A DNA stretch of 39,714 nt from IMG/VR virus record IMGVR_UViG_3300031673_000189, positions 1 through 39,714 of that record. One strand, 5' to 3'. The DNA comes from a virus. Each line of letters starts with the position of its first letter. Position 1 is the first letter of the stretch. Below the pieces are notes generated by a model that was not told the DNA's origin, ran no database searches, and saw only the letters and a list, made by a program, of their open reading frames with translations. This document shows positions 1-39,714 of this stretch, in pieces. A program made the translations under genes and the position numbers.

Positions 1-21
1 GATATTTATGGGGTGATTAAT

Positions 22-492
22 ATGGCTAAAATATCAAACATCGTTATCCATTGTTCTGATAGTGCTTTTGGAAATGCAAACGAAATAAGGCGCTGGCATA
101 AAGAAAAAGGATGGAATGATATTGGTTATCATTTTGTTATTCTCAACGGAATGATATTCAAAGATACGATCTTCCATAGTTTAGACGGTTCTATCGAATG
201 TGGTAGACCGGTAGACGGTAATATGTTTTTAACTGGTAATGAGATAGGAGCCCATGCTTTGGGGTATAACAACAATAGTATAGGTATTTGCTTGATAGGT
301 AAAAACGAATTTACAAAAAACCAAATGATTGCCTTAAGAATGTTAGTTAAGGAGCTAGTTTTTAAATACGATATAGATATTTATGGAGTAATGGGTCATA
401 ATGAAACTGAAAGCGGAAGAGCACAGGGAAAAACATGCCCAAACTTTGATGTTGAAACATTACGCGAAGACTTATTAAATGGTGATAAATAA
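22..492 (+). CDS. Endolysin: T7-lysozyme-like N-acetylmuramoyl-L-alanine amidase
   Basis: Zinc amidase (Amidase_2/T7 lysozyme family) that cleaves the amide bond between muramic acid and L-alanine in peptidoglycan at lysis. The 156 residues match the family length (T7 lysozyme is 151). All expected active-site residues are visible: zinc ligands His10 (IHCSDS), His126 (GHNE) and Cys139 (KTCPNF), with Tyr36 in GYHF and Lys137 two residues before the zinc Cys, as in T7. There is no signal peptide, so export needs a holin, and the next gene is holin-like. I chose the ATG at 22 over the in-frame GTG at 13 because GGGGTGA lies at the right distance from the ATG. The VRR-NUC gene ends just upstream. 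A complete second copy is at 37869-38339. Confidence 0.9.
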   Translation: MAKISNIVIHCSDSAFGNANEIRRWHKEKGWNDIGYHFVILNGMIFKDTIFHSLDGSIECGRPVDGNMFLTGNEIGAHALGYNNNSIGICLIGKNEFTKNQMIALRMLVKELVFKYDIDIYGVMGHNETESGRAQGKTCPNFDVETLREDLLNGDK

Positions 493-947
493 TGTTGTTA
501 GATATTTTAAATATTGGTTCTAAATTAATAGATAAAATATTCCCTGATAAGATTCAGGCGGAACAAGCTAAGATTAAATTAATGGAATTACAGCAGGCGG
601 GGGAATTTAAGCAATTAGATATGGAGCTCGAAAGGGAAAAATTAGAGCAATCTGATAGAGCTTCAGCAAGGATGAGAGAACAAATAATAGCACAATCCGG
701 AAAGCGCGACCTAGTACCACCATTACTTGCTATACTATTAACCGTTGGTTTCTTTGGTTTGCTTATACTTATTATTAATTTTGATGTTGATAGGGAGGCG
801 ATGCAACTTTTAGATATTATGCTAGGAAGTTTAGGCACTGGTTTTACGATGATGTTGTCTTATTATTTTGGTTCTTCTAGTGGTTCGCAAAAGAAAGATA
901 CCACAATAGATAGGATCGTCGAAAACATAAAAACCAGGGAGCATTAG
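492..947 (+). CDS. Holin-like membrane protein
   Basis: 151 residues. The N-terminal half is a charged amphipathic helix or coiled coil (about 15-70). It is followed by two hydrophobic segments: about 77-97 (VPPLLAILLTVGFFGLLILI) and about 105-127, the latter running into YYFGSSSGS. The tail is Lys/Asp-rich. A hydrophilic helical N-terminus before a membrane domain ending in YYFGSSSGS is typical of phage 3TM-type holins and related small lysis proteins. It overlaps the amidase stop by one base, so translation is probably coupled. Expected role: inner-membrane hole formation that releases the endolysin. The holin call rests on topology and position. It could be another virion or membrane accessory protein. 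Confidence 0.55.
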   Translation: MLLDILNIGSKLIDKIFPDKIQAEQAKIKLMELQQAGEFKQLDMELEREKLEQSDRASARMREQIIAQSGKRDLVPPLLAILLTVGFFGLLILIINFDVDREAMQLLDIMLGSLGTGFTMMLSYYFGSSSGSQKKDTTIDRIVENIKTREH

Positions 948-948
948 C

Positions 949-1326
949 ATGTTAGAAAATATTGCAGGGAAAATAATAGGTGAATTAGGATTAGATGATT
1001 GTTTTATTCTAGGTATATTTGGGAGCATTTGTTTTGTGTTATTCAAAAAACTTACAAAAATAGATATAGAAACAAACGATCAAATTGAAAGATTCGAGAT
1101 TAAGCTTGCTGATATAGAAGAAAAAGCGGCTACTAAATATTGGTCAAAAAACTACATAGAAGGGATAAGATTAAGCCTTTCTTCTGAACAAGAAAAAATG
1201 GGTATAAAAATAGAAAACATTAATAAGGACATGGAAAAGGGCTTTAACGGTATTTTAGAAAAAATTCTAGATTTAAAAACAACCTTGGAAAAAATATCCC
1301 ATGTCCAAATTAATTCCCCAGATTAG
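949..1326 (+). CDS. Small membrane-anchored coiled-coil protein, lysis cassette
   Basis: 125 residues. A hydrophobic segment at about 20-36 (CFILGIFGSICFVLF) precedes a long charged helical region (about 37-120) rich in Glu, Lys and Ile, which looks like a coiled coil projecting from the membrane. It starts one base after the holin-like stop, with AGGGAG as ribosome-binding site. Third place in a lysis cassette with one N-terminal membrane segment and a helical ectodomain is the layout of an inner-membrane spanin (Rz-like). However, I see no companion lipoprotein, so spanin is only a suggestion. It ends 6 bp from the stop of the convergent SSB-like gene. Confidence 0.55.
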   Translation: MLENIAGKIIGELGLDDCFILGIFGSICFVLFKKLTKIDIETNDQIERFEIKLADIEEKAATKYWSKNYIEGIRLSLSSEQEKMGIKIENINKDMEKGFNGILEKILDLKTTLEKISHVQINSPD

Positions 1327-1332
1327 CAGTAT

Positions 1333-1734
1333 CTAAAACGGCATATCATCAAATTCTTCAGTAATAGTTTTTTGTTTTGGTTGTTCCACATCATTCAATG
1401 GTTGATGTTGTTTATCAGTTGCCTTGTAATATTTTTTAACATTGCGCCATTCACCGTTTTCTACAATATCCATTTCAACTAATTTCCCAATCAAATCATC
1501 ATAGGTTAATGTATCACTTTCATATTTATTTCTACACCCGGTTATATCACAAAGAATTGCTAGTTTTGGTTTTCCGTAACCCGGATAATCGTTAACCCAA
1601 TAAGTTTCTCCTTGATGTGTGATTACAATTGATAGCTTGCAAATATTGTTTCCTGCTTTTGAAATCGCTTTTGTATCGCATCTTGCTATTTTGCCAACGT
1701 ATCTGCCAGCCGGTATTTTAGGAAAATCTGCCAT
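1333..1734 (-). CDS. Putative phage single-stranded-DNA-binding protein with SSB-like C-terminal tip
   Basis: 133 residues. The N-terminal part (about 1-100: PAGRYVGKI, KLSIVITHQGE, Asp/Tyr/Gly-rich strands) has the look of phage OB-fold ssDNA-binding proteins (DUF669-like). The C-terminus is a disordered Gln/Pro/Lys linker ending in EEFDDMPF, closely resembling the acidic tip (DDDIPF in E. coli SSB) that recruits replication and repair partners. It is the last gene of the leftward operon that also encodes a RecT-like annealing protein, a usual pairing in phage recombination modules. Its ribosome-binding site (GAGG) lies in the 32-bp conserved flank of a minisatellite cassette (1735-1766), and the identical flank serves the gene at 2228-2599. 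A second copy is at 39180-39581. Confidence 0.6.
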   Translation of the reverse strand: MADFPKIPAGRYVGKIARCDTKAISKAGNNICKLSIVITHQGETYWVNDYPGYGKPKLAILCDITGCRNKYESDTLTYDDLIGKLVEMDIVENGEWRNVKKYYKATDKQHQPLNDVEQPKQKTITEEFDDMPF

Positions 1735-1763
1735 TTTATTTACCTCATTTAAGTTATTAAAAA

Positions 1764-1988
1764 TTACCCAGACCCAGACCTAGACCCAGACCCAGACCTA
1801 GCCCAAGACCTAGACCTAGCCCTAGCCCTAGACCCAGCCCAAGACCCAGCCCAAGACCTAGACCTAGCCCTAGACAAAGACCAAAACCAAGACCCAGACC
1901 CAGACCAAGACCCAGACCCAGACCTAGACCCAGACCAAGACCCAGACCCAGACCCAGACCAATAATAATAAGAATTTGTTATAATCAT
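1764..1988 (-). CDS. Hexanucleotide-repeat ORF, cassette 1 (Ser-Gly/Arg/Trp dipeptides)
   Basis: A 74-codon ORF with a fixed leader MIITNSYYYW followed by about 32 dipeptides, Ser-Gly, Ser-Arg or Ser-Trp with occasional Ala, encoded by TCT-NGG units. The ATG lies just after a copied piece of the annealing-protein gene's 3' end (1989-2012 resembles 2770-2793). The same leader opens two further cassettes, and in each the frame stays open through the array. Translation is plausible but unproven. The conserved part may matter at DNA or RNA level instead. I know of no characterised protein like it. Confidence 0.4.
   Translation of the reverse strand: MIITNSYYYWSGSGSGSWSGSRSGSGSWSGSGSWFWSLSRARSRSWAGSWAGSRARARSRSWARSGSGSRSGSG
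1767..1960. repeat. Hexanucleotide minisatellite array 1
   Basis: About 32 tandem copies of a 6-bp unit, CNAGAC on the plus strand (TCTNGG on the minus), mostly varying at one position. That base is A, G or T on the minus strand; I found no C. The first Ser codon base is sometimes changed to give Ala (GCT). Flanks shared with arrays 2 and 3 lie at 1747-1766 and 1961-1996. A partial copy of this array closes the window (39614-39714). Confidence 0.95.
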
Positions 1989-2028
1989 GATTATTTGCTC
2001 ATTTGCTCGTTATTTAAGTTATTAAAAA

Positions 2029-2217
2029 TTACCCAGACCCAGACCTAGACCCAGACCCAGACATAGACCTAAACCTAGACCTAGACCTAGACCAAGACCT
2101 AGACCAAGACCTAGACCTAGACCAAGACCTAGACCAAGACCTAGACCAAGACCAAGACCTAGACCTAGACCAAGACCAAGACCTAGACCAATAATAATAA
2201 GAATTTGTTATAATCAT
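2029..2217 (-). CDS. Hexanucleotide-repeat ORF, cassette 2
   Basis: 62 codons: the same leader MIITNSYYYW followed by about 26 Ser-Arg, Ser-Trp or Ser-Gly dipeptides. It begins 10 bp after the stop of the gene at 2228-2599. Its downstream flank (2012-2031) matches the flanks after cassettes 1 and 3, but then continues into the copied piece of the annealing-protein gene end rather than into a GAGG ribosome-binding site. That suggests cassettes 1 and 2 were joined by tandem duplication. No known function. Confidence 0.4.
   Translation of the reverse strand: MIITNSYYYWSRSWSWSRSRSWSWSRSWSRSWSRSRSWSRSWSRSRSRFRSMSGSGSRSGSG
2032..2189. repeat. Hexanucleotide minisatellite array 2
   Basis: About 26 tandem TCTNGG units (minus strand). 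This array is dominated by AGG and TGG units (Arg and Trp), whereas array 1 has many GGG units (Gly), so the arrays have diverged in unit composition while keeping the 6-bp phase and reading frame. Confidence 0.95.
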
Positions 2218-2227
2218 GATTATTTGC

Positions 2228-2599
2228 TTATTTTTGCATTACATTTATTTTTGGGATGTATTCCACGAAATCAACAATACTGTTGATGCTAATATGCACA
2301 ATCCCATGATATGGTTCTAATTCCGACTCGCTTTGCTTTTCAATGCCTTCTTTTAAAGAGTTGCCCAGTCTTCCAGCATCAGCAACCCACATAGATTTAT
2401 CTAAGAAAACAAATCCATGCTTAACCGCAGTACACACACCAACCATGTGATATGTAACGGTTCTAATGAAATATTGTTTCCCTACAGAAAAAAGATCATT
2501 TCCAGCATCATCAGACTTGGTATCATCTGATTTAGCTGCAGAAGAAGTTCTTTCTGTAAGCAATTCTACTAACAATTTTATTAAAGCTTCATTTGTCAT
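2228..2599 (-). CDS. Conserved phage protein of unknown function (123 aa)
   Basis: The N-terminus is helical and low-complexity (Ser/Asp/Lys-rich, about 15-35). A compact core follows at about 38-115: YFIRTVTYHMVGVCTAV, FVFLDKSMWVADAGRLGNSL and a Glu-rich turn. The core pattern (FIRTVT...G...W.AD.GR) recurs in small proteins I associate with phage and cargo loci, but no function is known to me. It sits between cassettes 2 and 3 in the leftward recombination operon. Its GAGG ribosome-binding site belongs to the conserved cassette flank at 2600-2631, which is identical over 32 bp to 1735-1766. Confidence 0.65.
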   Translation of the reverse strand: MTNEALIKLLVELLTERTSSAAKSDDTKSDDAGNDLFSVGKQYFIRTVTYHMVGVCTAVKHGFVFLDKSMWVADAGRLGNSLKEGIEKQSESELEPYHGIVHISINSIVDFVEYIPKINVMQK

Positions 2600-2628
2600 T
2601 TTATTTACCTCATTTAAGTTATTAAAAA

Positions 2629-2769
2629 TTACCTAGACCTAGACCTAGGCCAAGACCTAGACCTAGACCAAGAACTAGACCCAGACCCAGACCTAGATCC
2701 AGACCTAGACATAAACCAAGACCTAGACCAAGACCTAGACCAATAATAATAACAATTTGTTATAATCAT
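2629..2769 (-). CDS. Hexanucleotide-repeat ORF, cassette 3 (46 aa)
   Basis: A short ORF of 46 codons: leader MIITNCYYYW (Cys in place of Ser), then about 18 dipeptides of Ser with Arg, Trp or Gly, with single departures (Phe-Met, Pro-Arg). The ATG lies two bases after the stop of the annealing-protein gene. This is probably the ancestral site, because cassettes 1 and 2 carry copied bases from the end of that gene while here those bases are the gene itself. No known function. Confidence 0.4.
   Translation of the reverse strand: MIITNCYYYWSRSWSRSWFMSRSGSRSGSGSSSWSRSRSWPRSRSR
2632..2741. repeat. Hexanucleotide minisatellite array 3
   Basis: About 18 tandem TCTNGG units (minus strand), the shortest and most degenerate of the three arrays. 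Units such as TTTATG, TCTGGA and CCTAGG interrupt the pattern, but no frameshift does. The flanks are 2612-2631 and 2742-2777. Confidence 0.9.
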
Positions 2770-2771
2770 GA

Positions 2772-3524
2772 TTATTTGCTCATTTGCTCGTTAAAACTTA
2801 TGCTTTCTTTGAAAGCTTTTATTACTCTGTTCGCGTCATCGTTTGTTAGCTCTTTGCTTGATTTAAAATTAGCCGCTAAAGCCATGTTTACTTCTTTAAT
2901 TATTTCTTCTTTGTCTTTAAATCCTAATTCAGAAGCTAACTCAACTATTTGTTTAAGCTGTTCTGCGCTTGCCATTTGCAGCCCATAGTCATCTGCGTTC
3001 GTTTTAGTTTCGATAATATCACCATCCAGAACGTCTATTTTTTGATATTTTCCGATGGTGTCTGTTTCGCTATCGTCTAAGATTCCCAAACCGCAAATGC
3101 TTAAGGTGGCGCGACGCTTCGCTTTCGTTTCTGATTTCATAATTGAGTTAGCTAATGCATCACCAGACAAACCTTTCATGGAAACCGCCCCCGTGGACGC
3201 GTCCTGTCTGCCGCATTTATCTTGGACATAAGCGGTAACTAAATACAAGTCATTCTGAAATAGCTTTTCTAGCTTGGTTATAGACACGCCATTAATTTTT
3301 CTGAGCTGTTCTGTACAATCTTTGGATGCGTACAATATTTCCTTTCCCTGGAATCTTATGATTTGGAACGGTTTCGTTAATGGGTTTAACCCCAGGCTTT
3401 TACAAAATTCGCAGTAGTATGCAACTTTTTGTTGGGAATTTAAACCGGATAAGTCGCCTTTTAAAGCTATGTTTTCTAATATAGCCGGATCAAGTTTAGT
3501 TTCTTGTTTAGTTAAGTCGTTCAT
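2772..3524 (-). CDS. Putative single-strand annealing protein (RecT/Redbeta-like)
   Basis: 250 residues. The segment YYCEFCKSLGLNPLTKPFQ followed by YASKDCTEQLRK resembles the Bet/RecT pattern 'C...GLNP...I', with a later substrate-binding strand. A basic helix follows at about 130-147 (MKSETKAKRRATLSICGLG), equivalent in position to the K/R-rich helix of Redbeta that precedes its 'CARLAFGFAG' segment. The C-terminal third (about 175-250) is helical and acidic, suited to contacts with a partner such as SSB. Expected role: annealing of complementary ssDNA during recombination-dependent replication. Its operon also encodes an SSB-like protein. I see no Exo/RecE next to it; the only nuclease-like gene is VRR-NUC at 37496. 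The family call is by eye. Confidence 0.65.
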   Translation of the reverse strand: MNDLTKQETKLDPAILENIALKGDLSGLNSQQKVAYYCEFCKSLGLNPLTKPFQIIRFQGKEILYASKDCTEQLRKINGVSITKLEKLFQNDLYLVTAYVQDKCGRQDASTGAVSMKGLSGDALANSIMKSETKAKRRATLSICGLGILDDSETDTIGKYQKIDVLDGDIIETKTNADDYGLQMASAEQLKQIVELASELGFKDKEEIIKEVNMALAANFKSSKELTNDDANRVIKAFKESISFNEQMSK

Positions 3525-3525
3525 A

Positions 3526-4200
3526 TTATTTGCCCTCTCTAATTAAATCATCAATATTTATTCCTTTTTTTCTATCTTCATCTGTTATTTCGCATTCATC
3601 TAGATTGCCTGTAATGCCTGTTAGATTACCTGTAATGTGTGATAGATTACCTATAATGTCTGTTAGATCACCTATAATGCCTGTTAGATTACCTGTAATG
3701 TATGTTAGATTACCTCTAATGTCTGTTAGATCACCTCTAATGTCTGTTAGATCACCTGTAATGTCTGTTAGATCACCTCTAATGTCTGTTAGATTACCTG
3801 TAATGTATGTTAGATCACCTATAATGCCTGTTAGATTACCTGTAATGTATGTTAGATTACCTCTAATGCCTGTTAGATCACCTATAATGCCTGTTAGATT
3901 ACCTGTAATGTATGTTAGATTACCTCTAATGTATATTAGATCACCTGTAATGCCTGTTAGATTACCTGTAATGCCTGTTAGATTACCTGTAATGCCTGTT
4001 AGATTACCTCTAATGTCTGTTAGATCACCTCTAATGTCTGTTAGATCACCTGTAATGTCTGTTAGATCACCTCTAATGTCTGTTAGATTACCTGTAATGT
4101 ATGTTAGATCACCTGTGATTCCAGGCGGTATTCCTTCTATTCGTTCACCAGCAATATAATAAAATATTAATGATTTTGTTTTAATTAGTTCTCTTTTCAT
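3526..4200 (-). CDS. Heptapeptide-repeat protein of unknown function
   Basis: 224 residues: a 29-residue head, 24 consecutive 7-residue units (residues 30-197) of pattern G-[DN]-L-T-[DGY]-I-[TRI], and a 27-residue tail (DECEITDEDRKKGINIDDLI). Regular Leu and Ile every seven residues with Gly/Asn turns suggests a stacked solenoid-like fold rather than a coiled coil, because the Gly content is too high for a helix. Phage proteins with similar G-N-L-T-G units and a related acidic tail exist, but I know of no assigned role. It lies between the annealing protein and the gene at 4202, and its stop is 1 bp from the annealing gene's ATG. A run of five units occurs twice, which indicates recent segmental duplication. 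Confidence 0.75.
   Translation of the reverse strand: MKRELIKTKSLIFYYIAGERIEGIPPGITGDLTYITGNLTDIRGDLTDITGDLTDIRGDLTDIRGNLTGITGNLTGITGNLTGITGDLIYIRGNLTYITGNLTGIIGDLTGIRGNLTYITGNLTGIIGDLTYITGNLTDIRGDLTDITGDLTDIRGDLTDIRGNLTYITGNLTGIIGDLTDIIGNLSHITGNLTGITGNLDECEITDEDRKKGINIDDLIREGK
3610..4113. repeat. 21-bp tandem repeat, 24 units, inside the heptapeptide-repeat gene
   Basis: Each unit reads roughly TTAGATTACCTGTAATGCCTG on the plus strand, with variation at a few positions. Larger blocks are also duplicated: the residue block covering units 2-5 recurs at units 16-19. Copy-number change in multiples of 21 bp would keep the frame, so the locus can vary in length without losing the protein. Confidence 0.95.
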
Positions 4201-4201
4201 G

Positions 4202-4624
4202 TTATTTATTCTCCAAAGTTTCGGTTAATCTAACAAAATATTTATCAATTATTTCAGATTTCTTCCCGCCAAGTTTTTTTACTTCTTTCGCTTTGCTCCA
4301 CGACGGCTTGAAAACATAGTCACCGACTTCTAACGCAATAAATCCTTCTGCGCTCCATTCTTCTTCTAGTCCTTTTGTCGGAACAATTTTCCCAGGGACT
4401 AAACGAATTTCTCCATTCCCATACGGAATAATTGTTGCATTATTTTTTTTCATTCTTGAAATAATATTGTCTTTTAGATTTTTCTTTAATTTACTTAATT
4501 GTTCTATTTGTGTATCAAGATACGAAAAAGTATCCACGCAAACATCTAAAGAAAACTCATCTGGATTTAATGCTATATTTTGAATATTTGTATATTCTTT
4601 TTTTATTTCTAATTCACCGTTCAT
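4202..4624 (-). CDS. Uncharacterised recombination-operon protein (140 aa)
   Basis: The N-terminal half (about 20-65) is helical and probably coiled coil (SYLDTQIEQLSKLKKNLKDNIISRMKKN). The C-terminal half is mixed, with short strands (GNGEIRLVPGK, EVGDYVFKPSW). Upstream genes of phage annealing operons often encode host-nuclease inhibitors with a long N-terminal helix (Gam-like), but I see no specific motif for that. It starts 12 bp after the 67-aa gene and ends 1 bp before the heptapeptide-repeat gene. Confidence 0.6.
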   Translation of the reverse strand: MNGELEIKKEYTNIQNIALNPDEFSLDVCVDTFSYLDTQIEQLSKLKKNLKDNIISRMKKNNATIIPYGNGEIRLVPGKIVPTKGLEEEWSAEGFIALEVGDYVFKPSWSKAKEVKKLGGKKSEIIDKYFVRLTETLENK

Positions 4625-4636
4625 AAATGCTCCTGT

Positions 4637-4840
4637 TTAAATGTTGTGTTTAAGTCTTGTATTAATTGGTATCTTTTTTATTTGTACTTCTCCATCCACT
4701 CCATAGTCGTCTAGCAAGCATTCATATTCATTTAAAAAGCTAACAGCTATTTCTGGTTTGGAGCAAACCGCAATGATTTGCGGATCGATACCATAATCAA
4801 TTATTTTTGCATATACTAAATACATGTATTTTGTTTTCAT
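4637..4840 (-). CDS. Small hypothetical protein (67 aa)
   Basis: A compact protein with a hydrophobic first strand (YMYLVYAKIIDYG) and an alternating Glu/Val/Ile pattern. No membrane segment and no recognised motif. Second gene of the leftward operon, 8 bp after its neighbour. The tight packing supports it being real. Confidence 0.55.
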   Translation of the reverse strand: MKTKYMYLVYAKIIDYGIDPQIIAVCSKPEIAVSFLNEYECLLDDYGVDGEVQIKKIPINTRLKHNI

Positions 4841-4848
4841 AATATTTA

Positions 4849-5082
4849 TTAAAATGGTGGTTCGTCATTACGCATTGAGTCCGGGAAAAGAGCTATTGTT
4901 GTTTTTGTTATTAACTCATCCATTTTGAAAAGTCGTTTTTTAATTAGCGAACCAAACAAATCTTTTATTTCAATATCATTATCTGTTGCGTAATTAATTA
5001 ATTTTTGTACGCTACAGGCAAGGGATTCTATCTGGGAAATATCATCTAACAAAAACATTTCATCTTTAATATCTAGTTTCAT
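4849..5082 (-). CDS. Small acidic protein, first gene of the leftward operon, C-terminus NDEPPF
   Basis: 77 residues, mostly helical, with no recognised domain. The C-terminus RNDEPPF has the shape of an SSB acidic tip (acidic residues followed by Pro-Phe), as in the SSB-like protein at the other end of the same operon. It is the first gene behind the promoter at 5130-5158, hence expected among the earliest products. A role as a mimic of the SSB tip is speculation. Confidence 0.55.
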   Translation of the reverse strand: MKLDIKDEMFLLDDISQIESLACSVQKLINYATDNDIEIKDLFGSLIKKRLFKMDELITKTTIALFPDSMRNDEPPF

Positions 5083-5102
5083 AATGTACTCCTATTAGAT
5101 TG

Positions 5103-5131
5103 TTGACGTTGTGAATTTCTTCAGTTAAGAT
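5103..5131 (+). promoter_or_regulatory. Rightward sigma70-type promoter of the regulator operon
   Basis: TTGACG (5103-5108), a 17-bp spacer, then TAAGAT (5126-5131). Transcription would start near 5138 and run into the HTH gene at 5181. Its -10 overlaps the -10 of the leftward promoter, so polymerase cannot occupy both at once. Confidence 0.6.
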
Positions 5132-5158
5132 AATAACTAATAAACTTTACCTTGTCAA
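5130..5158 (-). promoter_or_regulatory. Leftward sigma70-type promoter of the recombination operon
   Basis: On the minus strand, a perfect TTGACA (5158-5153), a 17-bp spacer, and TATTAT (5135-5130; 5 of 6 to consensus). Start is expected near 5123, 40 bp before the ATG at 5082. It is stronger by consensus than the rightward promoter it overlaps. Confidence 0.7.
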
Positions 5159-5180
5159 CAAAATTATTGAGGTTGTGAAT

Positions 5181-5504
5181 ATGAAAAAAACTATATCAAA
5201 AAGACCGAAGAAATATGTTAAACACAAGCCGAATATTTTTAGAACAATACGTTTGGAAATGAAGATGTCGCAAATTGATTTTGCTAAATTTGTTTCTGTA
5301 TCTGCTAATTCGATATCACAATGGGAAGAAAACAAGCGCTTTCCGATAGGGCACCATTTAGATATATATTTTGATTTAGTTGCAACGCAAGAAGAATTTT
5401 CAGAGATGAAGTTTTTATTAAAACAATTGGAGTCAATCAAAAATGAGGACAAGAAAAAGAAAAATGAGCAGAAAAAGAAGCGAAGAGAAAAAGAAAAGAA
5501 TTAA
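5181..5504 (+). CDS. Cro/CI-type helix-turn-helix regulator
   Basis: 107 residues from the ATG at 5181, which has GAGG upstream; an in-frame GTG at 5175 is less well placed. The HTH (about 20-65) shows the XRE pattern: IRLEMKMSQIDFAKFVSVS as helices 1-2 and SANSISQWEENKRFP as the recognition region. A long Lys/Glu/Arg tail (about 90-107) follows, with no peptidase or dimerisation domain as in lambda CI, so it is closer in build to Cro or a small repressor. It is divergent from the recombination operon and probably controls both promoters through the repeats at 5100-5180. Whether it maintains lysogeny or only times early expression cannot be told. Confidence 0.75.
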   Translation: MKKTISKRPKKYVKHKPNIFRTIRLEMKMSQIDFAKFVSVSANSISQWEENKRFPIGHHLDIYFDLVATQEEFSEMKFLLKQLESIKNEDKKKKNEQKKKRREKEKN

Positions 5505-5546
5505 CAAGATGTGGGATGACCACTTCAATAAACAGAAATTGTCAAT

Positions 5547-5801
5547 ATGGTATCAAGATTTAAATACCTTAAAGCTAAGCAATACGGTTTGTCAGTATAT
5601 TGTACGCATATAGATATTTTATTAATTGACAGCATTGAATGTATCTTTGAAAAGAAAGTGGATGATTATTTCTCTGTAGTATGCGAACAATGTAAAAAGA
5701 AAACCCAAGCAAAAATAGTTGAAAAAGGTGAAAAATACTTAATTTATAAATGTAAATTCCCTGGGGCATTAGCACACGAAGGAATTATTAGGAGAAAATA
5801 A
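5547..5801 (+). CDS. Small zinc-ribbon-like protein (84 aa)
   Basis: A CEQC pair at about 46-49 and single Cys residues at about 19 and 69 could bind a metal. The basic C-terminus reads IIRRK. Not a family I recognise. The ribosome-binding site is weak (no clear GGAG before the ATG at 5547). A 34-codon ORF in another frame (5509-5613) overlaps its start, so the exact start is uncertain. It lies 3 bp before the next gene. Confidence 0.55.
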   Translation: MVSRFKYLKAKQYGLSVYCTHIDILLIDSIECIFEKKVDDYFSVVCEQCKKKTQAKIVEKGEKYLIYKCKFPGALAHEGIIRRK

Positions 5802-5804
5802 AAT

Positions 5805-6173
5805 ATGAAGGAAACAGAGATTGATTTAGTTAGAGTAAAAAAAGGCATTGAGCCAGCCTGGCTTTCAGAATATTGGGAAAATGAATTAGATTGGGGTGGA
5901 GAGGGAAAAACACCGCCATACATTAACTTTCCTGCAGATTGGCATATAAGAATCATCCCCCCCTTTCATGGGGCTTTTGTTAGATTTTTGGTTAAAAAGG
6001 ATCCGACTAAAATAGATTGCGTTTCTGTTTATTTAGACATTAAAGATAATTTGGGTTGTGTGTGGGAGCCATATTGGGAAATACATCCGCACAACGGGGA
6101 TTGTGCAAGATGTTTAATGGGTGAAGTTGATGAGTTGTTAAAATTAATTAATGAAGCTTTGGAGCAATTATGA
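5805..6173 (+). CDS. Conserved phage hypothetical protein (122 aa)
   Basis: A soluble protein rich in Trp, Pro and acidic residues. A core of strands (HIRIIPPFHGAFVRFLVK, CVSVYLDIKDNLGCVWEPYWEIHPHNGDCARC) is followed by a helix (VDELLKLINEALEQL). Proteins with the pattern PYWE..P..GDC occur in other phage early regions without assigned function. The tight spacing (3 bp) to the previous gene and the ATGA overlap with a 16-codon ORF downstream fit an operon. Confidence 0.6.
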   Translation: MKETEIDLVRVKKGIEPAWLSEYWENELDWGGEGKTPPYINFPADWHIRIIPPFHGAFVRFLVKKDPTKIDCVSVYLDIKDNLGCVWEPYWEIHPHNGDCARCLMGEVDELLKLINEALEQL

Positions 6174-6248
6174 GCAAAATAGAAATAGTGAATGCTAAGG
6201 TTATTAGGGCGGATTGCTAAACAATTTAATTTCAGTATAGGTGATTAA

Positions 6249-6458
6249 ATGATCTTTAATACTAAAGATTGTTGCTATAAAGGCGGCAATAAACATAAGT
6301 TTCAAGCTCGTTATTCTGAACGTCCGAGTGAAAGATCTCTTGAGATCCAGGGAGCATCTGCGGAGCAAATAAGAAGTATAGTGTTTTATGAGGTGTATTG
6401 CGGTGATGTATGTGAATGGTGCGGGAAGGTTGTTAACAATCAAGGGGTGATCAAATGA
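6249..6458 (+). CDS. Small zinc-finger-like phage protein (69 aa)
   Basis: Cys residues at about 8-9 and the CGDVCEWCG cluster at about 51-59 (CxxxC-xx-C type) suggest a zinc ribbon formed by the two ends. The pattern of an N-terminal G-KH-F-RY and a C-terminal C..C..CGK is one I recognise from small conserved phage proteins of unknown role. AGGTGAT precedes the ATG. It overlaps the next start by 4 bp. Confidence 0.6.
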   Translation: MIFNTKDCCYKGGNKHKFQARYSERPSERSLEIQGASAEQIRSIVFYEVYCGDVCEWCGKVVNNQGVIK

Positions 6459-6694
6459 GATATTTTTTTATTAGCTATCAATATACGATTTTTAATAAGC
6501 AAAAAAGAATGGCAGAAGGAATTACCGACGCCACATGGGTAACAGGAAAAAAGTTCATTAATAGAAAAGAGGTAGAGGCTAGATTAATTGAAATGCATAC
6601 TGATAAGAAAGCAAAATCAAATGTAATATTTATAAATTTTGTTTCTATTTTAGAATTGTCAAAACAAGACTATTTAGATTTTGTAGGTAAATAA
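6455..6694 (+). CDS. Small hypothetical protein (79 aa)
   Basis: An alternating aromatic strand at the start (YFFISYQYTIF) and a helical middle. GGGGTGA lies upstream of the ATG, and the gene overlaps the preceding stop. No recognised motif. Real by packing and ribosome-binding site, function unknown. Confidence 0.5.
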   Translation: MRYFFISYQYTIFNKQKRMAEGITDATWVTGKKFINRKEVEARLIEMHTDKKAKSNVIFINFVSILELSKQDYLDFVGK

Positions 6695-6697
6695 ATT

Positions 6698-6820
6698 ATG
6701 AAAGTAAAAGAGCTAATAGAAGAATTACAAAAGTATGATGGAGAAAATCAAATGTATATTAAATCGCCAAGTGTGCGCCTAGCAAGTAATTGCGTGCCTG
6801 AAACTATAATATTATTTTGA
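6698..6820 (+). CDS. Short phage protein (40 aa)
   Basis: MKVKELIEELQKYDG at the start is a pattern shared by many short phage early proteins (a helix followed by a turn with Asp-Gly). The ATG lies 3 bp after the previous stop and the TGA overlaps the GAGGA ribosome-binding site of the next gene. No function known. Confidence 0.5.
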   Translation: MKVKELIEELQKYDGENQMYIKSPSVRLASNCVPETIILF

Positions 6821-6828
6821 GGAAAAAC

Positions 6829-7029
6829 ATGATAAGAATTAAGTATGATGGTCTTTATGGGATACTTTTTGGTATAATTTTTTTGTTTGTTTCTACAATA
6901 GTAACTATTATAGCTATAGAAGTAATCATCGAGCTAAGTGTTTTGTTAGGACTTTTTCTGCTTGGAACAATTATGCCTACTTTCATTTTTGGGATTGATA
7001 TAATTATTGATTCATTTGAAAAATCATAA
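6829..7029 (+). CDS. Small two-span membrane protein (66 aa)
   Basis: Two hydrophobic segments (about 8-33 and 36-58) separated by Glu, with a charged C-terminus (DSFEKS). GAGGA sits 5 bp before the ATG at 6829; the in-frame TTG at 6817 is less likely because it overlaps the previous gene. An early inner-membrane protein. Superinfection exclusion is one possible role, but nothing specific shows it. Confidence 0.55.
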   Translation: MIRIKYDGLYGILFGIIFLFVSTIVTIIAIEVIIELSVLLGLFLLGTIMPTFIFGIDIIIDSFEKS

Positions 7030-7042
7030 CGGAGGAATAACT

Positions 7043-7174
7043 ATGTGCTTTATATTTCACAAATGGAGCAAGTGGAAAGATTTTAAACAATGCCTGATAA
7101 CAATGGTGCAGGTTAGAGAATGTGAAAGATGTGGTAAAAAACAAAGTCGTGGTTATGCCACTTATAGACAATAA
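7043..7174 (+). CDS. Small Cys-containing phage protein, DUF1660-like (43 aa)
   Basis: It starts MCFIFHKWSKW and ends with RECERCGKKQSRGY. This N-terminal C-F-H-KW-W segment plus C-terminal CxxCGK is typical of small phage proteins of the DUF1660 type, probably a zinc knuckle built from Cys2, His6 and the CxxC pair. A strong ribosome-binding site, GGAGGA, lies 6 bp before the ATG. It is the last gene before the structured RNA region. Confidence 0.6.
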   Translation: MCFIFHKWSKWKDFKQCLITMVQVRECERCGKKQSRGYATYRQ

Positions 7175-7213
7175 AAAACTTGCCTCCTGAATAGGATTTG
7201 GTAAATTATAAAA

Positions 7214-7325
7214 GCGATACTAATTTTTTAAAACAAAAAGAACCCTTTTCACTAGGTGGAAGCAACACGTTTATTGTTTTACGTGGGTATCGCAACCGCT
7301 GAAGCCTAGCAAAGAGGGTTTTTTT
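7214..7325 (+). ncRNA. Structured RNA with pseudoknot potential upstream of the replication gene
   Basis: Three pairings interlock. Stem A: 7241-7256 with 7305-7320 (14 of 16 pairs, two central mismatches), followed by seven T. Stem B: CACGT 7266-7270 with ACGTG 7281-7285, inside A. Stem C: GCGATAC 7214-7220 with GTATCGC 7287-7293, exact, crossing A. C and A could form a pseudoknot or exclude each other, as in an attenuator. The compact two-hairpin shape closed by a terminator stem also recalls phage c4-type antisense RNAs, but that is a guess from memory. Confidence 0.55.
7241..7325 (+). terminator. Terminator-like stem ending in seven T, before the replication gene
   Basis: AACCCT...CTAGG pairs with CCTAG...AGGGTT and is followed directly by TTTTTTT (7319-7325). 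The apex is long and structured rather than a tight loop, so efficiency may depend on how the inner RNA folds. The ribosome-binding site (AGGAG, 7328-7332) and the ATG at 7340 follow at once. Read-through would therefore control the replication genes. Confidence 0.65.
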
Positions 7326-7339
7326 ATAGGAGATACAAA

Positions 7340-8113
7340 ATGGCTGTTAGACGAATGTTTTCGCTTAAGATACTCGATACAGATAATTTCCTCGCTATGC
7401 CGACCTCGGCAAGATTGCTTTATTGTGATTTGGCAATGAGGGCTGATGATGACGGTTTTGTAGATAGCCCAAAAAAAATAATGAAAATGACCGGGGCATC
7501 AGAAGACGACTTAAAAGTTCTCGAGGCTAAGAATTATATTTTCCCATTTGAAAGTGGAATATGCGTCATTAGGGATTGGCGAGTGCACAATTATATACAG
7601 AAAGATAGATACCAACCCACTATTTACAAACAAGAATTAAATCAACTTGGCATTGATGAAAATGGCATGTATACAAAATGTATCCAGAATGTATCCAATT
7701 TGGAAACACAGGTTAGGTTAGGTGAGGTTAGTTTAGGAAAGGATAGGGTAGATAATTCTATAGCCCCTCCCGAGGTCGGGGCTGAGCAACAACAACTAAT
7801 TTTAGATGTTTTGAAGAAAGAGAATATTCCATATCAACAAATCATCGATTTATATCACCAGCATTTGGGTAATGTATTAACAAAAGTAAAAATTCTATCT
7901 GAACAACGTAAAAAATTAATAAAAGCCAGATGTAACAATGAACTTCCAACATTAGAGCGTTGGGATATTTATTTTCAGATGGTTAAAAATTCTGATTTTT
8001 TAATGGGTAGAACACTGAAACCTTTTTATGCTGATATTGATTGGTTAATAAATTCTTCTAATTGTATCAAAGTGTTGGAGCATAAATACTCCAACGGGAG
8101 ATTGCACAGATGA
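7340..8113 (+). CDS. Phage replisome-organizer-like replication protein
   Basis: 257 residues. The N-terminal domain (about 1-100) has the pattern of phage replication initiators: RRMFSLKILDTDNFLAMP, LLYCDLAMRADDDGFVDSPKKIMKMTGAS, then VIRDWRVHNYIQKDRY, a winged-helix arrangement. A variable linker (about 125-155) is encoded by unusual G-rich DNA. The C-terminal part (about 155-257: LPTLERWDIYFQMVKNSDFLMGR, FYADIDWLINSSNCIKVLEHKYSNG) resembles the helicase-loader contact region of such proteins. It probably binds the phage origin and recruits the host helicase. It overlaps the zinc-ribbon gene by 4 bp. Confidence 0.75.
   Translation: MAVRRMFSLKILDTDNFLAMPTSARLLYCDLAMRADDDGFVDSPKKIMKMTGASEDDLKVLEAKNYIFPFESGICVIRDWRVHNYIQKDRYQPTIYKQELNQLGIDENGMYTKCIQNVSNLETQVRLGEVSLGKDRVDNSIAPPEVGAEQQQLILDVLKKENIPYQQIIDLYHQHLGNVLTKVKILSEQRKKLIKARCNNELPTLERWDIYFQMVKNSDFLMGRTLKPFYADIDWLINSSNCIKVLEHKYSNGRLHR
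7711..7783 (+). other. G-rich repeats and GC hairpin inside the replication gene (possible origin)
   Basis: GGTTA/GGTGA-type repeats (7711-7750) are followed by a hairpin, AGCCCC (7762-7767) with GGGGCT (7778-7783). They stand out from the AT-rich surroundings and encode the linker of the initiator-like protein. Lambda-type phages place the origin inside the initiator gene in the same way, hence the suggestion. No binding site is proven. Confidence 0.35.
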
Positions 8114-8514
8114 TTGACAAGGAATGCCCGAAATGCAAAGGGATAATAAAAAATGGTAAATGTTTTGATTGTGATTATTCAATAAAAACAAACACTTTAA
8201 TAAATCCAATTCATAGAGGATATGCTAGAAAATGTTGTCCTGTGTGTATTGAGCCATATGAAAAATATGCAACTCACAATTGCCCATTTTGTGGGTGGAT
8301 TTACAATGAAAATAGGGTATGTAAAGATTTGCCGTTTGAAAATAAACATCGGGAGATAATAAGAAAATTGTACAACGATTGGATAGCAGAAGCCGGTGAA
8401 GATAGCTTTACAAGTTGGTGCAGAGACCAATATTTTAAAAAGAAAAAGCAAATGATTAGTAAATTGATAATTTCTGATAAACGAGAAAATAAGCGAGAAC
8501 TGTATGAATTTTGA
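8110..8514 (+). CDS. Zinc-ribbon protein of the replication module (134 aa)
   Basis: Four CxxC pairs (CPKC, CFDC, CPVC, CPFC) within about 60 residues suggest two zinc ribbons, as in single-strand or primase-associated factors. The C-terminal half is helical and basic (RKLYNDWIAEAGEDSFTSW, then FKKKKQMISK). Its position directly after the replisome organizer, with overlap of the stop, suggests a replication or primosome role. The family is not recognised. Confidence 0.6.
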   Translation: MIDKECPKCKGIIKNGKCFDCDYSIKTNTLINPIHRGYARKCCPVCIEPYEKYATHNCPFCGWIYNENRVCKDLPFENKHREIIRKLYNDWIAEAGEDSFTSWCRDQYFKKKKQMISKLIISDKRENKRELYEF

Positions 8515-8674
8515 TCAATTAAAAGCCAAGTTGGTTACTCCGAAGTTGGTCCAACCTAAACTTGCACCCAAGACCCCGGTAAAACGCAAAGCTTTTAGGG
8601 CGCCATTGAAAGATTGGCAAGAGCTAATGCAACGCAAAAGGGTGGAAAGAGAAAACGCCTCAAATCGCGTTTAA
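8504..8674 (+). CDS. Small basic protein at the end of the rightward operon (56 aa)
   Basis: Pro/Lys-rich with the repeat-like motif TPKLVQPKLAPKTPVKR, then a helix (LKDWQELMQRKRVEREN). The ATG overlaps the preceding gene by 11 bp. It ends 9 bp before the tRNA. Composition suits nucleic-acid or protein binding through a disordered N-terminus. No recognised family. Confidence 0.5.
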   Translation: MNFDQLKAKLVTPKLVQPKLAPKTPVKRKAFRAPLKDWQELMQRKRVERENASNRV

Positions 8675-8683
8675 ATCGGTTTT

Positions 8684-8755
8684 AGCGGGGTGAGAGCAAA
8701 GGTAGCTGGTCGGGTTCATAACCCGAAGGTTGTTGGTTCGATTCCAACCCCCGCT
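8684..8755 (+). tRNA. tRNA-Met (CAT), initiator-like with irregular D-arm
   Basis: The acceptor AGCGGGG pairs fully with CCCCGCT (8749-8755). The anticodon arm is TCGGG-TTCATAA-CCCGA with CAT at 8717-8719. The T-arm is GTTGG-TTCGATT-CCAAC. Three consecutive G:C pairs in the anticodon stem are the hallmark of initiator tRNA, and much of the molecule reads like bacterial tRNA-fMet. Departures: position 1 is paired (A1-U72) instead of the C1xA72 mismatch; there is one extra base between acceptor and D-stem; the D-stem has a G-G mismatch. CCA is not encoded. It could be elongator, Ile2 (lysidine) or initiator type. Confidence 0.85.
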
Positions 8756-8783
8756 TTGCATTCTTAAAAGCTTGTGGTATTAT
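8755..8783 (+). promoter_or_regulatory. Candidate promoter with extended -10, directly after the tRNA
   Basis: TTTGCA (8755-8760), 17-bp spacer, TATTAT (8778-8783) preceded by TG at 8775-8776 (extended -10). Start would be near 8790 and the only product before the terminator is a 75-nt RNA. The -35 is weak and overlaps the tRNA end. Confidence 0.4.
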
Positions 8784-8789
8784 ATATTT

Positions 8790-8864
8790 GCTTACCTTTG
8801 GTAAGTTCCAAATGACGTAAATGTCCCTCGTGCTAGCTAGCAACCAAGCCGGCACGAGGATTTT
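8790..8864 (+). ncRNA. Candidate 75-nt small RNA between tRNA and csrA
   Basis: From the predicted start the transcript holds a hairpin CTTACC-ttt-GGTAAG (8791-8805), a single-stranded stretch of about 20 nt, and a terminator stem (8826-8859). It has no ORF with a ribosome-binding site. It lies tail-to-tail with csrA but contains only one GGA, so it does not look like a CsrB-type sponge. Confidence 0.35.
8826..8864 (+). terminator. Intrinsic terminator of the rightward operon
   Basis: CCTCGTGC (8826-8833) pairs exactly with GCACGAGG (8852-8859), followed by ATTTTG. It separates the rightward tRNA/sRNA from the convergent csrA gene. The T-run is short, so efficiency is uncertain. Confidence 0.65.
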
Positions 8865-8865
8865 G

Positions 8866-9090
8866 TTACGAGTTCCCGTTCTTTTCTTCTACCGAGTCGG
8901 GAAGTTCCGAGTTATTTCTTTCTATTCCCGCTTCTATTCTTTCGAGAATCTCCTCCCGATGGACTGGAATTTCTTTTGCTGCATGTATGCCTATCTTGCA
9001 TCCTCCTTGCCAGCACCTTAAAACTTCTACAATTACCTCCCTGTCGCCAATAATAATTCTTTGCCCATTAAGCCTTGTTAGCACTAACAT
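8866..9090 (-). CDS. csrA: CsrA/RsmA-family translational regulator
   Basis: 74 residues. It begins MLVLTRLNGQRIIIGD and continues with CKIGIHAAKEIPVHREEILERI, which is the CsrA fold from end to end. RNA-contact residues are kept: Leu4 and Arg6 in strand 1, and Val43-His44-Arg45 equivalent to Val42-His43-Arg44 of E. coli CsrA. The Cys/Trp/Gly-rich segment 26-31 replaces the usual GNQV loop. CsrA homodimers bind GGA motifs near ribosome-binding sites and repress or stabilise mRNAs. It is the last gene of a seven-gene leftward operon, with GAGG before the ATG. A phage copy could redirect host carbon metabolism and motility or time phage mRNAs. Confidence 0.95.
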   Translation of the reverse strand: MLVLTRLNGQRIIIGDREVIVEVLRCWQGGCKIGIHAAKEIPVHREEILERIEAGIERNNSELPDSVEEKNGNS

Positions 9091-9101
9091 TTTATTTTCC
9101 T

Positions 9102-9476
9102 CTATTTAAAGTTTTGTTGTAGTTGAGCCGGCGTATAAGTAGCTTTTAGCCCATTCAAATGATCGATGTATTTGTCTAGCAGTTTGCTTTCTATATCTTT
9201 TAGTAATCCTGGGGTTAGCGTAAGCGTGATGTATAGGTCTTCGTACGTCTTGCTTTTGCTTATCTGCTTTACGATATGATCGCAAGCTTCGGTTAGAGCT
9301 TTGCTGTAAGTCATGGTATTTTGAAAGAAACTTGGCGCGTCGATTAGTTTTTGAAAAAAGAATATACTGCTTCTTCCGCAAGTTTTTTCACGTGCCACAT
9401 CGTATACTGTACTTATCAGCGCGGCTTTTAGCTCGAAAAGATGTTTTTGCATCGGGTTGTAAGTTTGTGCGCTCAT
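9102..9476 (-). CDS. Hypothetical protein (124 aa), csrA operon
   Basis: A helical, soluble protein with Phe-rich segment SIFFFQKLIDAPSFFQ (about 37-52). No membrane segment and no recognised domain. The ribosome-binding site is GGAG upstream of the ATG. It lies 11 bp before csrA, so the two are probably co-translated or co-transcribed. Confidence 0.6.
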   Translation of the reverse strand: MSAQTYNPMQKHLFELKAALISTVYDVAREKTCGRSSIFFFQKLIDAPSFFQNTMTYSKALTEACDHIVKQISKSKTYEDLYITLTLTPGLLKDIESKLLDKYIDHLNGLKATYTPAQLQQNFK

Positions 9477-9490
9477 TTAATTTCTCCTAT

Positions 9491-9649
9491 TTATTTGTAG
9501 CAGTTTAAAGCAGCCCATGCGATTAGCACGCTTATAGTGCTAAAAGCAATAAAGTTGCAAGTGAAGCGTAAAGCTAGAGTTTTAAAGTTATTCCCCCAGG
9601 TCTTTTTCCAGGTCTTTTCGCTGTAGTCATTTTCTGCGTAATCTTTCAT
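9491..9649 (-). CDS. Small single-span membrane protein (52 aa)
   Basis: A charged N-terminus (MKDYAENDYSEKTWKK) and a hydrophobic segment at about 30-50 (CNFIAFSTISVLIAWAAL). GGAG lies before the ATG at 9649, and 4 bp separate it from the previous stop. It fills the gap between two otherwise abutting genes, which supports it being real. Function unknown. Confidence 0.55.
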   Translation of the reverse strand: MKDYAENDYSEKTWKKTWGNNFKTLALRFTCNFIAFSTISVLIAWAALNCYK

Positions 9650-9653
9650 TTAA

Positions 9654-9959
9654 TTATCTCCAGTTTAAATATAGATCTTTTATTAAGTAGCTAGCGGATA
9701 TATCAAGCAAATGTCTTTCGCGTCCTATCGTATAGTAGTTTACGTGATTGCTGTGTGATTTGCTTATGTATATGCGCAACTTTGGCTGGTTTTTCGGCTC
9801 TACTATGACCCAGGCCTTTGTCTTATGTAGCACAGCTTTTAGCGGCTCGATCTGTGCTTCGTAAGATTTCCCCGTAGCCTCGTCTATCCTATGCAAGTTT
9901 TTTTGAAGCTCCCACAGGGCGCCGATGAAGTTACTAAATGTCATTTCTTGATAAGTCAT
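9654..9959 (-). CDS. Hypothetical protein (101 aa)
   Basis: N-terminal helices, then strands (KAWVIVEPKNQPKLRIYISK) and a helix (LLDISASYLIKDLYLNW). No recognised domain. Ribosome-binding site AGGAG. Like its neighbours it belongs to the leftward csrA operon and looks less AT-rich than the late genes. Confidence 0.6.
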   Translation of the reverse strand: MTYQEMTFSNFIGALWELQKNLHRIDEATGKSYEAQIEPLKAVLHKTKAWVIVEPKNQPKLRIYISKSHSNHVNYYTIGRERHLLDISASYLIKDLYLNWR

Positions 9960-9978
9960 AAATTACTCCTTAAGTTAA

Positions 9979-10311
9979 TTAATTTTTAAAAAATTCGTCG
10001 TACTCTTTTTTCTGAATCTCGCTTAAATCTTCACGCATAAAGTTTTCAAAACGGCACTTGTGATATTTCGCGCATATATCGCAAACCATGTTCATGATAA
10101 GCCCTTTTTGCTCTTCATCGTCTTTTGCTGTCTTCGTAGAAATTATCTCAAGCTTGGTTTCTTCCCCTTCTTTTACTGTGATGTCTGCACAGAAGTAAAC
10201 ACATTGAAGTTCATTTTGTATATATCCCAAAAGCTCATCTTTTTGCTCCAGCATATAAGTGTCGAAAGGGATTGTGTTTAGATTCACTGTAACATTTATT
10301 GATCTAGTCAT
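9979..10311 (-). CDS. Hypothetical protein (110 aa)
   Basis: The first half alternates strand-like Val/Thr/Asn segments (SINVTVNLNTIPFD). The second half has a Cys-containing helix (MVCDICAKYHKCRFENFM) that might bind metal through CDIC and the following Cys. No recognised family. AGGAG ribosome-binding site. Confidence 0.55.
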   Translation of the reverse strand: MTRSINVTVNLNTIPFDTYMLEQKDELLGYIQNELQCVYFCADITVKEGEETKLEIISTKTAKDDEEQKGLIMNMVCDICAKYHKCRFENFMREDLSEIQKKEYDEFFKN

Positions 10312-10322
10312 GTTATTTACTC

Positions 10323-10739
10323 CTATATTTTAGTTGCCATTTTTTGGGTTTGCGTCCAGATGAGTTGATCTAACCAGCAGTGAAACCTATTTTTGCAGTC
10401 CTGATCATCCCAAACGTTGAACTTCGTGCAGATCGCCTTTTTCACCTCTTCCCTTTTGCCTTCTGACCACTCGAACTTAGTGTGGATATATTTTACTTGA
10501 GGGATATTTTCATTTTTGTTGTTATGTTCGTAGATGTCTTCTTGCCCGTTAAAGCTTCCTAATTCGTACTTGCTCACTATCTTTTTTACTGCTTCAGATG
10601 TGACCGGGTAATCTATCCAGCCTATACTTATGCAACTGAAATGTTCAACGCGAACTGTGAATTTAGTTTCCGGGAAGGATTTTTTAAGATCGGCTCTTAT
10701 TGCTTTTGCGCATATTGCATCTTGTGATAAAGTTTTCAT
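10323..10739 (-). CDS. LPD29-like domain protein
   Basis: 138 residues. AKAIRADLKKSFPETKFTVRVEHFS...SIGWIDYPVTSEAVKKIVSKYELGSFNGQEDIYE matches my recollection of the LPD29-type domain seen in phage and polyvalent proteins: a helix, a strand, then a W.D.P....V..I...Y..G.F.G..D pattern. It is here as a stand-alone protein with a C-terminal Trp-rich extension. The molecular role of the domain is not established. Second gene of the csrA operon. Confidence 0.6.
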   Translation of the reverse strand: MKTLSQDAICAKAIRADLKKSFPETKFTVRVEHFSCISIGWIDYPVTSEAVKKIVSKYELGSFNGQEDIYEHNNKNENIPQVKYIHTKFEWSEGKREEVKKAICTKFNVWDDQDCKNRFHCWLDQLIWTQTQKMATKI

Positions 10740-10760
10740 TTTGATTCTCCCTAGATTAAT

Positions 10761-11018
10761 TTATATTTGCTCTGCCCATCCCTCTGCCATCCTTGCAAGC
10801 TCAATAGCGACCTCCGGTTGAGTTTCCCAATTTTTATAGAGGTCTTGATCTTCTTTTGGCAAAGCCGGTAGAAACTCTTCTAGAAAACTTTTGATCATTT
10901 CGCTTTCTTTTGCGTTCATCGCTGCTCTGCTAGCATCGGTGCTATCTATATCCTCTAGAAAACTTAATTTGATATATTCTTTGACAATCTGACGATGTTT
11001 TTGTTTTTTAGTTAACAT
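10761..11018 (-). CDS. Hypothetical helical protein, first gene of the csrA operon (85 aa)
   Basis: Basic start (MLTKKQKHRQIVKEY), then acidic helices (SMIKSFLEEFLPALPKEDQDLYK) and a Trp-containing C-terminus. All-helical by pattern, no recognised domain. Ribosome-binding site AGGAG. It is the first gene behind the strong promoter at 11120-11147. Confidence 0.55.
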   Translation of the reverse strand: MLTKKQKHRQIVKEYIKLSFLEDIDSTDASRAAMNAKESEMIKSFLEEFLPALPKEDQDLYKNWETQPEVAIELARMAEGWAEQI

Positions 11019-11119
11019 TTGATTTACTCCTAAATTAATTAAATAAATAATATTAAAACCCCTTAAATCGCAGTGTTTAATTGTGATAATTATTTACTGC
11101 TTCTTATTATTATGATTTA

Positions 11120-11147
11120 ATAATATCACAAATATTCGCAATGTCAA
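11120..11147 (-). promoter_or_regulatory. Strong sigma70 promoter of the csrA operon
   Basis: On the minus strand: a perfect TTGACA (11147-11142), a 16-bp spacer, TATTAT (11125-11120) with TG one base upstream (extended -10). An AT palindrome (TTATTA...TAATAA, about 11104-11123) overlaps the -10 and downstream side and could be an operator. Expected start is near 11113, about 95 bp before the first ATG. Confidence 0.75.
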
Positions 11148-11181
11148 CAATATTTTTACAATCATATTTTACGGTAGTTTT

Positions 11182-11364
11182 ATGAAAGAAAAAAACTTGA
11201 AAAGAAGATTTAGCGACTCTTATATAACAGAGTATCGACAGCTTAGAACGGAAGTTGCTCATCTCAACTTATCTATAGCTAGACAGCAAGATGAAATAAT
11301 AGAGCTTAAAAAGAAATTCAATTATCTAGCTATGGAATATAAGAGGCGGTTTAATATCTTTTAA
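11182..11364 (+). CDS. Small coiled-coil protein (60 aa)
   Basis: Basic N-terminus (MKEKNLKRRF) and then one long helix with heptad-like Leu/Ile spacing (TEVAHLNLSIARQQDEIIELKKKFNYLAMEY). Similar short coiled-coil proteins often stand at the edge of phage late regions. The ribosome-binding site is weak (ACGG). It is the only rightward gene between the csrA promoter and the terminase region. Confidence 0.5.
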   Translation: MKEKNLKRRFSDSYITEYRQLRTEVAHLNLSIARQQDEIIELKKKFNYLAMEYKRRFNIF

Positions 11365-11629
11365 ATAAATATTTTCTCCCCCTCTTGCTTTTTTGATCAA
11401 AAATATGCTACCCTGTATGCTCCATAGCATGCCTAAAGCATCTCCAAAGAAATACATATTATAACTTTCTATTTTTTCCCCTCCGCGAGCACGACGCGAG
11501 CGCCTCTTCTCGCGAGCGCAAATGGATAAGCGAGCCAATACAAAAAGAACAATAAAAAGGAATAACCAATAAAGATTGTCCCGCTGCAAGCACCGTCAAT
11601 ATTGGCCCGCACCCTATTTTATATATTTT

Positions 11630-11668
11630 GCTACCAGCAAAGTAGCAATTTGCTACTTTCAAAGTAGC
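11630..11668. repeat. Nested GCTAC/GTAGC palindrome cluster
   Basis: GCTAC at 11630, GTAGC at 11642, GCTAC at 11652 and GTAGC at 11664 alternate. The middle part reads AAAGTAGCAA (11639-11648), T, TTGCTACTTT (11650-11659): a perfect 10+1+10 palindrome. GCTACTTT/AAAGTAGC (11652-11659/11661-11668) makes another. Spacings of 12, 10 and 12 bp put the motifs roughly on one face of the helix, as for a multi-site protein-binding element. Confidence 0.85.
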
Positions 11669-11753
11669 GCATTAATTTTTCTGACTATATAAAATATGTC
11701 AGGTTTTTATCCAAATTTTTGCTCCCAATTTTTTAGCCCTTTAAAAGTAATTA

Positions 11754-11783
11754 TTGACAACGGAACGATTTCAAAAGTATTAT
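11754..11783 (+). promoter_or_regulatory. Sigma70 promoter before the terminase/late operon
   Basis: TTGACA (11754-11759), an 18-bp spacer, TATTAT (11778-11783). Expected start is near 11790, 38 bp upstream of the ATG at 11828. It lies inside the apparent upstream extension of the small-terminase ORF, which argues that the extension is not translated. Confidence 0.65.
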
Positions 11784-11827
11784 GTTTACAACCCTTTAAT
11801 TATATGGGGGTTTGGGGGCTTTTGATA

Positions 11828-12115
11828 ATGTCTATGAGTAAAAATTACCCACCTACGATTCCGCCTGAAGCTTTGACAGTTGACTATGTAAAAAGTGCTA
11901 TATGTGAGATAGTCGACGAATGTTTAAAAGAAAAAGGCAGCTACAAGCACTATAACTGCGCCCTGACAGCTTTAAGCGAAGCAAGTAAAGTCTTGGGTGC
12001 TTATGCGCCTGAAAAGACCATCAACCAAAACCTCAATTTATCTGCTGATGGTGATATAAAAGAGCTCATGGATCTCAGAGCTAAGATGCTAGAAGAAAAG
12101 AGAAAAGAGTACTAA
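11828..12115 (+). CDS. Putative terminase small subunit
   Basis: 95 residues from the ATG at 11828. The frame is open back to 11696, but the promoter at 11754-11783 and a GGGGG stretch before 11828 favour this start. Pattern: a helix-rich N-terminus (LTVDYVKSAICEIVDECLKEKG), then YNCALTALSEASKVLGAYAPEK, typical of small-terminase proteins (a 'G.YAPEK' turn), and a C-terminal helix that could contact the large subunit (DIKELMDLRAKMLEEKRKEY). Expected to recognise the packaging site. Unusually, six genes separate it from the large subunit. Confidence 0.65.
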   Translation: MSMSKNYPPTIPPEALTVDYVKSAICEIVDECLKEKGSYKHYNCALTALSEASKVLGAYAPEKTINQNLNLSADGDIKELMDLRAKMLEEKRKEY

Positions 12116-12137
12116 CCAAAACTTATGGGGCAATAGT

Positions 12138-12326
12138 ATGAAAACTAAGACAAAACAAAAACTTAAAGTGCCTTCTTATGCTGTAAAGATAGAGATGGAG
12201 CATACAAAGAGCAAGAAGAAAGCTAAAAAGATCGCCACAGATCATATAAAAGAGCTAGGGAAGGCTTACTATCCGGCTTTGGTAAAGATGGAAGCTAAAC
12301 TTAAGAAGAAAAGGGGGAAGAAGTGA
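12138..12326 (+). CDS. DUF5661-like basic protein (62 aa)
   Basis: The segment AVKIEMEHTKSKKKAKKIATDHIKELGKAYYPALVKMEAKL follows the pattern 'G..VE.EHT.....A..IA.DHL.E...YY..L..ME' that I associate with DUF5661 proteins of phages. It is very Lys-rich, with a tail KKKRGKK. The role in that family is unknown to me. Its TGA overlaps the GTG of the next gene. Confidence 0.55.
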   Translation: MKTKTKQKLKVPSYAVKIEMEHTKSKKKAKKIATDHIKELGKAYYPALVKMEAKLKKKRGKK

Positions 12327-12628
12327 ATAACAATACCGTTAAATTGGAGCATAGGTTAGAAAAGTTAGAGGAAATTTTAAGAGAGATTTGTAATAAAATA
12401 GGCTCCGATGCTTATAAACAAATAGATATACAACACGTTTGGAAATTAGATATAGAGAATGAAGACGACTTCACTTACTTTTCCTTATTAGGAATAATGA
12501 AAGAACTAACAGCGATGAATGAATGCATAAGGAAAGATTTAAATTCCGATTGTATTAGAATTTTATCTAGGCAAATATGGAGACTTGCAAAGTATTTAAA
12601 AGAAAACGAAGAGAGAGGTAAGAAGTGA
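12323..12628 (+). CDS. Hypothetical helical protein (101 aa)
   Basis: GTG start overlapping the previous stop (GTGA). The N-terminal helix is amphipathic (LEHRLEKLEEILREICNKIG) and more helices follow. No recognised domain. The tight GTGA overlaps on both sides mark it as part of a translationally coupled set. Confidence 0.5.
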   Translation: MNNNTVKLEHRLEKLEEILREICNKIGSDAYKQIDIQHVWKLDIENEDDFTYFSLLGIMKELTAMNECIRKDLNSDCIRILSRQIWRLAKYLKENEERGKK

Positions 12629-12723
12629 GCACATCTGCTGATGAAAAGTTATATAAAAACATAGTTAAGTATGTAAAGGCTTTTGAATCTCGTCTTGAAG
12701 ATTTAAAAAGAGGTAAAAAATGA
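12625..12723 (+). CDS. Very small helical protein (32 aa)
   Basis: GTG start overlapping the previous stop, and TGA overlapping the next ATG. One amphipathic helix (DEKLYKNIVKYVKAFESRLEDL) and a basic end. Overlaps on both sides and spacing of the ribosome-binding site (GAGAGG) support translation. No function recognised. Confidence 0.45.
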   Translation: MSTSADEKLYKNIVKYVKAFESRLEDLKRGKK

Positions 12724-12938
12724 TTATCAGATGCCCCCTTTGCGGTGGAACCGGGAAAGTCCTAGGTTGTGGCTTTATGGAAACAAAATGCCCTATGTGT
12801 GATGGTGTAAAGTCTATAGATGACGGAGTAATAGACCCCCCACCAGTGATTTGTCTTCCTGATGATGAGAAAAAAGATACAGTAGTAAAGATAGTAAAGG
12901 AACCCCCTAGAAACAATAGAGCTAGAAAGAAAAGATGA
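12720..12938 (+). CDS. DnaJ-type zinc-finger small protein (72 aa)
   Basis: CPLCGGTGKVLGCG and CPMCDG form the CxxCxGxG zinc motif of the DnaJ cysteine-rich domain, residues about 5-30. The rest is Pro-rich and ends in RNNRARKKR. Such proteins may bind metal and contact other proteins, but without a J-domain this is not a DnaJ. Function unknown. Overlaps its neighbours by 4 bp. Confidence 0.6.
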   Translation: MIIRCPLCGGTGKVLGCGFMETKCPMCDGVKSIDDGVIDPPPVICLPDDEKKDTVVKIVKEPPRNNRARKKR

Positions 12939-13117
12939 CAGGAAAAAGGTTTCTTGCAGAAAGAGACAGAAGGCGCAAAGCTAGTGATGCTGCTTATTCA
13001 TTGTACATATCGCTTACTATAAAAAAAAAGAGTAAAATCTTGGTGAATGAAAACAAGTCTTCTCCTATGCAAACAAAAATCACTAAATTACAAACTTTTA
13101 AAGGTGTAAATAGATGA
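12935..13117 (+). CDS. Small basic hypothetical protein (60 aa)
   Basis: Highly basic throughout (GKRFLAERDRRRKASDAAY, then TIKKKSKILV). No recognised motif. ATGA overlaps on both sides. It comes before the secreted protein, so it may act only as a link in the operon. Confidence 0.5.
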   Translation: MTGKRFLAERDRRRKASDAAYSLYISLTIKKKSKILVNENKSSPMQTKITKLQTFKGVNR

Positions 13118-13584
13118 AAAAAATACTTATGTTATTATTGTTAGTGTCTTTGCCAATTGTTTCCATGGCAAAAGATGTCTATTTTGTTAATAAGACGCCC
13201 TGGACTATCCACGGAGATTTTTTAAATGGATGCCATCAAAACGTGTGTCCGCATGAGTACGCTGCTGGTATGACTGTGGAGCCTGGTAAGACAACGAAAA
13301 TTCACTTTGATATAGATAATAGCAATATGCACGAAGAAGCAGCACTAGAGCTTTACATAAAAGATCCTGCTAATTATCCGATCCAATTTTACTTTACTAT
13401 GCAAGCGAATAACGACATCGTACAGTGGAAAGATGAAGGTACGTACTATAATGATCATTCTTATCCGTATAGGTACTTCAGTTACATGAATCGGAAGGAC
13501 ACACGATATGCATCAAATGTTTTTACTGTAACCAAAACAGTCGATACGATAATCTTCACCCCTGGAGACGATCCCGGATACTAG
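13114..13584 (+). CDS. Predicted secreted protein of unknown function, between terminase genes
   Basis: 156 residues with a clear signal peptide (MKKILMLLLLVSLPIVSMA, cleavage likely after Ala19). The mature part is about 137 residues, aromatic and His-rich with strand-like patterns (KDVYFVNKTPWTIHGDF, KTTKIHFDIDN, YPIQFYFTMQ, VDTIIFTPGDDPGY). Two Cys (in GCHQNVC) could form a disulfide. That suggests a small beta-sandwich in the periplasm or outside the cell. It has no membrane anchor after the signal. Typical packaging genes are cytoplasmic, so this looks like a cargo gene acting on the host surface or envelope, but I know of no specific homologue. Confidence 0.7.
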   Translation: MKKILMLLLLVSLPIVSMAKDVYFVNKTPWTIHGDFLNGCHQNVCPHEYAAGMTVEPGKTTKIHFDIDNSNMHEEAALELYIKDPANYPIQFYFTMQANNDIVQWKDEGTYYNDHSYPYRYFSYMNRKDTRYASNVFTVTKTVDTIIFTPGDDPGY

Positions 13585-13593
13585 GCGGAATAA

Positions 13594-15135
13594 ATGAACA
13601 CGTGCGAGAAAATGGAAATCCTTAACTTTGAAACAGATATCCTCAGCTCATATTTGGGTTTCACAAAGACCTTTTTTAAATTACTTACTGGTAATGACTT
13701 CAGAATAAGCACACCAGATGGGAGAGAGTCTCATCACCTAATACTTGCACGAGAGCTTACTAACTTTTTCCATGGTAAGACTAATCGACTGATCATAGCA
13801 ATTCCCCCACGCTATGGTAAAACTATGATGCTAACCTTTTTTATGGCTTGGGCAATAGCTATATATCCCGACTGTCAATTCTTGTACATTTCTTATGGTC
13901 ATCAGCTTGCAACGGACGCTACGGCAATGTGTAGAGATATAATAATGCTGCCACACTATAGAAAGCTTTTCGGTGTTGAAATTGACCCTGATTTCTGTGC
14001 CAAAGACGATTTTAAAACAACAGCGGGTGGTAGGGTTTGCGCGGCAGGATCGAGTGGTACAATCACAGGAAAAGGTGGTGGTGTGCAAGGAGCGACCAGA
14101 TTTAGCGGTGCGATCCTAATGGATGATATGCACAAGCCGGATGAGGCGCTTTCAGATACGATAAGGGAAGGCGTTAAATATAACTATCATGCGACGATCA
14201 AATCTAGAGGTAATTTAGGTGAAAGAACGCCGCAAATATACATGGGACAAAGAGTGCATGAGGATGATCTAGGAGCAGAACTTTTAGCACTTCCGGAATG
14301 GGATAGAATAGTTTTGCCAGGGATTGATAGATCGGGCAATGCGCTTGACCCGTATCTACACACTAGCCAACAGCTTTTGACGATCAAAGAACGGCAACCG
14401 TATGTTTTTAGCGCGCAGTTTCAACAAGACCCCATGCCGGCAGGTGGAGCTGTATTTAAAAAAGACTGGTTTTTTCTATGTGATAATGAGCCAGAAATGT
14501 TAGCGACTTTTATCACTTGTGATACAGCAGAAACAAATAAGGACTATAACGACAAGACAGTTTTTAGTTTCTGGGGTATATACAAGATTCAGCAAGGATA
14601 TGTTGAGACAAATATCATGGGATTGCATTGGATAGATTGTATTGAATTATCTGTCGAACCGAAAGATTTGGAAAATGAATTCATGAGCTTTTATGCTGGA
14701 TGTATGAGACATAAGGTAAAGCCTTCTGATATAGCGATAGAAAAGAAATCAACAGGCGTAACGTTATCATCAGTTTTGAAGGGCGTTCAGGGATTAAAAA
14801 TAATCGATATTAACAGGACGGCTTCTTCAGGCTCAAAAGCAACTAGGTATAGTGAAATGCAACCCTATGTTTCTACTAAACGCATTTCGTTGCCTAGAAA
14901 TGGCCGGCACACTACAATGTGTATCGAACATATGGCCAAAATTACTTTAAATAACAGTCACCGCTTCGATGATGTGGCCGACACAGCCTATGATGCGGTA
15001 AAGATGGCGCTAATAGATGAAACAATAGCAAAGAAATCTTTTAATGATAATGCGGGGCGATCATCACAGATGGTAAGAACATTAAACCAAAACTTTAAGA
15101 AAACACTACAATTGCGGGAGAATAGAGTATGGTAG
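13594..15135 (+). CDS. Terminase large subunit (ATPase and nuclease)
   Basis: 513 residues. ATPase domain: Walker A PPRYGKT (about 71-77) and Walker B ILMDD (about 174-178; acids 177-178). C-terminal RNase H-like nuclease: the first Asp in FITCDTAET (Asp310), an acid in IAIEKKSTG (Glu383), and RFDDVADTAYDAV (about 458-468) as the last acids. The motor packages DNA into proheads and the nuclease makes headful or cos cuts. Length and motifs fit the headful-type family. Its stop overlaps the portal ATG by 7 bp. Confidence 0.9.
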   Translation: MNTCEKMEILNFETDILSSYLGFTKTFFKLLTGNDFRISTPDGRESHHLILARELTNFFHGKTNRLIIAIPPRYGKTMMLTFFMAWAIAIYPDCQFLYISYGHQLATDATAMCRDIIMLPHYRKLFGVEIDPDFCAKDDFKTTAGGRVCAAGSSGTITGKGGGVQGATRFSGAILMDDMHKPDEALSDTIREGVKYNYHATIKSRGNLGERTPQIYMGQRVHEDDLGAELLALPEWDRIVLPGIDRSGNALDPYLHTSQQLLTIKERQPYVFSAQFQQDPMPAGGAVFKKDWFFLCDNEPEMLATFITCDTAETNKDYNDKTVFSFWGIYKIQQGYVETNIMGLHWIDCIELSVEPKDLENEFMSFYAGCMRHKVKPSDIAIEKKSTGVTLSSVLKGVQGLKIIDINRTASSGSKATRYSEMQPYVSTKRISLPRNGRHTTMCIEHMAKITLNNSHRFDDVADTAYDAVKMALIDETIAKKSFNDNAGRSSQMVRTLNQNFKKTLQLRENRVW

Positions 15136-17312
15136 AAGTAGCTAAAAGATATCAGGACGATATAAAGGAAATAAAAGGGAATGTGGAAAATTCTTATGAA
15201 TATTTTAAATCTAATTATGAACGATACCATGAGTTTAGAAAGTTTGCTTTTATTTCTACGTTATCAGATAGCGATATAAACGTACTAAAGCAACTAAACA
15301 AGCCGCAGTTAGACTTTAATATTGTTGGTGCTTATTTGGCTAGGTTATGTGGGGAGTTTTCCAAGCAAGAGCCGTCAATAGAAGTATCTGCCGATTATAA
15401 CGCACAAGTAGATCCTAATTTAATTCAGCTTGTGGAAGGACACTTTAGGCATTTAGAAGACCAAGCTAGGAATGATGGTGTAGCGACAGAAGTGTACGAA
15501 GACCAAACAAGCGGAGGGTTTAGCGTTTTCAAAGTTTGGACTGAATACGCCCATGAAATGAGCATGGATCAAGTTATAAAATGGGGGCGTGTATATGACC
15601 CAACGTTATGCGGCTTTGACCCTTTAGCTAAGCTTTCGCATAAAGGCGATGGAGAATATTGCTTTGAAATGTACCCAATGAGAAAAGAAGAATTCAAAGA
15701 AAAATACCCCGATGTAAATATTGATAACGTGAGATTTTCTAGAAATATGGAAGGTTTTAATTGGGCATATAAGAATGAAAAGGACGATATTTTATTGTTT
15801 GTTGAATATTACGGAAAGAAAAGAAAGAAAATAAAACTATTGCAGTTAGCAGATGGTCAAACAATGACCAATGAAGAATATGACAAATTTATAAAAACAT
15901 GGGAATCGCAAAAAATAGAAGTGCCTCCTGCAATAATAAATGAAAGAACATCTACTTTAGAAACTATATGCAGATATAGATTAATAGAGGATCAGGTTGT
16001 TGAATATAAAGAGACAAACTTTCCTTTTCTGCCATTAATTTTTGTAAAAGGCAAAAAGGTTTTAAGTAGAGATAGCGTAAATGGTTCAATTCAAGAATAT
16101 CAATTGCCATACATTTATAATGCTAAAGGAGCGCAGAAGCTAAAAACATTTGCTGGTAATACTTTGGTAAATGAACTTGAAAACATGGTGATGCACAAAT
16201 TCAAGGTTGCAAAAGAAAGCATACCCCCCGAATATCTTGACGCATACGAAAATATCCAGCAAGCCAGTACTCTCATATACAATGCTTATAAAGATAATGA
16301 CCCAACCATTCCTGTTCCTCCGCCACAAGAAATTGCGCGTGTTCCAGCGCCACCCGAAGTTATGAGCTCGTTTGCTATGGCTGACCAGCTAACGCAAACA
16401 ATACTTGGTTCGTACGATGCGGCGTTGGGAATAAATGATAATCAACTAAGCGGGGTTGCTATAGTAGAGGGAGCTACGCAATCCAACTCGGCGGCTATGC
16501 CTTATGTAGTTTCTTATATGGAGGCTTTGAATCGGGTTGCACAATTAGTTATTAGATTAATTCCAGAATATTATGTATCACCTAGAAGTTTGCCGGTCAT
16601 TGGTAAAAATGGTAAAAGGACTAATGCAACAGTCAATGCTCCGGGACAAATGAAGCTAAAATATGACCCAAACGCGCTACAAATAAAAGTAGGTGCCGGG
16701 GTTAATTTCGCAATACAGAAGAATAGGGCACTAAATCAAATTATTGCTATGGCACAGGCAATGCCCGTGTTTGCGCAGTTTGCTAATGAGCCGGGATTTT
16801 TGGAAGTGTTGCTGGATAATTTCGAAATACGTGGAGTTGATAAACTTAAGATGCTAGCACAGCAATACAATCAAAAATTAATGATGCAGCAACAGCAGCA
16901 ACAAGGCATGCCTAATCCAATGATGATGAAGTTACAGAACGAACAAGCTGAAATACAGAGAAAGGCTCGAAAGGATCAGGTGGACGCAACAATAGAAGCT
17001 GCCAATTTACAGCTTAAACAACAAGCACTACAAAATGACCAAACGGAATTAACATTGAATGCACACCAAGCACATATTGATAGCCTCGTCCAAGTAGATA
17101 AACATCAAGCTGAAAAACAAAGAGCAGCGGTTGACATGGCAATAAGTGCCGCTGATATGAGCCATAGGCATGCGCATGATGTTTTGAGTATGCACCATAG
17201 ACATGGGCTGGAATCTGACGAGCTCCAGCATAAAGTTGCTAATACTATCTTGCAACACGTTTCACGTGAAACAAGTAATATTCCACAACAGGGATCAGAA
17301 GATAATTTATAA
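15129..17312 (+). CDS. Portal protein, P22-like
   Basis: 727 residues, near the P22 portal length (725). The N-terminal half is mixed, with the family pattern DFNIVGAYLARLCGEFSKQEP and QTSGGFSVFKVWTEY. The middle has a central helix and wing (ALGINDNQLSGVAIVEGATQSN). The end is a long helical barrel-like region (about 575-705) rich in Gln, Ala and His, as in P22's C-terminal barrel. Twelve copies would form the portal ring at one vertex. The last codons contain a parS-like site (17258-17273) encoding HVSRETS. Confidence 0.85.
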   Translation: MVEVAKRYQDDIKEIKGNVENSYEYFKSNYERYHEFRKFAFISTLSDSDINVLKQLNKPQLDFNIVGAYLARLCGEFSKQEPSIEVSADYNAQVDPNLIQLVEGHFRHLEDQARNDGVATEVYEDQTSGGFSVFKVWTEYAHEMSMDQVIKWGRVYDPTLCGFDPLAKLSHKGDGEYCFEMYPMRKEEFKEKYPDVNIDNVRFSRNMEGFNWAYKNEKDDILLFVEYYGKKRKKIKLLQLADGQTMTNEEYDKFIKTWESQKIEVPPAIINERTSTLETICRYRLIEDQVVEYKETNFPFLPLIFVKGKKVLSRDSVNGSIQEYQLPYIYNAKGAQKLKTFAGNTLVNELENMVMHKFKVAKESIPPEYLDAYENIQQASTLIYNAYKDNDPTIPVPPPQEIARVPAPPEVMSSFAMADQLTQTILGSYDAALGINDNQLSGVAIVEGATQSNSAAMPYVVSYMEALNRVAQLVIRLIPEYYVSPRSLPVIGKNGKRTNATVNAPGQMKLKYDPNALQIKVGAGVNFAIQKNRALNQIIAMAQAMPVFAQFANEPGFLEVLLDNFEIRGVDKLKMLAQQYNQKLMMQQQQQQGMPNPMMMKLQNEQAEIQRKARKDQVDATIEAANLQLKQQALQNDQTELTLNAHQAHIDSLVQVDKHQAEKQRAAVDMAISAADMSHRHAHDVLSMHHRHGLESDELQHKVANTILQHVSRETSNIPQQGSEDNL
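17258..17273. promoter_or_regulatory. parS-like ParB-binding site, inside portal gene
   Basis: CGTTTCACGTGAAACA matches the symmetric parS form TGTTTCACGTGAAACA at 15 of 16 bases; the inner 14 bp (17259-17272) are a perfect palindrome. In the portal frame it encodes part of HVSRETS. ParB-family proteins bind such 16-mers to load onto DNA. It lies 1.09 kb from the perfect site at 18349. Confidence 0.7.
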
Positions 17313-17328
17313 ATAAAAGAGGTACAAA

Positions 17329-17547
17329 ATGACGGAAATTAATCACGAACATAATATGCAACATTGCCTATCTCATCTCGAAATGATAGACAAAGTAATG
17401 AAAGATTACCCGGACTCTTTAGACAAAACATTTTTGAATATGAAATTAAAAGATGTAAATCTATGGGTAAACAACATTATCATTATGCAGATAAAAAAAG
17501 ATAATGATAATAAAAAAGAGAAATCCAAAATTGAAATTGCAAAATAG
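17329..17547 (+). CDS. Small hypothetical late protein (72 aa)
   Basis: Acidic and His-rich start (TEINHEHNMQHCLSHLEMIDKVM), a helical middle, a Lys-rich end. AGAGG before the ATG. It lies between portal and the basic 59-aa protein, a position often held by minor virion or assembly factors. Not a family I know. Confidence 0.55.
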   Translation: MTEINHEHNMQHCLSHLEMIDKVMKDYPDSLDKTFLNMKLKDVNLWVNNIIIMQIKKDNDNKKEKSKIEIAK

Positions 17548-17556
17548 AGGTAAAAC

Positions 17557-17736
17557 ATGGCTGCGAAAAAATGGATTGCTGATGCAATCAAAAAACCAGG
17601 ATCGTTACGTAAAGCTCTTGGAGTAAAAAAGGGAAAGAAAATACCAGCTGCTAAATTAGATAAAGCTGCTAAAGCTCCGGGCAAATTAGGGCAGAGGGCA
17701 CGTTTAGCCAAAACATTGAAAAAGTTAAACAAATAA
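17557..17736 (+). CDS. Basic late protein, KPGSLRKALGV type (59 aa)
   Basis: A Lys/Ala-rich protein with the recognisable string KPGSLRKALGVKKGKKIPAAK and the end KAPGKLGQRARLAKTLKKL. I have seen this in many phage late operons as a small conserved protein, sometimes found in virions, without established role. It probably binds DNA by charge. Ribosome-binding site AGAGG; it ends just before the 17761 promoter and the terminators. Confidence 0.7.
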   Translation: MAAKKWIADAIKKPGSLRKALGVKKGKKIPAAKLDKAAKAPGKLGQRARLAKTLKKLNK

Positions 17737-17760
17737 ATTTAACGCATGGTGTTTACTGTG

Positions 17761-17766
17761 TATAAT
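17761..17766 (+). promoter_or_regulatory. Candidate -10 element TATAAT
   Basis: A perfect TATAAT with a TG immediately upstream and only a weak -35 (TTTAAC, 17738-17743, 17-bp spacer). A transcript from here (about 17773) would first make two hairpins with T-tails and could therefore be a short RNA. Confidence 0.35.
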
Positions 17767-17773
17767 TATTTTG

Positions 17774-17844
17774 TCACCTAATCCCCTTTAGGTGATTATT
17801 TGTTATCTTTAACCCCTAGTCCTCTTTCCCCTCTAGGGGTTTTT
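17774..17844 (+). terminator. Tandem intrinsic terminators after the portal block
   Basis: First: TCACCTA (17774-17780) with TAGGTGA (17789-17795), then TTATTTGTT. Second, stronger: AACCCCTAG (17811-17819) with CTAGGGGTT (17833-17841) and a T-run. They separate the terminase/portal block from the scaffold/coat block. Confidence 0.8.
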
Positions 17845-17857
17845 ATTGGAATAAATT

Positions 17858-18283
17858 GTGAGAATAAAAGATTTAAATCCAGATGAGTTATTAAATAAGA
17901 TCCATTTAAAATTATACGATAAAATAATCACTCATTATGGAAAGCCTTCTATTGATAAGCAATTAGTTGATAGAAGCAGGTTGACTTATAAGGAGCGTAT
18001 TTTATATAAGATTATCCCCATAGAGCGTTGCTGGATTGACTACGATGATGAATTTGTCGATGATGAATCTTTAGCTAAAGACATAAGTAGCGATTTATTC
18101 AAAAAGATAAAAGTAGCAATGCCAAATATCCCTGATAATAAAAATATATTTTTTTACGAAGGCATAGATGTGTCGAACAACAAATGCCATGTATTTGATA
18201 GCAACACCCTTCCTATAATGATCGTCATTAATGACATAGACAAAAGATGTGAGATAGAAGTTAATATTTTTATTGAAAGATAA
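17858..18283 (+). CDS. Hypothetical acidic protein (141 aa)
   Basis: Starts with GTG. Helical N-terminus (NPDELLNKIHLKLYDKIITHYG), then Asp-rich segments (CWIDYDDEFVDDESLAKDI) and C-terminal strands. No recognised domain. It stands alone between the tandem terminators and the origin-like region, so it needs its own promoter or read-through. The isolation and the strongly acidic centre make it a candidate non-structural protein, possibly linked with the element downstream. Confidence 0.55.
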   Translation: MRIKDLNPDELLNKIHLKLYDKIITHYGKPSIDKQLVDRSRLTYKERILYKIIPIERCWIDYDDEFVDDESLAKDISSDLFKKIKVAMPNIPDNKNIFFYEGIDVSNNKCHVFDSNTLPIMIVINDIDKRCEIEVNIFIER

Positions 18284-18312
18284 GCGACCAACTGATTAGA
18301 GATTAGTCTAAT

Positions 18313-18344
18313 TATACCTATCCTATACCTATCCTATACCTATC
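18313..18344. repeat. Three 11-bp iterons
   Basis: TATACCTATCC occurs at 18313-18323 and 18324-18334, followed by TATACCTATC at 18335-18344, head to tail with no gap. The 11-bp period places each unit near the same helical face. It directly precedes the parS site by 4 bp. Such iterons usually bind an initiator or partition protein; which one is unknown here. Confidence 0.85.
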
Positions 18345-18348
18345 AATT

Positions 18349-18364
18349 TGTTTCACGTGGAACA
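18349..18364. promoter_or_regulatory. Perfect parS site (ParB/Spo0J binding)
   Basis: TGTTTCACGTGGAACA, which read on the other strand is TGTTCCACGTGAAACA, the canonical 16-bp parS of bacterial chromosomes. A chance match of 16 defined bases in 38 kb is negligible. It lies in non-coding DNA between iterons and DnaA boxes. No ParB gene is visible in the window, so a host ParB is the likely partner. Confidence 0.9.
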
Positions 18365-18375
18365 TGTTAATAACC

Positions 18376-18405
18376 TGTGAATATCTTGTGAATAAGTTAT
18401 TCACA
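18376..18405. promoter_or_regulatory. DnaA-box cluster
   Basis: TGTGAATAA (18387-18395) and TTATTCACA (18397-18405) are perfect TTATNCACA boxes in opposite orientation, forming a perfect 10+1+10 palindrome (18386-18406). A third, one-mismatch box lies at 18376-18384 (TGTGAATAT). They sit 12 bp past parS, followed by AT-rich DNA (18420-18455) suitable for unwinding and an inverted repeat CTTGTT-agta-AACAAG (18455-18470). Confidence 0.7.
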
Positions 18406-18559
18406 ATTTGTTTACAAAAGATGTTTTGGGGTTTAATTTTATATTCATACTTTACTTGTTAGTAAACAAGGTCATTACGCAGCTATGCGGTTGAAATAGT
18501 CGAAACTCACACGTTAGATGAGGCATTACCGTGACGGGGCAATAGTCAAGAGGTTTTAT

Positions 18560-19330
18560 ATGGTCGAAGCTCAAAGTGCAATGACTACTCCAGATTCTGG
18601 AGTAAGTTTAAGTAATAATTCAGTAGAACCTAAAACAGAACAAACGCTGGCAGTAGCATCAGGCAATAAGCCGGAAGTTGCTCAAGAAACGGTAAATCCC
18701 GTTGCTGTAGAACAAGAAAAGACCTTGAAACAATCAGAGGTTGATAAACTTGTTGGGCGTGTTAAACACGAAGCAGCAGAAAAGGCACGTAAAGAAGCTT
18801 TTAACGATTATCAGCGGCAACTAGCTGCACAACCGATACAACCAATACAACAAAACACTGGTGGCATTGGGAATGTAGATATAGCAACTGAAGTTCGTAA
18901 TCAATCAATCTTGTTGGCACAACAAATGCGACTACAACAAGAAGGGGATTCCTTAAGGCAGAAAATTGAATTAGCCAAAGAGAAATACCCAGATTTTGAA
19001 AAAAAAGTTATGGAGCCTTTGAAGCTTAGAGAGTTGCCGATTCAATTTGCTGAAATATTAAATTCAGTTGATAACATTGGGGATTGTCTAAAAGAAATGG
19101 CAGATAATCCTACTAAATTTACTGAAGTAGCAAATGCCGCAGTTTGGAATCCTGAATTAGGTAAGAAATTATTATTTAAGCTGTCAGATTCTATTAAAAA
19201 GAATGAAGAGGTATTAAAACAACCTCCTGCACCACAGCCACTAGACCAGCTAAAACACTCACCAACTGGTACAGATAGTGGCGTATTGACTATTAAGGAT
19301 TTTAAAAAACAACCATGGTTACGTGGTTAA
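18560..19330 (+). CDS. Scaffolding protein, P22-like position
   Basis: 256 residues from the ATG at 18560, chosen for AGAGG 7 bp upstream; an in-frame ATG at 18518 has no good ribosome-binding site. Low-complexity N-terminus (Ser/Gln/Val/Pro, about 1-60), helical middle with heptad-like Gln/Leu (about 100-145), and a C-terminal part ending in FKKQPWLRG. Its place directly before coat matches the scaffold gene of P22-like phages, whose product guides prohead assembly and leaves before packaging. The assignment rests on gene order and composition. Confidence 0.65.
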   Translation: MVEAQSAMTTPDSGVSLSNNSVEPKTEQTLAVASGNKPEVAQETVNPVAVEQEKTLKQSEVDKLVGRVKHEAAEKARKEAFNDYQRQLAAQPIQPIQQNTGGIGNVDIATEVRNQSILLAQQMRLQQEGDSLRQKIELAKEKYPDFEKKVMEPLKLRELPIQFAEILNSVDNIGDCLKEMADNPTKFTEVANAAVWNPELGKKLLFKLSDSIKKNEEVLKQPPAPQPLDQLKHSPTGTDSGVLTIKDFKKQPWLRG

Positions 19331-19396
19331 TCTTAAAATAGTTTAGCAAAGCCATTATCTCTACTTAATTCTTAATTGATTATTTGGAGATTCCAA

Positions 19397-20659
19397 ATGC
19401 CTTTGCCTTCTAATATTTTACAAACGGTACAAACGTACCAATCATCGGAATTGGCTTTTTTACAAAACCTTTTCTGTTTCATTAGTACCGCAAACACAAA
19501 ATTCAAAGATTTCGAAAAGAGAGAAGCGAATTTGGGTGATACGGTTAATTTTGATTTACCACCGCGCTATACGACTACTAATAGTTTGATAGCTACTTTC
19601 CAAGATTCTAAACAACGCGTTCAAAGCTTGACGGTTGACAAAGCGGTTAACACTGCTTATGCGTTCAGCGCTCAACAGTTCATTTTTAACGTGAAAGATT
19701 ACATGGAAAAATTTGGTAAAGCCGCCATTTATGAAATTGGCTCACAGATTGAAGCCGATGTAGCACAAAACTGCATCGAAAACCACACTTTCCGTTTTTA
19801 TGGTGATGGTGTAACTGCTATCAATTCTTACAGCCAATTAGCTACCGCTATGGCGTATTTCCGTAACTTCTCAGCAGTAAAAGATAATGCTCGTGGTTAT
19901 TTGCATGATATCGCAGTACCGGGAATTATCAATTCTGGTTTGAGTCAATTTGTTATGGATCGTAACGAACAAATCGCCAATTCTTGGGAATTAGGAAGAT
20001 TTGCCCATACTGAATGGTACCAATCCAATTTGTTACCTCTTCACGTTTCCGGTTTAATTGGTAATGGTGCGAGTGCAGCAGTTCAAACTTTGACTGTTGT
20101 AAGCACTAACGACCCAACCGGTGCCGCTATTACCCAAATCACTTGTACTTGTGATGGTTCGTTGTCAGGTGCTACTGGTGTAATTAAAGCTGGTGACGTT
20201 GGTCAGTTTGTTGATGGCGTGAGTGGACAGCCCAATATGCGCTATCTAACTTTTGTTGGTCATAAAGTATCTGCAAATACAGTTCAAGTTCGTGCTACTG
20301 CTGATGCTGATGCCTCAACCACTACGGTTGTGTTAAGCGTATTTCCAACTCTATGTGCAACGCAAACTCAAGATCAAAATATCAATAACAACATTGTTGC
20401 TGGTATGAAGATTAAGATGATGCCGTCACATCGTGCTGGTTTAATTACATCTGGCAATCCATTGTTCTTAGCAATGCCGCGTTTACCAGAACAAGTTCCG
20501 TACCCAACTGCTAATGAATCAGATCCAGAATCTGGTGTTTCATTACGTATGTATTACGGTTCATTGTTTGGACAAAACCAAAGTGGATTTGTTCATGATG
20601 CAATTTGGGGATCAACCATGGTTGACGAAAATGCAATGCGCATTCTTTTCCCAGCTTAA
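19397..20659 (+). CDS. Major capsid (coat) protein, P22-like
   Basis: 420 residues, close to P22 coat (430). Start at the ATG at 19397 (MPLPSNIL) with GGAG upstream. Typical pattern: a short N-terminal helix, FKDFEKREANLGDTVNFDLPPRY and the loop TTTNSLIATFQDSKQRVQSLTVDK, which is the P22 family signature in this region. The central extra domain is Thr/Ala/Gly-rich (about 225-320). The end is WGSTMVDENAMRILFPA. HK97-fold shells of about 415 copies are typical. High expression is expected. Confidence 0.85.
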   Translation: MPLPSNILQTVQTYQSSELAFLQNLFCFISTANTKFKDFEKREANLGDTVNFDLPPRYTTTNSLIATFQDSKQRVQSLTVDKAVNTAYAFSAQQFIFNVKDYMEKFGKAAIYEIGSQIEADVAQNCIENHTFRFYGDGVTAINSYSQLATAMAYFRNFSAVKDNARGYLHDIAVPGIINSGLSQFVMDRNEQIANSWELGRFAHTEWYQSNLLPLHVSGLIGNGASAAVQTLTVVSTNDPTGAAITQITCTCDGSLSGATGVIKAGDVGQFVDGVSGQPNMRYLTFVGHKVSANTVQVRATADADASTTTVVLSVFPTLCATQTQDQNINNNIVAGMKIKMMPSHRAGLITSGNPLFLAMPRLPEQVPYPTANESDPESGVSLRMYYGSLFGQNQSGFVHDAIWGSTMVDENAMRILFPA

Positions 20660-20687
20660 TTAACTAAATAATTGGAGATTTGAAAAA

Positions 20688-21419
20688 ATGACTAAACAAC
20701 AAGTTATAGATAAATCAAATCTTTATATTGACGGTTTAGCAGTCGCTTGGGGTAGTAACACTACCCTAACGGTTGCTGCCGGAAAATGTAGAGATTCAAG
20801 CGATGCTTTTGATATGACCTTAGCGGCTTCTGCCACTATTAATGCGGCTGTCAATGGTGTCAATGGTTTGGACACTGGCAGTTTTGCTGCTAGCAAAGTA
20901 TATGCTGTGTTATTGATTGGCGATTCACGCGGTTTCAATGCGACCAAATGTTTGCTTTCACTATCAGCTACTGCGCCAACTATGCCATTCGGATATGACA
21001 TTATTCGAAGAATTGGCTGGGCGGTTACTGATTCTAGCACTCATTTTATTTTGGCTTATCAATCAGGATCGGGCAAAGAAAGACTATACAGCTTTGATGC
21101 TCCAATAGCCTCGGTAAGCGCAGGAACTTCAGCAACTTTTGCGGCTATTGATTGCAGTACCTATTTACCGGCAGTTGAAAATTTACCGGTTAAACTGTTA
21201 GTTGCTGTAACACCAACAGCTGCTTCTGATAGCGCAAACGTTCGTCCAGGCGGTTCTTCGGCAACTACCGGCAGTTATATAGCTGGTTCAGTAGCTACTA
21301 AAATCAATAGTGGCGAACTATCTGTTATTGCAAAACTAGTTTCTAGTGTTCCCAAATATGAATATAAAGTAACTGGTTCAGTTGATATATCAGTGGTTTC
21401 GTTTGTTGATTATCTTTAA
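20688..21419 (+). CDS. Putative virion protein after coat (243 aa)
   Basis: Rich in Ala, Ser and Thr, with beta-like alternation; no membrane segment. It directly follows the coat gene with GGAG before the ATG. Proteins in this place are often capsid decoration proteins or head-tail connectors. The composition (small residues, few charges) suits a virion surface protein. I do not recognise the family. Confidence 0.55.
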   Translation: MTKQQVIDKSNLYIDGLAVAWGSNTTLTVAAGKCRDSSDAFDMTLAASATINAAVNGVNGLDTGSFAASKVYAVLLIGDSRGFNATKCLLSLSATAPTMPFGYDIIRRIGWAVTDSSTHFILAYQSGSGKERLYSFDAPIASVSAGTSATFAAIDCSTYLPAVENLPVKLLVAVTPTAASDSANVRPGGSSATTGSYIAGSVATKINSGELSVIAKLVSSVPKYEYKVTGSVDISVVSFVDYL

Positions 21420-21431
21420 TGGAGAATAGGG

Positions 21432-22142
21432 ATGTCTTATACAGCTAGAAAACTTATAACAAAAGCCTTTTTCCTTTCTGGTGTTGCTAGCCGATCTTTG
21501 CAAACTATATCGGCCGATCAATTAACTGAAGGATTGGAATTGTTAAATGCTTTATTGGCGTTTAAGACAGCCCAACAAAGATTAATTCCTTATTATGAGG
21601 AATATTCTTTAACAGCAGTTTTAGGCCAGGAGAAATATTTTATCCCTGGCCTAATTTCTGTTGAAACTCTTACTTTTTATATTGGTTCAATTAGATTCCA
21701 AATGAATGAACAGCAGAGGAAGCAATATTTTGGTTCTCCTCGTGTTGATAATGTTAATACTTTGCCATACAACTGGCATACCGAAAGAGTGGTTGGCGGT
21801 TCTGATTTATATATTTATTTTACACCGAACACAACTTACCCGTTGAAAATATGGGGTAAGTTTGGCTTAGATAGTATTACAAGTGAGAACACAGATTTAA
21901 GCCTTATTTATGATCAATTTTATATTGAATATTTAAGATACGCTTTAGCTGAATATATATGCGCTGATTACAATATTACTTTTCAACCGCAATCACAGCA
22001 AAAGCTTAATGAATTAGAAAGCATGTTAACTGATATAAGCCCTATGGATTTAAGCATAAAAAAGATATCTTCGTTTAGTTCAGAAGGGGCTCATGGCGAT
22101 ATATATCTAGATGCTAATTTAGCACACGGTTGGAGACGATGA
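21432..22142 (+). CDS. Tail accessory factor, P22 gp4-like
   Basis: 236 residues. N-terminus MSYTARKLITKAFFLSGVASRS...SADQLTEGLELLNALLA is typical of the gp4-like head-completion/tail adaptor family (two helices around an L.E.L..LN..L motif). It is longer than P22 gp4 (166). Expected to form the ring between portal and tail machine. It stands between the coat group and the gp10-like gene, as in P22, and overlaps the next start (ATGA). Confidence 0.7.
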   Translation: MSYTARKLITKAFFLSGVASRSLQTISADQLTEGLELLNALLAFKTAQQRLIPYYEEYSLTAVLGQEKYFIPGLISVETLTFYIGSIRFQMNEQQRKQYFGSPRVDNVNTLPYNWHTERVVGGSDLYIYFTPNTTYPLKIWGKFGLDSITSENTDLSLIYDQFYIEYLRYALAEYICADYNITFQPQSQQKLNELESMLTDISPMDLSIKKISSFSSEGAHGDIYLDANLAHGWRR

Positions 22143-23773
22143 GACTAAACCAGCAAACAACTCAAGATGTACCTTTCCCTATTGTTGGGTCAAGCACTTT
22201 TGGTCGTTATCCAAAGATATCTCCGTCTAAAACCTATAATATGATTATCTCGGATAATTGGCTGGTTCCATACGCAGGTCATGAGAAAAAAATTTTAACA
22301 TCTGATAGCTCACAAGGTAGGGGATTATTTACTAGTGTTAGAAGCGGTAAAATGTTTTTTGTTGCTAATGATGATGTGTTTTTAATAGATTCTGCTTTAG
22401 ACCATACTAGTGTGGGGACATTAGAAACAACAGCAGGAGATGTATTTATAGCAGAAAATAATGCTAGCCAAATAGCTATATGTGATAAAAAAAATATCTA
22501 TATTTATGATTATTCCCCGACTGGTACCGGGTTAACAAAAGTTAATACTAGTTTTACACCTGATTATGTTTCATTTCAGGATGGTTATTTTATAGCAGGA
22601 GTTCTTGGAAGTAGAGAATGGAGATTGTCCGATCCAAATAATGGCTTGTCTTGGAAAGATACACCGGACGTAATTGGAAATTTACAAACCAAACCAGATA
22701 CTGTCGTGGCTTGTGTTCCTGCTCCAGGAAGAGGCGGACAGCTATATATTATGGGTAATACTGTAACTGAAGTTTGGATGGATGTAGGTGCGCAGTTATT
22801 TCCATACCAAAGAACGAATGCGTTTAATATAGATTACGGATGTGCTAATGCGGCAACAATAGCAGCCGGAGATACATTTATAGTTTGGTTGGGTGTAAAT
22901 GAAAAATCTGGTTTGGCTATTATGTATAGCACTGGTGGAGATGTTGAGCAAATTTCAAGTGATGGAATAAATTTTCAATTAGCTAATTTAAAAAATCCAA
23001 CTAATGCTTATGGTTTTTTGTTTAAACAAGATGGGCATTTGTTTTATCAATTAACATTCCCAGACTTCAGGGATAATTTAACGTTAGTTTACGATTTTAA
23101 TACTAAGAAATTCTTTCATCTATGTGATGAAAAAATGAATTATCATATAGCTAAAAGAATATCATTTTATAACGATAACTATTATTTCATAAGTTTAAAG
23201 GATGGTCATATTTATGAAATGAACAGCGAATTTACTACTTATGATGGTGAAGAAATACCAAGAATAAGAATGGCGGATTCTTTTAGGCTTCCTGACCAAT
23301 CTATGTTTGTTATAAACAATTTTTCCTTCATTCTTGAGCAGGGAAATCCAAGGAGCCAACAATTCACGCCATTACAGCAGTACAAGGGATTGATAGGGTC
23401 ATCTACGGATTTCCCTGCTAGGGATGAAGTAAATATTGGGGATTATTTCAATATAACAAATGTCGTAACAGACAACTACACACCTGCTACTAATACAGGA
23501 AAAAGTTACGTTAGTGGTGAAAAAATTGTTTGGAATGGGGCTGATTGGGCTTTAGTTAATGAAACCGAGGCGGCTGTAGATTTATCTGTTTCTAGGGATG
23601 GTGGTGAAGTATTTAGTAGCAATATAAGAATGAATTTAAACAAACAGGGAAGCAGAATAAATAAATTCATATTGTGGGGTTTGGGTGCAGCTAATGAATT
23701 TTATCCACAATTAAGATTTTGGGGTGTTGGACGATTTGTTGTATCAAATGGTTTATTGAGTATATACAAATGA
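22139..23773 (+). CDS. Packaged-DNA stabilisation protein, P22 gp10-like
   Basis: 544 residues. The long stretch of beta-rich sequence with repeated Gly-Arg-X-Leu and Trp-Asp motifs (GRGLFTSVRSGKMFFVANDDVFLID, RGGQLYIMGNTVTEVWMD) is typical of the gp10 beta-propeller-like tail factors of P22-type phages. It caps the gp4 ring and closes the head before needle addition. I start it at the ATG at 22139 overlapping the gp4-like stop; a TTG nine bases earlier is less likely. It is longer than P22 gp10 (472). Confidence 0.75.
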   Translation: MRLNQQTTQDVPFPIVGSSTFGRYPKISPSKTYNMIISDNWLVPYAGHEKKILTSDSSQGRGLFTSVRSGKMFFVANDDVFLIDSALDHTSVGTLETTAGDVFIAENNASQIAICDKKNIYIYDYSPTGTGLTKVNTSFTPDYVSFQDGYFIAGVLGSREWRLSDPNNGLSWKDTPDVIGNLQTKPDTVVACVPAPGRGGQLYIMGNTVTEVWMDVGAQLFPYQRTNAFNIDYGCANAATIAAGDTFIVWLGVNEKSGLAIMYSTGGDVEQISSDGINFQLANLKNPTNAYGFLFKQDGHLFYQLTFPDFRDNLTLVYDFNTKKFFHLCDEKMNYHIAKRISFYNDNYYFISLKDGHIYEMNSEFTTYDGEEIPRIRMADSFRLPDQSMFVINNFSFILEQGNPRSQQFTPLQQYKGLIGSSTDFPARDEVNIGDYFNITNVVTDNYTPATNTGKSYVSGEKIVWNGADWALVNETEAAVDLSVSRDGGEVFSSNIRMNLNKQGSRINKFILWGLGAANEFYPQLRFWGVGRFVVSNGLLSIYK

Positions 23774-24033
23774 AAATACCTAATTTTGTTGAAACACAAT
23801 TTGTAGATAAAGACGGCAATTTAACCCCGATTTGGAAGCAGACAATGATGCAACTTTTTCAGGAATTGCAAAATAATGCTTCAAATGAGGGAATAAAGAT
23901 ACCACAGCAAGATACGGCAAATATTGCTGTGCTAAATAATTCCAAGTCGACTGGTGCTTTAATTTATGACGCAGATAATCATAAATTGAAAGTTAATTTA
24001 AACGGTACATTTAAAGAAATTCAAATATTATAG
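23770..24033 (+). CDS. Small virion-region protein (87 aa), KIPNFVETQFVDKDG type
   Basis: ATGA overlap with the gp10-like stop. Pattern: a short extended N-terminus, a helix (TPIWKQTMMQLFQELQNN), then TGALIYDADNHKLKVNLNGTFKEIQ, a beta hairpin. Similar proteins occur in other P22-like and Autographivirus-like late regions. Needle (gp26-like) function is possible from the position but the length is short. I treat it as structural of unknown role. Confidence 0.55.
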   Translation: MKIPNFVETQFVDKDGNLTPIWKQTMMQLFQELQNNASNEGIKIPQQDTANIAVLNNSKSTGALIYDADNHKLKVNLNGTFKEIQIL

Positions 24034-24040
24034 GTGATTT

Positions 24041-24823
24041 ATGTCAAAAGCAAATTGGGGTGGTGGAGCAACTGGAGCATTATCAGGCGCTGAAGCAGGG
24101 TCTATGTTTGGGCCGTGGGGTGCTGCTATTGGTGGTGGTCTTGGTGGTTTAATGGGTTTGTTTGGTGGTGGAAATAGAAGTAATCCTGCGGATGCTGCTA
24201 ATCCATATTTAAATCAGATTTCTGGTATTCAACATCAATATTATGATCCGTATGTTAAGGCCGGACAGGGCGCAATGAGTACATTGCAAGGCCAATACGG
24301 TAATTTAATTAATGACCCAACTGCTTTAATGAGCCAGATTGGAAGTAAATTTCAAGCATCACCTGGTTATCAATATCAATTAGATCAGGCGCTTGGTGCT
24401 GGGAATAGAGCGGCTGCAGCCGGTGGAATGCTGGGTACTCCAGCAGAACAATCAGCTATGCAAAAAAACGCAATGGGGCTTGCTAATCAAGATTATTATA
24501 ATTTCATGGATAGAGGAATGAAAGATTATCAAATGGGATTGGGTGGTTTGGGCGATATAAATCAAATGGGTTATGAGGCATCAACAGGTTTGGCTAATAA
24601 TCTATCCCAAGCTTTAATGAGCCAAGCTAATTTAGCTTATTCTGGTGCGGCTAATCAAAACCAATCTTCTGGAGGAATGTTTGGTGGATTATTAGGAATG
24701 ATGGGCGGTGGATTGCCAGGATTAAAGAGTTTATTTCCGCAGAAACAGCCAACTGGCGGCGGTGGTGGTTATCCAATGCAATTTGGTAATCCTGGGAATG
24801 CATTTCAAAATTATGGTTATTAG
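24041..24823 (+). CDS. Putative DNA-ejection protein (gp7/gp20-like position)
   Basis: 260 residues. The N-terminus is a Gly/Ala-rich hydrophobic stretch (about 10-45: GALSGAEAGSMFGPWGAAIGGGLGG) like a glycine-zipper membrane segment. The middle is Gln/Tyr/Ala-rich, and the C-terminus Gly-rich (MFGGLLGMMGGGLPGLKSLF). Ejection proteins of P22-like phages have such membrane-seeking glycine segments and enter the cell envelope with DNA. The name follows from the position and composition only. Confidence 0.6.
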   Translation: MSKANWGGGATGALSGAEAGSMFGPWGAAIGGGLGGLMGLFGGGNRSNPADAANPYLNQISGIQHQYYDPYVKAGQGAMSTLQGQYGNLINDPTALMSQIGSKFQASPGYQYQLDQALGAGNRAAAAGGMLGTPAEQSAMQKNAMGLANQDYYNFMDRGMKDYQMGLGGLGDINQMGYEASTGLANNLSQALMSQANLAYSGAANQNQSSGGMFGGLLGMMGGGLPGLKSLFPQKQPTGGGGGYPMQFGNPGNAFQNYGY

Positions 24824-24838
24824 TGGGAGATTAATTAA

Positions 24839-25801
24839 ATGAGTATTCCAACTGATTATACATTCGTAGCTACATATGGCGCTTCGATAGATGCCGAAAA
24901 AGGCGGTGGTTTACTGATTGGTACGCCTGTAGGTGGAGCTGCGGTTTTATCTGGAGTTTTAGATTTGGCGCATGGTGATGTTAGGTATGTGGACTATAGC
25001 GCGACATATAACTCGGATAACGTACAGGTAGGAGCTGTAAAATTTATTGTTATTCCTAATTATAGTGGAACACCGCTACATGGAAATGTGTTTTTTTGCA
25101 CAACTGAAGCAGAAGGAAACTATAATAATAATATACAAATTACACATGAGGTAACTGGAAATATTGAAATATCAATTATTGATTCAGCAGGAACACCGAT
25201 AGTAGCTGGAACTTATTTTTGGCAACCGGTATTAGGTCGTCCTTATGAGTTGGAGCTAGATTATGACCTTACTACTGGAATAGTTAGACTATTTATAGAT
25301 GGTAGATTTGTTTATGAAAATTTATCTGCTACCGGTACAAGATCGTCAAGCATTGGTATTTTAAGGGTTGGTTGTAGTTGGGATAGCATTAGCACACCTG
25401 CTACTAATTTTAGTATAGCAAAACTAATTATTTACAATGCAGTTCAGCATACTGCTAATTATACCCCTGGCTATTGCTTGGGGTGGGTTATCGAAACCGA
25501 GCCAACGTTAATCAACGTATTTGGTTTTATAAAAGATTTAGTAAATATTTCTTATACCCAAATAAGGATTGTTGTTTCTGCGGCTAATGTTTTTGAATAT
25601 GGGAATTTAGAAGTTTACAAAACAATTGTAGAAACAACTAGCGGAACTAATGGTTATTGGACTATACCATTAATTGAAAATACTAGTACTAATGTTTCTT
25701 ATACATTTAGTTTCTATTTGAATAATACATTATTGAAACAATATACGGACATAATAATTCCTAGTACCAATAATTGTATTCCATTTACAGATTTGATTTA
25801 A
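24839..25801 (+). CDS. LamG-like carbohydrate-binding virion protein
   Basis: 320 residues. The domain at about 40-212 contains LDLAHGDVRYV, a jelly-roll-like series of strands (ELELDYDLTTGIVRLFIDG), and YNAVQHTANYTPGY at the end. The same opening and end, with the strands between, recur in the 559-aa fibre at 35219 (about residues 136-306). The pattern (D..G..RLFIDG) is typical of concanavalin/LamG modules, hence a probable sugar-binding role. The C-terminal third looks different and beta-rich. It lies between two ejection-type genes. Confidence 0.6.
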   Translation: MSIPTDYTFVATYGASIDAEKGGGLLIGTPVGGAAVLSGVLDLAHGDVRYVDYSATYNSDNVQVGAVKFIVIPNYSGTPLHGNVFFCTTEAEGNYNNNIQITHEVTGNIEISIIDSAGTPIVAGTYFWQPVLGRPYELELDYDLTTGIVRLFIDGRFVYENLSATGTRSSSIGILRVGCSWDSISTPATNFSIAKLIIYNAVQHTANYTPGYCLGWVIETEPTLINVFGFIKDLVNISYTQIRIVVSAANVFEYGNLEVYKTIVETTSGTNGYWTIPLIENTSTNVSYTFSFYLNNTLLKQYTDIIIPSTNNCIPFTDLI

Positions 25802-25810
25802 AGGTGATAT

Positions 25811-27181
25811 ATGTCAATAGGTGTATCAAAATTCGATCCATTAAGTTTTGATGAGGCTAATCCTGAATTGGTTGGCGCGCAGCATATGAATGCGTTGCTT
25901 GGTCAGATATTGCAAAACCAAAGTCAGGCTACTGCAAATAGATTTCAGGCTCCAACTTTGCAAGCAGCGTTAACACAAGAGCAAGCTAAAGCCCAATATG
26001 CACCGCAAATGACTTTAGCTGAATTGTTGGCTAAACAAGAGGAAGCTCCTTATAAAGAAGCTCAAATACAAGAAATACTGAAAGGAACTATTCCTTTGAA
26101 TCAAGCGCAGGCAGGTTTGTTTAATGCAGAAACTAAATTTATGCCACTAAAGTATGCTTCAGAAGCAGCTGCAAATGCCAGAGCTGGAAGCAGATTTGGA
26201 GATGCATATCAATTTGCTAGAATTTTACAAAGTTTGCCAGAAAAACAGCGAGCCGATTACATAACTGCAAATCCTGAAGCGATGCAAAATTTGCAAAATA
26301 CACTGGGGAATAAAGCGCTTCAGCAACAAGTTAGTTATCCGCAACAATTGGTTGATACATTATTGCGTAAACAATTTGGCAATATTTTACCTGAAGAGCC
26401 AGGTGCGTCAGGACAAGGTTCGCAATCATCGGATTACTCGCGGCAACAAATCGCAACCCTAGCCGATGCTTTAAATGGAAATTATCCAAAACAACCTCAG
26501 CCGACACAGCCAACACAGCCGACGCCACAAGCTTCGGGAGTTGAGGGATCTACTTTTGGATCAGGAGGCGCGCAACAGGCTGCGGATATTACCACTCAAA
26601 TGCAGCATTCGCAAAACTTAATGAAAGCTGATTCTCAAACAAAAAAACGTGCTGGTGCAGTTATAGCTTTTGAAAGCACTATGTTTAAACCAGAAGTTAT
26701 GGCGCAATATGTTCCCAGAATAAATAATGCGCTTCAATATGCTGGTATGATTGGGGCTGGTAAAAACATTACTGACACTTGGTTGAATCAGCATCAAGGT
26801 GCCAAAGAAGATTACGACTGGTATCAAAATACGTTTGGGACATTAGCTAATAATGGAATAAAGTATTTAGAGAATATGGGTGCAACAGACGAAGCTAGTA
26901 AAACAGCAAAAACAATGGTGGATGTAATAGATAAACCTAGCTCAAATCCTGAAAGGGCACGCGTAGCAATTAACAGATTGATGAGTACGATCCAAGATTT
27001 TGGTGATGGAGTTATTAATTCTGCTGAGCCTGGTACAAAAGGTACGTATAGAAAGACATCGGGCATTCCTAGATTACAAGGGGATTATCTTGATTACAAA
27101 CCTGATCAATCAGGAAGTGTTTCTAAATCAATTGGAAACAAAACATACAAAAAAATAAACGGCAAGTGGTATGAGCTATGA
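25811..27181 (+). CDS. Putative internal virion/ejection protein (456 aa)
   Basis: Gln/Ala-rich helical N-terminus (about 20-170: AQHMNALLGQILQNQSQATANRF and similar), a Pro/Gln/Thr linker (about 215-250) and a soluble C-terminal domain. Long Ala/Gln helices with no catalytic motif are typical of P22-like injection proteins (gp7, gp20, gp16), which leave the virion with the DNA. Its place between the 24041 and 27178 genes supports this. No specific homologue recognised. Confidence 0.55.
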   Translation: MSIGVSKFDPLSFDEANPELVGAQHMNALLGQILQNQSQATANRFQAPTLQAALTQEQAKAQYAPQMTLAELLAKQEEAPYKEAQIQEILKGTIPLNQAQAGLFNAETKFMPLKYASEAAANARAGSRFGDAYQFARILQSLPEKQRADYITANPEAMQNLQNTLGNKALQQQVSYPQQLVDTLLRKQFGNILPEEPGASGQGSQSSDYSRQQIATLADALNGNYPKQPQPTQPTQPTPQASGVEGSTFGSGGAQQAADITTQMQHSQNLMKADSQTKKRAGAVIAFESTMFKPEVMAQYVPRINNALQYAGMIGAGKNITDTWLNQHQGAKEDYDWYQNTFGTLANNGIKYLENMGATDEASKTAKTMVDVIDKPSSNPERARVAINRLMSTIQDFGDGVINSAEPGTKGTYRKTSGIPRLQGDYLDYKPDQSGSVSKSIGNKTYKKINGKWYEL

Positions 27182-29397
27182 AAGAAGTAACTGATTCAAA
27201 CATTTTGTCTCAATTAGAAAACCAAGGTGAAAACTCTTTGCCTAATAACGCCAAAGAAGTAACTGATCCTAATGTTATTTCTAAACTAGAATCTAATTTG
27301 CAATCTACTGCAAACCAACATTCTCAACCACAACAAAGCCCATTCGCAGATATGGGGATTCCAGCTCCAGGACAATTTTTATTAGATACAGCCACCGCAG
27401 CTGCGCCTGTTTATGCTAAATCTGCTGCAAACTTAATTCCAAATATTTTAAATCCAATATCAAAATTAATTACTGGGCAAGGTTCTAATCTTTCGGAAAG
27501 ATTGGCTACAGGAAGAGGGGTTTTCCCAAAGGTTACTTTACAACCACCACAAATTATTCCAGAAGGAATAGCAAAATCTACAGGAACTTTGGGTGGAGAA
27601 ACGCTCCCTTGGGCTTTAGCTTCAATAACTGGGGCCGAACCGTTAAAAGCTATTCCATATATAGGTTCAGCAATAGAAGGAGCCGGGAAATTTGCTACTG
27701 ATTTAGGAAAAATGGGTAAATTGGGTAAAATTGGGCAATATGGCGTACAAGCATTAGGAAAGGGAGCTTATGGAAGCATGTATCAACAAGCTATGCAGGG
27801 AGACCAGTCCACCCCTTTATCAATAGCCCTTGGAGGGCTGACTAATGTTGTGGCTGAGCCAGTTGCTAAAGCTGTTGGCAATTCACTATCATTTATGTTT
27901 GGGAAATCCCCAGCATTAAAAAATACCATCCTAGATGTTCTTAGTAGTTCTGCTAAAAAAGGAGTTTCTCTAACACCGGAAGAAGCTGCACAAAATTTAG
28001 CTGAAAATTATACCGATATTGCCGGTAACCCAATGACAACTGATATAGGAACAATCGCAAACGATCCAACACTTAGAAAAGTTTATGAGGTAATGAGATA
28101 TATTCCTGGAAGTGGGATATCTACTAAGATGAATCAATTAGAAGGCCAATTATTAGATAAATCTATTTCTACTGTTAATGGTCAAATAGAACAACATAAT
28201 GCCGCCAACACTTATCTTAATTCATTAGCAGAAGGATTAGGAGATAGAACAAAAATTAATAAAATATCAGCAGATGCAACCAGAGGAGCCTTGCAAAACG
28301 AAAAGAATATCGCTGCAGAAAATTGGGCGCCAGTTAATAATAGCGATTTTAGATTTGACATAGCCACACGAGGAAATTCTAATCCATTCCCAAATTATTC
28401 AAAAGCAGCATATGAATTATTAGCACAGAGACAAAACCTAACTAATTTATTTGGTTCTTCTTCAGATTTAGGTGGAGCATTAAATTCGGAAATTTCTAAA
28501 GCTGAAAATTCGTTGAAAGGGATGGAAAAGTGGGGTTATTCTTTGCCAGACCTTAAAATAAGGATGAGCAATATTGGGGGATTAGCAGCTGCCGCTGCAA
28601 GAAATGGGGATAGGAATTCATCAAGATTATTAATGGGATTATATAATGGATTGAAAACAGATGCCCACAACATATTGAATGAATCTGGGGAAGGAGCGTT
28701 GGCTTCACAATGGCAGAAAGCTTCAGAACATTCAAGAGATAATATTTATCCATTTTATGAAGACCCAACCATAAACAAAGTAGTATCAGACAAAACTTAT
28801 ATTCCTGTGGCTGATAAATTAGCTAAAAGTCTACATAATCCAAATAATGATATTGTAGCTGGTAAATTGCCTAATGAAGTAAAAAACGCACAATTGTATA
28901 AACTAATTACTAGTGGTAAGGAGACATCTGCTGGAATTGCTTCTAATGATGCAAAAGATATAGCTTCAAAATACATGCAATTGCCAGGAGAAACAAAGCA
29001 ATCTATTGCAAGTTACAATCCTCATGCAGATCAATATTTTGAAAATCTTTCTCAATATTTGGCTCCAGAAAAAGGAATAGATAAATTAGCTAAACAATTA
29101 GAGCAATTAAAAAATGCCAAATTTGGGACTAATGTTGAAGGCGGAGCAATGGGCAAGGCGATTCCTTCTGCGTTAAAATCTGCAACTTTGATGGGTATAT
29201 TAGGCCATATTTCTACTCTAACACTAGCGGCTCCATTATTAACCAGAAAATTAGGGAGTATATTATCTGATCCAGAATTAATAAAGTCTTATATTTCTGG
29301 AACAAGATTTCCTCAGTCTACAACATCAAAATTATTAACAAATGTTTTGCCAGCGTTAGCAGCTGGAACATTATCTTCTTTGCTTGGAGGGCAATAA
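27178..29397 (+). CDS. Putative internal virion/ejection protein (739 aa)
   Basis: The N-terminus has two copies of KEVTD.N..S.LE (residues about 2-14 and 25-37). A Gly/Ala-rich region follows (about 130-230: GTLGGETLPWALASITGAEP, ending in GGLTNVVAEPVAKAVG), then long helices and a hydrophobic C-terminus (ATLMGILGHISTLTLAAPLLTR). Size, helical content and membrane-seeking segments match gp16-like ejection proteins. I see no transglycosylase catalytic motif. The ATG overlaps the previous stop. Confidence 0.55.
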   Translation: MKEVTDSNILSQLENQGENSLPNNAKEVTDPNVISKLESNLQSTANQHSQPQQSPFADMGIPAPGQFLLDTATAAAPVYAKSAANLIPNILNPISKLITGQGSNLSERLATGRGVFPKVTLQPPQIIPEGIAKSTGTLGGETLPWALASITGAEPLKAIPYIGSAIEGAGKFATDLGKMGKLGKIGQYGVQALGKGAYGSMYQQAMQGDQSTPLSIALGGLTNVVAEPVAKAVGNSLSFMFGKSPALKNTILDVLSSSAKKGVSLTPEEAAQNLAENYTDIAGNPMTTDIGTIANDPTLRKVYEVMRYIPGSGISTKMNQLEGQLLDKSISTVNGQIEQHNAANTYLNSLAEGLGDRTKINKISADATRGALQNEKNIAAENWAPVNNSDFRFDIATRGNSNPFPNYSKAAYELLAQRQNLTNLFGSSSDLGGALNSEISKAENSLKGMEKWGYSLPDLKIRMSNIGGLAAAAARNGDRNSSRLLMGLYNGLKTDAHNILNESGEGALASQWQKASEHSRDNIYPFYEDPTINKVVSDKTYIPVADKLAKSLHNPNNDIVAGKLPNEVKNAQLYKLITSGKETSAGIASNDAKDIASKYMQLPGETKQSIASYNPHADQYFENLSQYLAPEKGIDKLAKQLEQLKNAKFGTNVEGGAMGKAIPSALKSATLMGILGHISTLTLAAPLLTRKLGSILSDPELIKSYISGTRFPQSTTSKLLTNVLPALAAGTLSSLLGGQ

Positions 29398-29398
29398 T

Positions 29399-31729
29399 AT
29401 GGCTTTAGATACAAGATACATACCAGCATTTGCATTTCAAGAATTATTGGTTGATAAAATAACTGGCAGCCCATTGGCGGGCGGTATTATAACGTTTTAC
29501 AAAGACCAGGCTAGAACTCAGTATAAACCTATTTATCAAATAACTGGTTCAACGCCAAATTATACTTATACGGCATTGCCAAATCCTATTATGCTTAGTT
29601 CAGTTGGTACTTTTCAGGATGGGTCTGGTAACGACATAATCCCTTATTTTTATCCTTATGACGCATCTGGAGCAGTAGAATTATATTATGTAACTGTTTA
29701 TAGTTCTTCTGGTACCTTGCAATTTACCCGCTCGGGAATTCCTAATACAGCCGAAAGTTCTGATGAAGCAATTGAGGAAACAAACTACGTACCGAATGGT
29801 CAGTTTTTGATACATAATACTTTTCTTGCTGATTCTACGCATTTGGAGGGAGAAATTAGACAGGCGGTAACCGATGTGGCTCCAGGTGGGTGGACATTTG
29901 AAAGGACTGCAACATCAACAGCAACAGATACGGTAACATTTTATAGGCATGCTTCTCCTTCATCAACTCCTGATGCTTATCCAAGGTATTCATGTGAAGT
30001 TGCGTGTACTTCTGTTGGAACATCAACAACAGATAAAGGATTAAGATTAAAATTTAGGGATGTTAATAAGTTTGCGTCTAGCACACAGAAATATACTTTA
30101 GCATTTACAGCGGAAAGTGCTTCAGGTTCAGCTGCTGATGTTAACGTGAATTTAATAAAGAATTTTGGTACTGGTGGATCTCCACAAATAGTAACCCCAT
30201 TAGTTACTGTGACGATTCCTATTGCTACAACGGTATATAATCATTCATTTGTATTTGGTGATAATTCCGGGGTGACAATCGGTAGCAATGATGATGATTT
30301 CGTACAGATAAGTTGGGATTTCCCTACTAATTTCACACATGATGTTAGAATCACAGACGTTATGCTAACCCCCGGGGAAGTTACTATAAACAAATATCCA
30401 ATTGCAACTTCTGCTGATTCACTATACAAATCATTGGCTGGTTGGACTAATATTCCTAATTATAATTTAAATGATTTACATTTGCCTTTGAAATTAACTT
30501 TGAGTGGATTGGCATTTGATGATTCATGTATTGGTAAAATTTATTCAGCGATTTATGAATTAGCAAATGTCGGTGAATTGTTGTGCGATGGTTCTGGTTA
30601 TGAAACTACTGCGTTTTCATCTGATCATATTCCCTATTCAAGATTGCAAACAAAATTGTGGAATGATACAGCTAAAATACCAAAATTTGGTACAGCTCCA
30701 AATTATATTACCGGCATTGTATCAGCTACTACTGCAGGAGAATTAAGAGTAGCCACAAATATAACGGGAACAGCAGTAGCGTGTACTGATGGAACTGCGG
30801 CAACAGGATTTGATTTTACCCGAATAATTCATGCTAGTTCTACTACTTTATATTATGTAAAATCATATATGGTTACTGCTGATAGATTTCTTGTAGGAAA
30901 TTTAAATAAAGGATCGGTAACAGATCCGAATGTTCATACGTCAGGTTTTACGATATCAAGATATCAAATAGGGAGCAGTGAGACACAACAAATAATTTCT
31001 GTGGAGACAATAGCTGCAACAACTTTGGCTGGTAAATATTGGACATTTAGCAGTTATCATTCGGGAGATGTGCCATTTTATGTTTGGTACAAAGTAAATG
31101 GCGTTGGTTCTGATCCTCTTGTAGTGGGGGCAACTGCTATTTTAGTAGAATTAGAAACAGCTGATACAGCCGCAGATGTTGCGCAGAAAACACAAGAGGC
31201 TTTAAACGGATGGCAAATAACTAGAGTTTTAATTGGTGCTGCTCCTTCCGCAAGCTCTTATTTCAATGCTCATTCTACCACTTTAGATTTTTATGTATGG
31301 TATACGGTAGATGGAGCAGGCGCAGATCCTGCGTTACTTGGTAAAAAAGGAATTGAAGTTGCTATATTGTCTACAGATACAAATGCAGAAGTTGCCCAGA
31401 AAACAAGAACGGCAATTAATATGTTTTCTTATGCTGTCCCAGACTTAAGAGGAAGATTTTTAAGAGGTTGGAATAATGGTGCCGGAATTGATTTGGACGC
31501 CGCGAGAAGATGGTCATTAGCACCGGGAATTATTGGAGATGTTATTGGTAGTATGCAATTAAGTGATAATTTGCATCATAGACACCCTGTTGATGCATAT
31601 CCATTCACCGCCGATTTAACAGGATCTGCTTATAACATTATGAGAGAACAGACGTATGAGACAGGTTTTTCTGGCGGTTCTGAATCTCGTCCTATCAATA
31701 CTTATGTAAATTATGTAATTAAATATTAA
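29399..31729 (+). CDS. Tail fibre / receptor-binding protein with collar-like C-terminus
   Basis: 776 residues from the ATG at 29399 (GGAGGG upstream). The N-terminus (MALDTRYIPAFAFQELLVDK) with PLAGGIITFYKDQARTQYKPIY is a beta-rich 'fibre head' pattern seen in many phage fibres. The middle is a jelly-roll-like carbohydrate-type region (about 130-340). Two copies of a 60-residue domain occur at about 543-605 and 617-677. The C-terminus (VPDLRGRFLRGWNN...LHHRHPV) resembles phage tail-collar domains with Arg/His-rich loops. A receptor-contact role is inferred. Confidence 0.65.
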   Translation: MALDTRYIPAFAFQELLVDKITGSPLAGGIITFYKDQARTQYKPIYQITGSTPNYTYTALPNPIMLSSVGTFQDGSGNDIIPYFYPYDASGAVELYYVTVYSSSGTLQFTRSGIPNTAESSDEAIEETNYVPNGQFLIHNTFLADSTHLEGEIRQAVTDVAPGGWTFERTATSTATDTVTFYRHASPSSTPDAYPRYSCEVACTSVGTSTTDKGLRLKFRDVNKFASSTQKYTLAFTAESASGSAADVNVNLIKNFGTGGSPQIVTPLVTVTIPIATTVYNHSFVFGDNSGVTIGSNDDDFVQISWDFPTNFTHDVRITDVMLTPGEVTINKYPIATSADSLYKSLAGWTNIPNYNLNDLHLPLKLTLSGLAFDDSCIGKIYSAIYELANVGELLCDGSGYETTAFSSDHIPYSRLQTKLWNDTAKIPKFGTAPNYITGIVSATTAGELRVATNITGTAVACTDGTAATGFDFTRIIHASSTTLYYVKSYMVTADRFLVGNLNKGSVTDPNVHTSGFTISRYQIGSSETQQIISVETIAATTLAGKYWTFSSYHSGDVPFYVWYKVNGVGSDPLVVGATAILVELETADTAADVAQKTQEALNGWQITRVLIGAAPSASSYFNAHSTTLDFYVWYTVDGAGADPALLGKKGIEVAILSTDTNAEVAQKTRTAINMFSYAVPDLRGRFLRGWNNGAGIDLDAARRWSLAPGIIGDVIGSMQLSDNLHHRHPVDAYPFTADLTGSAYNIMREQTYETGFSGGSESRPINTYVNYVIKY

Positions 31730-31743
31730 TTGAGGTAAATACA

Positions 31744-32082
31744 ATGACAATGTTCAATTTGACTAGAGATATTAATGGATATAATGGATTTGGTAGAGTC
31801 CAATCTGAAAATAAATATAGTGCAACAATTACATCTCTTGCTGCTCAAACATTAACTATCCCAAGCAATCATGCTAAATGGATCGCTATATTTGCTTATC
31901 AAGATGGATCTACTGTTTGGGTTGCAGTAAATGGAACTGCGGCTATTCCAGCTGGAGCAACATTCGCCGCAACAACTTCAGAGAGAAACCCTTTGTCATG
32001 GGAAGTAAAAGCTGGAGATGTTTTGAGTTTTATTACACCAGATACTGATGCTGATATAGGAGTGGTTTTATATGCTTTATAA
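31744..32082 (+). CDS. Small beta-rich virion-region protein (112 aa)
   Basis: Alternating hydrophobic/Thr strands (YSATITSLAAQTLTIP, KWIAIFAYQDGSTVWVAVNG, VLSFITPDTDADIGVVLYAL) suggest a small beta-sandwich. GAGG precedes the ATG. It stands between fibre genes and could be a fibre partner or chaperone. Family unknown. Confidence 0.55.
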   Translation: MTMFNLTRDINGYNGFGRVQSENKYSATITSLAAQTLTIPSNHAKWIAIFAYQDGSTVWVAVNGTAAIPAGATFAATTSERNPLSWEVKAGDVLSFITPDTDADIGVVLYAL

Positions 32083-32251
32083 CGATGATAAATTTGGGCA
32101 ATTAACAAATGTATTTGCTCGAAGTCCATACACAAGAAGTACTCAAGATAGTCCGCCAATACCGCCACCAGGGTACTATTATTTAGTAGATAATGATGGA
32201 TTTTATCTTATTGATAATGACGGAAAATATTTACTGCAATATAATGTTTGA
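32072..32251 (+). CDS. Small Tyr/Asp-rich protein (59 aa)
   Basis: ATG overlapping the end of the previous gene by 11 bp, with AGGAG upstream. N-terminus FGQLTNVFARSPYTRS, then PPIPPPGYYYLVDNDGFYLIDNDGKYLLQ, in which YLVDNDG/YLIDNDG is a tandem repeat. Looks like a small structural piece. No recognised family. Confidence 0.5.
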   Translation: MLYNDDKFGQLTNVFARSPYTRSTQDSPPIPPPGYYYLVDNDGFYLIDNDGKYLLQYNV

Positions 32252-32263
32252 TAAGAGGAATTT

Positions 32264-35197
32264 ATGACCACAATTAATTATGAATTACATTATGCCAATC
32301 GACCAGTAGCTAATTTAGCGGCATTGAAAGCAATCGACACAACTATTGTGGTAGATGCTGTTACTGCTTCAGTAAGCTCATTAGGATTATGGAAATTTGT
32401 TAGAGCGTCTTCAGCTACAGCTGATGATGTGAATATTGTTGCCCCAACAACTGGACCAGGTCGGTGGTTCCGCCAAACAATGCAGGAATTTAAAGTAGAC
32501 GGGGCAGGTTATATTGATAACTCAATCCTACCAGTAGACTTGAGGAATGGCACTACAGCAACCACACAAGCATTGGGTGACAATTCGACTAAATTAGCGA
32601 CAACCGCTTATGTAGATGGTTCTGTTATTGTAGAGAATCTATTAGATCGTGAACTTATTAGCGGTTCAGATTACAGGCTAAATACTCATAATGCTGGTGA
32701 TCGAATTAATGTGGATTCAACTGCAGCATACCAAATCAATAAAGTTGATATTCTGGTATCACCCGGCAATTACAATTTATGTATTGGCGAAGGAGCAAAT
32801 GGAGCCTTAACTTCCGGTACAAATAATATTCTTATCGGAAAAGATACTGGAAACAATTGCACTACAGGTTCCAATAATGTTCATATTGGCGTAGAAGCCG
32901 GATATACAGGAACTTCCGCACAATATAATACAAATATTGGGTATCAAGCTGGTTATGGCAATACGAATTGTTCAAATAACGTATGCATAGGGAATATAGC
33001 TGGAAAAGGGCTGTCAACTGGTGGTTATAACGTAGCAATTGGTTCGCAAGCTTTAACGCAAGCGTCCACAGCCGTAAATAACATCGGTATTGGATATCAA
33101 GCTGGTAGAATAAATAACGGATCAGCAAATATTTTTATTGGATATCAGGCAGGAGAAAGTAATTTAACTTCTTCGGAAAATGTTTATATCGGGTACCAAG
33201 CTGGAACTGATGCGACAGGAGCAGGTAATACTTGTGTTGGTTATACGTCCGGTTATTCGCTATTAGCTGCTAATGATGTTACAGCCTATGGTTATTCGTC
33301 CGCATATTCTGTTACTATAGGGAGTGGTGATTTTTTTGGATATAATTCTGGAATAGATGCGACAGTAGAAACAAATATTTCATGTATTGGTAATTCTAGT
33401 CTTATTGGTGCGCATGGTAGCAATTCAATGGTTTTAGGTAATTCTGTTCAAACTGTTTATATAGATGGGGTTGGATTAAAACTAAAAAGTGGGACTTATG
33501 TTGATGAATTTTCTACTGATGGGACATTAGTGGGCAATTCAGATTTAGCAATTCCAACAGAAAAAGCAGTAAAAACATATGTTGATAATTCTATTAGCGT
33601 AGAGAATCTTTGGGATAGGGCAACAACCACTTTATTACCACATAATGCTGGTGACGATGTTTCATTTGGTACTGGCGGATTGAAAGATTCTAATGTTACA
33701 ACTGCTATTAAGCTAGGTGATGCATCCAATACTAGTATTAATGCTAGCATTGGAACTGCTGCATCGTTATTAGATGGTTTAAATAAAACCATAACTGCGC
33801 AATATGATGAAGAAAAAAGCGGATTTATTTCATGGGGCGGAAGTGGTAACTATTATTCATTTTCAGGTAATACATTCACAATTTTAAGACCTGGAACAGG
33901 GCGCATCCGTGGACAATTAATTAGTTGGAGTGCCCCACAAAACATAGCTGTAAGTGATAACGTTACTGCATATATTGGCATTAATTCTTCTGGTACAATA
34001 GTAAAAATTGATTATAGCGCTGTTGTAGATTCAGATTTTTACGATTACATAATGTTATTTGAAGCATTATACACGGGCGTAACAAACAATCGTAATATAA
34101 CCGTTCGTGAAAATCATGATTACTCATTTTCAACACAAGTAAGTCGATACCTAAACAATAATATTGGCATAGTTATTCAGCAAGGATTTGGTGCAAACAT
34201 AACGAAAATAGGCACAGGAACTGGTGCATCTATAACTGATAGACAAATCAAAATTGTTACAACTGGTTACTTAGATGACCACGGTTTGGTCAGCACGGTA
34301 TCAGATACTGCTGGTTCACCGATAAGCTTGTATCATTGTTACCAATATACTTATTGGTATACAACTGCGCTAATAAATGTGTTAGAAAACTATTATTTGA
34401 GCGGTGCTACACCAGCATTGGCTGGTGATGGAAGATATACTGTTCATGTTATATATGTATCTAAAGAAGACCTCAATAGTGCCACTCCTACTTATTACGC
34501 AACAATGCACAACGCAGATTTTGCCAATCCAACACAAGCACAAAATGCTATAAACACAGGTTCCGTTACTTTCGCAAGTAATGAATTAAATGCGCTAGAA
34601 TTAGCAAGGTTGGGTTATGCAGTTGTTTCTCAATCAGGTGGAAACTCTTATATTTATAGTATTACTATTAGCAAGTCTACACCAGGTTCAGCAACTATTG
34701 TTGGAGGTGGACCGGCTACAAGTCATTTGCTTTTATCTGATTTAGCTACTGGTGATTCTGGTCATACGCAATTTGCTCTTCTTGCTGGTAGGTCAGGTGG
34801 TCAGACTTTGTATGGTAGTGATACAGCTAGCGAACATCTAGTATTAGATTCAACTTCAGATGTAACAAAAGGACAAGTTCAAATTGCAAACGGGACAGTT
34901 TTACATTCAAACAGTACTAATTATGAATCATTAATTTCTGCCGATGATGATATCCCAAATAAAAAATATGTTGATGATGCAGTTGGTGGTTCTTCATATT
35001 GGACTAGAGCTACTACCTATATTAGCACTGCTACTGCTAACGATAGTGTACAGCTTGGTAGTACTGCGGCTTATTATTTAGGTACCAATGATACTGATGG
35101 ATCCTGGAGAATAATAAGAGACGGGAACGATTTGTCTTTTGAAAGAAGAGAAAGCAGCGTTTGGGTATCGAAAGGTAAAATGTTAGCTTCTCCATAA
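32264..35197 (+). CDS. Large tail fibre with YadA-head-like repeats
   Basis: 977 residues. N-terminus about 1-90 is a virion-attachment type domain. A region at about 185-395 repeats the motif N..IG..AG every 15-30 residues (NNILIGKDTG, NVHIGVEAG, NTNIGYQAG, NVCIGNIAG and others), the pattern of trimeric left-handed beta-roll 'heads' as in YadA. Linkers with AYVD/TYVD-(V)-(L/W)DR-HNAGD (about 112-145, 432-470) and KKYVDDAV near the C-terminus join the domains. The C-terminal part is beta-rich. Expected: a trimeric fibre that binds the host surface. Confidence 0.7.
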   Translation: MTTINYELHYANRPVANLAALKAIDTTIVVDAVTASVSSLGLWKFVRASSATADDVNIVAPTTGPGRWFRQTMQEFKVDGAGYIDNSILPVDLRNGTTATTQALGDNSTKLATTAYVDGSVIVENLLDRELISGSDYRLNTHNAGDRINVDSTAAYQINKVDILVSPGNYNLCIGEGANGALTSGTNNILIGKDTGNNCTTGSNNVHIGVEAGYTGTSAQYNTNIGYQAGYGNTNCSNNVCIGNIAGKGLSTGGYNVAIGSQALTQASTAVNNIGIGYQAGRINNGSANIFIGYQAGESNLTSSENVYIGYQAGTDATGAGNTCVGYTSGYSLLAANDVTAYGYSSAYSVTIGSGDFFGYNSGIDATVETNISCIGNSSLIGAHGSNSMVLGNSVQTVYIDGVGLKLKSGTYVDEFSTDGTLVGNSDLAIPTEKAVKTYVDNSISVENLWDRATTTLLPHNAGDDVSFGTGGLKDSNVTTAIKLGDASNTSINASIGTAASLLDGLNKTITAQYDEEKSGFISWGGSGNYYSFSGNTFTILRPGTGRIRGQLISWSAPQNIAVSDNVTAYIGINSSGTIVKIDYSAVVDSDFYDYIMLFEALYTGVTNNRNITVRENHDYSFSTQVSRYLNNNIGIVIQQGFGANITKIGTGTGASITDRQIKIVTTGYLDDHGLVSTVSDTAGSPISLYHCYQYTYWYTTALINVLENYYLSGATPALAGDGRYTVHVIYVSKEDLNSATPTYYATMHNADFANPTQAQNAINTGSVTFASNELNALELARLGYAVVSQSGGNSYIYSITISKSTPGSATIVGGGPATSHLLLSDLATGDSGHTQFALLAGRSGGQTLYGSDTASEHLVLDSTSDVTKGQVQIANGTVLHSNSTNYESLISADDDIPNKKYVDDAVGGSSYWTRATTYISTATANDSVQLGSTAAYYLGTNDTDGSWRIIRDGNDLSFERRESSVWVSKGKMLASP

Positions 35198-35218
35198 TTA
35201 ATTTATATAGGTGATAAT

Positions 35219-36898
35219 ATGGCTTTTACTACAGACTCATTAATTTCTACCGATCTAACTGCGTCATCGCTTATTGGATCTGATTCAGGAAAAAAATTAG
35301 TAACCACTACTTCACTGCCAAATGGAACAACTGCAGCTACGCAAACAGGTGGGGATAGTTCTACAAAGGTAGCTACGACCGCCTATGTTGATTCGGCGGT
35401 TGGTGGTGAAGGATTTTTTGATAGAAACGGTACGATTGTTTATTTGCAAAATAGTGGAGATAATTTATCTACCAAAAATGGAAGTATGTTGGCTTCTAGG
35501 TTTGTCATGCCTCCATATCCTGATGCAACCTGGTATGCGCTTTGGACTAGTACTTTAACCCCTAGTTACGCAGTTGGTCTTTATGATATAACCTCGGTTG
35601 GAGCAGCTATATCTGGTGGTTTTCTAGATTTAGCACATGATGATTTAAGATATGTTCAACCATCTGCTCCTGAAAACGTAGATATAAAACAGTGTGGAAC
35701 TTTTAAGTTTCAAGTTAAGCCAAATTATAGTGCTGCTCCCGCTACCGATCAGTATTTCTTTTCTTCTTTTACCACTGTTTCATCGTTAAATAATTTAATT
35801 CAGTTATTACATAAAAATACAACAGGCACTATTGGATTAATGATTTATAGTGATTCAGGAGTTTCAATCATAAATACAAATTTAGGTACGTGGTCGCCTT
35901 CTTCTGGTACTACTTATGAATTCGAATTAAACTATGATATTGATGGCGGTGCTACAAGATTATTTATTGACGGCGTTCAATCCGGAACAACTCAGACTAA
36001 TACTGGCTATAGAATAATCCCAACCAAGTTTAATGTTGGAACTGATTATACGCAGGCAGCTACATCTAATTTTTCTATTAAACAATTCGTTGTGTATAAT
36101 GCCGTACAACATACTGCCAATTATACTCCAGGTTATACTCTTCCAAATTTTTTCCTAGATATAAACACCACATACAATTATTTGTTGGGAACTTATTATT
36201 TTTTAAAAGATAATGTGGGGACAAGTACTGAATCAATAACCATTTCCCCACAAGCTTCATATAATAGCTATATAACGCTTGGTACTAGGGGGCAATTAAA
36301 TAGCTCGTCATTCAGCATTTATAAAGCTGTCACGTCCAATAGTAGTTACATGAATTTATATAACAATACCACCACAACGGGCGTTGGACCAACTATAGAT
36401 TTCAGGGCTAAAAATTCATCTGCAGTAGAAGCTTTATTTTCACAAATCAATTTTATTAATGTTGGTGGTGCATCTGGATCTGAACAAGGTGGCGTAACTG
36501 TAAAAACCATGACAGCAGGAACGCTAACTGATACCATTACCGCATCAAATGGTACGGTAGCGTTAAGACAAGAGGCGTGGAGCAGCGTTATATCTCCGCC
36601 AACTGGCTGGACTACTTACTCGGCTAGTTATGACAGTGAGGCTAGGTATTTTAAAGATTCTAATGGGCGTGTCCATTTTAAGGGATTGTGGAAAAAAACA
36701 GCTACCGGTGGATATACCACGTTTATAACATTACCCGCTGGCTACAGACCTTATGGCACAGATACGGTTTTGTTTATCATAGGAAATTATGCTATTGGAA
36801 TAAATCCATCTACTGGGGTAATGTCAGGATACTGTTATACAGCTGGTGACCCATGCTGCTTAAACCAAATTTCTTTTTCAACACATTCTACAACTTAA
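35219..36898 (+). CDS. Tail fibre with LamG-like domain (559 aa)
   Basis: N-terminus about 1-60 carries the same Asn-Gly-Thr-Thr-Ala-x-Thr-Gln element and TTAYVDSAVGG...FFDR linker as the 977-aa fibre. A LamG-like domain follows at about 136-306 (LDLAHDDLRYV to YNAVQHTANYTPGY), paralogous to that in the 24839 gene. The rest is beta-rich and ends with a tip-like domain (VHFKGLWKKTATGGYTTFITLPAGYRPYG). A second receptor-binding or enzyme-less fibre is likely. AGGTGAT precedes the ATG. Confidence 0.65.
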   Translation: MAFTTDSLISTDLTASSLIGSDSGKKLVTTTSLPNGTTAATQTGGDSSTKVATTAYVDSAVGGEGFFDRNGTIVYLQNSGDNLSTKNGSMLASRFVMPPYPDATWYALWTSTLTPSYAVGLYDITSVGAAISGGFLDLAHDDLRYVQPSAPENVDIKQCGTFKFQVKPNYSAAPATDQYFFSSFTTVSSLNNLIQLLHKNTTGTIGLMIYSDSGVSIINTNLGTWSPSSGTTYEFELNYDIDGGATRLFIDGVQSGTTQTNTGYRIIPTKFNVGTDYTQAATSNFSIKQFVVYNAVQHTANYTPGYTLPNFFLDINTTYNYLLGTYYFLKDNVGTSTESITISPQASYNSYITLGTRGQLNSSSFSIYKAVTSNSSYMNLYNNTTTTGVGPTIDFRAKNSSAVEALFSQINFINVGGASGSEQGGVTVKTMTAGTLTDTITASNGTVALRQEAWSSVISPPTGWTTYSASYDSEARYFKDSNGRVHFKGLWKKTATGGYTTFITLPAGYRPYGTDTVLFIIGNYAIGINPSTGVMSGYCYTAGDPCCLNQISFSTHSTT

Positions 36899-36906
36899 GG
36901 TGAAAT

Positions 36907-37101
36907 ATGAGTAAAATATACGAAAAAATTTCTGATACAGAAGTTCAAGTTACTGAAACAACTGATAGAATATCTATAACTACTGCTAGCGAGATTAGCG
37001 CTGATATATCTGCTATAGATTCTAGAATTGTGGAGTTAAATGCTAAGAAATCAGAATTGGAAGCTGCACTAGTTGAAGTTAATGCTGCTTTAGCAGCGTA
37101 A
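36907..37101 (+). CDS. Small coiled-coil protein after the fibres (64 aa)
   Basis: Strand-like start (YEKISDTEVQVTETTDR), then a long helix with heptad spacing (AIDSRIVELNAKKSELEAALVEVNAAL). Proteins with this build, ending in an LEAALVEVNAALA-like helix, are common between fibre and lysis genes of phages. Role unknown, perhaps fibre assembly. Confidence 0.6.
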   Translation: MSKIYEKISDTEVQVTETTDRISITTASEISADISAIDSRIVELNAKKSELEAALVEVNAALAA

Positions 37102-37130
37102 TATAAATAAGATTTTGAGGTAAATATATT

Positions 37131-37280
37131 ATGAGAAAATATATTACTGATGAAGAAATGGAAATGCTTGTTAAAGATTACAGGAAGCTCCGGCAAAACC
37201 GGCAAAATATGTTTTGCGCCCTATTAATTTTTTGTCAGCTATTAGTCGCGATCATAGCCGGAATATTGTTAATGAAGTGA
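37131..37280 (+). CDS. Small single-span membrane protein (49 aa)
   Basis: Charged helical N-terminus (DEEMEMLVKDYRKLRQNRQN) and one hydrophobic segment at about 28-47 (FCALLIFCQLLVAIIAGILL). GAGG lies 12 bp before the ATG. The position just before the lysis genes makes an antiholin or spanin-related role possible, but nothing proves it. Confidence 0.55.
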   Translation: MRKYITDEEMEMLVKDYRKLRQNRQNMFCALLIFCQLLVAIIAGILLMK

Positions 37281-37298
37281 AAAAAGAAGAGGTACAAA

Positions 37299-37508
37299 GT
37301 GAAGATTCTTAAAGGTGTAAATCATAAAGAGATAAGCGAATTTAAGCTATACGCTGATAATCGTTCGGTGCCAAAACTTGCTTTATTCAAAATTCCTTCA
37401 ATTATAATAAATGACAATAAAAATAAAACATCTGAAGTTAAGCAAGATGTGGAAACAAAAGAACATGTAACTACAAGCCCATTGGCACATAGAGTATGTT
37501 GCGATTAA
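37299..37508 (+). CDS. Small hypothetical protein (69 aa)
   Basis: GTG start with AGAGG upstream. Basic/aliphatic first half (MKILKGVNHKEISEFKLYADNRSVPKLALFKIPSIII), then a polar tail. Overlaps the nuclease gene start by 13 bp. No recognised domain. Confidence 0.5.
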   Translation: MKILKGVNHKEISEFKLYADNRSVPKLALFKIPSIIINDNKNKTSEVKQDVETKEHVTTSPLAHRVCCD

Positions 37509-37867
37509 AGAAAATAAAATCTAGTGAACATCAAATACAAAGTGCTTTTTTCGAGCTACTAAGAGTTAAATATAATTTTTTAGAAGTATTTGCTTTTGCG
37601 ATTCCTAATGGTGGGCATAGACATATTTCGGTTGCAAAGAAATTAAAAAAAGAAGGGGTAAAAGCTGGGGTTAGTGATGTTTTCATTGCTTTTCCATACG
37701 GTAGCAAACATGGGCTTTGGATAGAGTTTAAGGCTGGAAACAATAAAATGACGGAGCAGCAAGCTGCGTTTTCAAATAGGATGTTGGCAGTAGGATATGA
37801 CTTTGCGTTATGTTATTCTATTGATGATGCGATAATAGCAATAGATAGATATTTATGGGGTGATTAA
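37496..37867 (+). CDS. VRR-NUC domain nuclease
   Basis: 123 residues, the size of stand-alone VRR-NUC proteins. Motifs: the EHQIQSAFFELLR helix with the first acid, AIPNGGHRHI, the EGVKAGVSDVFIAFP strand carrying the key Asp, and GLWIEFKAG with the E-x-K pair typical of PD-(D/E)xK nucleases, followed by Q in TEQQ. Phage VRR-NUC proteins probably cut branched DNA or flaps, and could serve packaging or recombination. Its TAA is one base before the amidase ATG (37869). Confidence 0.85.
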   Translation: MLRLKKIKSSEHQIQSAFFELLRVKYNFLEVFAFAIPNGGHRHISVAKKLKKEGVKAGVSDVFIAFPYGSKHGLWIEFKAGNNKMTEQQAAFSNRMLAVGYDFALCYSIDDAIIAIDRYLWGD

Positions 37868-37868
37868 T

Positions 37869-38339
37869 ATGGCTAAAATATCAAACATCGTTATCCATTG
37901 TTCTGATAGTGCTTTTGGAAATGCAAACGAAATAAGGCGCTGGCATAAAGAAAAAGGATGGAATGATATTGGTTATCATTTTGTTATTCTCAACGGAATG
38001 ATATTCAAAGATACGATCTTCCATAGTTTAGACGGTTCTATCGAATGTGGTAGACCGGTAGACGGTAATATGTTTTTAACTGGTAATGAGATAGGAGCCC
38101 ATGCTTTGGGGTATAACAACAATAGTATAGGTATTTGCTTGATAGGTAAAAACGAATTTACAAAAAACCAAATGATTGCCTTAAGAATGTTAGTTAAGGA
38201 GCTAGTTTTTAAATACGATATAGATATTTATGGAGTAATGGGTCATAATGAAACTGAAAGCGGAAGAGCACAGGGAAAAACATGCCCAAACTTTGATGTT
38301 GAAACATTACGCGAAGACTTATTAAATGGTGATAAATAA
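37869..38339 (+). CDS. Endolysin amidase (second copy of 22-492)
   Basis: Identical to the gene at 22-492. Here its true upstream context is visible: the VRR-NUC stop one base before the ATG, whose last codons contain the ribosome-binding site GGGGTGA. In the circular genome this is the same single gene. Confidence 0.9.
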   Translation: MAKISNIVIHCSDSAFGNANEIRRWHKEKGWNDIGYHFVILNGMIFKDTIFHSLDGSIECGRPVDGNMFLTGNEIGAHALGYNNNSIGICLIGKNEFTKNQMIALRMLVKELVFKYDIDIYGVMGHNETESGRAQGKTCPNFDVETLREDLLNGDK

Positions 38340-38794
38340 TGTTGTTAGATATTTTAAATATTGGTTCTAAATTAATAGATAAAATATTCCCTGATAAGAT
38401 TCAGGCGGAACAAGCTAAGATTAAATTAATGGAATTACAGCAGGCGGGGGAATTTAAGCAATTAGATATGGAGCTCGAAAGGGAAAAATTAGAGCAATCT
38501 GATAGAGCTTCAGCAAGGATGAGAGAACAAATAATAGCACAATCCGGAAAGCGCGACCTAGTACCACCATTACTTGCTATACTATTAACCGTTGGTTTCT
38601 TTGGTTTGCTTATACTTATTATTAATTTTGATGTTGATAGGGAGGCGATGCAACTTTTAGATATTATGCTAGGAAGTTTAGGCACTGGTTTTACGATGAT
38701 GTTGTCTTATTATTTTGGTTCTTCTAGTGGTTCGCAAAAGAAAGATACCACAATAGATAGGATCGTCGAAAACATAAAAACCAGGGAGCATTAG
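38339..38794 (+). CDS. Holin-like membrane protein (second copy of 492-947)
   Basis: Identical to the first copy, overlapping the amidase stop by one base. The same single gene of the circular genome. Confidence 0.55.
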   Translation: MLLDILNIGSKLIDKIFPDKIQAEQAKIKLMELQQAGEFKQLDMELEREKLEQSDRASARMREQIIAQSGKRDLVPPLLAILLTVGFFGLLILIINFDVDREAMQLLDIMLGSLGTGFTMMLSYYFGSSSGSQKKDTTIDRIVENIKTREH

Positions 38795-38795
38795 C

Positions 38796-39173
38796 ATGTT
38801 AGAAAATATTGCAGGGAAAATAATAGGTGAATTAGGATTAGATGATTGTTTTATTCTAGGTATATTTGGGAGCATTTGTTTTGTGTTATTCAAAAAACTT
38901 ACAAAAATAGATATAGAAACAAACGATCAAATTGAAAGATTCGAGATTAAGCTTGCTGATATAGAAGAAAAAGCGGCTACTAAATATTGGTCAAAAAACT
39001 ACATAGAAGGGATAAGATTAAGCCTTTCTTCTGAACAAGAAAAAATGGGTATAAAAATAGAAAACATTAATAAGGACATGGAAAAGGGCTTTAACGGTAT
39101 TTTAGAAAAAATTCTAGATTTAAAAACAACCTTGGAAAAAATATCCCATGTCCAAATTAATTCCCCAGATTAG
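38796..39173 (+). CDS. Membrane-anchored coiled-coil protein (second copy of 949-1326)
   Basis: Identical to the first copy. The same single gene of the circular genome, ending 6 bp before the convergent SSB-like gene. Confidence 0.55.
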   Translation: MLENIAGKIIGELGLDDCFILGIFGSICFVLFKKLTKIDIETNDQIERFEIKLADIEEKAATKYWSKNYIEGIRLSLSSEQEKMGIKIENINKDMEKGFNGILEKILDLKTTLEKISHVQINSPD

Positions 39174-39179
39174 CAGTAT

Positions 39180-39581
39180 CTAAAACGGCATATCATCAAA
39201 TTCTTCAGTAATAGTTTTTTGTTTTGGTTGTTCCACATCATTCAATGGTTGATGTTGTTTATCAGTTGCCTTGTAATATTTTTTAACATTGCGCCATTCA
39301 CCGTTTTCTACAATATCCATTTCAACTAATTTCCCAATCAAATCATCATAGGTTAATGTATCACTTTCATATTTATTTCTACACCCGGTTATATCACAAA
39401 GAATTGCTAGTTTTGGTTTTCCGTAACCCGGATAATCGTTAACCCAATAAGTTTCTCCTTGATGTGTGATTACAATTGATAGCTTGCAAATATTGTTTCC
39501 TGCTTTTGAAATCGCTTTTGTATCGCATCTTGCTATTTTGCCAACGTATCTGCCAGCCGGTATTTTAGGAAAATCTGCCAT
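39180..39581 (-). CDS. SSB-like protein (second copy of 1333-1734)
   Basis: Identical to the first copy, with the C-terminal tip FDDMPF and the upstream cassette flank (39582-39613). The same single gene of the circular genome. Confidence 0.6.
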   Translation of the reverse strand: MADFPKIPAGRYVGKIARCDTKAISKAGNNICKLSIVITHQGETYWVNDYPGYGKPKLAILCDITGCRNKYESDTLTYDDLIGKLVEMDIVENGEWRNVKKYYKATDKQHQPLNDVEQPKQKTITEEFDDMPF

Positions 39582-39610
39582 TTTATTTACCTCATTTAAG
39601 TTATTAAAAA

Positions 39611-39714
39611 TTACCCAGACCCAGACCTAGACCCAGACCCAGAACTAGCCCAAGACCTAGACCTAGCCCTAGCCCTAGACCCAGCCCAAGACCCAGCCCA
39701 AGACCTAGACCTAG
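39611..39714 (-). CDS. Hexanucleotide-repeat ORF, partial copy of 1764-1988
   Basis: The contig stops inside the array, so only the 3' part of the repeat ORF is present. One base differs from the left copy (39644 A versus 1797 C), either a read error in the array or real variation between genomes. Confidence 0.35.
   Translation of the reverse strand, partial: RSRSWAGSWAGSRARARSRSWASSGSGSRSGSG

Follow-up and report, generated by a model that had tools for sequence, protein, structure and literature searches.

The phage genome described here carries an exact copy of the chromosome-type parS site, TGTTTCACGTGGAACA, in the absence of any recognisable ParB or ParA of its own, and it appears very probable (roughly 0.85, by our estimate) that the site is bound by the ParB protein of the bacterial host. 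The window, by which we mean the whole stretch of 39,714 nucleotides that was analysed (IMG/VR record IMGVR_UViG_3300031673_000189), also contains a second parS-like site, and sites of the same kind recur among related phages far more often than chance would allow; carriage of parS proves to be recurrent in phages whose hosts have ParB. How such binding would benefit the phage is a matter of more graded opinion. The best single use appears to be the retention and segregation of an unintegrated phage genome by means of host ParB, a reading to which we would give about an even chance and which is suggested by the scarcity of integrases in this family of phages and by the presence of partition genes in one of its members.

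The phage and its parS sites

An overlap of 1,867 bp, with a single mismatch and lying in an array of 6-bp repeats, joins the two ends of the window into a closed map of about 37.8 kb; a bacterial flank on the contig is ruled out by this self-closure. The gene set is that of a P22-like podovirus, with terminase, portal, head protein, head closure and DNA-ejection protein (Table 1), and no phage record resembling the middle 20 kb of the window at the DNA level was found. The scaffold-like ORF is weakly similar to proteins at the same place in relatives and probably starts at 18560, where the ATG has a better ribosome site than the one at 18518. Searches of the whole record for ParB_N (PF02195) and for the ParA-type family AAA_31 (PF13614) gave no match, and a phage-encoded ParB was rejected on this ground; the window thus has neither of the proteins that a phage-plasmid with a parABS system of its own encodes. 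Tyrosine integrase (PF00589) and serine recombinase (PF00239) likewise had no match in the window, as would be expected of a plasmid prophage. No recognised Rep or CI was found in the window, where a DnaD-like initiator and a small HTH_3 protein are present.

Table 1. Coordinates of the parS sites, adjoining elements and selected genes in the window.
Feature	Position	Strand	Remarks
Small HTH_3 (XRE/Cro-type) DNA-binding protein	5175..5504	+	divergent early promoter region; possible repressor
DnaD-like helicase loader / O-like replication initiator	7340..8113	+	internal repeats 7667-7737
Terminase large subunit (terL)	13594..15135	+	PHROG 38; query for relatives
Portal protein, P22-like	15129..17312	+	PHROG 156; non-conserved C-terminus with second parS-like site
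Second parS-like site CGTTTCACGTGAAACA	17258..17273	+	1 mismatch to TGTTNCACGTGNAACA, 13/14
Non-coding region with 11-bp repeats, parS and DnaA-box cluster	18284..18559	.	ORF gap
Three tandem 11-bp repeats TATACCTATCC, iteron-like	18313..18344	+	directly upstream of exact parS
parS, exact chromosome-type 16-mer TGTTTCACGTGGAACA	18349..18364	+	16/16, no mismatch
DnaA-box-like TTATTAACA	18365..18373	-	1 mismatch; 11 bp from next box
DnaA-box-like ATATTCACA	18376..18384	-	1 mismatch; 11 bp from next box
DnaA box TTATTCACA, perfect	18387..18395	-	left half of inverted pair TTGTGAATAAGTTATTCACAA
DnaA box TTATTCACA, perfect	18397..18405	+	right half of inverted pair TTGTGAATAAGTTATTCACAA
Scaffold-like protein before major head protein	18518..19330	+	"scaffold" from position
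Major head protein	19376..20659	+	PHROG 283

The initial annotation of this DNA had described an exact 16/16 parS site in non-coding DNA of a phage without ParB or ParA, and each of these statements held: a mismatch search recovered the site, which also matches the chromosomal consensus TGTTNCACGTGNAACA at 14 of 14 positions, and placed it in a gap that separates a small ORF, with its end at 18283, from the scaffold-like ORF (first ATG at 18518, or 18560), with portal-side and scaffold genes on either side. Under a first-order Markov model of the window genome the exact 16-mer is expected 1.0e-5 times per genome and the consensus 9e-5 times, and a scan of the local sequence at up to three mismatches gave five matches against 0.24 expected, each palindromic site being scored once per strand. 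Rfam families had no match in the gap at gathering score, and a structured RNA at the site was rejected for this reason. What the annotation had overlooked was the second site, CGTTTCACGTGAAACA, which lies 1.1 kb from TGTTTCACGTGGAACA at the 3' end of the portal coding sequence; there it is translated as part of HVSRET and falls in the non-conserved C-terminus, past the part of the protein that aligns with most relatives. Also overlooked were the precedent of phage phi29, considered below, and the repeats and DnaA-box cluster that adjoin the exact site.

Further copies of the 11-bp repeat TATACCTATCC were not found in the window at up to one mismatch. On the other side of parS, four DnaA-box-like sites (at most one mismatch each) are packed directly downstream within 41 bp, three of the four at 11-bp spacing, and the cluster closes with the perfect inverted pair TTGTGAATAAGTTATTCACAA at 18385-18405. 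A 50-bp stretch with four DnaA boxes occurred in none of 60 dinucleotide shuffles of the window, and the DNA of the cluster is non-coding and 70-76% AT, with boxes clustered as in an origin. In their arrangement the repeats, parS and DnaA boxes resemble a compact origin joined to a centromere. Cumulative GC skew has no turn at 18.3 kb, and the initiator gene contains repeats (7667-7737) that constitute a second candidate origin.

Composites of DnaA boxes and parS are rare among viral parS sites. No comparable cluster was found beside parS in other relatives of the phage, and none of 134 sites on other, unselected viral contigs has a perfect DnaA box within 100 bp; DnaA boxes beside parS were rejected as a general rule for these reasons. 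Searches of IMG/VR for the combined pattern returned 25 and 33 contigs, as compared to 15 with the boxes reversed as a control; the excess is modest and comes in part from one phage group. Several T7-like podovirus contigs (L285, L289, L296, L298, L301, L305 and L309) have an exact parS amid 6-7 DnaA boxes, in arrays of non-coding DNA that are like a small oriC. In another contig, L304, three parS copies occupy 160 bp (292-448), the first two of them separated by three DnaA boxes, and the parS region reads in one frame as MFHVEH repeats.

Recurrence of parS in relatives and in other phages

Terminase and portal searches yielded 71 viral records (about 1.51 Mb) as relatives of the window phage; relatives are about 50% identical to the window in terL, and no close relative was present in the collections searched. 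A parS site with at most one mismatch to TGTTNCACGTGNAACA occurs in 14 of the 71 and is exact in six of these, whereas the reversed pattern has no match in the same 1.51 Mb; most relatives have one site or none. When 909 kb of the relatives' sequence was searched with 200 permuted palindromes of equal composition, the observed counts were never reached at 0, 1 or 2 mismatches. The sites vary in place, being found before the terminase gene, inside it, in the gap between terminase and portal, or among the ejection genes, and some are far from head genes; conservation at the position occupied in the window was not found among the relatives. In a terL tree built from 23 near-complete genomes the presence of parS changes seven times, in a scattered rather than clustered manner, which argues that the site has been gained and lost repeatedly instead of being inherited in place. 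No site is present in 13 of the 22 near-complete relatives on this tree, and in one pair of near relatives, G022 and G017, the alignment begins at the edge of the parS site of G022. Repeated gain of a 14-base match would be hard to explain without selection, and a recurrence so far above chance in related phages suggests that parS is probably selected for the binding of host ParB. Such recruitment of host ParB had been proposed in the initial annotation, whether to segregate an extrachromosomal prophage, to load SMC and organise the DNA, or to act as a decoy, with conservation of the 16-mer at the same place in related genomes as a check. The position is not conserved, which counts against the proposal; the presence of parS on a phage without ParB and the recurrence of the site in the family, far above chance, speak in its favor.

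Genes for integration and partition are scarce in this family. Of the family members searched, a single one (G039) has a tyrosine integrase, and no serine recombinase or resolvase was found in the relatives' records searched. Nor did these records contain a ParB_N match above cut-off; a match in G046 was rejected as ParB since it belongs to a DNA methylase. The same relative, G046, is the one in which a ParA was found, a protein of 213 aa followed by a small basic protein of 92 aa, and the likeness of this pair to small plasmid partition cassettes suggests that plasmid-like maintenance probably occurs in the family of the window phage. The pair (L275 3048-3882) adjoins a Rep-like ORF (1761-2714). 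An integrated relative in L. maceachernii, which is flanked by bacterial genes and has a serine recombinase (read by eye), contains no parS within two mismatches, this being one prophage in an isolate. The ParA of G046, the scarcity of integrases and the integrated prophage devoid of parS would fit an association of parS with an unintegrated genome, in what is a small sample.

Outside the family, the exact 16-mer is present in at least 120 IMG/VR contigs, as compared to one for the reversed 16-mer, and 49 of 50 such contigs, many of them fragments, have no ParB_N match. A short blastn search of GenBank phages returned 170 records for the natural site and four for the reversed site, the four not lying over the core; many of the parS records are near-copies of each other and the counts are not independent. 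The GenBank matches are mainly to phages of Pseudomonas, Arthrobacter, Bacillus and Listeria, to which a palindromic variant of the site adds phages of Microbacterium and Gordonia. E. coli and its kin are not known to have a chromosomal ParABS, and the few enterobacterial entries among the matches listed, which have no exact match to the whole core, fit this absence. Phages of the phi29 and Otagovirus types have exact sites, and P100-type and microvirus records have parS-like matches. At the extreme, a 116-kb viral contig of 65% GC (L045, IMGVR_UViG_3300037518_000322) has 11 exact copies in about 5 kb, from 8906-12906 and on, those inspected being inside ORFs. In the Pseudomonas syringae phage phiPsa300 (L283, MT670418) an exact parS at 385-400 lies within the direct terminal repeat, and relatives of this phage are listed with the same match in their repeats.

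Hosts, precedents and possible uses of parS

Relatives of the window phage are also found on genome contigs assigned to an uncultured gammaproteobacterium, an uncultured Legionella and L. maceachernii; other bin labels (Bacteroidetes, Saccharibacteria, Thermoplasmata) may reflect misbinning. ParB was present above the family cut-off in six of eight tested genomes that carry relatives, and most genomes holding relatives have both ParB and parS. The window's own host probably belongs to the non-sporulating Gammaproteobacteria. In the genomes inspected for this feature, those of L. maceachernii, the uncultured Legionella and G072, parS lies by recF, and the recF region of L. maceachernii contains both 16-mers of the window exactly, 642 bp apart, CGTTTCACGTGAAACA being identical to the second parS site of that genome (G080:C16). 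On bacterial chromosomes DnaA boxes and parS generally share one origin region. The dnaN-recF oriC/parS region of Legionella has the same 16-mers as the window phage, whereas in the phage the element is compressed into about 100 bp and is set in the operon of head genes.

Exploitation of this kind has precedents, in principle, in phi29 and Spo0J and, for plasmids, in the genomic island SGI1. Bacillus phage phi29 (NC_011048) has four exact copies of parS, one of them close to where the connector (portal) gene ends, and like the window phage it carries the identical 16-mer and has no ParB. Meijer et al., writing in EMBO J in 2005, are said to have described host-type parS in phi29 and its relatives and to have found that Spo0J is needed for the genome to become entrapped in the spore. 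The two phages differ in that phi29 is linear, protein-primed and virulent with a spore-forming host, while the window phage is a terminally redundant P22-like podovirus. SGI1 owes its stability to the parABS system of IncC plasmids, which it hijacks (PMC10954446). As proposed here for the window phage, a mobile element draws on the partition machinery of a different replicon, but this machinery is that of a plasmid rather than a chromosome, and SGI1 is an island of the integrative and mobilisable kind. The phage-plasmids P1 and N15 and the mycobacteriophage RedRock have partition genes of their own (PMC7157519). Their unintegrated prophages are partitioned by parS, a state that we can only infer for the window phage, and they encode ParA and ParB along with parS sequences of their own, whereas the window phage has neither protein. 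The literature searched yielded no account of host-type parS in phages, and what appears to be new is the recurrence of the site in an integrase-poor P22-like family, its breadth across phages and the origin-like composite.

We propose that the two chromosome-type parS sites of the window are functional and would recruit host ParB (with CTP), and through ParB also ParA and SMC. With the exact site lying within an origin-like element, beside which host DnaA would probably dock, the phage genome may pose as a small origin region of the host. Host ParB and ParA would then tether an unintegrated phage genome, be it a plasmid-like prophage, a carrier state or a stalled infection, and pass copies to both daughter cells. 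More tentatively, 18313-18405 could be a miniature mimic of a host origin, by which replication, positioning and inheritance would all be left to the host and no partition gene would be needed; the arrays of the T7-like contigs would then be independent inventions. Several observations count against retention. The position of parS varies and 13 of 22 near-complete relatives have no site; the relatives through which a host would be assigned are distant in terL; the small HTH protein is the sole hint of lysogeny; and the initiator gene holds another candidate origin, while DnaA-box clusters are missing at the relatives' parS sites and perfect boxes at the 134 other viral sites. Furthermore, since sites are also present in phages presumed to be strictly lytic (phi29-like, P100-like and T7-like contigs), the segregation of a prophage cannot be the sole use of parS.

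Because virulent phages carry parS too, the main rival is a use in lytic growth, in which ParB spreading and SMC loading would organise replicating phage DNA, position it (e.g., at the origin or pole) or shield it from host nucleases. This is possible, and we hold it to be clearly the less probable use. It would account for the parS or parS-like sites in the phi29, Otagovirus, P100 and microvirus types and in the DnaA-box arrays of T7-like contigs, for none of which a prophage is expected, and the DnaA boxes adjoining the window site suggest that host replication is recruited; however, most relatives grow without a parS site, no gene in the window is linked to SMC or ParB, and the missing parS of the integrated relative is left unexplained, a single case being weak evidence. 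It is unlikely that the sites serve to silence genes, with ParB spreading from 17.3 and 18.3 kb to shut the neighboring head genes and impose a host-fed delay on the lytic program. The scaffold-like and head genes do follow directly on the exact site, and there is a precedent in Pseudomonas aeruginosa, where ParB is reported to repress promoters adjoining parS3 and parS4 (PMC5521831). The relatives, however, have parS at many different places, some of them far from head genes, and promoter-like sites near parS are no commoner than in shuffled sequence.

Titration of ParB off the chromosome by many phage copies of parS, which would disturb host segregation, seems improbable as well. The 11 copies of L045 and the four of phi29 would suit such a decoy, but two sites per 38 kb would add little until many rounds of genome replication had passed, and most relatives have one site or none. 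A chance origin of the sites is rejected by the Markov expectation (1e-5 for the exact site), the permuted palindromes and the reversed controls, and passive carriage of 16-mers without function in the phage is very improbable in the face of 14 of 71 relatives against none, and at least 120 viral contigs against one, even though the position of parS varies and most relatives have no site. We would give least credence to binding by a phage-encoded protein not recognisable as ParB; many small proteins of the window have no known family and could include one, but the sequence is exactly that recognised by chromosomal ParB and matches the chromosomal sites of genomes that carry relatives.

Should phages of ParB-bearing bacteria carry chromosomal parS as a regular feature, ParB would be a widely exploited host factor, and an unintegrated prophage would need no partition system of its own. 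Plasmid-like prophages of this sort would then escape gene-based searches, which would change how they are recognised, and ParB and SMC would become testable players in phage infection. The DnaA-box/parS composite would offer a minimal natural construct for asking what passes as a host origin.

Other features of the phage genome

Arrays of the 6-bp repeats ACCTAG/ACCCAG occupy 1766-2191, 2631-2741 and 39613-39714 of the window, and it was probably at these arrays that the assembly broke. Two ORFs within them code for SGSGSWSGSRS repeats and share the start MIITNSYYYW. A further array, of 21-bp units in 24.6 copies (3601-4116), codes for GNLTGITGDLTDIRG repeats in an ORF on the minus strand (3526-4200), the predicted product of which resembles a beta-solenoid protein. 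The window also has a weak RecT match, a tRNA-Met (CAT) gene at 8684-8756, and a stand-alone small protein at 10323-10739 that consists of the LPD29 domain (PF18847, large polyvalent protein associated domain).
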